DNA of 64,000 nt from Bacteroidales bacterium. GTDB lineage: Bacteria > Bacteroidota > Bacteroidia > Bacteroidales > UBA932. Positions 1-64,000 of the stretch are shown here, one piece after another. The notes below the pieces were generated by a model. The model saw only the letters and a list, made by a program, of their open reading frames with translations. It was not told where the DNA came from and made no database searches. The first letter of the stretch is position 1. The number at the start of each line of letters is the position of its first letter. The stretch covers positions 1-64,000 of the forward strand of contig JAFYYM010000075.1 in assembly GCA_017557535.1 (NCBI GenBank), given 5' to 3'. The translations under genes and the position numbers were made by a program.

Positions 1-347
1 ATGGTGGTGAGGTCGTGTACGAGGAAGACTGGGGCCTCCGCCAGCTGGCTTATCCGATCCAGCACAAGACCTCTGGCTTCTATTATCTTATTCAGTTCCA
101 GGCCGATCCCTCTTTCGTGGAGACTCTGGAGACCCAGTATTTCCGTGATGAGAGGATCATCAGGTTCCTGACCGTCGCTCTTGACAAAGACGCCGTCGAA
201 TATGCCGAGCGCCGCCGTCAGAACAGGGCCAAGGCCGCTGCCGCTCCGAAGGTTGAGGAGCCCAAGGCTGAGGAGCCTGTCGTCGCCCCCGAGGATCTTG
301 AGGTTCCCACCGAGGAAGTCGAGTCAATTGAAGAGAACAACGCTTAA
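1..347 (+). CDS. rpsF: 30S ribosomal protein S6 (bS6), 5' end cut by window
   Basis: bS6 of the small-subunit platform, where it pairs with bS18. The reading frame is open from base 3 and the start codon lies before the window. The visible N-terminal segment EEDWGLRQLAYPI is the conserved S6 core, in which basic and aromatic residues contact bS18 and 16S rRNA. The last 40 or so residues form an Ala/Pro/Glu-rich acidic tail ending in IEENNA, longer than in many S6 proteins. It is followed by rpsR after 18 nt and rplI, the usual bS6-bS18-bL9 operon. Identity is secure; only the 5' end is missing. Confidence 0.95.
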   Translation, partial: GGEVVYEEDWGLRQLAYPIQHKTSGFYYLIQFQADPSFVETLETQYFRDERIIRFLTVALDKDAVEYAERRRQNRAKAAAAPKVEEPKAEEPVVAPEDLEVPTEEVESIEENNA

Positions 348-351
348 TTAT

Positions 352-357
352 AGGAGG
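352..357 (+). promoter_or_regulatory. Canonical Shine-Dalgarno AGGAGG before rpsR
   Basis: A perfect AGGAGG lies 8 nt before the rpsR ATG. Most starts in this window (ferredoxin, nfeD, flotillin, M16 protease, tgt) have no such motif, as expected for Bacteroidota. A weaker AGGAG at 646-650 precedes rplI by 9 nt. bS18 is part of the pocket that hides the anti-SD in this phylum, so the site may serve autoregulation (inference). Confidence 0.8.
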
Positions 358-365
358 ATATCACT

Positions 366-644
366 ATGGCACAGAATGACGCACAGAACGCTGGAATCCG
401 CTATCTGAACCCTCCGACAGTCGAGGTCAGGAAGAAGAAATATTGCCGCTTCAAGAAGGCGGGCATCAAGTATGTCGATTACAAGGACCCCGAGTTCCTC
501 AAGAAGTTCCTCAACGAGCAGGGTAAGATCCTTCCCCGCCGTATCACCGGTACTTCCCTCAAGTTCCAGAGGAAGGTTGCCAAGGCCGTTAAAAGGGCCC
601 GCTCCCTCGCTCTGCTTCCGTATGTCACTGACCTTCTTAAATAA
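366..644 (+). CDS. rpsR: 30S ribosomal protein S18 (bS18)
   Basis: bS18, 92 aa, binds bS6 and 16S rRNA on the 30S platform. The family core is clear: [20 protein letters not shown] followed by [12 protein letters not shown] and a basic C-terminal helix [21 protein letters not shown]. The length is slightly above the common 75-90 aa because of an N-terminal extension. The start at 366 is supported by the AGGAGG at 352-357. It sits 18 nt after rpsF and 15 nt before rplI in one operon. In Bacteroidota, bS18, bS6 and bS21 together sequester the 3' tail of 16S rRNA, which makes the strong SD on this particular gene notable. Confidence 0.97.
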
Positions 645-659
645 TAGGAGACCGAGATC

Positions 660-1106
660 ATGAAGATTATACTTAAGAAAGAAGTTGCCAATCTCGGCGA
701 GGCCGGTGATGTGGTTGAGGTCAAGGGTGGTTATGGACTTAACTATCTGCTCCCTCAGGGATTCGCTATCGCAGCTACTCCTTCAGCTCTCAAGCAGCTT
801 GAGGAGACAAAGCGTCAGAGAGCTCACAAAGAGGCTAAGCTTATCGCTGACGCTGAGGCTCTCGCCGCTAAGATTGAGGCTGCTCCCGTGAAAGTCGCTG
901 TCAAGGTCAGCGAGACTGGTAAGATCTACGGTTCTGTCACCACAGGCCAGATCGAGGACGCTCTCAAGGCTCTTGGCATTGAGGTCGACAAGAAGAACAT
1001 CACCATTCCTGAGGACATCAAGGCTCTTGGTGAGTATGAGGGCGCTGTCAAGTGCTACAAGGCTGTCAAGGCTGCCCTCAAGTTCGTCGTTGAGGCTGAG
1101 GCCTAA
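660..1106 (+). CDS. rplI: 50S ribosomal protein L9 (bL9)
   Basis: bL9, 148 aa, an elongated protein of the large subunit near the L1 stalk. The N-terminal signature is MKIILKKEVANLGEAGDVVEVKGGYGLNYLLPQG without interruption; the Gly-rich GGYGLNYLLP motif is diagnostic. A charged connecting helix follows (about residues 42-75), then the C-terminal domain with ETGKIYGSVT near residues 85-95. The length matches the family. It is the third gene of the rpsF-rpsR-rplI operon. A strong intrinsic terminator lies 22 nt after the stop. Confidence 0.97.
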   Translation: MKIILKKEVANLGEAGDVVEVKGGYGLNYLLPQGFAIAATPSALKQLEETKRQRAHKEAKLIADAEALAAKIEAAPVKVAVKVSETGKIYGSVTTGQIEDALKALGIEVDKKNITIPEDIKALGEYEGAVKCYKAVKAALKFVVEAEA

Positions 1107-1127
1107 TAGCGGACTGAATATTTACAG

Positions 1128-1160
1128 AGCGGCACCGGGATTCCGGCGCCGCTTTTTTTT
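1128..1160 (+). terminator. Rho-independent terminator of the rpsF-rpsR-rplI operon
   Basis: Stem AGCGGC/GCCGCT (1128-1133 with 1148-1153), one A-C mismatch, then CCGG/CCGG closing a GATT loop, followed by a run of eight Ts. A textbook intrinsic terminator. Confidence 0.93.
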
Positions 1161-1176
1161 TATTATCGTTTAGTTT

Positions 1177-1208
1177 ATTGCGATTCTTTGGAATAATGTC
1201 TATATTGC
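1177..1208 (+). promoter_or_regulatory. Candidate promoter for the leader and TerD-like gene
   Basis: ATTG at 1177-1180, a 20-bp spacer, then TATATTGC at 1201-1208, one base short of the Bacteroidota -7 consensus TAnnTTTG. It lies just after the rplI terminator and before the hairpin leader, so a promoter is expected here. The -7 match is imperfect. Confidence 0.4.
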
Positions 1209-1227
1209 GAAAAATACAAGTTGACCT

Positions 1228-1299
1228 GGACCGCATAGAAAGTTCCTTTTTTCTTGAAGCCTTCGGGCTCGTTTTTACTTTCCGCGGTCCTTTTTTTTT
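1228..1299 (+). terminator. Terminator-like hairpin leader directly before a start codon
   Basis: GGACCGC (1228-1234) pairs perfectly with GCGGTCC (1284-1290). Inside it AAAGT (1239-1243) pairs with ACTTT (1277-1281), and AGCC-TTCG-GGCT (1258-1269) forms a UUCG-capped hairpin. Nine Ts follow (1291-1299). The T-run ends only 4 nt before the ATG at 1304 of the next gene. It could be an attenuator, the end of a short leader RNA of about 90 nt, or a second terminator behind rplI. No ribosomal or metabolite-binding motif was recognised. Confidence 0.55.
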
Positions 1300-1303
1300 G
1301 ACC

Positions 1304-3163
1304 ATGCATCCAGTTCTCATAAAGTTTTTCAAGGCCGCAACAACGACCTCAAGACGTGTTGACGATCCGGAATCTATTCAGACAGAGGCGCTTAAAAGGG
1401 GATTCATAATCGATCCCGCTATCTTGAATGAAGATGTCGCCGCCTTCATCAAGACCGAGGCCATCGACCCTAATTCCACGTTCTACAAGACTTGGGACGA
1501 TGTGGTCTCTAAAGACAGGTGGGAGCTTTTCCTTGACCAAGTGGCGCATTACACCACGACTTATGGAACGAGATACACTCTGGAGGGGAATGGCTATGTC
1601 CCGAATGATGGGGCGGAGGCTCCTGATTTCACAAAGTACACTGTCATACGGCCGATTTCTGAGGATGAGCTTTTTCAGCGTTGCAAGGTTCTCGTGTCAT
1701 CCGGAATAGCCCTTAATCCTGTAACAGTCAAGGTCGTTTGCGAAGCGATCGCGGATTATTTGAAGTCTCATCCGTTCGCCGATTTTAACATGGACTTGGT
1801 CCGTAACAGGGAGGCTGTCTCAATACTGGCATCGAAGCTAGGAATCAGGCCCTCAGACCCTGTCGCCTTGCTCCGATACATTGTCTTTGAGTCGACCGGG
1901 ATGTCCCTTCTGATCAAGAACCAAGATCTTGTGAGAAGGATTAAACAAACTGCCAACCAGTTTGATTTCAATAAGTTGACTCGGGAAGAGAAAGATGCGC
2001 TAGCCTCTGTGTTCTATCGTTTCAAGGATCTGTTCCTAGCATTCAGGACTCATGAGACCAGGTTCTATGACACCGAGAAGAAGGAGATGGTGACAGAGCC
2101 TTCGACTTCCAGGAAAGTCATCAATCAGATCCGTAGAAAAGCCGGGCGGCTTCACAAGCCCTTGAAACCGGGTTATTGGGAGAGTATTCTCGCCGGTGAG
2201 CGTCCTATCGAGGAGATATCGGGCCGTCTCGGAGGCTTAAACGCATTCAAGACCGTGTCATTGCTCCAGACGGTCAGGGAGCGTCTTCTGATGATGGAGA
2301 CTCCTTCCAAGAGGATGTTCATGATCCGGAATGGGAAAACTTTTGTGGCTCCCCTGGAGGAGGCCTCGTTCGCCGGCATGAAAGATTATTACTCTTCTTT
2401 GGCCGATCTTTTTGAGAATAAGCTGGTCGAGATTCTCGCCTCCAAGGCTTGTTCCGTGAAATTCCCTGAGAAGGTCGTTTTGGCTTGCCCTTCCTCGGAG
2501 AAGAACTTCATAGGGAATTTCCCCTTCGGTTCGTGGTATCCTCTGAGCGGGCATAATTTCTTCGGGATATATTGGCGTAACGAGTGGGGGACACACGATT
2601 TCGACATAAGTTTTGTCAACCTCGGAGGGCACAAAGTCGGTTGGAACAGCGTCTATAATACAGGGCATGCTGTTTATTCTGGTGATATGACCAATGCTGA
2701 CCCCGAAGCCAGCGAGATCCTGTATTGCAAAGGGACCAGTGACGATGGCATCATATTCTGCAACCGTTACAATGGGGAACAGGGGAGCCGTTTCCGCTTC
2801 TTTTTCGGGCAGGAAGAGATTGTCGACATGAAGAGGAATTATATGGCCGATCCTAATAACATGGTTGTCAATGAGGATCTGACGTCTGATCTTCGTCAAT
2901 CCATGATCGCCGCCGTGAGCGGTGGTAAGATATTCCTGATGAGTCTTGGGGTTGGGAATTCCCGGGTCAGCTCAGGGATGGATTCAGCTGACAAGTCTGC
3001 GATCATAGCCAGAAAATCAGCTTGTTTTGTGGATCTGAAGACCCTCCTACTCAAGTCTGGATTCAGGGAAGTGGCTCAGGGTGAGAAGGCTGACCTTGAC
3101 CTTGAGGATCTCCACAAGGACACTCTGATCAGTCTTTTTTCTCCTGCCCGTCCTCAGGCTTAA
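1304..3163 (+). CDS. Large protein with C-terminal TerD-like region (MXAN_6230/SCO0854-like)
   Basis: 619 aa from the ATG at 1304; an upstream in-frame extension to 1178 runs through the terminator-like hairpin and was not used. No signal peptide or membrane segment is visible, so it is probably cytoplasmic. The N-terminal 330 residues are helical and unassigned. The C-terminal part has the order HDFDISFV, then YNTGHAVYSGDMTNADPEASE, then a hydrophobic strand and GSRFRFFF. This resembles the DLDLS...SGD...GASE pattern of TerD-like domains in the actinobacterial and myxobacterial MXAN_6230/SCO0854 family, which I know as uncharacterised. The middle (NQIRRKAGRLHKPLKPGYWE, then FMIRNGKTFV) also recalls that family. 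The zinc-binding RING part is absent. Homology is from pattern recall and function is unknown. The last 35 nt overlap the convergent ligase gene. Confidence 0.6.
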   Translation: MHPVLIKFFKAATTTSRRVDDPESIQTEALKRGFIIDPAILNEDVAAFIKTEAIDPNSTFYKTWDDVVSKDRWELFLDQVAHYTTTYGTRYTLEGNGYVPNDGAEAPDFTKYTVIRPISEDELFQRCKVLVSSGIALNPVTVKVVCEAIADYLKSHPFADFNMDLVRNREAVSILASKLGIRPSDPVALLRYIVFESTGMSLLIKNQDLVRRIKQTANQFDFNKLTREEKDALASVFYRFKDLFLAFRTHETRFYDTEKKEMVTEPSTSRKVINQIRRKAGRLHKPLKPGYWESILAGERPIEEISGRLGGLNAFKTVSLLQTVRERLLMMETPSKRMFMIRNGKTFVAPLEEASFAGMKDYYSSLADLFENKLVEILASKACSVKFPEKVVLACPSSEKNFIGNFPFGSWYPLSGHNFFGIYWRNEWGTHDFDISFVNLGGHKVGWNSVYNTGHAVYSGDMTNADPEASEILYCKGTSDDGIIFCNRYNGEQGSRFRFFFGQEEIVDMKRNYMADPNNMVVNEDLTSDLRQSMIAAVSGGKIFLMSLGVGNSRVSSGMDSADKSAIIARKSACFVDLKTLLLKSGFREVAQGEKADLDLEDLHKDTLISLFSPARPQA

Positions 3164-4805
3164 ATGATTTGTACTTGAATCGGCGTATCTTCTGGGTCGC
3201 GGTTTTTTCGAAATCCTCTTTCATGGCATCAACCTCACCGATGTTGGACTGCTTTCCGACACGTTTGTTGACGTAATCCATGACAGCCTTTTTCTTAGCC
3301 TCGAGGTTCTCGAAGAACTTCTCTTCCTTCTCGATCATACCCCAGTCAATGACGTTCTCATCGAATTTCACAAGTGCCACGAGTTTACCGTCACGTTCGA
3401 TGACAAGAGATTCGTTGACACCTCTCATGTTATTGATGACCTGCTCGATCTCTTCAGGGTAGATGTTCTCGCCGGAAGGGCCAACGATCATGTTGCCTAG
3501 ACGTCCTTTTATGTAGTACCTGCCTTTGGAGTCCATGCAGGCGAGATCATTTGTCCGGAACCATCCGTCATCGGTCAGTGCGGCGCGGGTTCGTTCCGGA
3601 TCCCTGTAGTAACCCAGCATGACATTGTCTCCCTTGGCGATAATCTCACCTTCGCCGGTCGCAGGATCGACATTCTGGAGCTTTACCTGGACGTTGTAGG
3701 CCGGTACACCGATTGAGCCTACCACTGTCTTCCCGACGCAAGCGTTGGTGATAAGCGGTGCTGTCTCGGTGAGGCCGTAACCGATGGCGTAAGGGAAATG
3801 AGCCTTGTTGAGGAATTCCTCAACCGTGGAGTCAAGCTTGGATCCTCCAATACCGAAGAACTTCAACTTGCCGCCAAAAGACTTGTATAACTTCTTGCCG
3901 ACTAGCCAATAAAGGATCCTGGGCATTTTCTTTCTCATCCAGGATAATGTGCGGCTTCTCTCAATGGTGGGAAGGACACTGTTCCTGTACACTTTCTCGA
4001 TGATAAGAGGAACGGCGCACATTATGGTGGGCCGAACTTTCTTCATCGCATCCATTAGAATGGATGGTGTCGGTGGTTTCTTTATATAATACACGCAGCC
4101 GCCGACAAAGAGAGGATAGAGAACGCTGAAGGCCATCTCATAGGTGTGAGACATCGGGAGGATTGAAAGCCAGCGGTCCTTCTTCCCGGCCGGTTGGGCG
4201 TGGAAAGCGGCTATGATGTTCTGGCAGAAATTGCGATGGCTCAGCATCACTCCCTTCGCGTTGCCGGAAGTTCCTGAGGTGTAGATGATTGAGGCAAGGT
4301 CATCAGCTTGTGGTTCACTGGAATGCCCTTCGCAGGTGAAGGCATGGTCGTCTTTCTTGATGAACTCGAAAGTCTCGATGTCTATGACAAGGGTGAGCTT
4401 TTCCTTGACCTCATCTGAGAGCTTCTTCAGAAGACGCCTTGAGATGAATATCGCCTTGCACTCTGAGTGGGTGAGTATGTTTGTAACCTCGCTCTCTGAA
4501 GAGTCCGGGAGGATAGGAACTGTCACCCTCCCGAAAGGAACGCATGAGAACATGGCGACAGTCCAGTTAGGCATGTTGTTGGACAATATCGCCACCTTAT
4601 CTCCAGCGCTTATCCCGAAGCGGTTGAAACGCTGGGAAAGCTCCAGACACTTATGTTTGAAACTGTCGTAGGTGTATTCCTGCCCTCCATCCACGAAACA
4701 TGAAAGCGGTCTCTTGGCGAAGGTGTCGGTCGCCATCTCGAATAGTTTGGACAGGGTGGTCACATAATTCTCCCTGCTCTGTCTCAAAAGGGTCTGGATT
4801 GACAT
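3129..4805 (-). CDS. AMP-binding acyl-CoA synthetase (long-chain fatty acid-CoA ligase type)
   Basis: 558 aa, adenylate-forming enzyme that activates a fatty acid to acyl-AMP and then acyl-CoA. The P-loop-like motif IIYTSGTSGNAKGVMLSHRN is near residue 175. The A5 motif GYGLTETAPLIT is near 340, and the C-terminal hinge region GRLGNMIVGPSGENIYPEEIE near 435 leads into the swivelling domain with a lysine-rich tail. The N-terminus has no signal peptide, so it is cytosolic or peripheral at the membrane. It lies 9 nt downstream of an acyltransferase gene, suggesting joint phospholipid or fatty acid recycling. FadD-like, but substrate length cannot be read from sequence. Confidence 0.9.
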   Translation of the reverse strand: MSIQTLLRQSRENYVTTLSKLFEMATDTFAKRPLSCFVDGGQEYTYDSFKHKCLELSQRFNRFGISAGDKVAILSNNMPNWTVAMFSCVPFGRVTVPILPDSSESEVTNILTHSECKAIFISRRLLKKLSDEVKEKLTLVIDIETFEFIKKDDHAFTCEGHSSEPQADDLASIIYTSGTSGNAKGVMLSHRNFCQNIIAAFHAQPAGKKDRWLSILPMSHTYEMAFSVLYPLFVGGCVYYIKKPPTPSILMDAMKKVRPTIMCAVPLIIEKVYRNSVLPTIERSRTLSWMRKKMPRILYWLVGKKLYKSFGGKLKFFGIGGSKLDSTVEEFLNKAHFPYAIGYGLTETAPLITNACVGKTVVGSIGVPAYNVQVKLQNVDPATGEGEIIAKGDNVMLGYYRDPERTRAALTDDGWFRTNDLACMDSKGRYYIKGRLGNMIVGPSGENIYPEEIEQVINNMRGVNESLVIERDGKLVALVKFDENVIDWGMIEKEEKFFENLEAKKKAVMDYVNKRVGKQSNIGEVDAMKEDFEKTATQKIRRFKYKSFKPEDGQEKKD

Positions 4806-4814
4806 CGCGCTATA

Positions 4815-5375
4815 TTAATGTGTGACAAATCCTTCAGGGTGCTTACCTTGGAGCCCCATCTGCTCATATATACCTTGGATACGCTCAGTGTCGGCTCTGG
4901 CATCATCGGTCAGTTCCACTTTCTCGCCGGCGCTGACTCTTTTGCGGCCCCAGTCGAAATACCCCAGGTAAACCGGGCAGCCTACGGCCTTCGCTATCAC
5001 GTGATAGCCTGTTTTCCACCTCTTGGTGGCCTTTCGTGTGCCCTCAGGGGCTATCGCGAGTATGAAGGTGTCATCTCCTTCCATATGGTCAATAAGGCTC
5101 TTGACCATCGCCGTAGCATTGCTCCTGTCCACGGGTACGGCTCCCATCCTCTTGATGAGTGGACCTATCGGCCAGAAGAAAAACTCCTTTTTTATCATAA
5201 CCCTGGCCTTTTGCGCGGCGAATTGGGTGTAAAACAGGTATGAAACGATGAAGTCCATCGCCGATGTGTGGGGAACTCCCAGGATTATGGCCTTTTTTTC
5301 AGGGACAGGACCTCCGACAGTGGTCCATCCCATCTTCTTCAGCATCCATCCGCAGAATTGTGCCCAACGTGTCAT
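4815..5375 (-). CDS. 1-acyl-sn-glycerol-3-phosphate acyltransferase family (PlsC-like)
   Basis: 186 aa, short PlsC-type acyltransferase. The HX4D catalytic motif is H36-TSAM-D41, and the substrate-binding block is EGTR at 111-114 followed by a lysine-rich KATKRWKTGY. Family members transfer acyl groups to lysophosphatidate or related lysolipids. At 186 aa it is shorter than the typical 240 aa PlsC, like the short glycerol acyltransferase family found in Bacteroidota. It lies 11 nt after parE and 9 nt before the acyl-CoA ligase, forming a three-gene run. Codons near residue 125 carry a 16-bp perfect palindrome (4993-5008). Confidence 0.85.
   Translation of the reverse strand: MTRWAQFCGWMLKKMGWTTVGGPVPEKKAIILGVPHTSAMDFIVSYLFYTQFAAQKARVMIKKEFFFWPIGPLIKRMGAVPVDRSNATAMVKSLIDHMEGDDTFILAIAPEGTRKATKRWKTGYHVIAKAVGCPVYLGYFDWGRKRVSAGEKVELTDDARADTERIQGIYEQMGLQGKHPEGFVTH
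4993..5008. repeat. 16-bp perfect palindrome with TCACGTGA core
   Basis: GCTATCAC/GTGATAGC, perfectly self-complementary, inside the acyltransferase coding sequence (residues GYHVIA). It shares the TCACGTGA core with the widely conserved parS consensus TGTTTCACGTGAAACA but differs at three positions per half-site. The encoded residues alone could explain it. Confidence 0.3.
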
Positions 5376-5386
5376 ATTCCTAATAG

Positions 5387-7324
5387 TTAAATATTAATAT
5401 CTTCCAGCTCTTCCTCGGACTTAAGGTTGGCTCTGATGAAGTTCTGGCGGTCTATGGTGTTGTCACCCATGTAGAACTCCATTATGTCCGCTATCGATTC
5501 CTCGTCCGATAGTTTCACGAGATCCAGCCTCATGTCCTCACCGATGAAATCCACGAACTCATCAGAGGATATCTCTCCAAGACCTTTGAACCTTGTGATC
5601 TGGACAGATGTTTTCAATGCCTTAACAGCCTTCTCTTTCTCATCGGAGGAGTAGCAATAACGCCTTTCCTTCTTGTTCGCCACCCTGAATAGGGGCGTTT
5701 GGAGTATATGGACGTGGCCTCGGCGGATGAGATCCGGGTAATACTTCATGAAAAATGTCAGGACCAGCATCCGGATGTGCATCCCGTCGTCATCAGCATC
5801 TGTGGCGACAATGATGTTATTGTAACGGAGGTTGTCAAGGTCGTCCTCGACACCGAGGGCTGAGATGAGAAGGTTAAGCTCTTCATTTTCAGCGACTCTC
5901 TTGCGACTTTCCTTGTAGCAGTTGATAGGCTTCCCCCTGAGGCTGAACACAGCCTGGTACTCGGCGTTTCTGACTTTCGTGATAGTTCCGGACGCGGAGT
6001 CTCCCTCAGTTATGAATATGCTGGTCTTCTCTGCCATCTCCTCCTTGCCCTTGGGCATCTTGTCGCAGAAGTGATAGCGGCAGTCTCTGAGTTTGCGGTT
6101 ATACACATTGGCCTTTTTGTTGCGCTCACGGGTCTTTTTCTGGATTCCCGCTATCTCTTCGCGCTCAGCCTGTGATTCCTTAATCTTGTTCTCAATGATC
6201 GGGACGACATCGAGATGGATCCTGAGGTAATTGTCAAGATGTCTGGCGACGAAGTCGTTGACGAATGACCTGATGGTCGGCCCCCTGTCTATCTCCAGTG
6301 AGCCATCTGGATTCTGTATCTTCTTGCCATGCTCGTCGGTCTTGTACTTCTCCCACATGTATGTGGAACCGAGCTTGGTCTTTGTCTGCCCCTCGAAATT
6401 AGGCTCCTGTATTTGGATGCTGATGGCTCCGATGATGCCTTGGCGGCAGTCCTCGGGCTTGTAGTCTTTCTTGAAATAGTCCTTGAGGGTCTTCGCGATA
6501 GCCTCCCTGAACGCCGCGAGGTGGGTCCCGCCGTCCCTGGTGTTCTGGCCATTCACGAATGAGGATATATTCTCACCGTAGGAGTTGCCGTGGGTCAGCA
6601 CGACCTCGATGTCGTCATCCTCCAGATGTATCGGTTCGTACAGGGGAGTCTCTGACATATTCTCCCTCACGAGATCCAGAAGGCCGTTGTCGGACTTATA
6701 GGAAGCTCCGTTCAAGACCAGAGTCAGACCTTTTTTGAGGTAGGAATAGTTCTTCACCATGGTCTCGACATAGTCCATGTTGAACTCGAAGCCGCCGAAC
6801 ATCTCGTTGTCCGGGGTGAAGACCACCAGAGTCCCGTTCTTCTCGTTGACCTTGTCCTTTTTGCCGCTTTCCTTCAACTCACCTCGCTCATAGCTTGCCC
6901 ATGAGCTTTCTCCCTCGCGGAAAGACTCCACATAAAACTTCTCGGAAAGGGCGTTGACAGCCTTGGTTCCCACACCGTTGAGACCGACGGATTTCTTGAA
7001 AACCTTGTCGTCGAATTTACCTCCGGTGTTGAGCTCGCTGGTCGCCTTGACAACTGACCCAAGGGGGATTCCGCGGCCGAAGTCCCTGATCTTGACTTGT
7101 TTATCTTCAATGTCTATAAGGACCTTGTTGCCGAATCCGGCCGAGAACTCGTCAATGCAGTTGTCAACGATCTCCTTCAGGAGAACGTAAATACCGTCTC
7201 CAGGATTGGAACCGTTTCCCAAACGGCCGATGTACATTCCAGGCCTGCGCCGGATGTGCTCGACACCTTCCAGGGTCTTAATATTGGCGTCTGTGTATTC
7301 CTCAAATGTCCGTTTCTCTGCCAT
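5387..7324 (-). CDS. parE: DNA topoisomerase IV subunit B
   Basis: 645 aa, ATPase subunit of topoisomerase IV, which decatenates replicated chromosomes with ParC. The N-terminal GHKL ATPase is shown by EHIRRRPGMYIG, EIVDNCIDEF and DFGRGIPLG, then GLNGVGTKAVNALS. The TOPRIM domain has EGDSASG near residue 440 and DADDDGMHIR near 510. Length and the start segment (EEYTDANIKTLEGVEHIRRR) fit Bacteroidota ParE better than GyrB. No parC is in the window; the genes behind it are lipid enzymes. A divergent intergenic region of 113 bp separates it from the DUF1573 gene. Confidence 0.9.
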   Translation of the reverse strand: MAEKRTFEEYTDANIKTLEGVEHIRRRPGMYIGRLGNGSNPGDGIYVLLKEIVDNCIDEFSAGFGNKVLIDIEDKQVKIRDFGRGIPLGSVVKATSELNTGGKFDDKVFKKSVGLNGVGTKAVNALSEKFYVESFREGESSWASYERGELKESGKKDKVNEKNGTLVVFTPDNEMFGGFEFNMDYVETMVKNYSYLKKGLTLVLNGASYKSDNGLLDLVRENMSETPLYEPIHLEDDDIEVVLTHGNSYGENISSFVNGQNTRDGGTHLAAFREAIAKTLKDYFKKDYKPEDCRQGIIGAISIQIQEPNFEGQTKTKLGSTYMWEKYKTDEHGKKIQNPDGSLEIDRGPTIRSFVNDFVARHLDNYLRIHLDVVPIIENKIKESQAEREEIAGIQKKTRERNKKANVYNRKLRDCRYHFCDKMPKGKEEMAEKTSIFITEGDSASGTITKVRNAEYQAVFSLRGKPINCYKESRKRVAENEELNLLISALGVEDDLDNLRYNNIIVATDADDDGMHIRMLVLTFFMKYYPDLIRRGHVHILQTPLFRVANKKERRYCYSSDEKEKAVKALKTSVQITRFKGLGEISSDEFVDFIGEDMRLDLVKLSDEESIADIMEFYMGDNTIDRQNFIRANLKSEEELEDINI

Positions 7325-7352
7325 TTACTTTTTCAGTTGATGCTAAATCATA

Positions 7353-7360
7353 CAAATTTA
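7353..7360 (-). promoter_or_regulatory. Candidate -7 element of parE promoter
   Basis: Read on the minus strand the element is TAAATTTG, matching TAnnTTTG, 28 nt before the parE ATG. No convincing -33 TTTG was seen at 19-21 bp. Confidence 0.4.
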
Positions 7361-7437
7361 CTAACTTTTGGCGGGATTTGAAAATCACGTCATATTCAAG
7401 TTTGGAAAGGTATTTGCAAAAGGCATATTCCTGAAAC

Positions 7438-8640
7438 ATGTCAGTCATGAGAAGAAGCGTTATTTCCATACTCTTCACGGTTATCCTGACCGTCCTGTGC
7501 CAGACCTCATACGGTCAGGGCTCGGGGCCTGACAACACCTTCGGGGGCGTTGTCAAGCTGGACAAGATCGTGCATGATTTCGGGGATATCCTTGTTTCCG
7601 ACGGACCGGTATCCGCTACTTTCACCGCCACCAACATCGGGGAAAAACCTGTGGTGATTTACAATGTGGTCTCTTCCTGCGGGTGCACTGACGTGGAGTG
7701 GACCAGGCAGCCATTGAAACCCGGAGAGAAGGGAACCATCAAGGCCACCTACAAGAATGACGAGGGTGGATATCCTTTCGATAAGAATCTGACAGTGTAT
7801 TTCTCTGAGCCCAAGCAGCCTGTTATCCTTCGTCTAAGAGGGGAGAGTCATAAGAAGAAACTCAGCCTCGGGGAATTGTACACGATCCGTTTCGGCAATC
7901 TCGGATTCAAGTCCGTTGACATAAAGGCTGGAAATCTATCCCAGGGGCAGAGCAAGAGCGGAGAGGCGCTGGTGGCGAATCTTGGTTCCAAACCATTGAA
8001 TGTGAAGTTCGAGAATGTCAGTGAAGGCTTGACATTGACTCTATCGCAAAACCCTATCCCTGCAGGCGCCACCGCCAAGCTGGTTTATACAGTAAAGGCG
8101 GACAGGAGTCTTTGGGGCAAAAACTATTATTACGCCACCCCAGTAGTGGATGGCCGTGTCTATAAGGCATCGGTGCATCCTTCCTCTGAGCCTGCGGTGG
8201 AAGCCGCTGGCACTGAGGCTGTAGTGGCGGATCCTAATCCGGAGCTCGGCTCAGGGAAGTCCAAGATAGGTTTTTACGCCATAACCAAAGAAGACTTCTC
8301 ATCTTTCACGAAAGAGCAGCGTGAACAGGCATCAGTTCCTGTGGCATCGGAGAGTACCTTCACATTCGGGAAAGTCAAGTCAGGAACTATAGTAAAGGCT
8401 TCGTTCGAGATCGCTAACAAAGGTAAAAGCCCGTTCAAAGTTTATAAGGTTGACTCAGAGAGTTCACGGGTTAAGGTGTCCCAATTCCAGGATATCGCCC
8501 CCGGTTCCAAGGGAAAGCTCGAGGCCGAACTGGACACTGCGACCTTGCCGAAAGGGGAGTGCCTTATCATACTGACACTTATAACAAATTCCCCTTCCAG
8601 GCCCATCATGAACCTTTTTCTCACAGGTTGGATAGATTGA
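7438..8640 (+). CDS. Secreted DUF1573 protein (two copies of the domain)
   Basis: 400 aa. Residues 1-26 form a signal peptide ending near SYGQ. The first DUF1573 domain follows with the hallmark VHDFGDIL, TNIGEKPVVI and VVSSCGCTDVEW, then LKPGEKGTIKATY. A second, more diverged copy lies near residues 300-400 (FTFGKVKSGT, FEIANKGKSPFKVYKV). The fold is an immunoglobulin-like ASPM/SPD-2/Hydin-type beta sandwich, common in periplasmic or surface proteins of Bacteroidota with no assigned activity. It is divergent from parE. The ferredoxin promoter begins at the end of this gene. Confidence 0.85.
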   Translation: MSVMRRSVISILFTVILTVLCQTSYGQGSGPDNTFGGVVKLDKIVHDFGDILVSDGPVSATFTATNIGEKPVVIYNVVSSCGCTDVEWTRQPLKPGEKGTIKATYKNDEGGYPFDKNLTVYFSEPKQPVILRLRGESHKKKLSLGELYTIRFGNLGFKSVDIKAGNLSQGQSKSGEALVANLGSKPLNVKFENVSEGLTLTLSQNPIPAGATAKLVYTVKADRSLWGKNYYYATPVVDGRVYKASVHPSSEPAVEAAGTEAVVADPNPELGSGKSKIGFYAITKEDFSSFTKEQREQASVPVASESTFTFGKVKSGTIVKASFEIANKGKSPFKVYKVDSESSRVKVSQFQDIAPGSKGKLEAELDTATLPKGECLIILTLITNSPSRPIMNLFLTGWID

Positions 8641-8658
8641 TTTTTTAGTTTATATTTG
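8628..8658 (+). promoter_or_regulatory. Promoter of the ferredoxin gene
   Basis: TTG at 8628-8630, a 20-bp spacer, then TATATTTG at 8651-8658, matching the Bacteroidota sigma-ABfr consensus TTG-N19/21-TAnnTTTG. It is 20 nt before the ferredoxin ATG and its -33 box lies inside the end of the DUF1573 gene. Confidence 0.7.
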
Positions 8659-8678
8659 CAAATCAAATTTTAGGTATT

Positions 8679-8852
8679 ATGGCTTACAAGATTTCTGAGA
8701 CTGATTGCATCGCTTGCGGAACTTGCGCTGGAGAGTGCCCTCAGGGCGCCATCCACGAGGGCGATTTCTACACCATCGACCCTGAGGTCTGCATTGATTG
8801 TGGCACCTGCGCTGACGCTTGCCCTATGGGCGCTATCAGCCCTGGCGAGTAA
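8679..8852 (+). CDS. 2[4Fe-4S] ferredoxin
   Basis: 57 aa small electron carrier. Two CxxCxxCxxxCP clusters are complete: C10, C13, C16, C20 and C38, C41, C44, C48, each followed by Pro. This is the clostridial-type bacterial ferredoxin that accepts electrons from pyruvate:ferredoxin oxidoreductase, which is encoded 8 kb away at 16534-20061. It has its own promoter (8628-8658) and its own terminator (8872-8902), so it forms an abundant monocistronic transcript, as expected for a redox carrier in an anaerobe. Confidence 0.96.
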   Translation: MAYKISETDCIACGTCAGECPQGAIHEGDFYTIDPEVCIDCGTCADACPMGAISPGE

Positions 8853-8871
8853 TCTCCGTTAAACGTGTCGT

Positions 8872-8902
8872 AAACTCCGTGCCGTTTGGTGCGGAGTTTT
8901 TA
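8872..8902 (+). terminator. Rho-independent terminator of the ferredoxin gene
   Basis: AAACTCCG (8872-8879) pairs with CGGAGTTT (8892-8899), with an inner CC/GG closing a GTTT loop, and runs into TTTTTATT. It lies 19 nt after the ferredoxin stop. Confidence 0.85.
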
Positions 8903-8926
8903 TTGAAACAAAGATTTATTCGAGAT

Positions 8927-11731
8927 ATGAAGAAGTTATTGATACTCATCGCTATCGTCCTGGCCGGCTCAACAATGGCCGGGGCGCAGCAGCTGCCCAA
9001 CGATCCTGCCGTCAGGAAAGGAAAGCTGGACAATGGCTTGACTTATTACATCAGGTACAATGACAAACCGGCCCAGAGGGCGGAGTTCTACCTGGCCACC
9101 AACGTGGGTGCTATCCAAGAGAATCCAGACCAGGATGGTCTGGCCCATTTCCTTGAGCACATGTGCTTCAATGGGACCAAGAATTTTCCTGGGAAAGCCC
9201 TCTTGAACTGGCTTCAGAGCATCGGTGCCTCTTTCGGCGGTAACGTCAACGCTTCCACAGGTATCGACCAGACCCAGTATATGCTCAATAATATACCCCT
9301 GGTTCGTGAGACCGTCGTTGACACCTGCCTCCTCATCCTTCATGATTATTCCCACTTCGTGACTAATGATCCTGTGGAGATTGACAAGGAGAGGCCGGTG
9401 ATTATCGAGGAGAGGCGCAGCCGCCGCAACGCCCAGTGGAGGACCTTCGAGCGTTCCCTTCCTTATTATTATGGTGACAATAAGTACTCCACTTGCACGC
9501 TCATCGGCAGCCAGGAGAATCTCGAGACCTTCAAGCCCGAGAGCCTTGTGGCTTTCTACCAGACATGGTACCATCCTGGTAACCAGGCAGTTGTGGTGGT
9601 TGGTGACGTGGATGTGGATGCCGTTGAGGCCAAGATTAAGAGAATATGGGCGGATATCCCTGCCGCTGAGAATCCAAAGCCTAAGGCAAAATACACCTTG
9701 ACTGAGTTCACTGAGCCTAGGGTTGGAATCATCACCGATCCTGAGACCACCATGCCCACTGTCGAGATCCTTTGGGAGAGTGACGCCCGTGATGAGGCCA
9801 TGAACAGCACCCCGGCTGGATTCTCCATGGACCTTATCGAGACTCTGGTCTCCAACGTGATGTCAGAGCGTCTCACAGATATCACTTCCAAGGCTGACGC
9901 GCCTTTCCTTCAGGGTATGTTCGGTATAGGCAAGCTCTGCGAGGACTTTGAGGCCGTGATGGGCCGTGTGGCCCTCAAGGAGGACAACATCCTCGGTGGT
10001 TTAGAGTCATTCCTCGTTGAGATTCAGAAGATGAGCCGTTTCGGCTTTTCCGAGGGGGAGGTCACCAGGGCTAAGGATAACATCCTGGCATCTCTTGAGA
10101 AAGCCGCCAATGAGGCTGGCACCAGGAAGAACCCCGAGTTCGTCCATCCGCTCATCAGCAACTTCTTCGACAACCAGGCCTACATGGAGCCTCAGGCTGA
10201 GTATGAGCTAGCCAAGGCTTTCCTCGCGCAGATTGACGCCAATATCCTCAACCAAATGGTATCCCAGATCATCCCGGAAGGGAATATGGTCATGATTTAC
10301 AGCGGCCCCCAGAAGGACGGAATCGCCACCCCTTCAAAGGAGCAGTTACTTTCCGCCTTCGAGGATGCCAAAGCAGCTGAGATTGAGGCTCCCGCTGAGG
10401 AAACCGCCACCGAGCCATTCATGGATCCTTCTGTCTTGAAAGGATCTTCAGTTAAGAAGAGCCGCGCGTCTCTTTATGGTTCCACTGAGTGGACCCTGAA
10501 GAATGGAGTTAAGGTCATTGTCCTTCCTACCGATCACAAGAAAGACCAGATATTGTTCACATTATATAAAGCTGGCGGGCAGAACCTCATTCCTGATGAG
10601 GACATGGCTTCTTTCGATGGTACCGTTTACGGCACATTCGACGCGATGCAAGGAGTGTCCAAGTTTAAGAGCACGGAAGTCACCAAGATGCTTTCCGGAA
10701 AGAATCTTAAGGTCGGCGCTTTCGTTGACGGGCTCTACAATGGGGTCAGCGGCTCATCTTCTGTCAAAGACCTTGAGACCGCTCTCCAGTTGCTTTATTT
10801 GACTTTCACCGATCCCCGTTTTGACCAGGAGGAATGGGATAACGCGATTGCCCAACTGAGGGCTGTGCTGCCTAATGCTCTGGGTACGCCGCAGTTCAAG
10901 TTGCAGAAGGACCTCAGCGATTTCCTTTATGGAGGTAATCCCAGGAGACAGTTCATCTCTATGGAGACCCTTGAGAAGGCTAATCTCCAAACAGTAGAGA
11001 CCTACTACCGCAAAATGTTCGCCTCCGCTGCCGGGAGCGTTATGGTTATCACCGGAGACGTGGATGTTGAGACGTTGAAACCATTGGTGGAGAAATATGT
11101 GGGATCTCTCCCGAAGGGCAAGAAGGCAAAGGGCATCAAGGATCTTGCCCCTAGAATTGTAAAGGGGGAGAACATAAAGACCATCCAGACAGACATGGAG
11201 ACTCCTAAGTCCACTGTGGTTGAGGTTTATTCTGATTACAGGCCTTATACAGTGAAGGATGATGTGTTGGCGAAAGCGGTCAGCTATGTGCTTGATCAGA
11301 TCTATGTCGACACTATGCGTGAGGATGAGGGTGGAACCTATGGTGCATCCTCTTCCGCCAGCGCTGGTCTGGAGCCCGAGCCTATGTACTTGATGCAAGT
11401 CGCTTTCGAGTGCAAGCCGGATATGGCCGACAAGCTAAGGGCTATGGCAAGGGACGAGTTCCGCAAGCTTGCTGAGAATGGTCCGACCGACGAGCAGTTC
11501 TCTCGTACACTGGAGAACTTCAAGAAGAATATCCCTGAGAACAGGATCAGCAACAGCTACTGGATGAATAATCTGGTCAGGTTCGCCAAGTTCGGGTTTG
11601 ATTACGACAAGGAGTATGAGGAAGCTGTGGCATCTCTGACCAAGGAGGGAATCAAGGAGGCGGCCCGTAAGCTTTACGAGTCGGGCAATTTCCTTGAGTT
11701 CGCGCAGATGCCAGGGAAGACCACCGAATAG
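8927..11731 (+). CDS. M16 family zinc metalloprotease (pitrilysin-like, secreted)
   Basis: 934 aa from the ATG at 8927; the longer frame to 8819 runs through the ferredoxin terminator and is rejected. Residues 1-20 form a signal peptide ending in AGA-QQ. The inverted zinc motif HxxEH is H74-FLEH78, followed by a more distal Glu ligand in the EEDKERP-type helix (here VEIDKERPVIIEE). Two M16 repeats are present: residues 30-470 hold the active half, and 520-934 the inactive half (WTLKNGVKVIVLPTDHKKDQ). Length matches the usual Bacteroidota periplasmic M16 protein of about 940 aa. It probably degrades peptides in the periplasm. A strong terminator follows 19 nt after the stop. Confidence 0.92.
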   Translation: MKKLLILIAIVLAGSTMAGAQQLPNDPAVRKGKLDNGLTYYIRYNDKPAQRAEFYLATNVGAIQENPDQDGLAHFLEHMCFNGTKNFPGKALLNWLQSIGASFGGNVNASTGIDQTQYMLNNIPLVRETVVDTCLLILHDYSHFVTNDPVEIDKERPVIIEERRSRRNAQWRTFERSLPYYYGDNKYSTCTLIGSQENLETFKPESLVAFYQTWYHPGNQAVVVVGDVDVDAVEAKIKRIWADIPAAENPKPKAKYTLTEFTEPRVGIITDPETTMPTVEILWESDARDEAMNSTPAGFSMDLIETLVSNVMSERLTDITSKADAPFLQGMFGIGKLCEDFEAVMGRVALKEDNILGGLESFLVEIQKMSRFGFSEGEVTRAKDNILASLEKAANEAGTRKNPEFVHPLISNFFDNQAYMEPQAEYELAKAFLAQIDANILNQMVSQIIPEGNMVMIYSGPQKDGIATPSKEQLLSAFEDAKAAEIEAPAEETATEPFMDPSVLKGSSVKKSRASLYGSTEWTLKNGVKVIVLPTDHKKDQILFTLYKAGGQNLIPDEDMASFDGTVYGTFDAMQGVSKFKSTEVTKMLSGKNLKVGAFVDGLYNGVSGSSSVKDLETALQLLYLTFTDPRFDQEEWDNAIAQLRAVLPNALGTPQFKLQKDLSDFLYGGNPRRQFISMETLEKANLQTVETYYRKMFASAAGSVMVITGDVDVETLKPLVEKYVGSLPKGKKAKGIKDLAPRIVKGENIKTIQTDMETPKSTVVEVYSDYRPYTVKDDVLAKAVSYVLDQIYVDTMREDEGGTYGASSSASAGLEPEPMYLMQVAFECKPDMADKLRAMARDEFRKLAENGPTDEQFSRTLENFKKNIPENRISNSYWMNNLVRFAKFGFDYDKEYEEAVASLTKEGIKEAARKLYESGNFLEFAQMPGKTTE

Positions 11732-11750
11732 GGATTACGCTGATTGATGT

Positions 11751-11790
11751 TGACCGGCGCCGGCTTTGTCTGGTGCCGGTCATTTTTTTT
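11751..11790 (+). terminator. Rho-independent terminator after the M16 protease
   Basis: TGACCGGCGCC (11751-11761) pairs with GGTGCCGGTCA (11772-11782), 11 bp with one G-T pair, followed by eight Ts. Confidence 0.92.
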
Positions 11791-11812
11791 ATATGAATTT
11801 TTTGAAAAAATT

Positions 11813-11842
11813 ATTGTTTTTCATAAATTATTTATATATTTG
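11813..11842 (+). promoter_or_regulatory. Promoter of the nfeD-flotillin operon
   Basis: ATTG at 11813-11816, an 18-bp AT-rich spacer and TATATTTG at 11835-11842. It lies 25 nt before the NfeD start and directly behind the M16 terminator. Confidence 0.65.
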
Positions 11843-11867
11843 CCAAAGACACATAAAACTATTCATT

Positions 11868-12479
11868 ATGATCACTTGGTGGAATTCACTCAGTAGTATG
11901 ATGCAGGTCCTGTGGGCGATAACCCTCTCGGCCACGCTAATCTTTATCATCCAAACCATCCTCACCTTCCTCGGTGTCGGGGGAGAAGGGGGAGTTGACG
12001 CCGATGTCAGCGGCGATGTGGATCTGGGAGGGGCGGACGGCTCTTTCGATGCCGACCCTTCCATGAACCTTCTCACATTCCGTAACTTCGTGAACTTCTG
12101 TCTCGGCTTTGGATGGACTGCGGTGCTGATGCGCGATAAAATCGGTTCCGACTTCCTTCTGGTGCTTCTTGCCATCATCGTCGGAGTGGCTCTCGTAGCT
12201 GCCGTGATGTGGCTGTTCAAGTGGCTGAGCGGGATGCAGCAGAGCGGTAACATCAACGTCCACACCGCTGCCATCGGTTGCGAAGGCAAGGTGTATCTCT
12301 CAATCCCAGGCGAGCGCAAAGGTGAAGGAAAGGTCCAGATCACCATCAATAACGCTGTCCGTGAATATGACGCTCTTTGCGAGGGCGATACCATCCCCAC
12401 CGGCGCCCCGATCAAGGTTGTCGGTGTCATCAATGAGCACACCCTCCTTGTGGAGGAGATAACCCCTACAATCATCTAA
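11868..12479 (+). CDS. NfeD-like membrane protein
   Basis: 203 aa from the ATG at 11868. An N-terminal membrane helix (about residues 8-35), a Gly/Asp-rich loop (GGEGGVDADVSGDVDLGG), and two further helices (about 65-80 and 90-115) precede a soluble C-terminal OB-fold of NfeD type (EGKVYLSIPGERKGEGKVQI, then IKVVGVINEHTLLVEEI). NfeD proteins partner SPFH/flotillin proteins in membrane microdomain organisation, and the next gene, 12 nt on, is a flotillin. The residue range of the OB domain and the gene pair make the assignment firm; the biochemical role remains poorly known. Confidence 0.85.
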   Translation: MITWWNSLSSMMQVLWAITLSATLIFIIQTILTFLGVGGEGGVDADVSGDVDLGGADGSFDADPSMNLLTFRNFVNFCLGFGWTAVLMRDKIGSDFLLVLLAIIVGVALVAAVMWLFKWLSGMQQSGNINVHTAAIGCEGKVYLSIPGERKGEGKVQITINNAVREYDALCEGDTIPTGAPIKVVGVINEHTLLVEEITPTII

Positions 12480-12491
12480 TCTTACATAATT

Positions 12492-13913
12492 ATGGACATT
12501 ACTCTTATTCTCATCATCGTCGCCGTCCTCTTTGTGACGTTCGCGGCCATTCTTAAACGCTACAAGCGCTGCCCTTCAGACAAGATCCTGGTCATTTACG
12601 GTAAGACTGGCAAGAACAGGAGCGGGTCCATCTCATCCGCGAGGTGTATCCATGGTGGTGCGGCTTTCATCTGGCCTGTGTTCCAGGATTATGCTTTCCT
12701 GGATCTCAAGCCTATATCCATTGAGTGCAACCTGACCAATGCCCTTTCGAAGCAGAACATCCGTGTTGACGTTCCTTGCCGCTTCACAGTCGGTATATCC
12801 ACAGAGGCTGACAGTATGACCAACGCCGCTGAGCGTTTGCTCGGGCTCTCGACTGACAGCATCCAGAACATAGCCACTGATATCCTCTTCGGACAGCTCC
12901 GTCTCGTCATCGCGACGATGGACATCGAGGAGATCAACGCCGACCGTGACAAGTTCCTCGCCGCCGTCAGCCAGAACGTTGAGGCTGAGCTTCGTAAGAT
13001 TGGTCTGAAACTCATCAACGTCAATGTCACCGACATCCGTGACGAGTCCGGCTATATCGAGGCTCTTGGAAAGGAAGCTGCCGCCAAGGCTATCAATGAC
13101 GCTAAGAAGAGTGTTGCTGAGCAGAACCGTTTCGGTGAGATCGGAAAGGCTGAGGCTGATAGGGATAAGGACATCCGAATCGCTGAGACTCAGAGAGATA
13201 CCCGTATCAAGACCGCTGCTGCCAACGCTCTTGCGGTTCAGGGAGAGAACACCTCTAAGATTGAGATCGCTAACTCCGACGCCGCCCGTCGTGAGAAGGA
13301 GGCTGAGGCCGCCCGCCTCGCTGTGGCAGCAGAGAAAGTCCAGGCCGCTAAGGCTCTTCAGGAGGCATACCAGAGTGAGCGCGACGCTGAGCTTGCCCGT
13401 GCTGAGAGGGAGAAAGCCACTCAGCAGGCCAACATCGTAGTTCCCGCGCAGATTGACAAGGAGCGCCTGATCATCGAGGCGGAGGCTCAGGCTGAGAAAC
13501 TTCGCAGAACCGCGAAGGGAGAGGCTGACGCTATCTACGCCAAGATGGAGGCCCAGGCCCGCGGTACCCTCGAGATCCTAACCAAGCAGGCAGACGGTTT
13601 CGCCCAGTTGGTCGGTGCGGCTGAGGGTGACGCCCAGAAGGCTGTGCTCATGATGATCTCCGACCGTCTGCCTGAGCTCGTCAAGACTCAGGTCGAGGCC
13701 GTGAAGGGCATCAAGATCGACAAGGTAACCGTCTGGGACGGTAATGGCGGAAAGGATGGTAAGACTTCCACCGCTAATTTCATCTCCGGTCTGATGGGTT
13801 CGGTTCCTCCACTCCAGGATCTTTTCAAGATGGCTGGAATGAGCCTTCCTGAATATATGAAAGGAAAGGAGGTTCCCGAGGATCAGGGAACAGGCAAAAA
13901 GGAGGTTAAGTAG
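12492..13913 (+). CDS. Flotillin-like SPFH/band 7 protein
   Basis: 473 aa. An N-terminal membrane anchor (residues 1-22) is followed by the SPFH domain (GGAAFIWPVFQDYAFLDLKP, INVNVTDI around residue 180). A long Ala/Glu/Arg-rich coiled coil follows (about 190-370: AEADRDKDIRIAETQRDTRI, EKEAEAARLAVAAEKVQAAK). The C-terminal region has the flotillin signature near VQAVKGIKIDKVTVWDGN. Flotillins oligomerise at the cytoplasmic membrane and organise detergent-resistant microdomains. It is co-transcribed with nfeD upstream and with a small Xre-type regulator that begins 2 nt after its stop. Confidence 0.93.
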   Translation: MDITLILIIVAVLFVTFAAILKRYKRCPSDKILVIYGKTGKNRSGSISSARCIHGGAAFIWPVFQDYAFLDLKPISIECNLTNALSKQNIRVDVPCRFTVGISTEADSMTNAAERLLGLSTDSIQNIATDILFGQLRLVIATMDIEEINADRDKFLAAVSQNVEAELRKIGLKLINVNVTDIRDESGYIEALGKEAAAKAINDAKKSVAEQNRFGEIGKAEADRDKDIRIAETQRDTRIKTAAANALAVQGENTSKIEIANSDAARREKEAEAARLAVAAEKVQAAKALQEAYQSERDAELARAEREKATQQANIVVPAQIDKERLIIEAEAQAEKLRRTAKGEADAIYAKMEAQARGTLEILTKQADGFAQLVGAAEGDAQKAVLMMISDRLPELVKTQVEAVKGIKIDKVTVWDGNGGKDGKTSTANFISGLMGSVPPLQDLFKMAGMSLPEYMKGKEVPEDQGTGKKEVK

Positions 13914-13915
13914 TT

Positions 13916-14149
13916 ATGCCGATAATTGTTAATGTCGATGTGATGCTTGCCAAGCGGAAGATGACTTCCGCGGAATTGGCTGAGAAGATCGGCATCTCCG
14001 CCGTGAATCTCTCGATCCTCAAGACCGGCAAGGCCAAGGGTGTCAGGTTCAGCACGCTCGACGCTATCTGCAAAGCGCTTGACTGCCAGCCCGGTGACCT
14101 GCTGGAATACCGTCCACCTGAGCCCGGAGTCTCTGAAGAGACTCTGTGA
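13916..14149 (+). CDS. Small Xre/Cro-type helix-turn-helix regulator (YozG-like)
   Basis: 77 aa. One HTH domain fills the protein: DVMLAKRKMTSAELAEKIGIS is the scaffold and first helices, AVNLSILKTGKAKGVRFSTL the recognition helix region, and ICKALDCQPGDLLEY the closing motif typical of the YozG subgroup. It probably binds DNA as a dimer in the cytoplasm. Relatives often sit beside DUF2975 membrane proteins; here the gene begins 2 nt after flotillin, so it is translationally linked to nfeD-flotillin. A CGAATA-G-TATTCG inverted repeat (14161-14173) just downstream could be an operator but this is weak. Confidence 0.9.
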   Translation: MPIIVNVDVMLAKRKMTSAELAEKIGISAVNLSILKTGKAKGVRFSTLDAICKALDCQPGDLLEYRPPEPGVSEETL

Positions 14150-14160
14150 CTATAGGGAAG

Positions 14161-14173
14161 CGAATAGTATTCG
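14161..14173. repeat. Short inverted repeat CGAATA-G-TATTCG
   Basis: A perfect 6-bp inverted repeat with a one-base centre, 11 nt after the HTH gene stop, in the intergenic region before the next promoter. The size and symmetry suit a small HTH dimer. There is only one copy and no proof of function. Confidence 0.25.
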
Positions 14174-14211
14174 TATTACGGAAGTACTTGTTAATCAATT
14201 AGAAACTAAAT

Positions 14212-14245
14212 CAGATGGTGTCTAAATAGGCACCATCTGGTTTTG
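14212..14245 (+). terminator. Rho-independent terminator of the nfeD-flotillin-HTH operon
   Basis: CAGATGGTG (14212-14220) pairs with CACCATCTG (14231-14239), extended by T-G and C-G pairs, and runs into GTTTTGT. Confidence 0.85.
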
Positions 14246-14266
14246 TATTGTCCGGTTAATCATCTG

Positions 14267-14302
14267 TTTCTGCGACACGGCAAGTATTTTTTAGTATATT
14301 TG
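14267..14302 (+). promoter_or_regulatory. Promoter before the 403-aa lipoprotein gene
   Basis: TATATTTG at 14295-14302 matches the -7 consensus; TTTCTG at 14267-14272 is a weak -33. The -7 box ends only 6 nt before the ATG at 14309, so the mRNA would be leaderless or nearly so. Confidence 0.55.
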
Positions 14303-14308
14303 AGCATT

Positions 14309-15520
14309 ATGAGAAAAACACTATTCATTTCTTTAAGCCTTCTGCTTGCTTGTTGCGCAGGTGCTCCTAAGAGCGAAGTCGCCAATATCGCCACTATCCG
14401 TGACGGATGGCGCGGAAAAACTATCGAGACCAAGAATCTAGGCTCACAGCCCAATGTGATGCAATTGTTGCGGGCCTTCAATGAGGTCTGGCCATCTGCC
14501 GGGGCGGATTCCATCATCACCGAGGCGGGGGATAGGCTTTTTGTTTCTAATGATGTCACAGAAGGAGGTTCCGGAAAAGTTTTCGTGGATTGCGAAGATT
14601 TCTTTATCGCCACGTTCAATCCAGGGAATACTGGCGACAAGAGGACTGAGGCCCGCACATATTCAAGGGAAAACGGTCACACTTTGTTCGCTGTCCTTTT
14701 GGAACAAGTCCATACGGAGGAGATGGAGTTCTGCTGCTTTTATGACTATGATCCCTCGACAGGCGTCATGACTCCTGAGGACGAGCCTTATGCCGATTTC
14801 AAACCCCAACATGCGGGTTCTATCTTGACTTATTGGTTGACAGAGGGAGATTATGACCAGGATATAATCATCGTCGAGACTTCGCCGGATGACAGCTACC
14901 CGACCGCATACCATCATTATACCTTCAACGGGATGAAACACGAGTTCAGTTATTGGAGCAACGAGTTCATCTATCCCGAGTATGAGGATGAGCATGATTT
15001 CTTGCCCGAGGAAGCTGTTCTCAGGGCAGAGTCTGAGAATTACTGGTTATATACATCTGTCGCTGAGCCAGCCTCTGATGATGATCCCGAGATCACCGTG
15101 TTGTGGGTAAGGAGCAAAGAGGATGACGTGGTTACACAGATTTGTGTCACTTCCCCGGACTCTGAACCTAAATGGGCCTCCATGACGGACGGGAACGCTA
15201 TCCCGGTCAAAGTGGGAAGCGGGGACATAGCGGTTGTCGAGAATGTCCAGGCTGTCCCGTGGGATCCTGACAAGTTCTACCTTGACGGCTGCCCGGATGC
15301 CAGGAACATCTGGTCTTACATTATTGACGTCAGCGACCCTGACAATGTCAGGGCGATTCAGTTCCCTTCTACGGAGGGATTCATCTCGTTCGACTCAGCT
15401 AAGCGGCGGATCCACCTTGGGGCATATCGCTACCACGATGAGGGTGGACGTTATTCGGTCGAGCAGGTCTATACTATTGACGGAAAGTTTATATCAGAAG
15501 AAGTAATTGGAGATGAATAA
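14309..15520 (+). CDS. Predicted lipoprotein, function unknown
   Basis: 403 aa from the ATG at 14309. A lipoprotein signal (MRKTLFISLSLLLAC) ends at Cys15 with lipobox LLAC. The rest is acidic and beta-rich with no domain I recognise. A Ca-binding or propeller-like nature cannot be decided. Segments such as GGSGKVFVDCEDFF, FKPQHAGSIL and SGDIAVVENVQAVPWDPDKFY show no catalytic motif. The gene overlaps the next one (YARHG protein) by 8 nt, so the two are translationally coupled and probably act together at the envelope. The family appears restricted; I do not assign a function. Confidence 0.75.
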   Translation: MRKTLFISLSLLLACCAGAPKSEVANIATIRDGWRGKTIETKNLGSQPNVMQLLRAFNEVWPSAGADSIITEAGDRLFVSNDVTEGGSGKVFVDCEDFFIATFNPGNTGDKRTEARTYSRENGHTLFAVLLEQVHTEEMEFCCFYDYDPSTGVMTPEDEPYADFKPQHAGSILTYWLTEGDYDQDIIIVETSPDDSYPTAYHHYTFNGMKHEFSYWSNEFIYPEYEDEHDFLPEEAVLRAESENYWLYTSVAEPASDDDPEITVLWVRSKEDDVVTQICVTSPDSEPKWASMTDGNAIPVKVGSGDIAVVENVQAVPWDPDKFYLDGCPDARNIWSYIIDVSDPDNVRAIQFPSTEGFISFDSAKRRIHLGAYRYHDEGGRYSVEQVYTIDGKFISEEVIGDE

Positions 15521-16463
15521 GTTATTGGTTTTATTGGCTATCCTTATCCCGACAGTGTCCTCTTATGCCCAGGTGATTAAGTCTGGGACAATGTGGTACA
15601 AAGGTGGGGACAACTACACCGCTACGGTGCAGGAGGATGGCACGATCATGATGGACTCGATGTCCGAAGGCCAGGAAATGCAGTTCAAGATGGTTCCGGA
15701 CGGGGACAAGAAAAACGCTTTTGTTGTTGCCAAAGGCCCCAGCGAGTATGCTGATATGCCTTTCCCGGAGGGATACAAGATTCGTTATCGCCATCAGGAT
15801 GGGATGAAAGTTCTATGTGTTTATAATCTGGAGGGACACCTGCATACAACCTTTAACTGGACTCCTGATGAAAGCCGTCACAATAACATCTGGACTTGGA
15901 TTCCTCAGCTAAAAGGTGTTTACACTCTTCAGCCCGATGGGTACCAGATCATTATCAATGATATGACGGTGACTGTGGAAGGTGTGGATGGAGAATATGA
16001 GGTCCAGACCTTCAATGACATCGCCAATGGGGTTGTGAAGATATCTCACGAATGGGTAAATGGTTACTTCGAGATGGTTCCCACACTAAATGGATTCAGA
16101 GTCTATCAGGGGAGCTTTGATGAATATGGTATGTTCCAGCGTTCGGGTGAGCCATATTCCCTCGTTGAATCAGATCCGTGGAAAGGCCGTTTCGACTTCG
16201 CTTCAACCTTGCTGCTCAATACTGGCATACTGGGCAAATACAAGCGTTCCACTCTTCGAATAATGCGTAATGAGATTCTTGCCCGTCACGGCTATGTGTT
16301 CCAGTCTAAGGACCTTAAGGAATATTTTGAGGGTCAGCCCTGGTACAAGCCGGCTGAGAGTGATTCCGGCATAGCCCTCTCTTTCATCGAGCAACTCAAC
16401 GTTGAGATGATCAAGACCGCCGAGGCCGATCCCGATCACGACGAATACGTCTGGGAAGAATAA
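15513..16463 (+). CDS. Secreted YARHG-domain protein
   Basis: 316 aa from the ATG at 15513, which overlaps the end of the upstream lipoprotein gene by 8 nt. Residues 1-20 form a signal peptide ending in SSYAQ. The middle is beta-rich with repeated Trp/Tyr/Gly strands (TFNWTPDESRHNNIWTW). The C-terminal YARHG domain lies near residues 240-290: RIMRNEILARHGYVFQSKDL followed by YFEGQPWYKP. YARHG is an extracellular domain of unknown activity, often in peptidase or surface protein contexts. A bidirectional terminator follows 22 nt after the stop. Confidence 0.85.
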   Translation: MNKLLVLLAILIPTVSSYAQVIKSGTMWYKGGDNYTATVQEDGTIMMDSMSEGQEMQFKMVPDGDKKNAFVVAKGPSEYADMPFPEGYKIRYRHQDGMKVLCVYNLEGHLHTTFNWTPDESRHNNIWTWIPQLKGVYTLQPDGYQIIINDMTVTVEGVDGEYEVQTFNDIANGVVKISHEWVNGYFEMVPTLNGFRVYQGSFDEYGMFQRSGEPYSLVESDPWKGRFDFASTLLLNTGILGKYKRSTLRIMRNEILARHGYVFQSKDLKEYFEGQPWYKPAESDSGIALSFIEQLNVEMIKTAEADPDHDEYVWEE

Positions 16464-16485
16464 GGTTCCCGGCAAGATAAAAGGA

Positions 16486-16518
16486 AAGGGCTGACCAAAA
16501 CGGTCAGCCCTTCACTTT
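16486..16518. terminator. Bidirectional terminator between YARHG gene and nifJ
   Basis: AAGGGCTGACC (16486-16496) pairs perfectly with GGTCAGCCCTT (16502-16512), loop AAAAC. A T-rich tail follows on both strands, so it can end the YARHG transcript (+) and the nifJ transcript (-). Confidence 0.85.
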
Positions 16519-16533
16519 TGGTTTGAAGCGGAA

Positions 16534-19500
16534 CTACTTCCCGGCGAGGCGGGCGTAGGTGCCGTAACGGACCTTGGCGAATTCCTCGGTGAGGGTCAGG
16601 AGTTCCTGGGCCCTGTCGGGGAACAGCTTGTACAGGGAAGCGAACCTGACCTCACCCTTCAGGAAGTCCTGGAACTTGGTCCAGTCAGGCTCCTTGGAGT
16701 CAAGCGAGAACGGGTTCTTGCCCTGGGCCTCGAGATCGGGGTTGTACCTGTAAAGGTGCCAGTAGCCGCAATCCACGGCAAGCTTCTCTTCCTTCTGGCT
16801 CAGTCCCATGCCAGCCTTAAGACCATGGTTGATACAAGGGGCGTAAGCGATGATGAGGGAAGGACCGTCGTAAGCCTCGGCCTCCTTGATGGCATTGAGG
16901 TACTGTGCGGGAGAAGCTCCCATAGCGACCTGGGCCACGTAAACATAGCCGTAGCTGATGGCCATCATGCCGAGATCCTTCTTGCGGATCTTCTTACCTG
17001 AAGCGGCGAACTTGGCGATGGCACCAGCAGGGGTAGACTTGGAGCTCTGACCACCGGTGTTCGAGTAGACCTCGGTGTCAAGAACGAGCACATTGACATT
17101 CTTGCCGGAGGCGAGGACGTGGTCCAGACCGCCGTAGCCGATGTCATAAGCCCAACCGTCACCACCGAATATCCACTGGCTACGAGCGGCGATAAAGCGC
17201 TTGTATTCAAGGAGCCTTGAGCAGCAGTCGCACTTGCAACCCTCAGCGAGAGGAACAATTTTGTCAGCCACCTCACGGGTGACAGCGGCGTTCTCCTTGT
17301 TGTCGAGCCACTGCTGGGCGAGAGCCTTGATGTCCTCACCGCAGCATTCGCAGGTGGTGATCTGGGCCATGATGTTGGCCACAGTCTCGCGGGCGCGGTC
17401 GGATCCGATCTTCATTCCAAGACCGAACTCCGCGTTGTCCTCGAAGAGGGAATTCTGCCATGCGGGACCGTGTCCCTGGGCATTGACGCAGTAAGGGGAG
17501 GCGGGGAAGGAAGCTCCATAGATGGAGGAGCAACCTGTGGCGTTGGCTATCATCATCCTGTCTCCGAAGAGCTGGGTGATATTCTTGATGTAAGGAGTCT
17601 CACCGCAACCGGCGCAGGCGCCGCTGAACTCGAAGAGAGGCTGGGCGAACTGAGAGTTCTTCACGTTGGCAGCCTTGTTCACGACATCCTCCTTATAACC
17701 GACCTTGGAGTGGAGCCAGTTGAAGTTCTCCTGCTCCTGGTGCTGGTCGAGGGCGGAAACCATGACGAGGGCCTTCTCCTTGGCGGGGCACACATCAACG
17801 CAATTGCCGCAACCTGTACAGTCATCGACAGAGGTGGCGAGAGCGAAGGTGTATTCCTTCAGAACAGCCTTGCCAGCGGTCTTCTTAAGCCCTGCGGGAG
17901 CCTTCTCGGCCTCCTCGGCTGTGAGAAGGAACGGACGGATAGCGGCGTGAGGGCAAACGAAGGCGCAGGTGTTACACTGGATACACTTGTCAGGATCCCA
18001 GCTGGGCACCATGACAGCGACACCACGCTTCTCGAAAGCGGCGGTACCGGCGGGCATAGTGCCGTCCATGTAAGGCAGGAACGCGCTGACAGGCAGTGAG
18101 TCACCGTTCTGGGAATTGACCACATCGGCAATCTCCTTGACGAAGGCGGGAGCGAGACGATCCTTGTTGGGAGTCTCGAATTTAGCGCTGATCTCAGCCC
18201 ACTCGGCAGGGATTGTGACCTCGGTGTACTCACCACCACGGTCGACGGCTGCAGAGTTCATATTCACGACATTCTCACCCTTCTTGCCGTAGCTCTTGAC
18301 GATGGCGTCTTTCATGTACTTGACAGCGTCCTCGTAAGGGATAATGCCGGTGATCTTGAAGAAAGCGGACTGGAGGATGGTGTTGGTCCTGTTGCCGAGT
18401 CCGATTTCAGAGGCGATCTTGGTGGCGTTGATGATGTAAAGCTTGATGTGCTTCTTGCCGATGATGGCCTTGACATTCTCAGGGATTCTCTTGACGGTCT
18501 CAGCCTCATCCCAGAGGGAATTGAGCAGGAGGGTGCCACCGTCCTTGATGCCCTTGAGGACATCGTATTTCTCAAGATATGAAGGCACGTGGCAGGCCAC
18601 AAAGTCAGGGGTGCTCACGAGGTAAGGGGCCTTGATGGGAAGGTCGCCGAAACGAAGGTGTGAGCAAGTGTAACCGCCGGACTTCTTGGAGTCATAGTCG
18701 AAATATGCCTGGCAATACTTGGGAGTATGGCTACCGATGATCTTGATGGTGTTCTTGTTGGCACCGACAGTACCGTCAGAGCCGAGTCCATAGAACTTGC
18801 ACTCGGTGGTTCCGGGCTTGACTATTGAGATCTCCTCCTTGAGGACGAGTGACTTGAAGGTCACGTCATCAACGATGCCGATTGTGAAGTCATTCTTGGG
18901 CTCCTTGAACTCGAGGTTGTCAAAGACAGCCACGATCTGAGCGGGAGTGGTGTCCTTTGAGGACAGTCCGTAGCGACCACCGATCACAAGCGGAGCGTTC
19001 TCCTTGCCCTGGAAGAGGGCCTTGACATCCAAGAAGAGAGGCTCTCCAAGAGCTCCGGGCTCCTTGGTCCTGTCGAGGACAGCGATCCTCTTGACGGTCT
19101 TGGGGAGGACTTTCATGAAATACTTCTCTGCGAAAGGCCTGTAGAGATGAACGGTAACCAAACCGTACTTCCTTCCCTGGCCGGCGAGATAGTCAATGGT
19201 CTCCTTGATGGTCTCCGTGACAGATCCCATCGCCACGATGATGTTCTCGGCATCGGGGGCTCCGTAATATGTGAACGGGCGGTACTCGCGACCGGTCAGC
19301 TCGCTGATCTCACCCATGTAGCGCGCCACGATGTCCGGAACGGCCGCATAAACGTTGTTCCTGGACTCAACGGCCTGGAAATACACGTCACCATTCTGAG
19401 CGGTACCTCTGGTGACAGGAGCATCAGGATTCAGGGCCCTGTCGCGGAAAGCCTTGAGAGACTTCTCGCTCACCATACCCTTGAGGGCTTCCTCATCGAG

Positions 19501-20061
19501 AGCCTCGATCTTCTGGATCTCGTGGCTTGTGCGGAAACCGTCAAAGAAATGAAGGAACGGGACGCTCGACTTGATGGCGGCCAAATGCGCGACAGCGGCG
19601 ATGTCCTGGGCCTCCTGGACGGAACCAGAGGCAAGAAGGGCGAAGCCAGTCTGGCGGCAGGCCATCACGTCCTGATGGTCTCCGAAAATGGAGAGAGCGT
19701 GGGACGCGAGGGCGCGGGCGGACACGTGGAAGACACCGGGAAGAAGCTCTCCGGCGATCTTGTACATGTTCGGGATCATAAGGAGAAGACCCTGGGAAGC
19801 CGTGTAGGTGGTGGTGAGGACTCCGGCCTGGAGGGAGCCGTGTACAGCTCCCGAGGCACCGGCCTCGCTCTCCATCTCAGTGACGCTCACGGTTTCGCCC
19901 CAAAGATTCTTTTTCCCGTGGGCAGCCCATTCGTCGATGTTCTCCGCCATGGGAGAAGAAGGGGTGATAGGGTAAATGCAGGCGTTCTCGCTGAAAAGGT
20001 AAGCGACGTTCGCCACAGCGGTGTTACCATCACAAGTGATAAATTTCTTTTCTTTTGCCAT
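16534..20061 (-). CDS. nifJ: Pyruvate:ferredoxin (flavodoxin) oxidoreductase, homodimeric
   Basis: 1175 aa. It oxidatively decarboxylates pyruvate to acetyl-CoA and CO2 and reduces ferredoxin; a central enzyme of anaerobic metabolism. Domains in order: N-terminal pyrimidine-binding domain (YPITPSSPMAENIDEW, near residue 35), CoA/transketolase-like middle, a ferredoxin domain with two 4Fe-4S clusters (CIQCNTCAFVCP near 692 and CTGCGNCVDVCP near 750), then the TPP domain with the proximal-cluster CAGCGETPY (near 817) and GDGWAYDIGYGG plus NTGGQSSKSTP (near 970-1010). Length matches the family. It follows fabD by 24 nt. The electron acceptor is probably the ferredoxin at 8679. Confidence 0.97.
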   Translation of the reverse strand: MAKEKKFITCDGNTAVANVAYLFSENACIYPITPSSPMAENIDEWAAHGKKNLWGETVSVTEMESEAGASGAVHGSLQAGVLTTTYTASQGLLLMIPNMYKIAGELLPGVFHVSARALASHALSIFGDHQDVMACRQTGFALLASGSVQEAQDIAAVAHLAAIKSSVPFLHFFDGFRTSHEIQKIEALDEEALKGMVSEKSLKAFRDRALNPDAPVTRGTAQNGDVYFQAVESRNNVYAAVPDIVARYMGEISELTGREYRPFTYYGAPDAENIIVAMGSVTETIKETIDYLAGQGRKYGLVTVHLYRPFAEKYFMKVLPKTVKRIAVLDRTKEPGALGEPLFLDVKALFQGKENAPLVIGGRYGLSSKDTTPAQIVAVFDNLEFKEPKNDFTIGIVDDVTFKSLVLKEEISIVKPGTTECKFYGLGSDGTVGANKNTIKIIGSHTPKYCQAYFDYDSKKSGGYTCSHLRFGDLPIKAPYLVSTPDFVACHVPSYLEKYDVLKGIKDGGTLLLNSLWDEAETVKRIPENVKAIIGKKHIKLYIINATKIASEIGLGNRTNTILQSAFFKITGIIPYEDAVKYMKDAIVKSYGKKGENVVNMNSAAVDRGGEYTEVTIPAEWAEISAKFETPNKDRLAPAFVKEIADVVNSQNGDSLPVSAFLPYMDGTMPAGTAAFEKRGVAVMVPSWDPDKCIQCNTCAFVCPHAAIRPFLLTAEEAEKAPAGLKKTAGKAVLKEYTFALATSVDDCTGCGNCVDVCPAKEKALVMVSALDQHQEQENFNWLHSKVGYKEDVVNKAANVKNSQFAQPLFEFSGACAGCGETPYIKNITQLFGDRMMIANATGCSSIYGASFPASPYCVNAQGHGPAWQNSLFEDNAEFGLGMKIGSDRARETVANIMAQITTCECCGEDIKALAQQWLDNKENAAVTREVADKIVPLAEGCKCDCCSRLLEYKRFIAARSQWIFGGDGWAYDIGYGGLDHVLASGKNVNVLVLDTEVYSNTGGQSSKSTPAGAIAKFAASGKKIRKKDLGMMAISYGYVYVAQVAMGASPAQYLNAIKEAEAYDGPSLIIAYAPCINHGLKAGMGLSQKEEKLAVDCGYWHLYRYNPDLEAQGKNPFSLDSKEPDWTKFQDFLKGEVRFASLYKLFPDRAQELLTLTEEFAKVRYGTYARLAGK

Positions 20062-20085
20062 ATCGTTTTTAAATGTGAATATTAG

Positions 20086-20979
20086 TTAGAGTGTTGATAT
20101 TCCCTCAATGGTGATGTCCTCGGCTCCACCGGAGATTCTCTTGACAAGTCCCTGAAGCACTGTGCCAGGACCAATCTCCATGAAATAACCGGCTCCGTCG
20201 GCGATCATGTTCTCCACACTGGCTGTCCATCTCACGGGAGAAGTGAGTTGCTTGAGCAGGTTCTCCTTGATTAGCGTCGGGTCAGTTGTGGGCTTCGCGG
20301 TGACATTCTGGTAAATAGGGCATACAGGAGCGACAATCTCAGTCTCCTGGATCGCCTTGCCTAGCTCTATTCTCGCGGGCTCCATGAGAGGGGAGTGGAA
20401 AGCGCCTCCAACCTGAAGCGGGAGAGCTCTCTTGGCTCCGGCGGCCTTAGCGGCCTCGCAGGCCTTATCAATCGCTTCTTTCTCTCCGGAGATGACTATC
20501 TGACCGTGGCAGTTGAAATTGGCGGGAATCACTATCCCATCAATGCCAGAGCATATCTCCTCGACTATCTCATCAGGAAGGCCGATGATGGCTGCCATGC
20601 CTCCAGGAACCTTCTCGCAGCATTTCTGCATCTCGGTCGCCCTTATTGAGACAAGACGAAGGGCGTCCTCAAAAGCCATCGCTCCGGCGGCAGCCAGGGC
20701 TGAGAACTCTCCGAGGGAGTGACCGGCGACCATGTCAGGCGCGAACCCTTCATAGCACTTCGCCAGTACAACCGAATGAAGGAATATAGCAGGCTGGGTG
20801 ACCTTCGTGGCTTTGAGGTCCTCTGCCGTGCCGTTGAACATTATATCAGTAATCTTGAATCCAAGGACCTCATCAGCCTTGTCCAGCAGTTCTTTACCTT
20901 TCGCTCCACCCTCGTAGAGATCCTTCGCCATCCCGGGGAACTGCGACCCTTGTCCAGGAAAAACGTAAGCTTTTTTCAT
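20086..20979 (-). CDS. fabD: Malonyl-CoA:ACP transacylase
   Basis: 297 aa from the ATG at 20979; the in-frame TTG at 20988 lies inside the -7 promoter box and is rejected. FabD loads malonate onto acyl carrier protein for fatty acid synthesis. The motif YVFPGQGSQFPGMA opens the protein, the nucleophile elbow is GHSLGE (Ser near residue 89), and QVGGAFHSPLM carries the catalytic His near residue 200. The C-terminal IGPGTVLQGLVKR is also typical. It is followed 24 nt later by nifJ, which supplies acetyl-CoA; whether they share a transcript is inferred from spacing. Confidence 0.96.
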   Translation of the reverse strand: MKKAYVFPGQGSQFPGMAKDLYEGGAKGKELLDKADEVLGFKITDIMFNGTAEDLKATKVTQPAIFLHSVVLAKCYEGFAPDMVAGHSLGEFSALAAAGAMAFEDALRLVSIRATEMQKCCEKVPGGMAAIIGLPDEIVEEICSGIDGIVIPANFNCHGQIVISGEKEAIDKACEAAKAAGAKRALPLQVGGAFHSPLMEPARIELGKAIQETEIVAPVCPIYQNVTAKPTTDPTLIKENLLKQLTSPVRWTASVENMIADGAGYFMEIGPGTVLQGLVKRISGGAEDITIEGISTL

Positions 20980-20985
20980 ATCTGA

Positions 20986-20993
20986 CAAAATTA
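20986..20993 (-). promoter_or_regulatory. -7 element of the fabD promoter
   Basis: TAATTTTG on the minus strand, ending 6 nt before the fabD ATG at 20979. It fits TAnnTTTG and implies a leaderless transcript. No clear -33. Confidence 0.45.
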
Positions 20994-21048
20994 CGATTTA
21001 TTCTTTTAATATCCGAGAAGAATAATTCCTATTTTGATTGCAATTTCG

Positions 21049-21056
21049 TAATTTTG
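21049..21056 (+). promoter_or_regulatory. Possible -7 element upstream of tRNA-Arg
   Basis: TAATTTTG, 28 nt before the tRNA. A TTTG at 21033-21036 is too close for the usual 19-21 bp spacing, so the -33 box is unclear. Confidence 0.35.
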
Positions 21057-21084
21057 CAAGCGGTTGACGAAAGGGAACTGAATT

Positions 21085-21156
21085 GCCCCCATAGTTTAAT
21101 GGATAGAATTTAGGATTCCGGTTCCTACGATAGGCGTTCGATTCGCCTTGGGGGTA
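21085..21156 (+). tRNA. tRNA-Arg (anticodon CCG)
   Basis: 72 nt cloverleaf. Acceptor GCCCCCA (21085-21091) pairs with TGGGGGT (21149-21155) with one G-T closing pair; discriminator A. The anticodon arm TAGGA-TTCCGGT-TCCTA gives anticodon CCG for CGG codons. The T arm is AGGCG-TTCGATT-CGCCT. CCA is not encoded. A strong terminator lies 27 nt downstream. Confidence 0.95.
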
Positions 21157-21182
21157 CGAGATTTTTAACTAAAAGCAAGAAT

Positions 21183-21216
21183 AAAGCGGGTTGAGCACAG
21201 CTCAACCCGCTTTTTG
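21183..21216. terminator. Bidirectional terminator between tRNA-Arg and S9 peptidase
   Basis: AAAGCGGGTTGAGC (21183-21196) pairs perfectly over 14 bp with GCTCAACCCGCTTT (21200-21213), loop ACA, followed by more Ts. It ends the tRNA transcript on + and the S9 peptidase transcript (stop at 21231) on -. Confidence 0.93.
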
Positions 21217-21230
21217 TTGATGCCGGACGT

Positions 21231-23519
21231 TTACTTGCACCAGCGGTCCAGCCAATCGAAATAGCAACGATGCCAGAACAGGGCGTTCTGGGGCTGGAGG
21301 ATCCAGTGATTCTCTTCTGGGAAGACCACAAGCTTGGATGGTACTCCCATCATCTGGGCGGTGTTGAAGGCCGCCATGCCCTGGTCGTAAGGGATACGGT
21401 AGTCCATCATGCCGTGCATGCAAAGGATCGGAGTGTGCCACTTGGTCACATTCGCGGCAGGTGAATTGGCGTAATGGCGCTGGGCTTTTGGCGCGTCGCT
21501 CCATGGCGAGCCGGCCTGCTGAATGCCTCCGAATGTCTTCCCGTCGCCTTTTGGCCCCATCTGGCCCGGAGTGTAGGAATACTCAGTCAGACCGCCGTTG
21601 TCCCAGTTGGGGAACCACATCTCCTCGGTCTCGTAGTACATGTACCTCTCATCGAAGATTCCCGCATGGGCGATGAAGCAGTCGTAGATGTCGCCGTGGA
21701 TTCCTGCCATGTAGTAGACGCTGTACCCGCCGTAGGACGCCCCGCAGCCCGCTAATTTGCCGACATATGGCTCCTTCTTAAGCTCACGGGCGGCGCTCAG
21801 GTAGTCCTGCATGTTGAGACCGATGTAGTCACCGCTGATCTGCTCGCACCATTCCTGCCCGAAGGCTGTGGTGCCGCGGCGGTTCGGGAGTATGACTATG
21901 TAGCCCTGAGAGGCCATCAGGCGGTAGTTCCAGCGGTAGCTCCAGCCCTGGCTGAGGGTTCCCTGGGGGCCACCAAGGAATATCTCTATGGCGGGATAGA
22001 CCTTCGTGGAATCGAATTTCGGTGGATAGAGGACCCAGGTCAACATTTTCTTGCCGTCAACTGTGGTGATCCATCTCTCCTGGATGTCGCAGGACTCAAG
22101 TTGGCCGATAATATGCCCATTCTCGTCGGATATCCTTCCGAAAGAGCCGTCCTCTTCTTTGACCGCCACAAGTTCAGTGGGGAACTCCATCGAGGCATAG
22201 CTGGCGAGCAGTGTCCCGTCCACGACAGCGAACGGTGAATTGAAGTCGTACCAAGCGTCATCCGGAGTGATTCGCACGGGCTCCACGGCGATGTCGGTGT
22301 GAGCCTCTGCAGTTGAACTGCCGGTGACCGCATCTACCTTGTAAATGGCCTGAAGGCCCTCCGTCAAAGCGTTGAAATAGATATACTTCGAGTCATCAGA
22401 CCAGACCGGTCCGGCTACATTGTACTTAAAATCGGCGGTCAATTCCCTGATGTCAGAGACCTTGACTTCGCCTTGACCATCCGTTGGATTCCCGTTATCA
22501 ATTGAAGCGACAAATAGGCGAGTCTTGTCGGCCTCATAGCCGTCACGGGCCATGCTCAGGAAGGCCAACTTGGTGCCATCCGGACTCCAAGCCGGATCGG
22601 TGTCGTAGCCGCCGGCCATCGGGACGCACACTGTCTGCCCTGTCACAATCTTGAAAATGTAGATCTCAGTGTTGGTGGAGAAGGCATATTCCTTCCCGGT
22701 CTCTTTCTTTTTGCATGAATATGCGACCATCTGCCCGTCAGGGCTCCAGGCCACTTGGTCAAGACCTCCGTAAGGCTCGAGTGGAAGCTCGAATTTCCCG
22801 GCGTCTTCTCCCAAGATATTCATTGAGTTATCGAGGGTGATAGGAGTTCCATCGTTGATAGGGGCGACATAGGTCTGCGGCCATTCTGTTGTCCAGTGGT
22901 CCCAATGGCGGTACATCAGATCCTCGGTGACATAGGCTTTGGCCTTATCGAGCCCCTTGTCGAAATCCTTTGGAGTCTTTACGGGACCAGGAATCGTGCT
23001 TATATAAAGGACTTGAGACTCGTCCGGGCTGACGGCGAACTCTCCGATGCCTTCCGCCACGTCACTGAGTTTCACCCCCTTACCGAGGGATGGCACTCCG
23101 CCTGTCACGACGAAAGGAGCCTTGTGAATCTGCCCGCCCTGTAGGTAATACACAGATCCTCCATCCTTGCTCCAGCGTGCGTTGGACATGCTTTTACCTT
23201 CCTTTGTGAGTTGTATCTTATCCCCGAAGGAAAGCCCGTTTTCATCTTTGGTCACCTCCTGCGCGAAGAGGTTCCTGCACGAGCGGTTATCTTCAATTGA
23301 AGTGTAACTCACCCCGTAAAGGATCCATCTCCCGTCGGGGGAGAGTTGAGGATCTGATAGCCTTCCTAAGGAAAGCAGAATCTCCGGGGTCATCACCCCG
23401 TTCTCGGCCTGGATTCCGGAGGGACCTATGTAGGCCTTGTCCCCGGCAGGCTCTTTCTGAGCGCATCCCATGATTATCATAGCAGTTGCCGCCGCGATGG
23501 CGATAGACTTGGTTCTCAT
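21231..23519 (-). CDS. S9 family peptidase lipoprotein (prolyl oligopeptidase/DPP-like)
   Basis: 762 aa. A lipoprotein signal ends at Cys19 (lipobox IMGC), so it is anchored to a membrane on the periplasmic or outer side. The N-terminal beta-propeller (about residues 45-480) shows WD40-like repeats LSPDGRWILYG, WSPDGQMVAYS and WSPDGTKLAFLS. The C-terminal alpha/beta-hydrolase has nucleophile GCGASYGGYS (Ser near residue 595), MHGMMDYRIPYDQG (Asp near 705) and EENHWI (His near 735), the full S9 triad. It cleaves peptides, possibly after proline. It overlaps the WYL regulator gene by 4 nt, so the regulator is likely its own operon partner. Confidence 0.93.
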   Translation of the reverse strand: MRTKSIAIAAATAMIIMGCAQKEPAGDKAYIGPSGIQAENGVMTPEILLSLGRLSDPQLSPDGRWILYGVSYTSIEDNRSCRNLFAQEVTKDENGLSFGDKIQLTKEGKSMSNARWSKDGGSVYYLQGGQIHKAPFVVTGGVPSLGKGVKLSDVAEGIGEFAVSPDESQVLYISTIPGPVKTPKDFDKGLDKAKAYVTEDLMYRHWDHWTTEWPQTYVAPINDGTPITLDNSMNILGEDAGKFELPLEPYGGLDQVAWSPDGQMVAYSCKKKETGKEYAFSTNTEIYIFKIVTGQTVCVPMAGGYDTDPAWSPDGTKLAFLSMARDGYEADKTRLFVASIDNGNPTDGQGEVKVSDIRELTADFKYNVAGPVWSDDSKYIYFNALTEGLQAIYKVDAVTGSSTAEAHTDIAVEPVRITPDDAWYDFNSPFAVVDGTLLASYASMEFPTELVAVKEEDGSFGRISDENGHIIGQLESCDIQERWITTVDGKKMLTWVLYPPKFDSTKVYPAIEIFLGGPQGTLSQGWSYRWNYRLMASQGYIVILPNRRGTTAFGQEWCEQISGDYIGLNMQDYLSAARELKKEPYVGKLAGCGASYGGYSVYYMAGIHGDIYDCFIAHAGIFDERYMYYETEEMWFPNWDNGGLTEYSYTPGQMGPKGDGKTFGGIQQAGSPWSDAPKAQRHYANSPAANVTKWHTPILCMHGMMDYRIPYDQGMAAFNTAQMMGVPSKLVVFPEENHWILQPQNALFWHRCYFDWLDRWCK

Positions 23520-24469
23520 AATATTTTGTAGTTATTTAATCCTTTCTCAAGCATTTCCTTGACCGCTGAGCGTACACTCTCCGGCTCTATCACTTCAACC
23601 CTACCGGCAAGCCGGCAGAACTCCATCAGCAGGTTCTCATTGGGAATGACCCTTAGCCTGAACAATCGTCCTCCTCCCTCAGCAGGTCCTTCCTCTTTTT
23701 GTGACTGGTGTAGCGGCAGGTCCCGGAGGTATCTTGCTTCCTCCTCTGTGGCCCTCAAGCGTATAGTCTCGCTTTTCTGCCCCTCCCGGGGGAAGAATAT
23801 CCCGAAACTGTCGTGGAACAAGGCATCCACATCAAACCCTCTCGGCATCTTGAAGGTTTTATCCAATTCTTTGAGCGAGACAATCCTGTCGAGCCCATAA
23901 ACCCTCCAGGAGCCCATGTCATTATTTGGCGCCTCTTTCCCGTTCCTGACTGCCCTTTCATGGCAGTAGGCAACCAAATACCAGCGCCTTTCATGCTCTT
24001 TGACAGCGAAAGGCTGGATGTGGAGGGTGTCGGTTTGGCTCGAGTTGTATTTCTTGTATTCTATCTCAAGTTCCCTCTCGTCTTCCATGGCCTGCATTAT
24101 GGATGTCAGGAATATCTGTCCGGAAGGCACATCCTCGACGCTGACCCTTCCAGAGAGCCTCTCTTTCCCAAGTGTGAGGAGGTTGTTGACAGTGAATGTG
24201 TTGACTAACCAACCCACACTTTTGTCTTTGTCCATTACCTCGTCACTGTATGGGATGGAGTATCTGTTGGTTCCCCGGTCACAGATGATATCCGTCCCGA
24301 AGATCTCCAATATCGCTAGCCGATGGTTGTTGAAGGTTCTCCTGGAATACGGTTGGTCGTACCGTCTCTCGAACTTGTCCGAGATCTCGCGCAGCGTGAG
24401 CCCACGCTCCCCGGAAGCGGAAAGCGTCTGTATCAGCCAAATGTATTTTCCAATGAGTTCGGAAACCAT
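23516..24469 (-). CDS. WYL-domain transcriptional regulator
   Basis: 317 aa from the ATG at 24469; a TTG at 24493 lies only 7 nt past a -7 box and is less likely. The N-terminal winged helix (about residues 1-70: RGLTLREISDKFERRYDQPYSRRTFNNHR) binds DNA. The central WYL domain (about 115-215) contains IQPFAVKEHERRWYLVAYC, with RRWYLVA in place of the Trp-Tyr-Leu hallmark, and YGLDRI. The C-terminal WCX extension closes with EFCRLAGRVEVIEPESV. Such proteins sense nucleotide or other ligands and regulate stress or defence genes. Here the 4-nt overlap with an S9 peptidase suggests control of that gene. Confidence 0.9.
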   Translation of the reverse strand: MVSELIGKYIWLIQTLSASGERGLTLREISDKFERRYDQPYSRRTFNNHRLAILEIFGTDIICDRGTNRYSIPYSDEVMDKDKSVGWLVNTFTVNNLLTLGKERLSGRVSVEDVPSGQIFLTSIMQAMEDERELEIEYKKYNSSQTDTLHIQPFAVKEHERRWYLVAYCHERAVRNGKEAPNNDMGSWRVYGLDRIVSLKELDKTFKMPRGFDVDALFHDSFGIFFPREGQKSETIRLRATEEEARYLRDLPLHQSQKEEGPAEGGGRLFRLRVIPNENLLMEFCRLAGRVEVIEPESVRSAVKEMLEKGLNNYKIL

Positions 24470-24500
24470 CGTTTTGGGATTGTGCTTTTTCAAGGCACAT

Positions 24501-24508
24501 CAAATATA
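24501..24508 (-). promoter_or_regulatory. -7 element for the WYL-S9 operon
   Basis: TATATTTG read on the minus strand, 31 nt before the ATG at 24469. It is back to back with the + strand promoter at 24538-24570. Confidence 0.5.
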
Positions 24509-24537
24509 GCAAACAAAAACCGGATTTCAGTGCAAGG

Positions 24538-24570
24538 TTTTGGAAAAACGGTGTTATTATAATATATTTG
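24538..24570 (+). promoter_or_regulatory. Promoter of the rSAM-associated lipoprotein gene
   Basis: TTTTG at 24538-24542, exactly 20 bp, then TATATTTG at 24563-24570. One of the best consensus promoters in the window. The ATG at 24583 is 12 nt after the -7 box. Confidence 0.7.
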
Positions 24571-24582
24571 AATTGTTTTGAA

Positions 24583-25104
24583 ATGTCCGCTATGAATATC
24601 CTTCATCTTCGTGATCATCTCCGTCGGCTGGGTTACACCCTGATCGGCCTTCTGGGATTCGCTTCTTGCGCCGGTCTCGACCCTGATCCCGACTCTGAGG
24701 GCAATGGCGGTTTGAACGGTACAGGTTCCAGAGGCTCCGTCATTAATCAGATGATGACTGCCTATGGAGTACCGACATCGGAGTTCAGGGTCTCAGGAAG
24801 GGTCACAGGGGCAGGAGGCGCCAAACTCAAAGGTATCCAAGTTGTAAGCGTTTTCGGGGAAAAGACCTGGATGCGCACCGACACGACTTACACGGATTCT
24901 TATGGACGATTCTCTACTGTGATGAGGACTTACCCCGCGGACAAAGTCACGATCGCTTTCAACGATATCGATGGAAAAGCCAATGGCGGGGAGTTCGCCT
25001 CGCAGACGGTGACGGTTGACGTCAAACAAACCGGCAAAGGCGACGGCCCATGGTTCCAAGGCGTCTTCGAAGCCCAAGCCACCGTCACCCTCAAAAGAAA
25101 GTAG
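24583..25104 (+). CDS. Radical SAM-associated putative lipoprotein
   Basis: 173 aa from the ATG at 24583 (24592 is an alternative). A lipoprotein signal ends at Cys29 (lipobox FASC). The mature part has the family pattern MMTAYGVPTSEFRVSGRV, KLKGIQVV, TYTDSYGRF and NDIDGKANGGEFAS. I recognise this as the family of Bacteroidales lipoproteins that normally pairs with a radical SAM enzyme (rSAM/lipoprotein system). Repeated beta strands suggest a CNA-B or transthyretin-like domain. No radical SAM gene is next to it: upstream are divergent WYL/S9 genes and downstream is recG. The enzyme may be elsewhere in the genome. Confidence 0.8.
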   Translation: MSAMNILHLRDHLRRLGYTLIGLLGFASCAGLDPDPDSEGNGGLNGTGSRGSVINQMMTAYGVPTSEFRVSGRVTGAGGAKLKGIQVVSVFGEKTWMRTDTTYTDSYGRFSTVMRTYPADKVTIAFNDIDGKANGGEFASQTVTVDVKQTGKGDGPWFQGVFEAQATVTLKRK

Positions 25105-25157
25105 TATCCCGGCTGTGGCTTCCCATTATTACCGGAAAATGCTTAAATTCGCATGTT

Positions 25158-27272
25158 ATGCGACGGAACGCTCTGGATATGGAGGTGCAGTACCTGCCGG
25201 GAGTGGGGCCGAGAAGGGCCTCGCTGCTGAAATCGGAGCTGGAGGTCACCACATTGGGAGACCTTCTCCACACATATCCTTTCCGTTACATAGACCGTAG
25301 CTCAATCCAGTATATCTCCGACGTCCAGTCTGGCAGCGCCTATGTCCAGATCCTTGCCCAAGTTGTTTCCACAGAGCTGACTGGGAAAGGCGCTAAGCAG
25401 CGTCTCAGCGTCTTGGTGAGAGATTCGAGCGGAGAGATGGAACTCGTTTTCTTCAAGGGAATTAAGTACACTTACGACCGTCTTAAACCAGGGTCTTCAT
25501 TCCTGTTTTTCGGGAAGCCGTCGGTCTTCAATGGCAAGATGAACATGGTTCATCCGGAGATAGACAATCCACCTTCCTTAGGCTCGCAGAACTTCTCCGG
25601 TGTCCTTACAGGGGTCTATAACTCCACCGATAAGCTCCGAAACGGCGGTGTCACAGGAAAGGTGATGAACAAGCTCATGGCCGAGGCCATTGACATGGCG
25701 ATAGGCGATGTGGAGGAAACGCTGCCCGATTATATCCTCAGGGAAAAAGGTCTCGTCCCGCTCAAATATGCCATAAGGAATATTCATTTCCCCGCGGATC
25801 AGGCCGCTTTGTCGAAAGCCCAGTACAGGTTGAAATGGGAGGAACTCTTCCTTTTGCAGCTGTCCCTCCTGAAGCAGAAATATGTCCGCTCACGCGCTGA
25901 GAACGGTATCCCCATGCCGAAGGTCGGAGCGGCGTTCAACGCTTGCTACAACGCTCTGCCATACGAGCTTACGGGTGCCCAGAAACGTGTCATAAAAGAG
26001 ATCCGCTCCGACATGATGAGCGGACATCAGATGAACCGTCTTCTCCAGGGAGATGTGGGATCCGGGAAGACGATGGTTGCCGTGTTGTCCGCGTTGATAG
26101 CTGTCGGGAATGGTTATCAAGCCTGCATCATGGCTCCTACGGAAGTACTTGCCCAGCAGCATTATGCCAACATCCAGAAGTATCTCGCCCCGACAGGGGT
26201 CCGTTGCGAGCTCCTGATCGGCTCAACGACCAAGGCTGAGCGCAGGCCGATTCACGAAGGCTTGAAGGACGGTTCGGTCGGTATCATAATAGGGACACAC
26301 GCGTTGATTGAGGACGACGTGGTATTCCACAATCTGGGACTGGCCGTCATAGATGAGCAGCATAGGTTCGGGGTAGACCAAAGGTCGAAGCTATGGTCCA
26401 AAGGGGCTACGGACGCTCCTCCTCATGTCCTTGTCATGACGGCGACCCCTATTCCCAGAACTCTCGCCATGACATTCTATGGGGATTTGGATGTTTCCGT
26501 CATCGACGAGATGCCACCGGGGAGGAAGCCTATACAGACCATGTTGATAGGGGAGGGAAAACGGCCGGCTATGTACAATTTCATCAGGAAAGAGATCGCC
26601 GCCGGAAGGCAGGTGTTCATTGTATATCCTTTGATATTCGAGAGTGAGAAACTCGATTACCAGAACCTTGAGGCCGGTTACGAGGAGATTGTCCGCAGGT
26701 TCCCGATGCCCGATTATAAAGTCGCCATAGTCCATGGACAACAGACCAGTGAAGTCAAGAAGTTAAACATGGACGCTTTCGCCGGCGGGAGGGCGAATAT
26801 ACTTGTGTCGACAACCGTCATAGAGGTTGGCGTGGATGTCCCTAACGCCTCTATCATGGTGATAGAGAATGCCGAGCGTTTCGGGCTCGCCCAGCTTCAC
26901 CAGTTGAGGGGCAGGGTAGGCCGTGGCTCAGAGAAGTCGTACTGCGTCTTGATGCACGGCAATAAGGTGAGCAAGGAGTCTAGGAAGAGACTCGAGCTCA
27001 TGTGCGCCACAGAGAATGGTTTTGACCTGGCTGAGGAAGACATGAAGATGAGGGGGCCAGGTGACCTTGAGGGAACCCAGCAGAGCGGTCTTCCGATATC
27101 CTTGAATATAGCTTCGTTGGCTCATGACGGCAGCATCTTGTCAGACGCCAGAAGTTATGCCGAGCATGTGCTTGCCGGCGATCCTACGCTATCTGATCCG
27201 GTAAACGCCTCTTTGGCTACAGAGCTGAAAAAGGATAAATATTCGATAAAAGACTATAGCAAGATATCCTGA
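25158..27272 (+). CDS. recG: ATP-dependent DNA helicase RecG
   Basis: 704 aa from the ATG at 25158 (25179 is possible); a longer frame back to 25050 overlaps the lipoprotein gene and is rejected. RecG regresses stalled replication forks. The N-terminal wedge OB domain starts with VQYLPGVGPRRASLL. Walker A is LLQGDVGSGKTMVA near residue 300, motif II is DEQHRFGV near 398, and motifs GTHALIEDDVVF, TATPIPRTLAMTFYGDLDVS and QLRGRVGRG follow, all typical of RecG. The C-terminal LERMCATENGFDLAEEDMKMRGPGDLEGTQQSG (here LELMCATENGFDLAEED) completes it. Its last 19 nt overlap the convergent rfbC gene. Confidence 0.96.
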   Translation: MRRNALDMEVQYLPGVGPRRASLLKSELEVTTLGDLLHTYPFRYIDRSSIQYISDVQSGSAYVQILAQVVSTELTGKGAKQRLSVLVRDSSGEMELVFFKGIKYTYDRLKPGSSFLFFGKPSVFNGKMNMVHPEIDNPPSLGSQNFSGVLTGVYNSTDKLRNGGVTGKVMNKLMAEAIDMAIGDVEETLPDYILREKGLVPLKYAIRNIHFPADQAALSKAQYRLKWEELFLLQLSLLKQKYVRSRAENGIPMPKVGAAFNACYNALPYELTGAQKRVIKEIRSDMMSGHQMNRLLQGDVGSGKTMVAVLSALIAVGNGYQACIMAPTEVLAQQHYANIQKYLAPTGVRCELLIGSTTKAERRPIHEGLKDGSVGIIIGTHALIEDDVVFHNLGLAVIDEQHRFGVDQRSKLWSKGATDAPPHVLVMTATPIPRTLAMTFYGDLDVSVIDEMPPGRKPIQTMLIGEGKRPAMYNFIRKEIAAGRQVFIVYPLIFESEKLDYQNLEAGYEEIVRRFPMPDYKVAIVHGQQTSEVKKLNMDAFAGGRANILVSTTVIEVGVDVPNASIMVIENAERFGLAQLHQLRGRVGRGSEKSYCVLMHGNKVSKESRKRLELMCATENGFDLAEEDMKMRGPGDLEGTQQSGLPISLNIASLAHDGSILSDARSYAEHVLAGDPTLSDPVNASLATELKKDKYSIKDYSKIS

Positions 27273-27808
27273 CCGAGCTCCGAGAGCCTCAGGTGGTGGC
27301 GATCCTTCTCTGATAGGATCACTTCATCAGCGGGTATCCTCCAGTCGATTCCGAGATCGGGGTCATCCCATGCGATAGCCCCTTCGGAGGACGGACAATA
27401 GTAATTGTCGCACTTGTATTGGAATATGGCCTCCTCAGACAAGACGCTGAATCCGTGTGCCATGCCCCTGGGCAGGAAAAACTGAAGATGATTATCCTCC
27501 GTAAGTTCCACCGCCACATGTTTCCCGAATGTGGGGGACCCTGGCCTTATGTCCACAGCGACGTCGAGAACCCGGCCTTTGACGACCCTCACGAGTTTGG
27601 CTTGGCAGTGCTCACCTTTCTGGAAATGCAACCCCCTGACAACTCCATAGCTTGATTTGCTCTCGTTGTCCTGGACGAAATCGACAGGTCCGACATGTTC
27701 CTCGAAATCCAATAGATTGAAAGACTCGAAGAAATATCCCCTCTGATCCTCGAAAACCCTTGGCTCCAGGATCAGCACTCCCTCTATCTCTGTCTTTATG
27801 ACTATCAT
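27254..27808 (-). CDS. rfbC: dTDP-4-dehydrorhamnose 3,5-epimerase
   Basis: 184 aa from the ATG at 27808, which overlaps the rfbA stop by 4 nt; a longer in-frame extension to 27925 lies within rfbA and is rejected. It epimerises dTDP-4-keto-6-deoxyglucose at C3 and C5. The cupin fold is shown by [14 protein letters not shown], the substrate and catalytic motif [20 protein letters not shown] (catalytic His), [15 protein letters not shown] and [15 protein letters not shown] with the catalytic Tyr. It is the last gene of rfbD-rfbA-rfbC on the minus strand. Confidence 0.95.
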
Positions 27809-28680
27809 TCCTGCGCGAGATTCTTCAGATACTGGCCATATTGGTTCTTGGACATGGTGTCGGCTATCTTCAGGAGTGTAGCGGAGTCGATCCACCCGTT
27901 CCTGAAAGCTATCTCCTCGAGACAAGCCACCTTCAGCCCCTGTCTCTTCTCTATTGTCTCTATGTAGTTAGACGCCTCAGTGAGAGACTCGTGAGTGCCG
28001 GTGTCGAGCCAGGCGAATCCTTGTCCCAGCTTTTGGACCATGAGTTTGCCACGAGAGAGAAACTCCTGATTGACGGAGGTTATCTCCAGCTCGCCTCTGG
28101 CGGAAGGTTTGATGGTCTTGGCTATGCCGACCACTTCATTAGGGTAGAAATACAGGCCTGTGACAGCGTAGTTGCTCTTCGGCTCCCTAGGCTTCTCTTC
28201 GATGCTAAGACATTTGCCTTCATCATCAAACTCGGCGACACCGTATCGTTGAGGGTCGCTCACCCTGTAGCCGAACACTGTGGCTTTACAATCATCCTCC
28301 GCGGCTGCCACTGCTTTTCTCAGCAGTTCCTGGAACCCGGCTCCATGGAAGATGTTGTCGCCCAGGACCAGGCAGGCGCAGTCGTTTCCGATGAATTCCT
28401 CACCGATGATGAAAGCCTGCGCGAGTCCGTCAGGTGAAGGCTGCTCAGCGTACTCGAATCTCACTCCAAAGTCACTGCCGTCTCCCAGGAGCCTCCTGAA
28501 AGCCGGAAGGTCAGTCGGGGTGGAGATGATGAGAATGTCCCTTATTCCGGCATTCATAAGCACGGAAATGGGGTAGTACACCATAGGTTTATCGTAGATT
28601 GGAAGCATCTGCTTGCTGACACCCTTTGTTATCGGGTATAGCCTTGTGCCGCTTCCTCCAGCCAACACTATTCCTTTCAT
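27805..28680 (-). CDS. rfbA: Glucose-1-phosphate thymidylyltransferase
   Basis: 291 aa from the ATG at 28680. It joins dTTP and glucose-1-phosphate to dTDP-glucose, the first step of dTDP-rhamnose synthesis. The nucleotidyltransferase signature [22 protein letters not shown] opens the protein, followed by [22 protein letters not shown] with a metal-binding Asp, [18 protein letters not shown] and AWLDTGTH. The protein length is standard. Both gene junctions (rfbD-rfbA and rfbA-rfbC) are 4-nt overlaps, so the operon is tightly coupled. Confidence 0.97.
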
Positions 28681-29558
28681 ATTCCTTTGATTCTTTTTAT
28701 ACAATCCACCAGGGAATCTCTCCAATATGGGATGGTGATACCGAAGGTCTCCTTGACCTTGGTCTTGTCCAAAACAGAGAACCGTGGCCTCTGGGCTTTG
28801 GAAGGGTAATCCTCAGTGTGGCACGGGCGGATGTCGCAACTGTTTCCGCCGATCTCACAAATTGCCTTGGCGAAGTCGTACCAGGAGATGGCTCCCTCAT
28901 TGCTAAAATGATATATCCCGGTGTGTGACAGTTTATTATCACTGATTACTTTAATAATCAGATTAGCTAGATCCTTCGCATAGGTAGGGGTACCGACCTG
29001 GTCGAAAACCACTTTAAGGGTGTCTCTCTCAGCGGTGAGGTTGAGCATGGTTTTCACGAAATTCTTCCCAAAGGGGGAGTAAAGCCATGCGGTGCGGAAT
29101 ATGATGCTGTCACATCCCGATCCCAGCACTTTCGTCTCGCCGAGCAGTTTGGTGGACCCATATACCCCTAGAGGGTCTGTCGGCCAATCCTCGCGGCAAG
29201 GGATGGTCTTGTCGCCGTGGAACACATAGTCTGTCGAGATATGGATGAGTGTGGCGCCCCTGTCCTTTGCCACCTCGGCCAGGATACCAGCGGCCACGCT
29301 GTTCAGTAACATGGCGGTGGCGGAGTCGTCTTCAGCCTTGTCAACGTTCGTGTATGCCGCGCAGTTGACAATCACATCAATCCTCTCTGAATCACAGATT
29401 ATCCTCACGGCGTCAGCGTTGGTGATGTCGAGATAGACTGTCTCGACTCCTGGAACTGAAGTGACGTCTGTGAACACAAATCGGTCTCGGCATTTTGCCG
29501 CCGCCTCACGCAACTCATTCCCGAGCTGCCCATTAGCACCCGTGACTAGGACATTCAT
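28677..29558 (-). CDS. rfbD: dTDP-4-dehydrorhamnose reductase
   Basis: 293 aa from the ATG at 29558. It reduces dTDP-4-keto-rhamnose to dTDP-L-rhamnose with NAD(P)H. The Rossmann motif is [12 protein letters not shown] at the N-terminus; [23 protein letters not shown] and the catalytic Y-x3-K in YGSTKLLGE follow. The C-terminal [18 protein letters not shown] is typical of RmlD. It leads the rfbD-rfbA-rfbC operon, with a strong promoter (29564-29596) ending 5 nt from its ATG. The fourth enzyme, rfbB, lies on the other strand at 31183. Confidence 0.96.
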
Positions 29559-29563
29559 AATCC

Positions 29564-29596
29564 CAAAAATAGTCACAAAAATGAAGTCGCGCAAAA
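29564..29596 (-). promoter_or_regulatory. Promoter of the rfbD-rfbA-rfbC operon
   Basis: On the minus strand TTTTG (29596-29592), a 20-bp spacer and TATTTTTG (29571-29564) match the consensus well. The -7 box ends 5 nt before the rfbD ATG, implying a leaderless mRNA. Confidence 0.65.
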
Positions 29597-29605
29597 TTTT
29601 TAATG

Positions 29606-29613
29606 TATATTTG
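29606..29613 (+). promoter_or_regulatory. -7 element of the rnhA-pdxA-rfbB operon
   Basis: TATATTTG, ending 5 nt before the rnhA ATG at 29619. The -33 region is AT-rich without a clear TTTG. It suggests a leaderless transcript. Confidence 0.5.
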
Positions 29614-29618
29614 TATTT

Positions 29619-30122
29619 ATGGACAATGCTAGACCAACCATTTATCTTTACACAGACGGTGCCTCAAGCGGTAATCCCGGGCCTGGTGGATATGGGGTCG
29701 TGCTGAAGTGCGGAGGATTGGAGAAAGAGATGTCCGGAGGTTTCGCCCGAACCACCAACAACCGGATGGAGCTTTTGGCTGTGATAGTGGGGCTGGAGGC
29801 CGTTAGGTGGGAAAACGCGGTGGTTGAAGTGTTTAGCGATTCTTCATATGTGGTGAAGGCTCTGAATGAGGGTTGGCTGGAGAGTTGGGAGCGCAAAGGG
29901 TGGAAAAAGGTGAAGAATCCGGACCTTTGGCAGCGTTTCCTGGTTGTGTACCGGCGTCACCGTGTGACCTTCCATTGGATCAGGGGACATGCCGGCCATC
30001 CGGAGAATGAACGTTGCGACTCCCTGGCTGTGGCGGCCAGATCCGGCGCTGCCGGCGATCTTCTGCCTGACGATGGCTATGAGAGGGAATTGGCGGAAAG
30101 TGAAAATGAAAGTTTGTTTTGA
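29619..30122 (+). CDS. rnhA: Ribonuclease HI
   Basis: 167 aa. RNase HI cuts the RNA strand of RNA-DNA hybrids. The four catalytic acids are in place: Asp in YTDGASSGNPGPGGYG, Glu in NNRMELLAV, Asp in VFSDSSYVVKAL, and the last Asp in WIRGHAGHPENERCDSLA. The handle region with GWLESWERKGWKKVKNPDLW is also present, so this is the full E. coli-like form. The acidic C-terminal tail (about 20 residues) is an extension. It is followed immediately by pdxA, whose ATG lies 2 nt after the stop. Confidence 0.97.
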   Translation: MDNARPTIYLYTDGASSGNPGPGGYGVVLKCGGLEKEMSGGFARTTNNRMELLAVIVGLEAVRWENAVVEVFSDSSYVVKALNEGWLESWERKGWKKVKNPDLWQRFLVVYRRHRVTFHWIRGHAGHPENERCDSLAVAARSGAAGDLLPDDGYERELAESENESLF

Positions 30123-30124
30123 AT

Positions 30125-31177
30125 ATGTCAGAAAGAAATAACAGGAAACCGATCGTCGGTATCACTCAAGGCGATGGTAACGGAATAGGCTATGAGGTGA
30201 TAATCAAGTCTTTGGCGGATGCGAGAATCCTCGAGTCGTTCACCCCGGTGATTTATGGCTCATCAAAGATATTCGGCTTCTATAAAAAGCATATCCACAA
30301 TATCGACCAGCAGATGGACACATATGTGATCCAAAGCGCGAAGGATGCCAGGCCACGCAAAATCAATATCGTCAACTGCCTCCCGGATAACACTTACGTG
30401 GAGCCTGGACAGTCCACCCCGGAATCCGCGAAAGCGGCCATAACGTCTCTTGAGTGGGCTGTCAGGGACATTAAGAACGGCGATATCGACGTTCTTGTGA
30501 CAGCTCCTATCAATAAGAGGGCGATGGTGAAGGAGGGATTTGGCAACACCGGCCACACGGAATATCTCCAGAAGGAGTTCGGTGTGAATGATGTGGCCAT
30601 GTTCATGGTCTCCGACCAGCTCAGGATTGGCGTGGTGACCGGGCATATTCCCCTCAAGGATGTTCCCTCGTCAATCACCGTCGAGCGCATTGTCGGCAAA
30701 TTACGCCTTATGACAGAGTCGTTGAAGAGGGATTTCGGGGTGGTGGAGCCTAAGATAGCGGTTCTCGGTCTGAACCCTCATTGCGGTGACGGGGGACTGC
30801 TTGGAGATGAGGAGGAAAGGATTATTCTTCCGGCTGTCAAGGCTGCCAACGCTGAGGGGATAATGGCTTTCGGACCATATTCTCCGGACGGATATTTCGG
30901 ATTGGGGCATTACGCCAAATTCGACGCCACTCTCGCCATGTACCATGACCAGGGACTCGCCCCGTTCAAGGCTTTGGCTTTCGAGGATGGGGTCAATTTC
31001 ACTGCCGGTCTTCCTATTGTCAGGACATCTCCCGATCATGGGACCGCGTTTGAGATGGCTGGTCGGGACGAGGCGGATCCTCATTCGATGATGTCATCGA
31101 TTTATACAGCTATAGACATCTACCGTAAGCGTCTGGCTTTTGACGCTGTTCAAGATGGTAAATTGGGTAAACAGTGA
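30125..31177 (+). CDS. pdxA: 4-hydroxythreonine-4-phosphate dehydrogenase
   Basis: 350 aa from the ATG at 30125; a TTG at 30119 is in frame but less likely. PdxA acts in pyridoxal 5'-phosphate synthesis (DXP-dependent route), oxidising 4-phosphohydroxy-L-threonine in a metal-dependent reaction. Motifs: GITQGDGNGIGYEVI at the start, APINKRAMVKEGFGNTGHTEYL with a metal-binding His, NPHCGDGGLLGDEE, and FDATLAMYHDQGLAPFKALAF with a further metal ligand. Length is normal. It is within the rnhA-pdxA-rfbB operon. Confidence 0.96.
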   Translation: MSERNNRKPIVGITQGDGNGIGYEVIIKSLADARILESFTPVIYGSSKIFGFYKKHIHNIDQQMDTYVIQSAKDARPRKINIVNCLPDNTYVEPGQSTPESAKAAITSLEWAVRDIKNGDIDVLVTAPINKRAMVKEGFGNTGHTEYLQKEFGVNDVAMFMVSDQLRIGVVTGHIPLKDVPSSITVERIVGKLRLMTESLKRDFGVVEPKIAVLGLNPHCGDGGLLGDEEERIILPAVKAANAEGIMAFGPYSPDGYFGLGHYAKFDATLAMYHDQGLAPFKALAFEDGVNFTAGLPIVRTSPDHGTAFEMAGRDEADPHSMMSSIYTAIDIYRKRLAFDAVQDGKLGKQ

Positions 31178-31182
31178 CTGAG

Positions 31183-32301
31183 ATGACTTACGACAGGACA
31201 ATCATTATCACAGGTGGAGCCGGTTTCATAGGCAGCCACGTGACAAGGCTATTTGTCAACAAATATCCAAATTACAGGATAATAAACATTGACAAGCTCA
31301 CGTATGCCGGGAACCTGGCGAATCTAAAGGATGTCGAAGATAAACCTAATTATAAGTTTATTAAGGCGGATATATGTGATTATGAGGATATTAGAAAGAT
31401 TATCTCATCTAATGATGTAAGTGGGATAATTCACCTTGCGGCCGAGAGCCATGTGGATCGTTCCATTGTCGATCCCTTCACTTTCGCGAGGACCAATGTG
31501 ATGGGCACGCTTACTTTGCTTCAGTCCGCGCGTGAGTATTGGGAGCCGAAGGGGTATGAAGGCTGCCGTTTCTATCACATAAGTACAGATGAGGTTTATG
31601 GGGCATTGGAGCTGACCAAACCCGAGGGTGACCCATCGGCCAAAGAGTGTGGTGGCGGGCCGTTCGGGGATGACTTCTTCACAGAGACCACACGGTACCA
31701 GCCTCACAGTCCCTATTCGGCCGCCAAGGCCTCCAGCGACCATTTCGTCCGGGCATATCACGACACGTACGGTATGCCTACCGTAGTGACTAACTGCTCC
31801 AACAATTACGGGCCTTATCAATTCCCGGAAAAGCTTATCCCATTGTTTATCAATAATATCCGTCATCGTAAGCCGCTTCCGGTCTACGGCAAGGGGGAGA
31901 ATGTCAGGGACTGGCTTTATGTTGAGGATCACGCCAGGGCCATAGATGTGATTTTCCACCAAGGAAAGGATGGTGACACGTATAACATCGGTGGTTTCAA
32001 CGAGTGGAAGAACATCGACCTGATCAAGGTGCTGATAAGGACCGCGGACCGTGTCCTGGGGCGTCCAGAGGGTGCTGATGATGACCTTATCACCTTTGTG
32101 ACGGACCGCAAGGGGCATGACATGCGCTATGCGATAGATTCGACAAAACTGAGGGATGAGTTGGGCTGGGAGCCTTCCCTGCAGTTTGAGGAAGGGATAG
32201 AGAAGACGGTGAGGTGGTATCTGGATAACCAGGAGTGGCTGGATAGTGTCACGAGTGGTGATTATCTCAAGTACTACGAGAAGATGTACGGAGCCAACTG
32301 A
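31183..32301 (+). CDS. rfbB: dTDP-glucose 4,6-dehydratase
   Basis: 372 aa from the ATG at 31183; a GTG at 31174 overlaps the pdxA stop and would also keep coupling. It makes dTDP-4-keto-6-deoxyglucose, second step of the dTDP-rhamnose route. The Rossmann motif is TGGAGFIGSHV, with HLAAESHVDRSI, ISTDEVYGAL (catalytic Asp/Glu) and the Y-x3-K in YSAAKASSDHFVRAYHDTYG, then NCSNNYGPYQFPEKLIP. Its partner genes rfbD-rfbA-rfbC run on the other strand 1.6 kb upstream, so the pathway is encoded in two divergent operons. A strong terminator lies 25 nt after the stop. Confidence 0.97.
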   Translation: MTYDRTIIITGGAGFIGSHVTRLFVNKYPNYRIINIDKLTYAGNLANLKDVEDKPNYKFIKADICDYEDIRKIISSNDVSGIIHLAAESHVDRSIVDPFTFARTNVMGTLTLLQSAREYWEPKGYEGCRFYHISTDEVYGALELTKPEGDPSAKECGGGPFGDDFFTETTRYQPHSPYSAAKASSDHFVRAYHDTYGMPTVVTNCSNNYGPYQFPEKLIPLFINNIRHRKPLPVYGKGENVRDWLYVEDHARAIDVIFHQGKDGDTYNIGGFNEWKNIDLIKVLIRTADRVLGRPEGADDDLITFVTDRKGHDMRYAIDSTKLRDELGWEPSLQFEEGIEKTVRWYLDNQEWLDSVTSGDYLKYYEKMYGAN

Positions 32302-32323
32302 AGCTGATCAAATATAAAAATGG

Positions 32324-32352
32324 AAGACCGCGGCCAGAAGGCCGCGGTTTTC
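32324..32352. terminator. Bidirectional terminator after rfbB
   Basis: ACCGCGGCC (32327-32335) pairs with GGCCGCGGT (32340-32348), loop AGAA, with TTTTC on + and, on -, CTTCCATTTTTAT. It ends rfbB and can also end a minus-strand transcript from the promoter at 32527-32534. Confidence 0.85.
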
Positions 32353-32521
32353 GCAAGAATTCGTTTTCGGTCCACGGTAAGGATTTCTGATGGTGGAGAG
32401 CGGACTCATCCGGCATCGCTGCTGCCTGACGGCCTTGATCGACACAAGGAATTCCGCTTCGGCGGCCACCAGCCTTTTCCTGTAGGCCTTATTGTACCGC
32501 GAAAATAAATAATTAATTTTA
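32327..32521 (-). ncRNA. Candidate structured small RNA (about 195 nt)
   Basis: On the minus strand a TATATTTG box (32527-32534) is followed by a GC-rich stretch in an AT-rich surrounding, ending at the strong hairpin 32348-32327. The RNA can fold into a long rod: CGCGGU with ACCGUG (one G-U pair that would be A-C on +), AAGG with CCUU, UGGUGG with CCACCA and GCGGA with UCCGC (+ coordinates 32391-32396 with 32466-32471, 32400-32404 with 32453-32457). The length and rod shape recall 6S RNA, but no diagnostic match was made. The region also has an open frame of 73 codons (32308-32529, start TTG inside the -7 box), so a small protein cannot be excluded. Confidence 0.4.
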
Positions 32522-32526
32522 ATATC

Positions 32527-32534
32527 CAAATATA
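32527..32534 (-). promoter_or_regulatory. -7 element for the candidate minus-strand small RNA
   Basis: TATATTTG on the minus strand. The -33 region (minus strand, AT-rich) has TTTTA about 16 bp upstream; no exact TTTG. Confidence 0.4.
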
Positions 32535-32704
32535 TTTTTGCAATTTATTGTAAAATTAATTTATCTGATATTTATTAATTACCTTGTATTCAATTGATTA
32601 GATTCAAAAACATCTAATTGAAGTAATAGATTAAATAACTTAAAAATCCCGATGAAATCCCCACTTTCTCCCGCCTCAAGCCTTTCACCGGGATATTCCT
32701 GATG
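32535..32704. other. AT-rich intergenic stretch, no gene seen
   Basis: About 170 bp, very AT-rich, between the ssb stop and the promoter of the candidate RNA. It has an imperfect hairpin ATTAGAT/ATCTAAT near 32600-32620. No open frame, terminator with GC stem or repeat array. It may be the upstream region of the RNA promoter. Confidence 0.5.
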
Positions 32705-33052
32705 TCAAGACATTTGCGGGGAGATGTTAGTCTCTACGGCCTCGATTGTGTTCGCGATGATGTCGTAACTGATCTTCTCGGATCCATCTCCGGCGATGTA
32801 CTTCTGGGTTCTCAGCCTTCCGGAGACATAGATTGGAAACCCTTTCTCAATAATGTCAAACGGAGGTATTCCCTTGTTGCCTTCCCACGCTGTGACATAG
32901 TGCCATGTGGTCTCTATCACAGGCTCACCATTGCGGTCTTTGTAGGCGAAGTTTGTCGCCACGGAAAAATGAGCTACCCTCGTGTTTCCGACCTTGAGAA
33001 TGTTGACGTTGCCGACATTCCCCCGGATTTCAATTCTGTTCAGTTGTTCCAT
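32705..33052 (-). CDS. ssb: Single-stranded DNA-binding protein (short form)
   Basis: 115 aa. The OB fold is clear: MEQLNRIEIRGNVGNVNILKVGN, then VAHFSVATNFAYKDRNGEPVIETTWHYVTAW, and IIEKGFPIYVSGRLRTQKYIAGDGSEK. Such proteins coat single-stranded DNA in replication and repair. It is much shorter than the usual 150-180 aa and lacks the acidic C-terminal tail ending in DDDIPF that recruits partner proteins; it ends in TNISPQMS right after the OB domain. It could be a second, specialised SSB, with the main one elsewhere. Divergent from the zinc-ribbon gene. The symbol is by family only. Confidence 0.85.
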   Translation of the reverse strand: MEQLNRIEIRGNVGNVNILKVGNTRVAHFSVATNFAYKDRNGEPVIETTWHYVTAWEGNKGIPPFDIIEKGFPIYVSGRLRTQKYIAGDGSEKISYDIIANTIEAVETNISPQMS

Positions 33053-33258
33053 AATTCAGTTTATCGTTGTTTGCAGGCGCTAAAATAGTGCTGGGAAACC
33101 GTTTGTGAAAGGATTGTTAAGATAATACCTGAAAGTTTTTCTGTTCTTTTGATGAAGGCTTTTTCTTATCTTCATATAAACGATTCTTATCATCGGTTTT
33201 CGCTAAATACCCCCTTGACGTCCTTGGAATAGCGGTTTCATTTACGCATATTGTGGCC

Positions 33259-33666
33259 ATGAGATATAAGGAAGAATGCAATGAAGGGAAGAGGTGTCTT
33301 GAGTGTGGGGATGTCCTTCCGTACGGTCGACGGGACATGAGATTCTGTTCCCTGTCCTGCAAGAACAGGTGGCACTATCAAAAGAAAGGAAGCCTTAAGG
33401 GACTGAGAATGAAAACTATTGGAGCGATTGACCGCAACTACTCCATCTTGGAGTCTCTGTTGGAGTCTGGAGTCTCGTCAATTGACATTCCTGACCTCGC
33501 GCAGATGGGATACAACTTTGATTGCGTCACCTCCTACCACAAGGTCAGGAATCACGATGAGTACCGATGTTTCGACATCAAGTACTTTATGTCCGACAGC
33601 CGTATTTTCAGGCTTGAACGTTGCCAGCTTCCGGTGAAGTCTTCGCGATCTTCCTCGGATCCTTGA
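33259..33666 (+). CDS. Small zinc-ribbon protein, conserved in Bacteroidota
   Basis: 135 aa from the ATG at 33259 (a GTG lies 6 nt upstream). The N-terminus carries a treble-clef or ribbon CxxC-x13-CxxxC: C13-LEC16 and C30-SLSC34, followed by KNRWHYQKKGS, a basic segment. The C-terminal half (IGAIDRNYSILESLLESGVSSI, QMGYNFDCVTSYHKVRNHDEYRCFDIKY) has no domain I know, but I recall similar proteins in many Bacteroidales genomes. Zinc and nucleic-acid binding are inferred. The 3' end overlaps the convergent transporter gene by 59 nt. Confidence 0.75.
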   Translation: MRYKEECNEGKRCLECGDVLPYGRRDMRFCSLSCKNRWHYQKKGSLKGLRMKTIGAIDRNYSILESLLESGVSSIDIPDLAQMGYNFDCVTSYHKVRNHDEYRCFDIKYFMSDSRIFRLERCQLPVKSSRSSSDP

Positions 33667-34912
33667 ACATGATCATGAATAATATGCCGACAACCAGGGC
33701 GTAGGCGGCGAAGATGTACCAAGCCTTTGACCATCCGGCGGGATTGGAGAAACACCCGCATTTCTCTACCACCCATCCAGCGGCTAGTGTTCCGATTGAT
33801 GCTCCCAGTCCGTTGGTCATGAGCATGAACAGGCCCTGGGCGCTGGAGCGGATGTCAGTGGTCGTGTTCTCATTGACATAAAGGGAACCGGAGATGTTGA
33901 AGAAATCAAACGCTACACCGTAGACAATGCAGGAGAGGATGAACAGTATGACTCCGGGCATGTCAGGTGATCCGAGTCCGAAAAATCCGAACCTGAACAC
34001 CCAGGCGAACATGGCGATCAGCATCACGTTCTTGATTCCGAATTTCTTCATGAAGAAGGGGATCAGCAGGATGCACAAAGTCTCCGAGGCTTGGGAGATC
34101 GAGAGCAGTGCGTTGGAATTCTTTACGGCGAAGGTGTTGGCCAGGGACGGATCGGCGGCGAAAGAGCCGAGGAAAGTGTTGGCGTAACCATTAGTGACCT
34201 GAAGCGCGGCTCCAAGGAGCATCGAGAATATGAAGAAGACAGCGAACTGTCTGTCTTTGAACAATGTGAATGCCTTGAGTCCGAGAGCCTCGGTGAGGGA
34301 CTGCCCGGATTCTCCCTTCTTGACGGGTACAGGGGGCATGGTGAGGGCGTAGGCGCACAGGATAAGAGATAGGACTCCAGATGCCATCAACTGTGTGTAG
34401 GAGTTCTGCATAGCGGTTCCTCCGATCTTTATCCAGTTGACGCAGAGCATGCTGATGATGAATCCGATGGTTCCGAACACCCTGATCGGGGGAAAGTCTT
34501 TCACAGGATCTTTGCCTACGGACTCAAGGGCGTTGTAAGCCACTGAGTTGACCAACGCTATGGTAGGCATGAAGAAAGCCACACTGATGCTGTAGAAAAC
34601 AAACAGGGGACCGAAAGCCACACCTCCGGTGGACTTTTGGCAATACATCCCTGCCGCTAACATGAATATTCCTGCGAACAGGTGGCAAAGCGACAGGACT
34701 TTTTGGGCTTGGATCTTACGGTCTGCCAGTATACCCATAAGGGTGGGCATGAATATGGAGACAATACCCTGCATCGCGAAGAACCACTTGATCTGGTTTC
34801 CCAGACCGATATTACCCAAGTATCTGCCGAGGGAAGTGAGATAGGCTCCCCAGACAGCGAACTCCAGAAAGTTCATCAGAATCAGTCTGAGGGTGATAGA
34901 TTTGTTGTTCAT
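33608..34912 (-). CDS. MFS nucleoside:H+ symporter (NupG-like)
   Basis: 434 aa with about 12 predicted hydrophobic helices. The opening segment ITLRLILMNFLEFAVWGAYLTSLGRYLG and the following MQGIVSIFMPTLMGILADR are characteristic of the nucleoside permease (NHS) family of the major facilitator superfamily, along with FMPTIALVNSVAYNAL and the later INENTTTDIRSSAQGLFMLMTNGLG (here NENTTTDIRSSAQGL). It probably imports nucleosides across the inner membrane with protons. Which nucleosides are used cannot be told. The C-terminal region overlaps the zinc-ribbon gene by 59 nt; its promoter region is shared with tgt. Confidence 0.9.
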   Translation of the reverse strand: MNNKSITLRLILMNFLEFAVWGAYLTSLGRYLGNIGLGNQIKWFFAMQGIVSIFMPTLMGILADRKIQAQKVLSLCHLFAGIFMLAAGMYCQKSTGGVAFGPLFVFYSISVAFFMPTIALVNSVAYNALESVGKDPVKDFPPIRVFGTIGFIISMLCVNWIKIGGTAMQNSYTQLMASGVLSLILCAYALTMPPVPVKKGESGQSLTEALGLKAFTLFKDRQFAVFFIFSMLLGAALQVTNGYANTFLGSFAADPSLANTFAVKNSNALLSISQASETLCILLIPFFMKKFGIKNVMLIAMFAWVFRFGFFGLGSPDMPGVILFILSCIVYGVAFDFFNISGSLYVNENTTTDIRSSAQGLFMLMTNGLGASIGTLAAGWVVEKCGCFSNPAGWSKAWYIFAAYALVVGILFMIMFKDPRKIAKTSPEAGNVQA

Positions 34913-34957
34913 TATCCTTATTGTTTTTTATGATTGTCAGAGATGTTCACATCCAAA

Positions 34958-34965
34958 CAAAAATA
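34958..34965 (-). promoter_or_regulatory. -7 element for the nucleoside transporter
   Basis: TATTTTTG on the minus strand, 45 nt before the ATG at 34912. It is divergent from the tgt -7 element at 34989-34996. Confidence 0.45.
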
Positions 34966-34988
34966 AGAGTTTTTAGCGTAAAAATCGC

Positions 34989-34996
34989 TATATTTG
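34989..34996 (+). promoter_or_regulatory. -7 element of the tgt operon
   Basis: TATATTTG, 18 nt before the tgt ATG at 35015. The upstream 20 bp have T-rich blocks but no exact -33 TTTG. Confidence 0.5.
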
Positions 34997-35014
34997 AAAA
35001 TCAAATCGCAAAGA

Positions 35015-36160
35015 ATGAGATTCACCACGATAGCGAATGATCCGCATAGCGGGGCAAGGACAGGAGTCTTCACCACCGGGCACGGTGAGGTCAAGACCCC
35101 TATTTTCATGCCTGTCGGCACTGTCGGTTCGGTCAAGGGTGTGTATCACAAGGATTTGCGTGACGATATTGGTGCCGAGATAATACTCGGGAACACCTAT
35201 CATCTCTATCTCCGTCCAGGTCTTGAGACTCTCCGGGCGGCGGGAGGACTCCATAAGTTCGAGTCGTGGGACCGGCCAATCTTGACTGACAGCGGCGGTT
35301 TCCAAGTCTTTTCTTTGACTCAGATCCGGAAGATCACGGAGGAAGGCTGCAGGTTCCAGTCTCATATAGACGGCTCGAGGCATACCTTCACTCCTGAGAA
35401 TAATGTGGACACCCAGAGGATCATCGGATCAGACATCATGATGGCTCTGGATGAGTGTTGCCCCGGAGATGCTGATGAGCGATATGCCGCGAGATCGTTG
35501 CGGCTGACCCAGGGATGGCTGGAGCGGTATTTCAAGCGTTTTCTGGAGACTGAGCCTCTTTACGGCTACGATCAGGTGATGTTCCCTATTATCCAGGGCT
35601 GTGTATATCCCGATCTTAGGAAACGTGCTGTAGAGCATGCCAGAACCCTGGCCGGAGACAGTCCGGCTGTGGGTGGATTCGCCATTGGCGGCCTCGCCGT
35701 AGGGGAGCCTACGGAGAAAATGTACGAGATGCTGGAACTCGTGTGCCCGATTCTTCCGGAAGACAAGCCAAGGTATCTCATGGGTGTGGGAACACCGGCG
35801 AACATACTGGAGGGGATCGCCAGGGGAGTGGACATGTTCGATTGTGTCATGCCTACCCGTAACGGGCGGAATGGGATGCTGTTCACATGGAACGGGATCA
35901 TGAATATGCGCAACGCGAAATGGGCGGATGATTTCTCGCCTCTCGACCCGGACGGTACATCATTTGTTGATAGGGAATACTCCAGAGCATACCTCCACCA
36001 CCTCTTTGTGGCGAAAGAGATGTTCGCCGCGATGGTCGCGTCAGAGCATAATCTCGCTTTCTATCTCGACCTTGTACGTCAGGCCAGGTCCCATATAGAG
36101 GCGGGAGATTTCTCCTCATGGAAAGAAGCGGCGGTAAAAAGAGTCAGCGCTAGACTGTAG
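35015..36160 (+). CDS. tgt: tRNA-guanine transglycosylase (queuosine)
   Basis: 381 aa from the ATG at 35015; a TTG at 34994 lies inside the -7 box and is rejected. TGT replaces guanine 34 with preQ1 in tRNAs for Tyr, His, Asn and Asp. Motifs: HGEVKTPIFMPVGTVGSVKG, the nucleophile region LTDSGGFQVFSL (Asp), DECCPGDADERYAARSLRLTQGW, GGFAIGGLAVGEP, PRYLMGVGTPANILEGIARGVDMFDCVMPTRNGRNG, with the second Asp (FDCV). The zinc ligands are the expected C-x-C-x2-C and H near the C-terminus; I did not place each one. It is 3 nt upstream of lptG, a pairing common in Bacteroidota. Confidence 0.96.
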   Translation: MRFTTIANDPHSGARTGVFTTGHGEVKTPIFMPVGTVGSVKGVYHKDLRDDIGAEIILGNTYHLYLRPGLETLRAAGGLHKFESWDRPILTDSGGFQVFSLTQIRKITEEGCRFQSHIDGSRHTFTPENNVDTQRIIGSDIMMALDECCPGDADERYAARSLRLTQGWLERYFKRFLETEPLYGYDQVMFPIIQGCVYPDLRKRAVEHARTLAGDSPAVGGFAIGGLAVGEPTEKMYEMLELVCPILPEDKPRYLMGVGTPANILEGIARGVDMFDCVMPTRNGRNGMLFTWNGIMNMRNAKWADDFSPLDPDGTSFVDREYSRAYLHHLFVAKEMFAAMVASEHNLAFYLDLVRQARSHIEAGDFSSWKEAAVKRVSARL

Positions 36161-36163
36161 GAT

Positions 36164-37255
36164 ATGGAACCGATACTGAAGAGGATAGATAGGTATATCA
36201 TAAAGAAGTTCATCCTGACCTTCTTTATCGCGCTGCTCCTTATCATCGCCATAGTCATCATATTCGACATAAGTGAGAAGATCAACCATTTTGTCGAGAA
36301 TAAGGCTCCGCTGAAAGCCATCATCCTTGATTATTACGTCAACTTCATCCCATATTTCATGAACATGTTCAGCCCTTTGTTCGTGTTCATAACAGTCATT
36401 TTCTTCACTTCCAGGATGGCTGCGGACAGCGAGATAATCGCCATTCTATCGTGTGGAGTTAGTTACCGTAGGATGATGAGGCCGTATATCATCTCCGCCG
36501 CGCTTATCGCCCTTTTATCGCTATCGCTGAGCCTATGGGTGATCCCCCGTTCGAATGTCACGAGGCTGAAGTTCGAGACTACCTATGTCAAGCATAGGAA
36601 CCCGTTCAGTACCAATAATGTACATTATCAGATCGACACGGGGAAGTTTGTCTATGTAGAGTCTTTCGGGTCATGGAACAACACCGCATACGGCTTCACT
36701 CTGGAAGACATCAAGGACAACAAGCTTGTCAGCAAGCTCACGGCTGAGACGGCCGTATGGGACAGCACTTCCGGTAGTTGGAGGCTGAACAATTATTTCA
36801 TAAGGGATTTCACCGAAGGACTTGAGGACCATGTCCGCTCCGGTAGTAAGATAGACACTGTCATCAGCTTGACAGTCACCGACTTCTATCGTAATAAGAA
36901 TACCGTTGAGACTCTGCCGATCGGGCAGTTGAATAACCTCATCTCGCAGCAGAAAATGCGTGGAGACTCCAATGTCATGTACGCCTTGATCGAGAAGCAT
37001 ACCCGTTATGCCTTGCCTTTCTCCGCTTTTATCCTCACCATTATGGGGGCCAGCCTCTCATCCAGGAAGAGGAGGGGAGGCATCGGTCTCAACATCGGAA
37101 TAGGAATCGCTTTGAGTTTCACCTATATACTGTTCCTCCGTTTCAGCCAGATGTTCGTCTATTCAGGGGCTATGATCCCTGTGGTGGCGCTGTGGCTGCC
37201 AAATGTGATTTTCGGTGTGGTGGCGGCGTTCCTTTATTCAAGAGCATCCAAATAA
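36164..37255 (+). CDS. LptF/LptG-type lipopolysaccharide export permease
   Basis: 363 aa YjgP/YjgQ family protein. Three N-terminal membrane helices (about residues 14-36, 58-80, 100-122) and three C-terminal ones (about 280-300, 306-326, 336-356) flank a periplasmic beta-jellyroll domain of about 150 residues. The N-terminal motif LKRIDRYIIKKFILTFF is typical for this family, as is LSCGVSYRRMMRPY. With LptB and LptC it drives lipopolysaccharide from the inner membrane to the periplasmic bridge. The tgt-lptG order is common in the phylum. Only one such permease is visible here; a second may be elsewhere. It overlaps no gene and lies 11 nt before uraA. Confidence 0.92.
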   Translation: MEPILKRIDRYIIKKFILTFFIALLLIIAIVIIFDISEKINHFVENKAPLKAIILDYYVNFIPYFMNMFSPLFVFITVIFFTSRMAADSEIIAILSCGVSYRRMMRPYIISAALIALLSLSLSLWVIPRSNVTRLKFETTYVKHRNPFSTNNVHYQIDTGKFVYVESFGSWNNTAYGFTLEDIKDNKLVSKLTAETAVWDSTSGSWRLNNYFIRDFTEGLEDHVRSGSKIDTVISLTVTDFYRNKNTVETLPIGQLNNLISQQKMRGDSNVMYALIEKHTRYALPFSAFILTIMGASLSSRKRRGGIGLNIGIGIALSFTYILFLRFSQMFVYSGAMIPVVALWLPNVIFGVVAAFLYSRASK

Positions 37256-37265
37256 CTGGTTTAAT

Positions 37266-38495
37266 ATGGCAACCCAATCCTTAACTCCACTGAAGCGTAC
37301 GATAGTAGGCATTCAGTTCATGTTCGTGGCTTTCGGATCCACAGTCCTGGTTCCCCTGCTTGTCGGTTTCGACCCGGCCATCGCGCTGCTAGCCGCCGGT
37401 CTGGGAACTTTGTTGTTCCATGGTGTCACCAAGGGAAAAGTACCCATCTATTTGGGAAGCAGTTTCGCTTTCATCGCTCCGATTGTAAAGGCTACTGAGC
37501 TTTACGGAATGCCCGGAATGTTCTGCGGTCTTGTGGCCGTGGGAGTGGTTTATCTCCTGATGAGTTTGCTGGTCAAGTTGTTCGGTATCAGCTTCATCAA
37601 AAAGCTTTTCCCTCCCATTGTGATTGGTCCTGTCATCATTCTGATCGGTCTTTCGCTTGCCGGAACAGGAGTGAACATGGCCAGCCAGAACTGGGTGTTG
37701 GCGATCATCTCCCTTCTTGTGGCGATCGCCTGCTCGATCTGGGGTAAGGGCCTCATCAAGCTTATTCCGGTCTTTTTCGGCGCTATCGCCGGATATATCG
37801 CCGCTGTCATATTCTATCGCTCCGGGATGGATTTCTCCCCGCTGGCTCAGGCCAAGTGGTTCGCCCTGCCTCATTTCATAAAGATGAGCTTCTCATGGCA
37901 GGCCATTATCTTCATGGCTCCTGTCGCTATCGCTCCAATCATCGAGCATGTCGGTGACATCTACGCCATCAGTGAGATCGCGGGGAAAGACTTCATCAAG
38001 GATCCGGGACTGCACCGCACCATGATGGGAGACGGTCTCGCATGTATGCTGGCCGCCTTCTTGGGTGGAGCGCCTGTCACCACTTATTCCGAGGTCACCG
38101 GTGCTGTTTCTCTCACTAAGGTCACAGATCCTTCCTGCATGAGGATAGCTGCCCTGTCGGCTATTATCGTCTCCCTTATCGGAAAGGTCGGAGCCGCGAT
38201 CCAGACAATACCTACCGCGGTACTCGGCGGCATCATGCTCCTCCTCTTCGGAAGCATCGCGGCAGTGGGTATCAATAATATGGTCAAAGCCAAGATTGAC
38301 ATGAACAAGACCCGCAACCTGATCATCGCCTCTCTTGTCCTCACTATCGGTATCGGTGGAGCTATCATCAGTTTCGGCAAGTTCTCACTCGCAGGCATAG
38401 GTCTAGCCTCTCTCGTGGGTGTTATCCTTAACCTCATTATCCCAGATAAGGATAAGGTTGAGGAACCTGTTCAGGCAGTGGAAGAAACAGAATAG
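37266..38495 (+). CDS. Uracil permease (NCS2 family, UraA-like)
   Basis: 409 aa from the ATG at 37266. About 12-14 hydrophobic segments. The segments [56 protein letters not shown] (here [13 protein letters not shown]) and [22 protein letters not shown] are the NCS2 nucleobase transporter signatures; the conserved Glu residue in [11 protein letters not shown] and NTT-like motif VTTYSEVTG fit uracil transporters. It imports uracil, probably with protons. It is in a run lptG-uraA-dut-murF, all on + and closely spaced (2-10 nt). Confidence 0.93.
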
Positions 38496-38497
38496 TC

Positions 38498-38935
38498 ATG
38501 TTGAAGGTCAAGATTGTCAACAAGAGCAAGTGGCCTGATCCGTTCTATGCCACAGAGGCATCCGCCGGTATGGATTTGAGGGCGAATATCGATGAGCCGA
38601 TCACCCTCAATCCATTAGACCGGGTTCTCGTCCCCACCGGGATATTCATTGAGCTTCCGGTAGGTTATGAGGCCCAGATTCGTCCCCGTAGCGGTTTGGC
38701 CACCAAGAAAGGGATAACGGTCATCAATTCTCCCGGGACTGTTGACGCTGATTTCCGAGGTGAGCTGCGGACATCTCTTGTCAATCTCTCCAACGAGCCT
38801 TTCGAGCTTGTTCCTGGGGAGAGGATAGCGCAGATGGTTGTTGCCCGTCATGAGAGGGTCGAGTGGGAGGATGTCGAGTTCCTCTCTGAGACCGAAAGAG
38901 GAGCCGGAGGCTGGGGAAGTACCGGAAGCAAGTAG
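38498..38935 (+). CDS. dut: dUTP diphosphatase
   Basis: 145 aa, trimeric dUTPase. It converts dUTP to dUMP plus PPi. The five conserved motifs are present: ASAGMDLRA (1), [12 protein letters not shown] (2), [14 protein letters not shown] (3), [10 protein letters not shown] (4) and the P-loop-like C-terminal [10 protein letters not shown] (5), where most family members have Phe in place of Trp in GGFGSTG. It is 2 nt after uraA and 8 nt before murF. The uracil permease and dUTPase together fit pyrimidine nucleotide supply. Confidence 0.97.
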
Positions 38936-38943
38936 ATTCAGTG

Positions 38944-40269
38944 ATGGATATCCAGAAATTATATTCTCTGTTTAAGGAATGTTCCCGCGTCACGACTGAT
39001 AGCAGGAACATCTCAGGAGGTGAGCTTTTCATAGCGTTGATAGGAGAGAATTTCAACGGGAACGAATTCGCCCTTAAAGCGCTCGAGGCTGGGGCGAAGT
39101 ATGCGGTTGTGGACCAGGAATCCACCGCCGCTGTTTCCGGGGATGAAAGGATCATACCTGTCCCGGATACTCTTGTGGCCCTTCAGGCTCTTGGCCGTCA
39201 TCATAGGGAGAATACCTTTGTTAATGGTAAACGGCTGACTGTCATAGGGTTGACCGGGACAAATGGAAAGACTACCACGAAAGAGCTGATCACTCTTGTG
39301 CTCTCCGCGAAATACAATGTGACGGCGACCCGCGGTAATCTCAACAACGATATCGGTGTGCCCTTGTCCTTGCTTACCATTGATGATAAAACCGAGCTGG
39401 CGGTCATTGAGATGGGGGCAAACCATCCGGACGATATCTCCAGACTCGTGGGAGTCAGTGAGCCTGACTTCGGGCTCATAACTAATGTCGGCAGGGCTCA
39501 TTTGCTGGGGTTCGGGAGTTTTGAGGGAGTGAAAAAGGCAAAGGGACAGTTATATGACTATCTCGCCGCTCACGGAGGACGGGCTTTTGTCAATACAGAC
39601 GATCCTGACCTTACCGCCATGGCTGCTGATCGCTGGCCATCGGGAGATTTTATTCCTTATGGACTGTCCATGATGAAAGCGAAGACCCTTCCTTCCAGCG
39701 CCGAGCATCCATTCCTTATGATGAGGCTTCCGGGAGGTCTGGTCATTGAGACCCATCTTGCCGGGGCATATAACGCCACAAACGTCGTTGCGGCATTGGC
39801 GGTAGGTCTCCATTTCGGTGTTTCACTCGAGGAAGGAATCAAGGCGATCGAGGGATATATTCCCAAGAATAACCGTTCCCAGATGGAGAAGACCGAAAGG
39901 AATATCCTGATTGAAGACGCCTATAATGCCAACCCCACCAGCATGGCAGCCGCATTGGATAATCTTGTCCAGGTTGAGGCTGACCGAAAGGTGGCTTTGC
40001 TTGGGGATATGCGTGAGCTTGGGGAAGAGTCCTTGGCAGAGCATCAGAAGGTTCTCGCCCAAGTGTTGTCCATGGGACTGGATTTCGTTTGCCTGGTAGG
40101 TGAAGAGTTCAGGAAAGCTTTGATAGGCAGAGAGAAGGACAACGTGTTCTGGTTCGCTGATTCCGAGCGACTGGCCGCTTGGCTAAGGGATAATCCGGTC
40201 AGCGGGGCAACGATCCTTGTCAAGGGGTCGAGGGGAATCCAGATGGAGAAGGCTCTTCCAGAGTTGTAG
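38944..40269 (+). CDS. murF: UDP-N-acetylmuramoyl-tripeptide:D-Ala-D-Ala ligase
   Basis: 441 aa from the ATG at 38944. MurF adds D-Ala-D-Ala to UDP-MurNAc-tripeptide, the last cytoplasmic step of peptidoglycan precursor synthesis. The P-loop is GLTGTNGKTTTKEL near residue 110. NDIGVPLSLL, EMGANHPDDISRL, NVGRAHLLGFGS and the C-terminal DAYNANPTSMAAAL and GDMRELGEESLAEH follow, as usual. The 3' end overlaps the convergent PAP2 gene by 50 nt. In this phylum murF is often apart from the mur cluster, as here. Confidence 0.96.
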   Translation: MDIQKLYSLFKECSRVTTDSRNISGGELFIALIGENFNGNEFALKALEAGAKYAVVDQESTAAVSGDERIIPVPDTLVALQALGRHHRENTFVNGKRLTVIGLTGTNGKTTTKELITLVLSAKYNVTATRGNLNNDIGVPLSLLTIDDKTELAVIEMGANHPDDISRLVGVSEPDFGLITNVGRAHLLGFGSFEGVKKAKGQLYDYLAAHGGRAFVNTDDPDLTAMAADRWPSGDFIPYGLSMMKAKTLPSSAEHPFLMMRLPGGLVIETHLAGAYNATNVVAALAVGLHFGVSLEEGIKAIEGYIPKNNRSQMEKTERNILIEDAYNANPTSMAAALDNLVQVEADRKVALLGDMRELGEESLAEHQKVLAQVLSMGLDFVCLVGEEFRKALIGREKDNVFWFADSERLAAWLRDNPVSGATILVKGSRGIQMEKALPEL

Positions 40270-40876
40270 GAGAGGATATCCTGTCGATATATTTCCTGAT
40301 TATCAGGTTTGATAGGCTGCCGATGAGGTAGCCTATCATTATTCCTATCAAGGCTCCAACGATGACATCTCCAAGGTAATGCTTCCCGACAAAAACCCGA
40401 CTTATAGAAACCAGGGTCGCCCACGTTATAATCCCTTTGCTGAAAGCGCTGTAAGAGTGCGTCTTATCATTGGATAAGCCAAGTATCATACAGACCGCGA
40501 ACGAGAAGGCGTTCGCAGCGTGTGCGGAGAAGAATCCGAAGAAACCGCCTCTTTTCTCAAGCACGTTCAACCCTCCCTCCAGCATGGGGAATGAGTAGCA
40601 TGGGCGCAGCCTTGAGACCGAGTGCTTCACGAGGTTAGAGATTTGGTCGCACATGCCAAAAGCTAAAGCGGCGGAAGCGAGTACAATCAGGGCTTTCTTC
40701 CATCCCAGCATCTTGAACAGGAAAACAGCGCAAAGGATGTACGCCGGAATCCATAATTTGATGTCCGACATCATTGTCCAGAAACTGTCACTCCATGGGG
40801 TGCTCCAGCTATTTATGGCCAGAGTAAGTTCCTGATCAGTCTGGTGCAGGGTACCTATGACTGAAGCGCTGACCAT
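40220..40876 (-). CDS. PAP2-family membrane phosphatase
   Basis: 218 aa. The three PAP2 motifs are present with variations: K-x6-RP in KHSVSRLRP, the second motif as SAHA instead of the more usual PSGH, and SR-x5-H-x3-D in [12 protein letters not shown]. Five to six membrane helices are predicted. Members dephosphorylate undecaprenyl pyrophosphate or phosphatidyl lipids at the membrane. It overlaps the obgE gene by 22 nt upstream and murF by 50 nt at the 3' end. Whether it recycles undecaprenyl pyrophosphate (BacA-like role) is inference from the neighbourhood. Confidence 0.88.
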
Positions 40877-41847
40877 AACATGTCCTTGAGCTCTTTCAGT
40901 CCTTCTCCGGAGACAGATGAGATGAATATGTGAGGGATACCTTCGGGGAGGCTGGGCTCAATCTCAGACTCTATCTTCTTGTCAATGAGGTCACATTTTG
41001 TGATGGCCAGAACCCTCTCTTTATCAAGTAGTTCGGGATTATATTCCTCGAGCTCGTTAAGCAGGGTCCGGTATCCGGCGGCTATGTCATCCTCCTCTGC
41101 GGAGACCATGAAGAGAAGCACTGAGTTGCGCTCGATATGCCTTAAAAACCTTATGCCTATTCCTTTACCCTCATGGGCACCCTCGATGATTCCGGGGATG
41201 TCGGCCATGACGAAGGACTTGTCGTCATAATACTTGACTATTCCCAGATTGGGCTCCAGAGTCGTGAAAGCGTAGTTGGCGATTTTGGGTTTGGCTGCTG
41301 TGATAGCGGCGAGAAGGGTAGACTTTCCGGCGTTAGGGAAGCCCACGAGGCCTACGTCCGCAAGGAGTTTAAGCTCGAGGATAAACCAACCTTCTTCCCC
41401 TTCCTCACCTGGCTGGGCATATCGCGGGGTCTGGTTTGTGGCGGTTTTGAAATTGTTGTTGCCCAGACCTCCACGGCCACCCTTGCAGAGTATCCTCTCC
41501 TCGCCAGGTTCCATCATCTCAAACAGAACCTCCTCAGTCTCAGCGTCTTTCGCCACTGTTCCAACGGGGACCTCCAGTATTATGTCTTGTCCGTTCTTTC
41601 CTGTCCTGAGTCCTCCCTCACCGTTTCCGCCGTTATCCGCTTTCACGTGTTTGCGGTATTTCAGATGGATCAATGTCCAAAACTGGGGATTCGCCTTCAA
41701 GATGATATGACCACCACGGCCACCATCACCGCCGTCAGGTCCGCCCTTCGGAACGTACTTGGCCCTGTGAAGATGCATAGAACCAGCTCCACCGTGTCCC
41801 GAGGCGCAATATATCTTGACGTAGTCTATGAAGTTGCTGTCAGCCAT
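40855..41847 (-). CDS. obgE: GTPase ObgE/CgtA
   Basis: 330 aa. The N-terminal Obg domain is glycine-rich ([33 protein letters not shown]). The GTPase domain has G1 [13 protein letters not shown] near residue 167, G3 [18 protein letters not shown], and G4 TKCDLIDKK near 280, so all nucleotide-binding motifs are intact. Obg assists late 50S ribosome assembly and the stringent response. It lies 18 nt after the GH88-DUF2264 gene in a run that starts with hpt/adk; in related genomes adk is often directly before obg. Confidence 0.96.
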
Positions 41848-41865
41848 TACAAATCATTTGGTTGT

Positions 41866-44205
41866 TTACATCGCGTGGTCGAGGCCTACATCGACTCCGT
41901 TCCATGCTTTGCGTGAGGTCCAGTCCCGGGCTGGGGCGCTCCAGAATGGATCTTTGGCCGGGAGACCTAATGGCAGGAAAGCTGTCGTGCAGAGGTATAA
42001 GCTACCAGTATTGATGTAGGTTTCTCCCATTTGTATTTGAGATCCTGAGTATCCGACTCTTAGCCAGCCGTCTCCATCAAATGTCCCCGGTGCGGATATC
42101 TGGCGCGAGATTATCGCTGTGAGGCCGCACCTGACTTGCGCTGGACTCAGATTATCAGGGAGCAGATGATGCAAAGCGGCATCCGCAAGGGCATGGAATG
42201 AACCGAAACGGTAGGCGATTGAGCGTCCGATCACCGGATATGTGCCCTCGGGCGAGATCATCCTCTCAAGCTCGGCGGCGAAACGTCCCAGTCGTTTCTC
42301 TTGTTCAGGCAGGAAGTCGGCGCCGTCGATTCCATGCTTGTCCATAACTCTCAGGACATCTGTCAGCATAGGATGGATAACAAGGCTGTTGTAGTAGTCG
42401 AAATGGAAGTCCTTTCCGTCGCCATACCAGGCGTCACCTTTGTACCAGTCGTCCCTAAAGCGTTTGACACCATACAGGAGCCTGTCCTTGTCGTATTCAC
42501 CGGTAAACTCAAGAAGGGCGGCTTCGACTGTGGAGGCGAAAAGGAGCCAGTTGTTCTCACCGGGAATAGTTTCCCTGGAGCGTTTCCATTCCTCCACAAG
42601 TCTCTTTTTCGTCTTTTTATCCAGTCGGCCCCAGATCTGGGTGGGCGCTCTCAAGACTCCCTCAGCAAGGAAAGCGGCGTCCACAAGAGCTTGTGGTCCC
42701 GACTTCTTGCCGAATGTCAGAAAATCGGGGGAGGAAGGATTCACGGCGTTTCCCAAGCCTTTGAGAGTCAACTTAATATAGTGCTCTCTCAACTGACCCT
42801 CTTCAGTGCTGTCAGGGCCAAGCTCAAGCCATGGGGCAATGCCGCAGATTGTCCTGCCGACTGCCTCCAGATATGACACGTCCTGATGACCAGGCTGTGT
42901 GTTTCTGGTCTCATACGGCATATTCCCGCGAAGTGTTCCGGCCGCGAGGTTCGAGATAACGGGATCCGCCACCTTAACCAACGCATCGACCCAGACCTTT
43001 CTGTCGGCGATTCCGTCCGGACGCTCTAGAAGCTTTTTCAGACGCCGAAGCGCCTCGATATAGTAATAGTCGGCATATGTCAAAGGAACATCCACTTCTG
43101 ACTTGCCCGGAAGACTTCCCACACTGTGTTTCAAGATGAATCCTCCTTGCTCCCCAGGCTCGGCCAAGAACTCGGGGGAACTCAGGGTACGCAGCTGTTG
43201 GATAGCGAGTTCCAACCATCCGGCCGATTCCGGGCCAGGATCCAACTGGCTTAATTCGATAAGCGCGGAGGCCATGATGGCTCCAGCTGACGCGTCCCTT
43301 TGGGTGTCTGGGGCTCCCGGGGCGTTGTAATCCCAGCAGGGGATCTTGTCCTTTGGCAGGTTAGGATGACTTGAAAGGAATCGGGCGATCTTCCTGGCCT
43401 GCTCAAGGAACACAGGATCAAGTGTTTCCCGATACATCATAGTGTAGCCGTAGAGGCCCCAGGCTTGGCCTCTTGCCCAAGCGCTTTCATCAGAATACCC
43501 CTGTGCGGTATTCTTGACCTGCACACCACCGCCTACCGGGTCATAAGAGACCACGTGCCAGGTTGAGGCATCCTCGCGGAAATGATTCTTGATAGTGGTT
43601 TTTCCATGTTGCACCGCGGCATCCGCATAATGCCGATCCCCGAACATCTTGCTGCAGAAGCACAGCATCTCGAGGTTCATCATATTGTCTATGATAACGG
43701 GATACTTCCACTTAGCGTTTTCATTCCAGGATTTCATCACGCCCAGGAAGGGATTCCACCTTGTCATAAGGCTGTCAGTCCCTTCATGTATCACCTCAAG
43801 ATAGTGAGGGTCTCCGGTCAGCCGGTAGCCTTGTCCGAAACTGGACATCAGCATGAAGCCTAGGTCGTGTGTATTAGTCAGTTTCTTTGCCGGCTCAACA
43901 CGCTCAGTGTAGATCCGGGCATATTCCTTGAACTCCGGTTTCCCTGTCTCCTCGTAAAGCATCCAAAGAACCCCGGGAAAGAAGCCCGAGACCCAACCAC
44001 TATAACCGGTGGTCTTAAGGGTGCCGTTCTCGAAGGTGCGAGGCAGGGCCGCTTTATCGTCCTGGAGGTTGCGTGCGAGTATCAACGACTGCCCGGATGC
44101 CCTTTCGAGCCCCCGTTCGATCATCTTTTGTAGCGGCTCCTGCGCGGCCGCTGGCGTGAAAAGAACTATCAGGGTCAGCAAGACCACACAGAAGCGTCTA
44201 GCCAT
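41866..44205 (-). CDS. Two-domain glycoside hydrolase: GH88-like + DUF2264
   Basis: 779 aa. A signal peptide (residues 1-21, ending in AAAQ) sends it to the periplasm or outside. The N-terminal half (about 22-385) is an alpha/alpha-barrel of unsaturated glucuronyl/rhamnogalacturonyl hydrolase type (GH88): DNMMNLEML near residue 171 and DESAWARGQAWGLYGYTMMYRET near 242, the segments with catalytic Asp and the aromatic substrate wall. The C-terminal half (about 392-765) is DUF2264 (GNMPYETR, YLEAVGRTICGIAPWLEL, NNWLLFASTVEAALL, WYGDGKDFHFDYYNSLVIHP), a fold I associate with glucuronidase-like enzymes. It likely removes unsaturated and saturated uronic acids from plant or microbial glycans. It sits between hpt/adk and obgE with 22-nt and 18-nt gaps. 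Confidence 0.85.
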   Translation of the reverse strand: MARRFCVVLLTLIVLFTPAAAQEPLQKMIERGLERASGQSLILARNLQDDKAALPRTFENGTLKTTGYSGWVSGFFPGVLWMLYEETGKPEFKEYARIYTERVEPAKKLTNTHDLGFMLMSSFGQGYRLTGDPHYLEVIHEGTDSLMTRWNPFLGVMKSWNENAKWKYPVIIDNMMNLEMLCFCSKMFGDRHYADAAVQHGKTTIKNHFREDASTWHVVSYDPVGGGVQVKNTAQGYSDESAWARGQAWGLYGYTMMYRETLDPVFLEQARKIARFLSSHPNLPKDKIPCWDYNAPGAPDTQRDASAGAIMASALIELSQLDPGPESAGWLELAIQQLRTLSSPEFLAEPGEQGGFILKHSVGSLPGKSEVDVPLTYADYYYIEALRRLKKLLERPDGIADRKVWVDALVKVADPVISNLAAGTLRGNMPYETRNTQPGHQDVSYLEAVGRTICGIAPWLELGPDSTEEGQLREHYIKLTLKGLGNAVNPSSPDFLTFGKKSGPQALVDAAFLAEGVLRAPTQIWGRLDKKTKKRLVEEWKRSRETIPGENNWLLFASTVEAALLEFTGEYDKDRLLYGVKRFRDDWYKGDAWYGDGKDFHFDYYNSLVIHPMLTDVLRVMDKHGIDGADFLPEQEKRLGRFAAELERMISPEGTYPVIGRSIAYRFGSFHALADAALHHLLPDNLSPAQVRCGLTAIISRQISAPGTFDGDGWLRVGYSGSQIQMGETYINTGSLYLCTTAFLPLGLPAKDPFWSAPARDWTSRKAWNGVDVGLDHAM

Positions 44206-44227
44206 AAATGCTTGGTTTGTGATGGTT

Positions 44228-45343
44228 TTATAGGGTCTCCATCAAATCGTGGACGCGCTTGCGCACTTCCTCGATGGTGCCGGTACCGTCAATCTCGTTG
44301 TAGGCGCCTGAAGCCTTGTAATACTCAACGAGGGGTTCGGTCTTCTCGTGGTAGGTCTTGATCCTGTTGGAGATTGTCTCGTCGGAGGCGTCGTCAGCCC
44401 TTCCTTCAATAGCGGCGCGGTGCTTGATTCTCTCCTTTATCATCTCGTCGGGAATCATTAGGGACACTACACCTGTGACTTTCGTGTCTCTCTTGGCGAG
44501 CATCTTGTCGAGAGCCTCGGCTTGGGCGGTAGTGCGGGGGAAACCATCAAGAAGGAAACCGGAATATCCCTCAACAGTGTCGAACTTTTTCTCGATCATC
44601 CCTTCGACGATCTCGTCGGGAACGAGCTCTCCAGCTTCAATCAAAGCCTTGGCTTTCAATCCAAGCTCACTGCCACTTGCCATCTCTCCTCTCAGAAGGT
44701 CACCGGTCGAGATGTGGCAGAGGTTGAACCTTTCCGCCATTGAGGCGGCTTGGGTGCCTTTGCCCGCACCCGGAGGGCCGAAAAGAATGTAGTATTTCAT
44801 GGTATTATCCAATACGTAAATATCCTTGATATTCCTTCCAAGTCCGTCATAGTCAAGTCCAAATCCCACGATGAAATCATCTGGAATCTCCATCGCCACA
44901 TAATCGAGCTTCCGGTCCAGCTTATAGCAGCCGGGTTTGAGCAGCATCGTGCAGATCTTCGTCTCAGTGGCCCCGTTTGACTCCATCATCCTGACCAGGT
45001 TGGCGATGGTCCTTCCGGAATCCACAATATCCTCGACAATGATCACCTTCTTTCCTTTCACACTACCGGTCATGCCGATAATGTCCCGGACCTCGCCTGT
45101 GGATTTAGTGCCCACATAGGAGGATAGTTTCACGCAAACAATCTCACAGTTGAATGACAACCGTTTCATCAACTCCGCCGTGAACAGTATGGATCCGTTG
45201 AGTACACAAAGCAGAACGGGAGCCTCTACAGAGTCTTTGTAGTCCGCGTTTATCTGTTCAGCCACTTTGTCGATGGCTTTCTCGATCCGGTCGTATTCGA
45301 TGAAGGGACGGAAAGATTTGTCATGAAGTCTGATGTTGCTCAT
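44228..45343 (-). CDS. Bifunctional hypoxanthine phosphoribosyltransferase / adenylate kinase
   Basis: 371 aa from the ATG at 45343. Residues 1-180 are hypoxanthine-guanine phosphoribosyltransferase with the PRPP loop IIVEDIVDSGRTI and LKPGCYKLD; this makes IMP from hypoxanthine. Residues 182-371 are adenylate kinase: MKYYILFGPPGAGKGTQAA (P-loop), ISTGDLLRGEM, GFLLDGFPRTTAQAEAL and the short-LID form RAAIEGRADDASDETISNR, common in this phylum. The junction keeps an internal ATG at 44800 that could start a 190-aa kinase by itself. The fusion joins purine salvage to AMP/ADP balance. Such fusions occur in some Bacteroidota. Confidence 0.94.
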   Translation of the reverse strand: MSNIRLHDKSFRPFIEYDRIEKAIDKVAEQINADYKDSVEAPVLLCVLNGSILFTAELMKRLSFNCEIVCVKLSSYVGTKSTGEVRDIIGMTGSVKGKKVIIVEDIVDSGRTIANLVRMMESNGATETKICTMLLKPGCYKLDRKLDYVAMEIPDDFIVGFGLDYDGLGRNIKDIYVLDNTMKYYILFGPPGAGKGTQAASMAERFNLCHISTGDLLRGEMASGSELGLKAKALIEAGELVPDEIVEGMIEKKFDTVEGYSGFLLDGFPRTTAQAEALDKMLAKRDTKVTGVVSLMIPDEMIKERIKHRAAIEGRADDASDETISNRIKTYHEKTEPLVEYYKASGAYNEIDGTGTIEEVRKRVHDLMETL

Positions 45344-45366
45344 AAAATGTTTGTTTAAGGTAAATA

Positions 45367-45374
45367 CAAAAATA
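45367..45374 (-). promoter_or_regulatory. -7 element of the hpt/adk operon
   Basis: TATTTTTG on the minus strand, 23 nt before the ATG at 45343. It likely drives hpt/adk, GH88-DUF2264, obgE and the PAP2 gene. Confidence 0.45.
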
Positions 45375-45471
45375 GCCAATCCTTATAAAAAACAGAAATA
45401 AACGTCCACACTTTTTTATACTCCCTGATTATTTGATTCCGGCCTTGTTATATTCGCGAAAACCTCGTCAG

Positions 45472-47262
45472 ATGAAAAGCTTCAAATCCATTCTTACCCT
45501 CACGCTTATCCTTGTCCTCCGTTTGTCCTGCGTGCCCGTTCCCGTTCCGGCGCAGACAGGAGATTATATCGGGAATATGCTTGTGATAACGGGCGCTTCT
45601 TGTGAGGAAGATCTTGATGAGCAGGAGATGGAACGTTTCTTGGGCTTTCTTTCGCATCCTCTCAGACTTAATGGCTCCGGGAAGTCCCGGTTGGTCTCAA
45701 GTGGCCTTTTGAGTCAGTATCAAGCGGCTAGTCTGGAAGAGTACCGCAGCCGTTCGGGAGATGTCATGTCTTTTTCGGAACTCGCTCTGGTAGAAGGATT
45801 TGATGAGGCATACGTCGCCGCTTTGGCGCCTTTCGTGACGCTTGGCGGCGGTGTTGCCGGGGCAACAGGAACTGGGGATGATCTCGGAATCAGGCAGGAG
45901 GCACTTCTACGGGGGGCTGTCAAAGGTCCAGCGGTCAACTACGGCATCAAATACAAAATCATGTTCCGGGAAAAAGTATCCGCCTCCCTGGCTGCCAGAT
46001 CGTACTATGGTGATGACTTGTTCCCACCTTCCTCATGGTCTGGGAATATCTCCCTTTATGGGAAACGCTTCCTGTCCAAAGTGGTGCTTGGGGATTACAA
46101 TATGCGACTCGGGCAAGGACTATCTCTATGGAGCGGGATGTCACTAGGAGGATTCTCGTCATCATCTTCTTTCTCGAGGAGACCTACCGGTTTGTCTCCC
46201 GCTTGGTCCTGGTCTGGAATCGGGAGTCATAGGGGAGCCTCCGCGGAATTGTCGGCAGGCAGGTTCTGTTTTGCTCCATTCATTTCATTTCCCGGATTGA
46301 GGGAGAGGATGGCTGGCACGCGAAAGGGGAGGATAGAGATGATGCCAGGATTATTCTGCTCATGGGGCGGCAGGAATGGGCAGATAGGTTTGTCGGCATG
46401 GTGGACCGGGGAGCAGGGTAAGGTATCAGCGGATTTCAGGTGGAATCTCTATGGTATAGATGTGTTCGGGGAGGTAGCTACGGATATCGCCTCATGGGCT
46501 GTGGCTACAGTGCTTGGCTCATCTGTCTCATTGGAGGATGGATGGAGGGTCAGCGGAGTCGCAAGGATATACCCATCCACTTTTGACGGGACATGGAGCG
46601 GAGGCGTCAGGAGCTGGACTAAAAGCTCTGACGAGAGGGGGGTGGCGATAGGATTGGAGAGATACGGATTGCAGTTCACGGCAGACTTGGGTATCAAGGA
46701 TTCTGACAAGAATCGCCGCCAGGTAAAGCTGTTCGCGAAAGTTCCGGTACAGGTCACACCGAATTCTGTGGTCTCTATCAGGTTCACAGGCCGTTATCGA
46801 CCTTATGAGAGCTATCTTGTGTACAGGACAGGATTGAGGACTGATTTGGATTGGTCATCCGGAGGAATTTCAACGAGGTATGGGGAATCGGATACGGATG
46901 CTTGGAAGGCTCGTTTCAGGTTGGAGGGAGTGCTTTGCAAGTCGTTATCCGGCCTTACGTATTTAGAGCTCGGGAGGAAGGCGTCCAATCTGAGCGCATA
47001 TCTGAGAGGAACGCTGTTCGTTGTGGATAATTGGGACGACAGGATATATTCATACGAGAGGGACGCTCCAGGAAATTTCACTGTACCAGCGTATTACGGA
47101 AGGGGAGTCGCTCTTTCATTCGTTGGTGGCTACAAGTTCCGTCAATGGAAGAAGAAAACCCTGAGGGTCTACCTCAGGGTCTCCGATATCTCTTATTCCT
47201 TGATGTCAACACCAAAGCCGTCAGTACGGGAAGCTAAAGTCCAGGCGGTCTTGGCAATCTGA
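45472..47262 (+). CDS. Helix-hairpin-helix protein with C-terminal beta-barrel-like region
   Basis: 596 aa from the ATG at 45472. A signal peptide spans residues 1-28. An HhH-like region follows (about 40-110: LDEQEMERFLGFLSHPLRLN, then SRLVSSGLLSQYQAASLEEYRSRSGDVMSFSELALVEGFDEAYVAALAPFV in pieces), as in the ComEA-like proteins of Bacteroidota. From about residue 150 the sequence has many alternating aromatic/polar strands (e.g. RQVKLFAKVPVQVTPNSVVSIRF, GRYRPYESYLVYR), consistent with an outer-membrane beta-barrel. Family function is unknown; DNA or peptidoglycan contact has been proposed for HhH regions but is not shown. It converges with mltD with zero gap. Confidence 0.75.
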   Translation: MKSFKSILTLTLILVLRLSCVPVPVPAQTGDYIGNMLVITGASCEEDLDEQEMERFLGFLSHPLRLNGSGKSRLVSSGLLSQYQAASLEEYRSRSGDVMSFSELALVEGFDEAYVAALAPFVTLGGGVAGATGTGDDLGIRQEALLRGAVKGPAVNYGIKYKIMFREKVSASLAARSYYGDDLFPPSSWSGNISLYGKRFLSKVVLGDYNMRLGQGLSLWSGMSLGGFSSSSSFSRRPTGLSPAWSWSGIGSHRGASAELSAGRFCFAPFISFPGLRERMAGTRKGRIEMMPGLFCSWGGRNGQIGLSAWWTGEQGKVSADFRWNLYGIDVFGEVATDIASWAVATVLGSSVSLEDGWRVSGVARIYPSTFDGTWSGGVRSWTKSSDERGVAIGLERYGLQFTADLGIKDSDKNRRQVKLFAKVPVQVTPNSVVSIRFTGRYRPYESYLVYRTGLRTDLDWSSGGISTRYGESDTDAWKARFRLEGVLCKSLSGLTYLELGRKASNLSAYLRGTLFVVDNWDDRIYSYERDAPGNFTVPAYYGRGVALSFVGGYKFRQWKKKTLRVYLRVSDISYSLMSTPKPSVREAKVQAVLAI

Positions 47263-48948
47263 TTATCTCGGGGGGATCTTGATTATCTGCCCTATCCGCA
47301 GGTGGCTGTCTATCCCGTTGTATCGCATCAGTTTGTCAGCCGTTGTGCCATATTTCTTTGCGATATTGTAGAGATTGTCTCCCTGCTTGACTTTATAAGT
47401 CGTGGCCTGTCCAGAGGTCGTCTGCGGCTTTGATGTGGAAGTGCTGGCCGTTGTCTTCGGTTTGGTGGTGGAACTGGCCGTGGTGCTGGAAGTGCTTGAT
47501 GCGGGGGCTCCTCCCTTATAGATAACGAGTGTCTGACCAATGCGTATTGTGGTGCCTTTCAAGTGGTTCCAGCTTTTTAGCTGGTTCACGGTGACATGGT
47601 ATCTAGCCGCTATCTTCCCAAGGTTATCCCCGCTCCTCACCTTATATGTAATACGGTTGGCGGTTGTAGAGGTGCTGGTGCCCGATGAGCGTGTCGTAGG
47701 CTTTGAGCTGATAAGTGTCTGCGGATTGAGCAGTTCTTCAGCCCTGTGGGTATAGAGGGAGTCCTCGTTGGCAATGAACGCGCTGGTGTAGTTGAACGGG
47801 ATTCTGAGGATGTAAGTGCCGCTGTTTCCAGGGATCACATCCTTTATGTATTGGGGATTGAGATTCTCGAGCTCCTCAACTGAGATCCCGACAAGGTCGC
47901 TGATCTGCTGGAAATGGAGGTTCCTTTTGATCTCAAAGGTGTCTACCTGGACAGGCATCTGCACGTTATTGGGAGTCAGACCGTATTCTTTGCTGTATCT
48001 GAGGGCGTACATGGCTCCAACGAACGCGGGTACATAACCTCTGGTCTCTCTGGGAAGATAGTCATAAACTTTCCAGAAATCCCTTCCTCCGCCCCTGCGG
48101 ATCGCCTTGTTGACATTGCCAGGGCCGCAGTTGTATGAAGATATGGCGAGGTTCCAGTCTCCGAAAAGCCGGTATGAATCCTTGAGGTACCTGGCGGCGG
48201 CGTCAGACGCCTTGAATGGATCCAGTCTCTCGTCAACGAAAGAGTTGATTTCAAGACCATAGCTCTTGGCAGTCTTTGTCATGAACTGCCACATGCCTTT
48301 CGCTCCAACTCTCGAGACTGCTACAGGATTTAAAGCCGACTCGATTATCGCCATGTATTTGAGTTCATCAGGAAGGTCATACTGGCTGAAGGTCTCCTCG
48401 AAAATCGGCATGTAATACTGGCACAATCCCATTATGTTGCCCATTTTAGTGGGCATTTTCTCGGAGTAAAGCACCATGTAGTTCCTGACGGTCTCATTGA
48501 AAGGCAGGGTGATGAAAGAGTTCATGCTCTCAAGCCTGTCCCTGAGCACTGCATCTGAGACGTTGGAAGAGAAATGGACGGAGTCCATGTCATATCCCTC
48601 ACCATTCCTGTCATTCTTGACTTGCCGGTGGAGATACCAGATATTCAAGAGACTGTCCGTGAGCTCGGGGCTGTAATCCTCAGGATTGAGTCCGGCCGCG
48701 CTCTTGTCATCGTTTTCCTCATAGATGCTCAGCATCTCTTTCGCCAGACTGTCTTTGAGGATGATGTCTTTTTTCAGCTCCTCAATGACTGTATTCATGG
48801 AGTCAATCCTCGAGCGTAGCTCGGTATTCTCCTCTTTGTACCTGTTCCTGAATATCTTGCTTTTCCTGGCTTGACCAGTCGCCGTTGGCGAAAGTGCCAG
48901 GGCTAGAGTCATGGCGAGGAGAGTTAATATGAACGCTTTCCTTCTCAT
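47263..48948 (-). CDS. mltD: Membrane-bound lytic murein transglycosylase D-like with LysM
   Basis: 561 aa. Signal peptide at residues 1-26 (ending in ATGQA). A coiled-coil N-terminal region (about 30-75) precedes the SLT domain: the catalytic Glu is in MAIIESALNPVAVSRVGAKGMW near residue 200-220, with NLAISSYNCGPGNVNKAI and YVPAFVGAMYALRYS, as in family 1D lytic transglycosylases. Two C-terminal LysM domains (TYKVRSGDNLGKIAARYHV near 435 and TYKVKQGDNLYNIAKKYG near 515), linked by Ser/Thr-rich segments, bind peptidoglycan. It trims murein glycan strands. It is downstream of parA-parB-DUF5683, a common layout in this phylum. Confidence 0.93.
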   Translation of the reverse strand: MRRKAFILTLLAMTLALALSPTATGQARKSKIFRNRYKEENTELRSRIDSMNTVIEELKKDIILKDSLAKEMLSIYEENDDKSAAGLNPEDYSPELTDSLLNIWYLHRQVKNDRNGEGYDMDSVHFSSNVSDAVLRDRLESMNSFITLPFNETVRNYMVLYSEKMPTKMGNIMGLCQYYMPIFEETFSQYDLPDELKYMAIIESALNPVAVSRVGAKGMWQFMTKTAKSYGLEINSFVDERLDPFKASDAAARYLKDSYRLFGDWNLAISSYNCGPGNVNKAIRRGGGRDFWKVYDYLPRETRGYVPAFVGAMYALRYSKEYGLTPNNVQMPVQVDTFEIKRNLHFQQISDLVGISVEELENLNPQYIKDVIPGNSGTYILRIPFNYTSAFIANEDSLYTHRAEELLNPQTLISSKPTTRSSGTSTSTTANRITYKVRSGDNLGKIAARYHVTVNQLKSWNHLKGTTIRIGQTLVIYKGGAPASSTSSTTASSTTKPKTTASTSTSKPQTTSGQATTYKVKQGDNLYNIAKKYGTTADKLMRYNGIDSHLRIGQIIKIPPR

Positions 48949-48959
48949 GGCGTATCCAT

Positions 48960-49949
48960 TTAAAAAGTGAAGCCTATCTTCACACCCACAGCGTTATCGC
49001 CCATGAAGCCACCTCCGGAATGCCGGGGAGCCATGGCGTACTCGTTACATGGCGTGATCAGAGTGGGGCTCACACTCATTGTGAGATCGTCATTGACCTC
49101 AAAGTCCTGCATATAGGAGAATACATTGGCATCGATGACCTGAAGAAGGTAACTGCCTACGATAGCCACGACAGAATAATCCCGGAATCGCCGGAACACA
49201 TTCCTGTAATAGAGAGCCCTGTCGGCAGGGATAAGACCCTCGTATGTGCCTTCCTCCGAGGTCGCCTCGTTATGTATCCTCTTGTATCTCTTATAGTTCT
49301 TGTTGTTCACCGCCCAATAATGGTACGAGCCCACAATGGCTCCCCAGTAAATCGGGATTTTCCAGTACTCCCCGTTATAGGCCTGCCCGAGACCGGGCAC
49401 GAGCAATGAATACAGTGTCGCCTTGCCGGCTTGACCCTTTATGTCGCGCTTGTAGTTCACGACTCCGTCCATGAGCGTTCCCCAGTAGATCAGCCCGGCT
49501 CCCGCGAACATGTATGTCGCCATTTTCTTGGCGTCTTCGTCCACGGTCAGTGTGGTCTCCGGATCGCTCTCGAATGCAAGCTCGTATGCTGATTTCGAAG
49601 CCTTATACTGTTTATGGTACTTGATGCCCATTCCGATCGTGGCTCCCAGCCCGGCGTATGTGATCGGAATCTTCCAGTATTGTTTATTGTAGAACTGCTC
49701 CGCGCCGATGAATACCGTGGAGCCGGCGAACATTGAACCGATCTTCAAAGTGGAATCATGGTGGGCTACGCCATGGAAGAACTCCCTGAAAGACCACATC
49801 TGGTCCACTGAGTCTCTTGACGCCAAGGTATCTGAGGGACTGGCGTAGTTCTGGCTGAATGCCTCCTCGCGGAATTGGGCGCGGGCGCCAACCGTGAAAA
49901 CGGCCAGAAATAGCGGAACCAATAATATCCTGAGTCTCAGATCCTTCAT
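48960..49949 (-). CDS. DUF5683 membrane-associated protein
   Basis: 329 aa from the ATG at 49949 (a TTG one codon before is in frame). Signal peptide residues 1-24 (VGARAQ). The body shows membrane-like helices and the DUF5683 motif LVPGLGQAYNGEYWKIPIYWGAIVGSYHYW followed by RYKRIHNEATSEEGTY and YYRNVFRRFRDYSVVAIVGSYLLQVIDANV. A C-terminal region of short beta strands ends in KIGFTF. DUF5683 proteins in Bacteroidota lie beside parB and mltD and may be cell-envelope associated; the activity is unknown. It follows parB by 8 nt and precedes mltD by 11 nt. Confidence 0.88.
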   Translation of the reverse strand: MKDLRLRILLVPLFLAVFTVGARAQFREEAFSQNYASPSDTLASRDSVDQMWSFREFFHGVAHHDSTLKIGSMFAGSTVFIGAEQFYNKQYWKIPITYAGLGATIGMGIKYHKQYKASKSAYELAFESDPETTLTVDEDAKKMATYMFAGAGLIYWGTLMDGVVNYKRDIKGQAGKATLYSLLVPGLGQAYNGEYWKIPIYWGAIVGSYHYWAVNNKNYKRYKRIHNEATSEEGTYEGLIPADRALYYRNVFRRFRDYSVVAIVGSYLLQVIDANVFSYMQDFEVNDDLTMSVSPTLITPCNEYAMAPRHSGGGFMGDNAVGVKIGFTF

Positions 49950-49957
49950 CAAATCGC

Positions 49958-50899
49958 CTAAATATTAGATTCCTCAAGAGCATTGAGGAACCTCTTCACT
50001 TCCTCATCCGAGTTGAACCTTATAGTCATGGTGCCTTTCCCGGAGGGAGAGCGTTTCAGGCTGATGCTATTATCAAAAAACTTGCCGATGTGCTCGAGAA
50101 CACGGTAATAGTCGTCTGGAAGATCCTGGATCTTCGATGACGGGGAGACATCTTCTTTACCCAGCCTGCGAACTTTCTCCTCAAGTTGACGGACTGAAAG
50201 GCCGTCTTTGATTGTCAGATCGCACAGAAGCTCTTGGATATGAGGATCTTCTATACCCAGAAGGACTTTGGCGTGGCCTGTGCTGAGGAGCCCTGCCTTA
50301 AGGTCGTGCTGAACCTTGGCCGGGAGTTTGAGGAGCCGCAGGTAGTTGGCGACAGACGCTCTTTTCTTGCCCACTCGCTGGGCCATTCTCTCCTGTGTGA
50401 GGTGGCACTCATCCATCAGCCTTTGGTAGCTCATGGCGACCTCGATGGGATCCAGGTCCTGTCTTTGGATATTCTCCACTATGGCCATCTCGAGCATGCC
50501 CTGGTCATCTGTAGCCCGGATATATGCGGGGATGACATCCATCCCGGCGAGCCTGCAAGCGCGGAACCTTCTCTCACCGCTGATGATCTGGTATCGACCG
50601 TCCGGACGTTTCCTGACAGAGATTGGCTGGATCAGGCCGAAAGTCCGGATTGACTCGGCCAATTCTTCCAGGGAATCATTGTCGAAGGCCATTCGTGGCT
50701 GGTACGGGTTGGGATCAACAAGACCGGCGGGGATTCTTAACACGTCGCCATAATCCTGGGATGGCCTGGCACCGGCGATCTCCTTGTTGATATAACCGAC
50801 CGGTTTCCTTTCCGGCTCGTGAATATCCATGTCGCCCAACAGGGCGCTGAGCCCTTTGCCCAGCCTGCTTTCCCGTTTGTCGCTCATCTTGTCTTTCAT
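49958..50899 (-). CDS. parB: Chromosome partitioning protein ParB
   Basis: 313 aa from the ATG at 50899, which overlaps the parA stop (TGATG). ParB binds parS sites, spreads and loads SMC. The N-terminal ParB/Srx domain has LVDPNPYQPRMAFDNDSLEELAESIRTFGLIQPI and the CTP-binding GERRFRACRLAG; the helix-turn-helix is QERMAQRVGKKRASVANYLRLLKLP. A C-terminal dimerisation domain closes the protein (KRSPSGKGTMTIRFNSDEEVKRFLNAL). It is in the parA-parB-DUF5683-mltD run. No exact parS was recognised in this window; see the palindrome at 4993. Confidence 0.95.
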   Translation of the reverse strand: MKDKMSDKRESRLGKGLSALLGDMDIHEPERKPVGYINKEIAGARPSQDYGDVLRIPAGLVDPNPYQPRMAFDNDSLEELAESIRTFGLIQPISVRKRPDGRYQIISGERRFRACRLAGMDVIPAYIRATDDQGMLEMAIVENIQRQDLDPIEVAMSYQRLMDECHLTQERMAQRVGKKRASVANYLRLLKLPAKVQHDLKAGLLSTGHAKVLLGIEDPHIQELLCDLTIKDGLSVRQLEEKVRRLGKEDVSPSSKIQDLPDDYYRVLEHIGKFFDNSISLKRSPSGKGTMTIRFNSDEEVKRFLNALEESNI

Positions 50900-51669
50900 C
50901 ACTTCTCGTTCTTGTCAAGAACCTCCTTGGCGAGGTTCATATAGTTGGATGTGCCGTTACTGACAACGTCATAAAGAATGATTGGCTTCCCGTGAGAGGG
51001 AGCCTCGCTTAGACGTATGCTCCTTTGGATGATAGTCTTGAACACCATGTCCTTGAAGTGTTCCCTGAGTTCGCCCACGACTTGGGCGTGCACTTTTGTC
51101 CTGCCGTCGAACATCGTGACCACAAAGCCCTCGATGGTCAGCGCGGGATTTATCTCCCGCTGTACAAGGCGTATGGTCTGAAGGAGCTTGCCAAGTCCCT
51201 CCAAGGCGAAGAATTCTGGCTGGACCGGGATCATCACGGAATCTGCCGCTGTCAAGGCGTTGATAGTGATCAATCCGAGGGAAGGGGAACAGTCGATGAT
51301 TATGTAGTCATAGTCATCCCTTATTGGCTCAAGCCTACGTTTAAGGAAGGACTCGCGGTTTTCCTCGTCAATCATCTCTATCTCGGCGCCCACGAGGTTG
51401 ATGTGGGACGGAATCATCTGAAGATCAGGTATTTCCGTCTGAACCAACGCATCTCGTACGTCAATCTCACCTATCAGTACCTCATAGATAGTCCTTTTCT
51501 GGTCATTGTCCGGAGAGAAATTAAGGCCGGATGTGGTGTTGGCCTGAGGATCCGCGTCTATGATCAGGACTTTCTTCTCCAGGACGGCCAGGGAGGCCGC
51601 CAGGTTAATTGCGGTAGTGGTCTTTCCCACTCCGCCTTTTTGGTTGGCGATTGCTATGACTTTTCCCAT
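50899..51669 (-). CDS. parA: Chromosome partitioning ATPase ParA (Soj-like)
   Basis: 256 aa from the ATG at 51669; an earlier in-frame ATG at 51687 is less likely because conservation begins with GKVIAIANQKGGVGKTTTAINLA. The deviant Walker A KGGVGKTT, DADPQANTTSGL and the Walker B region DYDYIIIDCSPSLGLITINALTAAD (in pieces) mark a MinD/ParA ATPase. It forms ATP-dependent dimers on DNA and moves ParB-bound origins. It starts the parA-parB-DUF5683-mltD operon and is followed on the same strand by priA upstream (51718). Confidence 0.95.
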   Translation of the reverse strand: MGKVIAIANQKGGVGKTTTAINLAASLAVLEKKVLIIDADPQANTTSGLNFSPDNDQKRTIYEVLIGEIDVRDALVQTEIPDLQMIPSHINLVGAEIEMIDEENRESFLKRRLEPIRDDYDYIIIDCSPSLGLITINALTAADSVMIPVQPEFFALEGLGKLLQTIRLVQREINPALTIEGFVVTMFDGRTKVHAQVVGELREHFKDMVFKTIIQRSIRLSEAPSHGKPIILYDVVSNGTSNYMNLAKEVLDKNEK

Positions 51670-51717
51670 GACTAGACTCTTATTCAATCTACAAATGTAA
51701 TAATTTTTAATCGCTTG

Positions 51718-53895
51718 TCAAACAGGGTCCACGTCCAGCGCGATATGCCCGGAATATTTCCTGCCGCTTTCGAACACGTTGACCTCCTCTTCGATAGTGG
51801 CTTTGTTGGATTTCAGGAACTGGTTTTTCGGGAGAAGAATACGTATGATCTTTATGATCTCTCCTCCCACTTTGTCGATAGCCGGAGAATATGGACCGAT
51901 GACTTTGACCTTGTCTCCGAGGGTCTTGCAGAGTGTCTCCGCCAGCGAACGGCTCATGAGTTCCAGCCTTGCGGCGTTGCGGTCACGAAGGACGGCGTTG
52001 ACTACCCTTGAATATGGAGGATATCCGAATAACTTCCTTTCTGACAATAACTTGGTCATGGATTCGGTGTCGCTGAGCCTGCCGTTGAGGGTTTGGTAGA
52101 CGGGATGGTCAGGTTGCGAGGTCTGGACGACGAACAAACCTTTCTCCGACCTTCGTCCGCAACGTCCCCTGAACTGCTCCAATAGGGTTAAAGCCCTCTC
52201 ATCCGCCCTGTAGTCCTGCTGCCCGAGAAGTGAGTCTGACTGGATCACAGCTACAAGGGACAGGCCGCTGAAATCAAAGCCTTTAGCCACCATCCGGGTA
52301 CCGACCAGGATGTCAATCTCGCCGTCAGCGAACCCCCGTATGATCTCAGATTCATGTTTCCTGCTTCTGGCGCTGTCACTGTCGAGACGTCCGATCCTGG
52401 CACCAGGAAAAAGTGCTGACGCTTCTTCTTCAATCTTTTGTGTACCTGCGCCGAGAAGTTTGAGTGAACCACCGCACTTAGGGCAGGTTCCAAGGTATCT
52501 CTTGACCCTTCCGCAATAGTGGCAGACAAGTTTAGCTTCTCCAGTTTCCTTTATATGCAGACTCAAAGCGGCGTCGCAGCGGTCGCATTTAGGGATGGTA
52601 CCACACTCCTCGCATTGGAGGACAGGGGAGTATGATCTCCGTTCCCTCAGCAGAGCCACCTGTCCACCTTTCTCAAGGCAGTCATTAATCCTGTCGATGA
52701 GCTTCCGGGAGAAACTTCCGACCATGCCGTTTTTCTTCCTCTCCGCTATCGTGTCGATGATCTCGACATCCGAGTCTTCAGCCTGGAAATATCTGGTTCT
52801 GAGCTCAATAAGCCCAAACCTTCCTACGGAACAGTTGTATAGAGACTCCAGGGACGGTGTGGCTGACCCTAAGATTATCTCTGCTCCGTGAAGCCCGGCG
52901 AGCATGATGGCGGCTTCCCTTCCATTGTACCTTGGGGCCGGATTGTCTTGTTTATATGACGGATCGTTCTCCTCGTCAACGATCACCAGCCCCAGATCCT
53001 TGTGGGGCAGGAAAACTGAACTTCTTGTTCCGAGTGCCAGATATGGATCGCTTTTGATGTGAGCCGCGGCGTCGGCCCTTTTAGCTAAAGTCTCTCCGGA
53101 ATGGAATACTATCAGTTCCGTGGGGAAATGCTCCCGGATCCTGTCCTCAAGCTGTCGGCTCAGGGCGATCTCGGGTACCATGAACAGGACGTTCTTTCCT
53201 CGCGACAGAGTCTCGGCAGCGAGTTTGAGGTAGATCTCAGTTTTCCCGGATCCGGTAACCCCTCGGAGAAGAGCCGGTTTCCGATTGTTGAAGATTTCCT
53301 TGATTTTGGAATATGCTTCCGATTGAGAATCAGAAAGTTCAATGGCGGCAGGCCACCTGCCCGTGGCCGCGTCCATCCTCGCTTCGCTGCGGCTGAGTAC
53401 GGCCCCTGGACAGTGGCCTTGCCGCAAAAGAACATCCCTCTGAGCGATATACCTTTCCTTCGTGTCCTCCCTTCTCGCTTTCGTTATCTTCTCTTCCAGC
53501 TTAGCGATTCTCTCATGTATCCTCTCCTTGACCCGGGCTTTGACTTCTTCCTCCTCTACTTTACCGGCGGGATAAGCCGCCTTGTAGACTTCTCCGGGGG
53601 TGCACAGGTAATACTCAGAAACCATCCTCCATAAACCGATCTCTTTCGGAGATATCCTGTCAAGTTCCTCTGCCAGTCCGGTTATTGGTTTTATCCTGTC
53701 ATAGCCGACGGCGCCGGCCTCTTCTTCCGCGTCCTCGGCTGTAACTACTGCCACATATTCCTTCCCTCCGAACTCAACCCTGACCCTGTCGCCGATGGCG
53801 AGGTGGCTGGATAGCTGATCCTCGGAATAGGAATAGAAAGGCTCCCACTTCAGACGGAGCGGAAGAAGCACCTGTATGTACAGCGATTTGTGCAT
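51718..53895 (-). CDS. priA: Primosomal protein N' (replication restart helicase PriA)
   Basis: 725 aa from the ATG at 53895. PriA binds abandoned forks and reloads the replisome. The N-terminal DNA-binding domain (about 1-110) leads to the helicase: Walker A GVTGSGKTEIYLKL near residue 220, motif II IVDEENDPSYKQ where the usual DEEH His is Asn, and GSATPSLESLYN. The zinc-binding region holds paired CxxC motifs (CEECGTIPKCDRC, then CHYCGRVKRYLGTCPKCG near 450-490). C-terminal motifs FRGRCGRRSEKGLFVVQT complete it. Only the Asn replacement is unusual. It lies 48 nt from parA. Confidence 0.95.
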   Translation of the reverse strand: MHKSLYIQVLLPLRLKWEPFYSYSEDQLSSHLAIGDRVRVEFGGKEYVAVVTAEDAEEEAGAVGYDRIKPITGLAEELDRISPKEIGLWRMVSEYYLCTPGEVYKAAYPAGKVEEEEVKARVKERIHERIAKLEEKITKARREDTKERYIAQRDVLLRQGHCPGAVLSRSEARMDAATGRWPAAIELSDSQSEAYSKIKEIFNNRKPALLRGVTGSGKTEIYLKLAAETLSRGKNVLFMVPEIALSRQLEDRIREHFPTELIVFHSGETLAKRADAAAHIKSDPYLALGTRSSVFLPHKDLGLVIVDEENDPSYKQDNPAPRYNGREAAIMLAGLHGAEIILGSATPSLESLYNCSVGRFGLIELRTRYFQAEDSDVEIIDTIAERKKNGMVGSFSRKLIDRINDCLEKGGQVALLRERRSYSPVLQCEECGTIPKCDRCDAALSLHIKETGEAKLVCHYCGRVKRYLGTCPKCGGSLKLLGAGTQKIEEEASALFPGARIGRLDSDSARSRKHESEIIRGFADGEIDILVGTRMVAKGFDFSGLSLVAVIQSDSLLGQQDYRADERALTLLEQFRGRCGRRSEKGLFVVQTSQPDHPVYQTLNGRLSDTESMTKLLSERKLFGYPPYSRVVNAVLRDRNAARLELMSRSLAETLCKTLGDKVKVIGPYSPAIDKVGGEIIKIIRILLPKNQFLKSNKATIEEEVNVFESGRKYSGHIALDVDPV

Positions 53896-53918
53896 CAAGG
53901 CGAATTTACCAAAAAAAA

Positions 53919-53949
53919 TTTGTATAGAAATGTTTTTTGCCTATCTTTG
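53919..53949 (+). promoter_or_regulatory. Promoter of tRNA-Phe
   Basis: TTTG at 53919-53922, 19-bp spacer, TATCTTTG at 53942-53949: full match to the Bacteroidota consensus. The tRNA begins 17 nt after the -7 box. Confidence 0.75.
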
Positions 53950-53965
53950 CAATCCCAAAACAACT

Positions 53966-54038
53966 GGTGCTGTAGCTCAGATGGTAGAGCAATGGACTGA
54001 AAATCCATGTGTCGGCAGTTCGATTCTTCCCAGCACCA
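53966..54038 (+). tRNA. tRNA-Phe (anticodon GAA)
   Basis: 73 nt. Acceptor GGTGCTG (53966-53972) pairs with CAGCACC (54031-54037), discriminator A. The anticodon arm ATGGA-CTGAAAA-TCCAT gives GAA. The T arm GGCAG-TTCGATT-CTTCC has a C-T mismatch at its third pair, which is unusual. No encoded CCA. A terminator follows 4 nt later. Confidence 0.92.
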
Positions 54039-54042
54039 CGGT

Positions 54043-54077
54043 AACCCGCTGAGATTCAGCGGGTTATTTGTTTTTAT
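54043..54077 (+). terminator. Rho-independent terminator after tRNA-Phe
   Basis: AACCCGCTGA (54043-54052) pairs perfectly with TCAGCGGGTT (54056-54065), loop GAT, then ATTTGTTTTT. It overlaps the 3' end of the convergent ABC ATPase gene (54064). Confidence 0.88.
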
Positions 54078-54729
54078 CTCTCAAATAGCCGTGCCGGACC
54101 AGATCGTCCCGACTCTGGACTGGACTTGTATACCCATCGGATATTACAAACAGATTGTCCGCGACCGTGGAAATGGCGTCGTAGTTATGGTCAGTGACTA
54201 TGATTCCGTGGTCTTGGCTACGTTCCTTGATCAGTGCTTTGACCTCTTCTATATTCACAGGGTCAACCAGGGTGAATGGTTCATCAAGAATGTAGAAAGG
54301 AGCGTCACTCATGAGAACCAGATATAGTTCAGCTAGACGTGCCTCGCCGCCAGAAAGCTCATAAACGCGGGACTCGTAGTGGCGGGAATACTTGGGGACT
54401 CTGTTCACGAAGGTCCAGAAGTTTACGCCATATAGTTCAAACGCGCGATGCAGCTCCATTCCTTCAGGAATCAAGCGTCCTTGCGGAAGGTATTTGATTG
54501 ACCTGCCGATGACATGGCGGTCCAACGGTTTTCCGTCGATGCTTACCATAACGTTCTCAACCCTGAGACCTCCCATGAGCGCCCGGAACATACAGGATTT
54601 CCCTGCGCCATTCCTGCCCAGAAGGCCAGTCACCATCCCGGTTTCGGAAGTGATATAGCCGCCGCTCAGGACCGTCTTCTCACCAAAACGGACCACCACG
54701 CTATCCACTATGAGTTTGTGCTTACCCAT
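54064..54729 (-). CDS. ABC transporter ATP-binding protein
   Basis: 221 aa. Walker A GRNGAGKS at 38-45, a Q-loop near 83 (PQGRLIPEGM), the signature LSGGE at 125-129, Walker B YILDEP at 146-151 and H-loop His181 (TDHN) are all intact. One ATPase domain only. It overlaps by 8 nt the small membrane gene upstream (54722-55039), which is the likely partner, giving a very small ABC system. Next upstream is an esterase-like hydrolase. Substrate unknown. The C-terminal tail ends inside the tRNA terminator. Confidence 0.92.
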   Translation of the reverse strand: MGKHKLIVDSVVVRFGEKTVLSGGYITSETGMVTGLLGRNGAGKSCMFRALMGGLRVENVMVSIDGKPLDRHVIGRSIKYLPQGRLIPEGMELHRAFELYGVNFWTFVNRVPKYSRHYESRVYELSGGEARLAELYLVLMSDAPFYILDEPFTLVDPVNIEEVKALIKERSQDHGIIVTDHNYDAISTVADNLFVISDGYTSPVQSRDDLVRHGYLRDKNK

Positions 54730-55039
54730 GGATCAGGAGCATAATTGTCATCAGGATGGCAAATACCAGATAATCAGCGAGAATAACCCGTGTTAGTAGT
54801 TTGCGTGGGGAAAGCCCTAAATTGATATAGAAGAAAACAGCATCCCTTTCACGGAACTGCTTCACCAAGTACACGATTATGGCCGTGAGCGGGACTTTCA
54901 GGATGAAGGCATCCACGAGAAATGAGTAGGAGAAATCACCTCTCTGAAGCAGCGCGCAGACCAAATTATATATCGCTCCCACCAGAAACACTACTTTCCC
55001 ATAGCGCCAAGTGAGTGATATGTGGTCCCGAAGGTGCAT
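54722..55039 (-). CDS. Small membrane protein, probable ABC partner
   Basis: 105 aa. Three predicted membrane helices (about residues 14-32, 40-60, 88-104); the loop FYINLGLSPRKLLTR before the last helix resembles a coupling-helix-like element. It overlaps the ATPase gene by 8 nt, so the products are made together. A 105-aa, three-helix subunit is far smaller than a normal permease of six helices, so it may form an oligomer or act as a regulator or adaptor. No family was recognised. It may also be a diverged fragment of a larger permease. Confidence 0.7.
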   Translation of the reverse strand: MHLRDHISLTWRYGKVVFLVGAIYNLVCALLQRGDFSYSFLVDAFILKVPLTAIIVYLVKQFRERDAVFFYINLGLSPRKLLTRVILADYLVFAILMTIMLLIHG

Positions 55040-55060
55040 GCTGAGTCAGGAATAATCCGG

Positions 55061-55762
55061 TCAGCGATTTCCGCAAATACTAAGCCAGCGTCGAATGCAC
55101 CAGGAGAATGCGGAAGCGAGTCGTCGCGCGTTGTCGGTAAAGTGTCCGCCTTCTTCCCAGACTATGGTGACGTTATCCTCACCGATCCTTTCTCTAAGAA
55201 TGGCATATTCTTCTCTCACGGCGTCTCCCACCCTCGCTATAGATTGGTTGCGGACATGTTCTTCCTTGTCTCCGAGGCTCAGATAGACTATTCTTGCCTT
55301 TGTGTGGTGGGCATGAGAATACTTCCCCCAATCCTTTATCCATAAGGAAGGGGAGGCGGCCGCGATGGCGGGGAACCTGTCCGATACGGTGGCTGACCAT
55401 AATGAGAAAAGACCTCCCAAAGAATAACCTCCCAAGATAACTGGCAGATCTCCGTATTTGTCAATTAGCTTAGGAAGCAGGTCGTCAGTGACGAATCTCA
55501 AGGTGTCTCCAGAGGCTGAACCAACCATCGGATCGCGGTTTATGGCGGGGTCGTGCCATGGAGTTAGGTCCAGATCCCAGTCGAGGACCTGGAAGGCAGC
55601 CATGACGAAAGGGACACCGGAGGATGCCCAAATCATCTCGACTTCATCATGAAAGTCCTTCCTCTCATGATTGCCAAGAGGTTGGATCAGGATAAGACGA
55701 GGGGATTCCGCCTCGGAAAGCAGGCATTCCCTGCCGGCTATGAAAGTGGATCTATTTATCAA
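55061..55762 (-). CDS. Esterase-like alpha/beta hydrolase
   Basis: 233 aa. The nucleophile elbow is GGYSLGGLFS (Ser near residue 115), and the segment WEEGGHFTDNARRLASAF gives the catalytic His. The region WHDPAINRDPMVGSASGDTLRFVTDDLLPKL is typical for esterase D/enterochelin esterase-type proteins. No signal peptide is seen. The only possible start in this frame is TTG at 55762, since a stop codon lies 3 codons upstream, or an even later one, so the true start is uncertain. It is 21 nt upstream of the small membrane protein gene and may be part of its operon. Confidence 0.8.
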   Translation of the reverse strand: MINRSTFIAGRECLLSEAESPRLILIQPLGNHERKDFHDEVEMIWASSGVPFVMAAFQVLDWDLDLTPWHDPAINRDPMVGSASGDTLRFVTDDLLPKLIDKYGDLPVILGGYSLGGLFSLWSATVSDRFPAIAAASPSLWIKDWGKYSHAHHTKARIVYLSLGDKEEHVRNQSIARVGDAVREEYAILRERIGEDNVTIVWEEGGHFTDNARRLASAFSWCIRRWLSICGNR

Positions 55763-55823
55763 TGCTGACTAATTTGTATTTCCTTCTGATTCTTTCTTAT
55801 GCGAATATAGTCATTTATGCTGA

Positions 55824-55851
55824 TTGATAAAATGTTGATAATTGTTGATAA
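55824..55851. repeat. Three direct repeats TTGATAA with 10-11 bp spacing (Pho-box-like)
   Basis: TTGATAA at 55824-55830, 55835-55841 and 55845-55851, offset by 11 and 10 bp, each followed by short AT-rich spacers. A 7-bp unit plus 3-4 bp repeated every helical turn is the layout of OmpR/PhoB-type sites. The array is 40-67 bp upstream of the -7 box of the following gene, the position for an activator. Two copies also read TGTTGATAA, the reverse of TTATCAACA, near a DnaA box, as an alternative. Confidence 0.5.
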
Positions 55852-55867
55852 AATAATGTGAAATGAC

Positions 55868-55898
55868 TTTCCGATAAGACGAAAAGCATGTAAATTTG
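55868..55898 (+). promoter_or_regulatory. Promoter of the Na/Pi-PhoU-wHTH fusion gene
   Basis: TTTC at 55868-55871 (one mismatch to TTTG), 19-bp spacer, then TAAATTTG at 55891-55898. The ATG at 55903 is 4 nt after the -7 box, so the mRNA would be leaderless. Confidence 0.6.
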
Positions 55899-55902
55899 TA
55901 GC

Positions 55903-57858
55903 ATGATCCTTACAATATTCAAGCTTCTCGGCTCAATCGCCCTCCTGATGTACGGTATGAAGGTGATGAGCGAGGCCCTTCAGAAGATGGCCGGCCCCGG
56001 CCTGCGACATATCCTCGGGGCGATGACTACCAATCGTTTCACCGGAGTGCTCACCGGAATGCTCGTCTGCGTGGCTGTCCAGTCTTCGGCTGCAACTACG
56101 GTGATGACAGTCTCTTTCGTCAATGCCGCGCTCCTTTCGCTATCGCAGGCCATCTCGGTGATAATGGGAGCGAATATCGGAACCACGCTCTCAGCATGGA
56201 TCATGTCGGCCGGGTTTTCCTTCAATATCGCGAATCTTGTATGGCCGGTATTCCTTGTGGCGGTCATCCTCATACAGAACAGGAAACACCGCTATCTCGG
56301 AGACTTCCTGTTCGGTCTCTCTTTCATGTTCTTCGCACTCGGTACTTTGAATATGACAGGCCGCGAGATGGATCTGGCCCACAATGAGGGAGTTGTTAAC
56401 TTCTTCTCCTCTTTTGATTCCGGAAGCTATCTGACGATTCTGCTATTCCTCTTGGTTGGTGGTGTGTTGACTGTCATAGCCCAGTCCTCAGCCGCCCTCA
56501 TGGCCATCACAATGGTCCTCTGCACCAGCGGGGTCCTTTCTATATACCAAGGTATCGCCCTTGTCATGGGTGAGAATATCGGAACGACTGTGACCGCCAA
56601 TGTGGCCGCTCTATCAGCCAACACACAGGCTCGCCGCGCCGCTCTGGCGCATTTACTCTTCAACGTGTTCGGTGTGCTGTGGGTGTTGTGTCTTTTCTAT
56701 CCTTTCGTCAACGCCGCCTGTTCTATTGTCGGAGTTGATCCCCATGCCGACGCTCAGAGCCCGGCCAGGCTTTCGTTTGTGCTGGCCACATTCCACACGA
56801 TGTTCAATGTGACCAACACCGCCATACTGATCTGGTTCATCCCGCAACTTCAGAAACTGGTGTCTTACCTTATTCCTCAGAAGTCCTCCGATGAGGAATT
56901 CCGTCTGCAGTACATTCAGACCGGTATCATGAAGACTCCTGAAATCTCTGTCCTCCAGGCTCAGAAGGAGACAACTCTCTTCGCCGACAGAATGCGTCAG
57001 ATGTTCGCGCTCGTCCGTGAGTTGTACGATGAGACTGACGATTCGGCATTTGAGAAGAAGATTGAGCGGGTACGGGAGATGGAAAAGATGTCAGACCGTC
57101 TCGAGAGCGAGATCGGAAGCTACCTTGCCCAAGTCTCCAACTCTCATCTTAGTGACGAGACCAAGCGTAAGATCCGCGCCATGTTGCGCGCTGTGAGTGA
57201 GCTTGAGAGTATTGGTGACAGTTGTTTGAACCTCTCAAGGATGATCGAGCGTCGCCATAAGGAGAAAGAGCAGTTCATCCCGGTTCAGGAAGAGGGAATC
57301 GCCACGATGTTCGACCTATTGGACAAAGCTTTCGTCAATATGATCAAAGTGCTTGAGGGTGAGGGAGATCCGGATGAGTCCTGGGCTCTTGAGAATGACA
57401 TCGATGATCTTCGTAACAAGCTGCGGTCTCAAAATACTCTGGATGTGGATGCCGGCAAGTATTCCTTCGCCTTGGGTACCATTTTCGTTGACATTGTCCG
57501 TGAGTGCGAGAAGTGCGGAGACTATGTGATCAATGCTGTAGAGGCTAAGATGGGTAAGAGGGAAGACGCTGATTTACTGAATCTTGACTCCCTGGTTATT
57601 GATCATCAGCGCAAGATCGCTCAGTTGTACGGAGAACCTCTTGATTTGACGAAGGCCGAATTCGAGCTTCTGAGTCTACTGGTCTCCAACCCGGGCAGAG
57701 TCTTCACCCGTGAGGAGCTTGTGGAATCCGTGTGGCCCAAGGATACTTCTGTCAGCGCAAAGGTCGTGGATGGAAGCATCCGTGATATCCGCGGCAAACT
57801 TGGGGATCTGTCTGGCCATATCGCGAATAAGGGCGGACTCGGTTACTGTTTCGAATAA
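55903..57858 (+). CDS. Na+/phosphate cotransporter-PhoU-OmpR-type DNA-binding fusion
   Basis: 651 aa in one frame. Residues 1-325 are the Na/Pi cotransporter (NptA/PF02690-type) with two repeats carrying QSSAATTV (60-67) and QSSAALMA (194-201) and several membrane helices. Residues 355-550 form a PhoU-like helical region (KIERVREMEKMSDRLESEIG, VSELESIGDSCLNLSRMIER, VRECEKCGDYVINAVEAKMG). Residues 560-651 match the OmpR/PhoB effector domain: EPLDLTKAEFELLSLLVSNPGRVFTREELVESVW, then VVDGSIRDIRGKLGD and GGLGYCF, in the winged-helix order. There is no receiver domain. The inferred role is phosphate uptake linked to transcription by the same membrane-tethered protein. Na/Pi-PhoU fusions are common, but I do not recall a known wHTH addition. 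Confidence 0.9.
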   Translation: MILTIFKLLGSIALLMYGMKVMSEALQKMAGPGLRHILGAMTTNRFTGVLTGMLVCVAVQSSAATTVMTVSFVNAALLSLSQAISVIMGANIGTTLSAWIMSAGFSFNIANLVWPVFLVAVILIQNRKHRYLGDFLFGLSFMFFALGTLNMTGREMDLAHNEGVVNFFSSFDSGSYLTILLFLLVGGVLTVIAQSSAALMAITMVLCTSGVLSIYQGIALVMGENIGTTVTANVAALSANTQARRAALAHLLFNVFGVLWVLCLFYPFVNAACSIVGVDPHADAQSPARLSFVLATFHTMFNVTNTAILIWFIPQLQKLVSYLIPQKSSDEEFRLQYIQTGIMKTPEISVLQAQKETTLFADRMRQMFALVRELYDETDDSAFEKKIERVREMEKMSDRLESEIGSYLAQVSNSHLSDETKRKIRAMLRAVSELESIGDSCLNLSRMIERRHKEKEQFIPVQEEGIATMFDLLDKAFVNMIKVLEGEGDPDESWALENDIDDLRNKLRSQNTLDVDAGKYSFALGTIFVDIVRECEKCGDYVINAVEAKMGKREDADLLNLDSLVIDHQRKIAQLYGEPLDLTKAEFELLSLLVSNPGRVFTREELVESVWPKDTSVSAKVVDGSIRDIRGKLGDLSGHIANKGGLGYCFE

Positions 57859-57876
57859 CACATAAAGCTATAACCA

Positions 57877-59367
57877 ATGTTCACAAAAGAAGATATCGCC
57901 CAGATAATGGGGCGTGGCGCTAGCCAATCCCAGGTGGAGGAACAAGTTGACCGCTTCAGGAAAGGCTTTCCCTGGATGAGAATCGTGGCTCCGGCCACTC
58001 CCGGGAACGGAATCAAGGTTCTCTCAGCTGAAGATGCGAAGGAGTCGGTAGAGTATTACCATAGAGCGTCAGTCGAGGGCAAATGCAAATTCGTCCCGGC
58101 CTCTGGGGCCGCGTCAAGGATGTTCAAGGACATGTTCTCAGGGCTTGCCAAACTTGAGGCTGGCGAAGACCTTCCCGCAGACGCACCCGGCGCTAAGCTC
58201 GCCGCGAGGATCAAGGATTTCGCTTTCTACGACGAGACGTTGTTCGGTGAGCCTGAAGATAGCCGCGAGTACAGGATAAAAGCCTTGTCAAGGCTTCTGG
58301 GTGAGGATGGCCTCGCTTACGGTTCCAAACCAAAGGGTGTCTTGAAGTTCCACAGTTATCCCTCCGAGGTTAGGACAGCTATCGCTGAGCATCTTGTTGA
58401 GGCTCAGGAATATATGCGTGATTATGAAGATGTCTGCCATCTCGTGGTGACCATATCCCCTGAGCACCGGGAGCTTTTCGAAAAGGCCGTCTCAGAGGTG
58501 GTTCCGGAATATGAGAAGCGCTATGGCGTCCATTATGATATCAATTTCACCTATCAGGACAAGGCGACTGACACGATTGCGGTTGACATGGATAACGAAC
58601 CTTTCCGTACCTCTGACGGGAAACTTCTTTTCCGACCGGCAGGTCATGGAGCGCTTATCCACAACCTCAACGAGGTCGACTCTGAGCTGGTCTCGATCAA
58701 GAACATCGACAATGTCTCCCATGAGAAATACCTCGGAGAGACATCCTTCTATAAGCAGGTCCTCATGGGGGAGGCGCTTAGTTTGCGGGACCAGATATTC
58801 CTCTATATCAGGCGGCTGAACGCTAATCCTTCAGAAGAGATTTGCGCGGAGATAGAAGAATTCCTTGACGTTGTCCTCTGTGTCAAGATTCCTAAGGTCA
58901 GTGACCTTAAGGCGAAGGCGGAGTTGCTGCGTTCAAAGCTAAACCGTCCGATCCGGGTTTGCGGTATGGTACGCAACGAGGGAGAGCCCGGTGGAGGCCC
59001 GTATATCATTGAGGGAAAGGACGGCTGCACATCGCTTCAGATTCTGGAGAGTGTCCAGATCAACAAGGATGACCCGCATGCGGCTGAGGCTATGGCGGGG
59101 GCCACACACTTCAACCCTGTTGACTTGGTCTGCTTGCTTCGGGACTGCAGGGGAGAGAAGTTCGATCTTCTTTCCCACGTTGACCCTGAGACCGGTTTCA
59201 TCAGCTCGAAGAGTTATCAGGGTAGGGAATTGAAAGCACTGGAACTTCCCGGTCTGTGGAACGGAGCCATGAGCGACTGGAACACCCTTTTCGTGGAGGT
59301 TCCGCTTATAACATTCAACCCGGTGAAAGTCGTCCTGGACCTGCTGCGTCCGGCGCACCAGGGGTGA
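57877..59367 (+). CDS. DUF4301 protein
   Basis: 496 aa. The first 250 residues contain the conserved block KFVPASGAASRMFKDMFSGL with PSEVRTAIAEHLVEAQEYM, and the second half RFRPAGHGALIHNLNEVDSE (here LLFRPAGHGALIHNLNEVDS), VRNEGEPGGGPYIIEGKDG and ATHFNPVDLVC. No signal peptide or membrane helix, so cytosolic. Segments such as GHGALIHNL and NEGEPGGGP recall sugar-phosphate nucleotidyltransferases, so an enzyme of nucleotide-sugar type is possible but not shown. It is 18 nt downstream of the phosphate fusion gene and may be co-transcribed. Confidence 0.88.
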   Translation: MFTKEDIAQIMGRGASQSQVEEQVDRFRKGFPWMRIVAPATPGNGIKVLSAEDAKESVEYYHRASVEGKCKFVPASGAASRMFKDMFSGLAKLEAGEDLPADAPGAKLAARIKDFAFYDETLFGEPEDSREYRIKALSRLLGEDGLAYGSKPKGVLKFHSYPSEVRTAIAEHLVEAQEYMRDYEDVCHLVVTISPEHRELFEKAVSEVVPEYEKRYGVHYDINFTYQDKATDTIAVDMDNEPFRTSDGKLLFRPAGHGALIHNLNEVDSELVSIKNIDNVSHEKYLGETSFYKQVLMGEALSLRDQIFLYIRRLNANPSEEICAEIEEFLDVVLCVKIPKVSDLKAKAELLRSKLNRPIRVCGMVRNEGEPGGGPYIIEGKDGCTSLQILESVQINKDDPHAAEAMAGATHFNPVDLVCLLRDCRGEKFDLLSHVDPETGFISSKSYQGRELKALELPGLWNGAMSDWNTLFVEVPLITFNPVKVVLDLLRPAHQG

Positions 59368-59373
59368 TATTCC

Positions 59374-60060
59374 TTAAAACAGCCAGGCTTTGATAAGGAA
59401 CCATAGGACCGGCACCAGAAGCGCCGGGAGATAATTAAGTGTCTTGCAGTCCTTTATCTCGAGGATCGAAAGGCCGGAGGAGATAATCAGCACACCTCCG
59501 ACTATCGCCAGCTCATTTACCAGGGTGCCTTGAAGGAGAGGACTGGTGGAAGCGAGAATGGCGATCAGGTAGAACATACCCTGCCATAGGAAAAGGATAG
59601 GAGCCGCCAGGATCATACCGATACCATATGTGGTGGCGAACACCATCGAAGTCACCAGGTCAAGGGTGGAGTTGGTGTAGAGGAAGGTATTGTCTCCCTG
59701 GAGGGCGCTGAGTACAGGCCCGACTATCGAGAATGTGCCTATGCAATAGAGCAGACAGGCGGAGATCAGCCCTTTGGCGAATGAGTCTCCTCCGAATCTT
59801 GAGACGAGTCGTTTCGTTTTCCCGTCGATATCCAACGCGGTTCCCACAACACCTCCGATGGCCAGGCTGAGAATGAACAGCACCGGGAACTCGCTCTTTG
59901 GCATATTCTGAACAAAGGAATTGGCTCCGAGAGCGATAGAAGCGAGTCCCATCGCATTGAAGAGAGTCTTGCGATACTTCTCACCGAGGCCTTTACGGAA
60001 AAGGGTACCTACCAAAGTTCCGGTGATGATGCAGGCTGTGTTGACAATAGTTCCGATCAT
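59374..60060 (-). CDS. DUF554 membrane protein (YdfK-like)
   Basis: 228 aa with about six to seven hydrophobic helices. The motifs MIGTIVNTACIITGTLVGTL, GLASIALGANSF and SLAIGGVVGTALDID, then GLISACLLYCIGTFSIVGPVLSALQGD are typical for DUF554, a family of integral membrane proteins seen with many metabolic genes; transporter activity has been supposed but not proved. It converges with the DUF4301 gene (gap 6 nt) and diverges from the lyase gene. Confidence 0.9.
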   Translation of the reverse strand: MIGTIVNTACIITGTLVGTLFRKGLGEKYRKTLFNAMGLASIALGANSFVQNMPKSEFPVLFILSLAIGGVVGTALDIDGKTKRLVSRFGGDSFAKGLISACLLYCIGTFSIVGPVLSALQGDNTFLYTNSTLDLVTSMVFATTYGIGMILAAPILFLWQGMFYLIAILASTSPLLQGTLVNELAIVGGVLIISSGLSILEIKDCKTLNYLPALLVPVLWFLIKAWLF

Positions 60061-60126
60061 AACTTTTGCAAAGATAAGAATTTATCAGTACCTTCACCGC
60101 TCCTACTTTAAAAATGACAAAAGCAT

Positions 60127-61575
60127 ATGCCAGTTAAGTTTTACCAAAGCGAGAACCAGGTGCCGCTTGAGATGCACAAGGTCCGTGTAGTCCAGAAACT
60201 TTTCCTTCTTCCAGTCGAGGAGCGCTTGAGATGCATCCAGGAAGCGGGTAACAATACTTTCCTTCTTCAGAACAAGGACATCTACCTTGACATGATCACC
60301 GATTCGGGAGTCAATGGCATGTCTGATCGTCAGATCGCCTCAATGTCGATCGCGGATGACTCCTACGCCGGATCGGAGACCTTCAACCGTGTCAAGGCCG
60401 CTATCAAGGAGGTCTTCGGGACTGATTATGTCCTACCCGCTCACCAGGGCAGGGCCGCGGAGAATATCCTCGCCGAGGCATATGTCAAGCCTGGGATGTA
60501 TACCCTCATGAATTTCCACTTCACAACCACGAAGGCTCATATCACCCGCCTTGGTGGAGAAGTTATAGAACTCGTTGACAAGAAAGGACTTATCCCTCAA
60601 TCCGACGACCCGTTCAAGGGTAATTTCGATCTGAAGGCTTTGAGGAAGACCATTAAGGACCTCGGCCCGGAGAAAGTAGCCTTTGTCCGCGTTGAGGCGG
60701 GAACAAACCTGATTGGCGGTCAGCCCGTCTCTCTCGAGAATATGCTGGCTGTCACGGACATCTGCCACGAGTTCGGTGTGAAGAGCGTTCTGGACGCCTC
60801 TCTCCTTCAAGACAACGTGTACTTCATGAAGATGCGTGAGCCTAGGTGTAAGTATATGACGACCAAGGAGATATACCATATTCTCGCTGACCGTTTCGAC
60901 ATCATTTACTTCTCCGCCCGCAAGTTGGGATTCTCCCGCGGTGGCATCATCACTTCCCACGATAAGAAGTTCTGTGATGAGATGATGGAGTTCGTGCCTC
61001 TATACGAAGGTTTCCTGACCTACGGTGGAATGGAAGTCCGTTCCATGGAAGCCATGGCCGTTGGACTTATCGAGTCCCTCGACATGGAATACATCAGCCA
61101 GGGCCCTGAGTTCATCGCCTACCTGGTCAAGGAACTCGATGACTATGGTGTGCCGGTGATCAAGCCTGCAGGTGGTCTGGGAGCCCATCTCAATTGTTCC
61201 GAGATAGTCCCGGATATTCCTCATAACCAATATCCCGCTGCCGCTGTGGGAGCGGCGCTCTTCATCGCCGGAGGTATCAGGGGAATGGAGCGTGGTACCG
61301 TCAGCGAGCAAAGGAATCCGGATGGCTCAGAGCGTTATGCTGAGCTTGAGCTTCTCCGTCTCGCATTGCCTAGAAGGGTGTTCACCCTCTCGCAGGTGAA
61401 GTATTGCGCGGACAGGGTCAAGTGGCTCTGGGACAACCGTAAGATTATCGGTGGCCTGGAGTGGGTCTCCGAGCCTAAGGTGCTCCGTTTCTTCTTCGGA
61501 AGGATGAAAGAGATCGGCTACTGGCAGGAAGAGCTGGCGAAGAAATTCCGCGAGGATTTCGGCGACTCCCTTTAA
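60127..61575 (+). CDS. PLP-dependent beta-eliminating lyase (tyrosine phenol-lyase/tryptophanase family)
   Basis: 482 aa. Compared by memory with Citrobacter freundii tyrosine phenol-lyase: Tyr71 (here Y80, YAGSETF), Phe123/Thr124 (F132/T133, HFTTTKAH), Asp214 (D223), PLP Lys257 (K266, SARKLGF), Arg381 (R389, GIRGMERG) and Arg404 (R411, ELLRLALPRR) are kept. Arg217 is replaced by Leu226 (LDASLLQDN). The Arg381 equivalent is absent from tryptophanases, so tyrosine phenol-lyase-like action is favoured: beta-elimination of an aromatic amino acid to pyruvate and ammonia. The N-terminus is divergent from Bacteroides TnaA. Substrate is not fixed. Confidence 0.88.
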   Translation: MPVKFYQSENQVPLEMHKVRVVQKLFLLPVEERLRCIQEAGNNTFLLQNKDIYLDMITDSGVNGMSDRQIASMSIADDSYAGSETFNRVKAAIKEVFGTDYVLPAHQGRAAENILAEAYVKPGMYTLMNFHFTTTKAHITRLGGEVIELVDKKGLIPQSDDPFKGNFDLKALRKTIKDLGPEKVAFVRVEAGTNLIGGQPVSLENMLAVTDICHEFGVKSVLDASLLQDNVYFMKMREPRCKYMTTKEIYHILADRFDIIYFSARKLGFSRGGIITSHDKKFCDEMMEFVPLYEGFLTYGGMEVRSMEAMAVGLIESLDMEYISQGPEFIAYLVKELDDYGVPVIKPAGGLGAHLNCSEIVPDIPHNQYPAAAVGAALFIAGGIRGMERGTVSEQRNPDGSERYAELELLRLALPRRVFTLSQVKYCADRVKWLWDNRKIIGGLEWVSEPKVLRFFFGRMKEIGYWQEELAKKFREDFGDSL

Positions 61576-61599
61576 TAATCAGTCACATACCAAACAGTA

Positions 61600-63234
61600 T
61601 CAGTCCCTGCCTTCGGCGGGGACTTTGTATCTGTCGCCGGAAACTCTCACCATCGCGTCATAGAAATTCTGGTCATAGCCTCCAGGCTGGTCATTATACT
61701 TGACTATCAGATACTTCCAGAGCTGATCCCAGCGAGCCATCATCTTTCCGGTGTATTCGGTTGTCTTGGCCGTAAGGAAAGATACCCTGTCCGAAGGGGT
61801 CATCTCTTTTGCCATATCAGCAATCCCATCCTGCTCTGAGATATAGTAGTCCTCGAGCTCTTTCTGGGCGGATCTCAAGTCGCCTATCATGGCGCTGTAT
61901 CTTGGATAGACGAAGTTAGAGACCATATTGCAGAACCAATAGGCTCCCTTTTCGTTGAAGACACCGTTTAGGTTGTTCTCCTCCATGAAAGCGGCAGGTA
62001 TCTCCCTCTCGCAGCAATAGACAGGAACATATGCCACCATATCAGCATCGTCGCAATTGAACCACATCAATCCTCCGACCTCGTCAGGAAGCCAGCTCCT
62101 GAGCTGGGAAACCATCGTGAATCCGGCCTGGGGTGAGGCTATCGGCCTTTCCCTGAAATAATCCTGCCCATTTGACTCAAATGTCTTAGCCCTTGGCCTG
62201 ATGGGCATACCCCACGGTCCGGCGCCAAGATCTTTTGTCATGTCAAGAGGTGTACCCTCGTAATGGTCTCGCATGTCGGCCATTATGTCTTGGACTGAGA
62301 GCTTCCTGTCAGGGGTGATCCAAAGCGGGAGATGGTCGCAGACATCGAATTTCCCATCAATGTAGGGCATGAACTTATCCATCTCGGAAGGATCGGTATG
62401 GTGGCGGAAAAAACTCCATACTCGGGCGTCGCACTGGCGGACTTTGATGAAGGAGATTGGGCAATACGCGTCCCTGAAGCTGAAATCCTCGTCCTTGCCA
62501 GAGAAGAAACCCATTTCCCGCGCGAATGAGATCACATCGCTTGAGTACACGCACTCTCCTTCGATTTCTTGGAATATGCTGTTCTTCCTTGCTTTGGCAA
62601 CTTGAGGGAACTGCCTGATCCTACTTATGTTGGCATGGGCGCTGACCTGGCCGTCCGGGATCCGTAGCGCGACCCACACCGAGCCCTTGCGGCCTGGTCC
62701 CTTACCGACAATCTCCACGATCCAGGCCTCTTCCTTGTCACAGATCGTGAAAGTCTCTCCCTCGTCGCTGTAACCGTACTCGTCCATCAGTTGACCCATT
62801 GTCCGTATCGCTTCCCTGGCTGTGGAGCAACGCTGGAGAGCCAGCTGGATGACATTGTCGTAGCCAAGGATGCCCTCGGGGTTGACGAGCTCATGCCGGC
62901 CTCCGAAGGTTGTCTCAACGATGCAAAGCTGCTTCTCGTTGATATAGCCGATCACATTGTAGGTATATTCCACCTGGTCGACATATCCCTTGATTTCGGC
63001 AGGGTGCCAGAAAGAACGGATGGCTATCTTCTCACCTTTCTCATGCCTTCCGGCGGGGGAGTGGGTGAGCCATCCTGAATAGCCGAAAGTGTCGCAGTTG
63101 TAAGTACAGATGACAGAGCCATCAGCGGAGGCCCCTTTTGTGACGATCAGGTTGGTACAGGCTCTTGATGATGGATCGAACACTAATGCTAAAACAAGGG
63201 AAAGCAGGAGCTTCCCCAAAGGGAAGTGTCTCAT
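61600..63234 (-). CDS. C69 family dipeptidase (secreted)
   Basis: 544 aa. A signal peptide (residues 1-25) ends before Cys26 in SSRACTNLIV; in C69 (PepD-type Ntn-hydrolases) the mature chain begins with this Cys as nucleophile, so signal cleavage would also expose the active residue. The family block GASADGSVICTYNCDTFGYSGWL, then ETTFGGRHELVNPEGILGYDN, and EEAWIVEIVGKGPGRKGSVWVALRIPDGQVSAHANISRIR (in pieces) are conserved. It cleaves dipeptides in the periplasm, helping use of peptides as nutrient. Its 3' end converges with the lyase gene. Confidence 0.93.
   Translation of the reverse strand: MRHFPLGKLLLSLVLALVFDPSSRACTNLIVTKGASADGSVICTYNCDTFGYSGWLTHSPAGRHEKGEKIAIRSFWHPAEIKGYVDQVEYTYNVIGYINEKQLCIVETTFGGRHELVNPEGILGYDNVIQLALQRCSTAREAIRTMGQLMDEYGYSDEGETFTICDKEEAWIVEIVGKGPGRKGSVWVALRIPDGQVSAHANISRIRQFPQVAKARKNSIFQEIEGECVYSSDVISFAREMGFFSGKDEDFSFRDAYCPISFIKVRQCDARVWSFFRHHTDPSEMDKFMPYIDGKFDVCDHLPLWITPDRKLSVQDIMADMRDHYEGTPLDMTKDLGAGPWGMPIRPRAKTFESNGQDYFRERPIASPQAGFTMVSQLRSWLPDEVGGLMWFNCDDADMVAYVPVYCCEREIPAAFMEENNLNGVFNEKGAYWFCNMVSNFVYPRYSAMIGDLRSAQKELEDYYISEQDGIADMAKEMTPSDRVSFLTAKTTEYTGKMMARWDQLWKYLIVKYNDQPGGYDQNFYDAMVRVSGDRYKVPAEGRD
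61603..61628 (+). terminator. Terminator of the lyase gene, inside the end of the C69 gene
   Basis: GTCCCTGCC (61603-61611) pairs with GGCGGGGAC (61615-61623), one T-G pair, loop TTC, followed by TTTGT. It overlaps the last codons of the convergent dipeptidase gene (stop at 61600-61602). Confidence 0.55.
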
Positions 63235-63249
63235 ATCTATAGAGTTGAA

Positions 63250-64000
63250 TTAGTCAGTTGTGATTATGCAGTCACCGGGTCCCTTGATGTTTCCGTCGAG
63301 GATGATCTCTCCGACGGAACCGACATGGATATGCCCTGTACGTGGATTCTTGATGGAGACGACGTGGCCTTTGACGGTGGCTTCCACACTGGAGTACTCG
63401 AAAGCCAAATCGCAGTCTTCCCCGAAGGTGCAATCTTCGAGGACAAGGTTGTCGCAATAGCAAAGAGGTTGTGTCTCGGTGATGTGGCAACGGACAAGCT
63501 TGAAGTTCTTGGAATACCAGGCAAGATACTCCCCGTTGATCACCGAGTCATAAATCTCAATATTCTCCGCTTCCCAGAATGAGTCTTTGGAGTTCAGCAG
63601 GCTATTTTTGATCACCACGTTCTTGGCGTACTGGAAGCCGTAGTTACCTTGCAATTTGACATTCTCCAGGACGATATCCTCGCAATGCATGAAGACGTAG
63701 TCGGCTCTTTCGATGACGCAGTCCTTCACATCGATATGACTGCAATCCCAGAAAGTCTCGCTTCCACCGGGAATCCAGCAGTCTCTCATCTTGATGCCAT
63801 CCATCCTGCGGAATGTCTTCGGGGCGTCGATGATGGTGTTGTAAAGCTCCCCGTTTCGGGAATACCATAGCCCCGAGCGGGCTCCAACAGTCAGGATACT
63901 GTCTCTCACAACGAATCCGTCACACTCCCAGAGGGGATATTTGCCCTCAAAGCGGCATTTTACGCATGTTATGTTTGCGGTCTCCTTCAAGCCAGACTCA
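63250..64000 (-). CDS. DUF3737 protein (right-handed beta-helix), 5' end cut by window
   Basis: At least 250 aa; the open frame continues past the window edge, so the start is missing. The repeated short strands (CKFEGKYPLWECDGF-like turns, FWDCSHIDVKDCVI, FMHCEDIVLENVKL, FWEAENIEIYDSVI) form a pectate-lyase-type right-handed beta-helix. Key residues resemble the DUF3737 family (ESGLKETANI, GKYPLWECD, WIPGGSETFWDC). Such proteins are widespread in gut Firmicutes and Bacteroidales; catalytic activity is unknown. It is 15 nt from the dipeptidase gene on the same strand. Confidence 0.85.
   Translation of the reverse strand, partial: ESGLKETANITCVKCRFEGKYPLWECDGFVVRDSILTVGARSGLWYSRNGELYNTIIDAPKTFRRMDGIKMRDCWIPGGSETFWDCSHIDVKDCVIERADYVFMHCEDIVLENVKLQGNYGFQYAKNVVIKNSLLNSKDSFWEAENIEIYDSVINGEYLAWYSKNFKLVRCHITETQPLCYCDNLVLEDCTFGEDCDLAFEYSSVEATVKGHVVSIKNPRTGHIHVGSVGEIILDGNIKGPGDCIITTD

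Follow-up and report, generated by a model that had tools for sequence, protein, structure and literature searches.

A predicted phosphate regulator of Bacteroidales with a PhoB-type DNA-binding domain at the C-terminus of a Na/Pi cotransporter-PhoU protein

In phosphate systems of the Escherichia coli type (Pst-PhoU-PhoR-PhoB), the DNA-binding domain of PhoB sits on 11-bp direct repeats. PhoU relays the state of the transporter in these systems, and transporters acting as sensors for separate kinases are known, according to PMC6978683. A fusion protein encoded in the window (the whole stretch of 64,000 nucleotides that was analyzed) is comparable in the relay expected of its PhoU part, but differs in having no ABC transporter, kinase, receiver or phosphoryl transfer and in being a single chain. 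Its first two thirds are the same as in NptA-type Na/Pi transporters with a C-terminal PhoU. In PMC13170248, each PhoU clade is tied to one transporter family (section 5), and the words fused, fusion and DNA-binding are absent from the main text of that paper. What distinguishes the present protein from the NptA type is that PhoU is followed by a DNA-binding domain.

ToxR and CadC, the domains of which are OmpR-like, are membrane-tethered one-component factors, as the fusion would be; however, the sensor of the fusion is a complete multi-pass transporter with PhoU, and its DNA-binding domain is C-terminal. One-component transmembrane regulators are known (PMC10269533), and in the available text of this survey the word transporter occurs a single time, within the title of a reference. 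The same text describes Neisseria Rsp and the hybrid two-component proteins of Bacteroides, in which a membrane sensor is joined to the DNA-binding domain of a partner regulator (PMC10269533). The sensor is of the kinase type there, whereas it is a transporter in the fusion. YjbB has a PhoU domain and, to our knowledge, no DNA-binding domain. It is also a Na/Pi cotransporter and promotes Pi export, as stated in PMC11389368. Transporters as sensors, tethered one-component regulators and NptA-PhoU proteins are known; the open-access literature searched yielded no description of a transporter that carries a DNA-binding domain itself.

Domain composition and distribution of the fused chain

The gene and its parts are located as follows.

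55903..57858, + strand: fusion gene, 651 aa, Na/Pi cotransporter, PhoU and PhoB-type winged helix (ORF, Pfam, genus genomes)
55942..56679, + strand: Na/Pi cotransporter core, two PF02690 stretches (Pfam; TIGR00704)
56965..57552, + strand: PhoU part, residues 355-550, with ExxxD motifs E435-D439 and E536-D540 (PF01895)
57568..57855, + strand: PhoB/OmpR-type winged-helix DNA-binding domain, residues 556-651, without a preceding receiver (PF00486, NF053854, 1gxp)
57760..57801, + strand: recognition helix, residues 620-633 (alignment with E. coli PhoB)

The gene is a single frame of 651 codons that starts with ATG (55903-57858, +), uninterrupted as the preliminary description had read it. Two stretches match PF02690, the best at residues 14-149 (Pfam, E 1.3e-51, 174.7 bits against a cut-off of 29.1), TIGR00704 (Na/Pi cotransporter II-related) exceeds its cut-off (220.9 versus 210.1 bits), and QSSA motifs occur at residues 60 and 194, one in each of the two transporter repeats with QSS, which together confirm the transporter core that had been proposed from these motifs. 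The PhoU-like part placed earlier at residues 355-550 was recovered by PF01895 (Pfam, best 362-446, E 2.1e-11, 44.5 bits against a cut-off of 23.5). The E and D of both ExxxD motifs are invariant in all 41 rows of alignment A2 (34 fused and 7 non-fused proteins), in which PF02690 and PF01895 were matched in 41 of 41 proteins and PF00486 in 34 of 41. The C-terminal winged helix of OmpR/PhoB type, suggested at first for residues 560-651, was also found by the profile search, PF00486 covering residues 577-650 with its complete profile (positions 1-77 of 77; E 4.1e-20, score 72.1 bits, cut-off 26.2), and the solved PhoB domain 1gxp matches this tail with E 3.8e-7. The best NCBIfam model for the tail is NF053854 (Bacteroidota PhoB), which was matched with 85 bits over model positions 124-225, its DNA-binding half; this falls far short of the whole-protein cut-off of 270 bits, which applies to PhoB with a receiver.

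No histidine kinase or receiver was detected among the four Pfam families matched at E<=1, the fourth of which is a spectrin repeat under its cut-off (E 0.23), and no kinase or receiver stretch is present among the 25 of 42 NCBIfam matches listed, where regulator models match via their DNA-binding half. The initial view of transporter, PhoU and DNA-binding output in one protein without kinase or receiver is thus upheld by both Pfam and NCBIfam. Hydropathy revealed no hydrophobic segment past residue 330 (19-residue windows reach at most 1.2, threshold 1.6), so PhoU and the tail are expected on the same face of the membrane, which, as judged from PhoU, is presumably the cytosolic one. With hydropathy as the sole basis for the membrane assignment, the predicted layout is that of a membrane-tethered one-component protein, i.e., a membrane part and a DNA-binding domain without kinase or receiver.

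A total of 61 distinct fusion proteins, mostly from uncultured organisms, were identified in Bacteroidales and divided into groups A (17, including the window gene), B (39) and C (5). Within the genus, 27 of 200 genomes, the source genome included, have a full-length fusion free of stop codons; this count takes in G173, where the protein starts at residue 7 at a contig end, and leaves out G116, which has a partial copy from residue 85. The origin of the fusion by chimeric assembly or by a sequencing frameshift that joins two genes, the latter a concern of the preliminary description, is therefore rejected. Two B copies are present in G003, G172, G087 and G108, and one A and one B copy in G080. 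Among the best 80 of 580 relatives in a scan of named genomes, many are, going by their titles, ruminant foregut MAGs and the closest is RUG13086, 96% identical to the window fusion; in the same scan, group C was found in MAGs labelled Prevotellaceae, Prevotella or Bacteroidales. No fusion was detected among 24 genomes that belong to the same order but to different families. A search of 395 Bacteroidota genomes gave 43 matches to PhoU plus tail at E<=1e-22, and the winged helix is spanned by that of the window gene alone; the other 42 stop by query residue 245 of 311, and the match reaching 245 crosses a stop. Absence elsewhere is only as good as this thin sample, since the 395 genomes also missed group C.

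Other phosphate and regulator genes were surveyed in 50 genomes, 16 with and 34 without the fusion. PhoB exceeded its model cut-off in one fusion genome (G061) and in 11 of the 34 others, and the PhoBs of G212 and G090 did not reach the cut-off of 270 bits (236 and 242 bits); PstB exceeded its cut-off in none of the 16 and in five of the 34. The only PF00486 proteins at E<=1e-5 are the fusions themselves in 9 of the 16 fusion genomes. PhoR had no match at E<=1e-25 in ten of the 16, was strongly matched in G212, G090 and G061, and weakly in G187, G080 and G172. PHO4 was absent at E<=1e-5 from 13 of the 15 fusion genomes searched and present in G212 and G090. In four of 15 genomes searched (G000, G113, G187 and G120), the fusion is the sole PF02690 protein at E<=1e-8, and these four had no match to PHO4 or PstB; being the only Pi transporter found speaks for import by the fusion and, where this is so, makes export unlikely. 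The source genome (G000) is a MAG with 95% completeness, in which no PF00486 protein and no Pi transporter other than the fusion was found, single absences being no proof because the genomes are MAGs. The regulator can also vanish outright, since the non-fused relatives G112, G223, G032, G018 and G036 had no match whatever to PF00486 or PhoR. Separately, a phoB-like gene adjoins a PHO4-family (PF01384) transporter frame in four genomes (G212:C7, G090:C29, G073:C7 and G162:C25), so that PhoB is paired with a transporter not of the Pst type there as well.

An operon relative and the history of the join

In G016 and G088 (loci L072 and L087), phoB and then phoR directly follow a non-fused transporter, and the same order was found in G083 (L070) and at L257, L260 and L262, making six operon loci in total. 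This transporter-phoB-phoR operon is the likely parent of the fusion. The fusions have the transporter and PhoU through to the final PhoU helix (INVVEARLG or a similar sequence) and continue, after a short and variable linker, with the PhoB-type winged helix. At the join, VEARLGAV of a B fusion resembles LLARIGAV, with which the receiver of the G016 PhoB has its last helix, and the PhoU helix may therefore occupy the position of the receiver helix.

The winged-helix tree comprised 55 rows and 107 columns, with group C left out, and groups A (100/99) and B (95/95) each formed one group. A fork at 88/87 holds A, B and six full PhoBs, and 11 other PhoBs stand apart; three of the six are from the operon (L095, L070 and L104), and for the other three (L096, L099 and L106) a position adjoining such a transporter is not established. 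The evidence on one origin or two for A and B pulls both ways: their winged helices join at 94/84, and in the transporter tree the A side includes L087, where the operon is intact. The transporter tree contains 144 distinct rows (61 fused, 6 operon and 77 non-fused) and omits 17 named fragments or repeats, rows of less than 540 residues or without a start, as well as rows identical over residues 21-500 and all but six of the distant (~40% identical) homologues. The fused label changes 13 times on this tree, at least 10 of the changes being forced by starred branches, and a single clade of fused transporters was rejected (AU p 1.2e-30, 42 chosen rows). The join would therefore have been gained more than once, or gained and then lost many times, or transferred sideways. 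When 48 loci were tested for decayed winged-helix remnants behind non-fused genes, only three operons and a contig-edge fragment (L017) were matched. A stop-crossing match in G032, considered as a decayed tail, was read in three frames, none of which revealed a recognisable remnant.

Promoter repeats and recognition helices

The box search used the half-site GTTACAAT occurring twice at 11-bp spacing within 130 bases upstream, compared with 400 dinucleotide shuffles. This half-site was drawn from the operon loci, the B sequences being known before that choice, and it replaced an earlier promoter matrix whose training set, 7 B sites and 2 operon sites, made it circular for those sites. At p<=0.05, the box was present at five of six operons (the training set; L087 is without it), before 19 of 38 B, 3 of 5 C and 2 of 17 A fusions, and at 5 of 71 non-fused and 1 of 6 outgroup loci. 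The spacing of 11 is the peak in both B (z 14.8) and C (z 6.4), and the C boxes have the opposite orientation, like those of L257, L260 and L262. The promoter of a B fusion can have GTTAAAATTCTGTTACAAT. A simple repeat-period scan gave a weak signal in clade A. The box accompanies a DNA-binding partner in 29 of 66 rows versus 6 of 77 (Fisher 5e-7, with related rows and with the training operons included in the 66); on independent pairs, the link is not significant (3.4 versus 0.2, median p 0.25).

Where present, the box of B and C fusions lies 73-94 nt upstream of the start codon and 5' of likely promoter elements. A position upstream of the promoter is typical for activators such as PhoB, and activation in low Pi is favoured because of it. 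The same position argues against negative autoregulation, an unlikely alternative in which an abundant or loaded transporter would, via its tethered domain, repress the promoter of its own gene, giving a homeostat rather than a starvation switch. Self-limitation would be simple for a tethered factor, and BF4351, a putative Na-dependent phosphate transporter of Bacteroides fragilis, is listed at -101-fold under Pi limitation in the wild type, while the column for the phoB mutant gives no value for it (PMC3547664).

A strict box pattern had 18 matches in 25 whole genomes, eight of them at a fusion or operon promoter, compared with one match of the reversed-pattern control, and such a promoter is the only match in the genomes of G154, G061, G172, G003 and G016. 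As the pattern was drawn from such promoters, rarity elsewhere is what counts, and it therefore suggests, at the strictness of this pattern, a regulon close to one gene. The fusion genomes G000, G113, G095, G187, G214 and G087 had no match. The strict pattern, examined as a Pho box of Pst-type genomes, was also absent from all six pst loci, which could therefore not be used as an independent training set. The scarcity of other genomic sites, again at the strictness used, fits a tethered self-regulator better than a soluble regulator whose release by a protease in low Pi would free the tail; regulated release of membrane factors is known, and the short variable linker between PhoU and the winged helix would suit it, but this course of events is judged quite improbable.

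Two further boxes were observed at other places. In L093 (G027:C55), identical boxes GTTAAAATTCTGTTACAA are located at 2070-2087 and 4918-4935, the extra copy being 2.85 kb before that of the fusion and having no clear gene directly behind it, which might represent a duplicated promoter or a small RNA. In L195 (G090:C45), a box at 1501-1518 lies ~120 bases before the start of a different Na/Pi cotransporter gene on the opposite strand, and this second gene is a possible second target.

The canonical 11-bp box is absent before the window gene itself (p 0.71), where two other elements were found.

55824..55851, + strand: candidate operator, TTGATAA in three copies that follow each other after 11 and 10 bp (genome-wide pattern match)
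55891..55898, + strand: TAAATTTG, which we take to be a Bacteroidota-type -7 promoter element (sequence; largely conserved across aligned promoters)

The pattern TTGATAAN{3,5}TTGATAA has two overlapping matches here, the only ones in the 3.38-Mb genome (control none). The 96%-identical sister has a single TTGATAA before its fusion gene and thus does not retain the repeat. Among relatives, the paired pattern occurs only at other places, twice in G113 and once in G212, ~300 bases before reading frames that appear by eye unrelated to phosphate, and not in G065 or G185. When six promoters of the subclade were aligned, GTTGATAAA (55844-55852) was the longest block without variation, with one copy at the same place in all six, whereas the repeat as such is not conserved among them. 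This conservation, together with the absence of a clear GC-skew switch in the window, speaks against the TTGATAA repeats being DnaA boxes unrelated to the fusion, a reading with a rather small chance of being right. It draws on two TTATCAACA-type matches at the repeats, TTATCAACA (the reverse strand of the TTGATAA repeat) presumably resembling a DnaA box, and on genes 4-6 kb from the repeats (49958-51687) which we take to be parB- and parA-like.

The element TAAATTTG ends four bases before the ATG (55891-55905), and close relatives are similar, so the transcript of the window fusion may be leaderless. The gene for a 496-aa protein, which we assume to be of DUF4301 type, begins 18 bases behind the fusion (57877-59367). 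This order is kept in the subclade of the window gene, and in the flanks examined the 496-aa gene is not beside other fusions except at L236, where it precedes the fusion gene.

The recognition helix of the window gene is KVVDGSIRDIRGK, in which K620, G624, S625, R627, D628 and R630 align with positions 193, 197, 198, 200, 201 and 203 of E. coli PhoB. R193, R200, R201 and R203 are basic residues of the PhoB recognition helix. The loss of such residues, which the preliminary description had raised as a concern, is partial: R200 and R203 are unchanged, whereas R193K and R201D, as well as H198S, are substitutions. Position 201 is D or E in all six rows of the window gene's subclade. Many B and some C fusions have nearly the recognition helix found in the operon PhoB (RTVDVNITRIRKK or close to it), and in others this helix has diverged. 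Within A, both arginine 201 and the canonical box are changed relative to the parent form in the clade of the window gene, which is suggestive of a changed recognition helix accompanying a changed box. In 17 of 19 close pairs, dN/dS of the winged helix is 0.014-0.164 (two pairs are saturated), compared with 0.015-0.185 for PhoU and 0.008-0.056 for the transporter core in the same pairs, and by this measure the winged helix is kept under purifying selection.

It is doubtful that DNA binding has been lost from the winged helix and that its sole role is structural or in dimerisation, as a module of PhoU, the fusion being neutral. Such a module would agree with the 13 changes of the fused label, with R201D and the missing canonical box in the window gene's clade and with the diverged recognition helices of some B members, but its low dN/dS, the box before about half of the B and C fusions and the identity of many B recognition helices with that of the operon PhoB are at odds with it.

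Proposed mechanism and significance

The reading preferred here, to which a probability of roughly 60% is assigned, is that the fusion is a transport-coupled, membrane-tethered one-component phosphate regulator derived from a collapsed operon and acting mainly on its own gene. Judged from its domains and its relatives, the protein would both sense phosphate and control transcription; DNA binding, the sign of control and the direction of transport are likewise what we infer. The transporter would import Pi, and its loading or transport state would be passed through PhoU to the winged helix, as it is passed by PhoU elsewhere to PhoR. When Pi is low, winged helices from at least two protomers would bind the tandem repeats beside their own promoter, as a dimer or higher oligomer on direct repeats, and activate it, and import or binding of Pi would then free them from the promoter. 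In the clade of the window gene, the same device would operate on a different site, TTGATAA, by means of a recognition helix that has changed as well. A bolder version, given slightly less than an even chance, is that the transporter doubles as the transcription factor of its own gene and controls a regulon of about this size, one gene, evolution having dismantled the two-component system more than once: kinase and receiver were discarded and the DNA-binding domain was attached to the transporter, so that flux would control the gene without phosphorylation.

PhoU signalling is usually hard to study because several proteins are involved. The fusion has relay and output in one chain, and the signal could therefore be read directly from promoter binding; it might also provide a compact phosphate sensor for synthetic biology. 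In addition, the family, whose hosts are uncultured rumen and gut bacteria, presents operon, fusion and loss side by side, as if a two-component system were turning into a one-component system, perhaps repeatedly.
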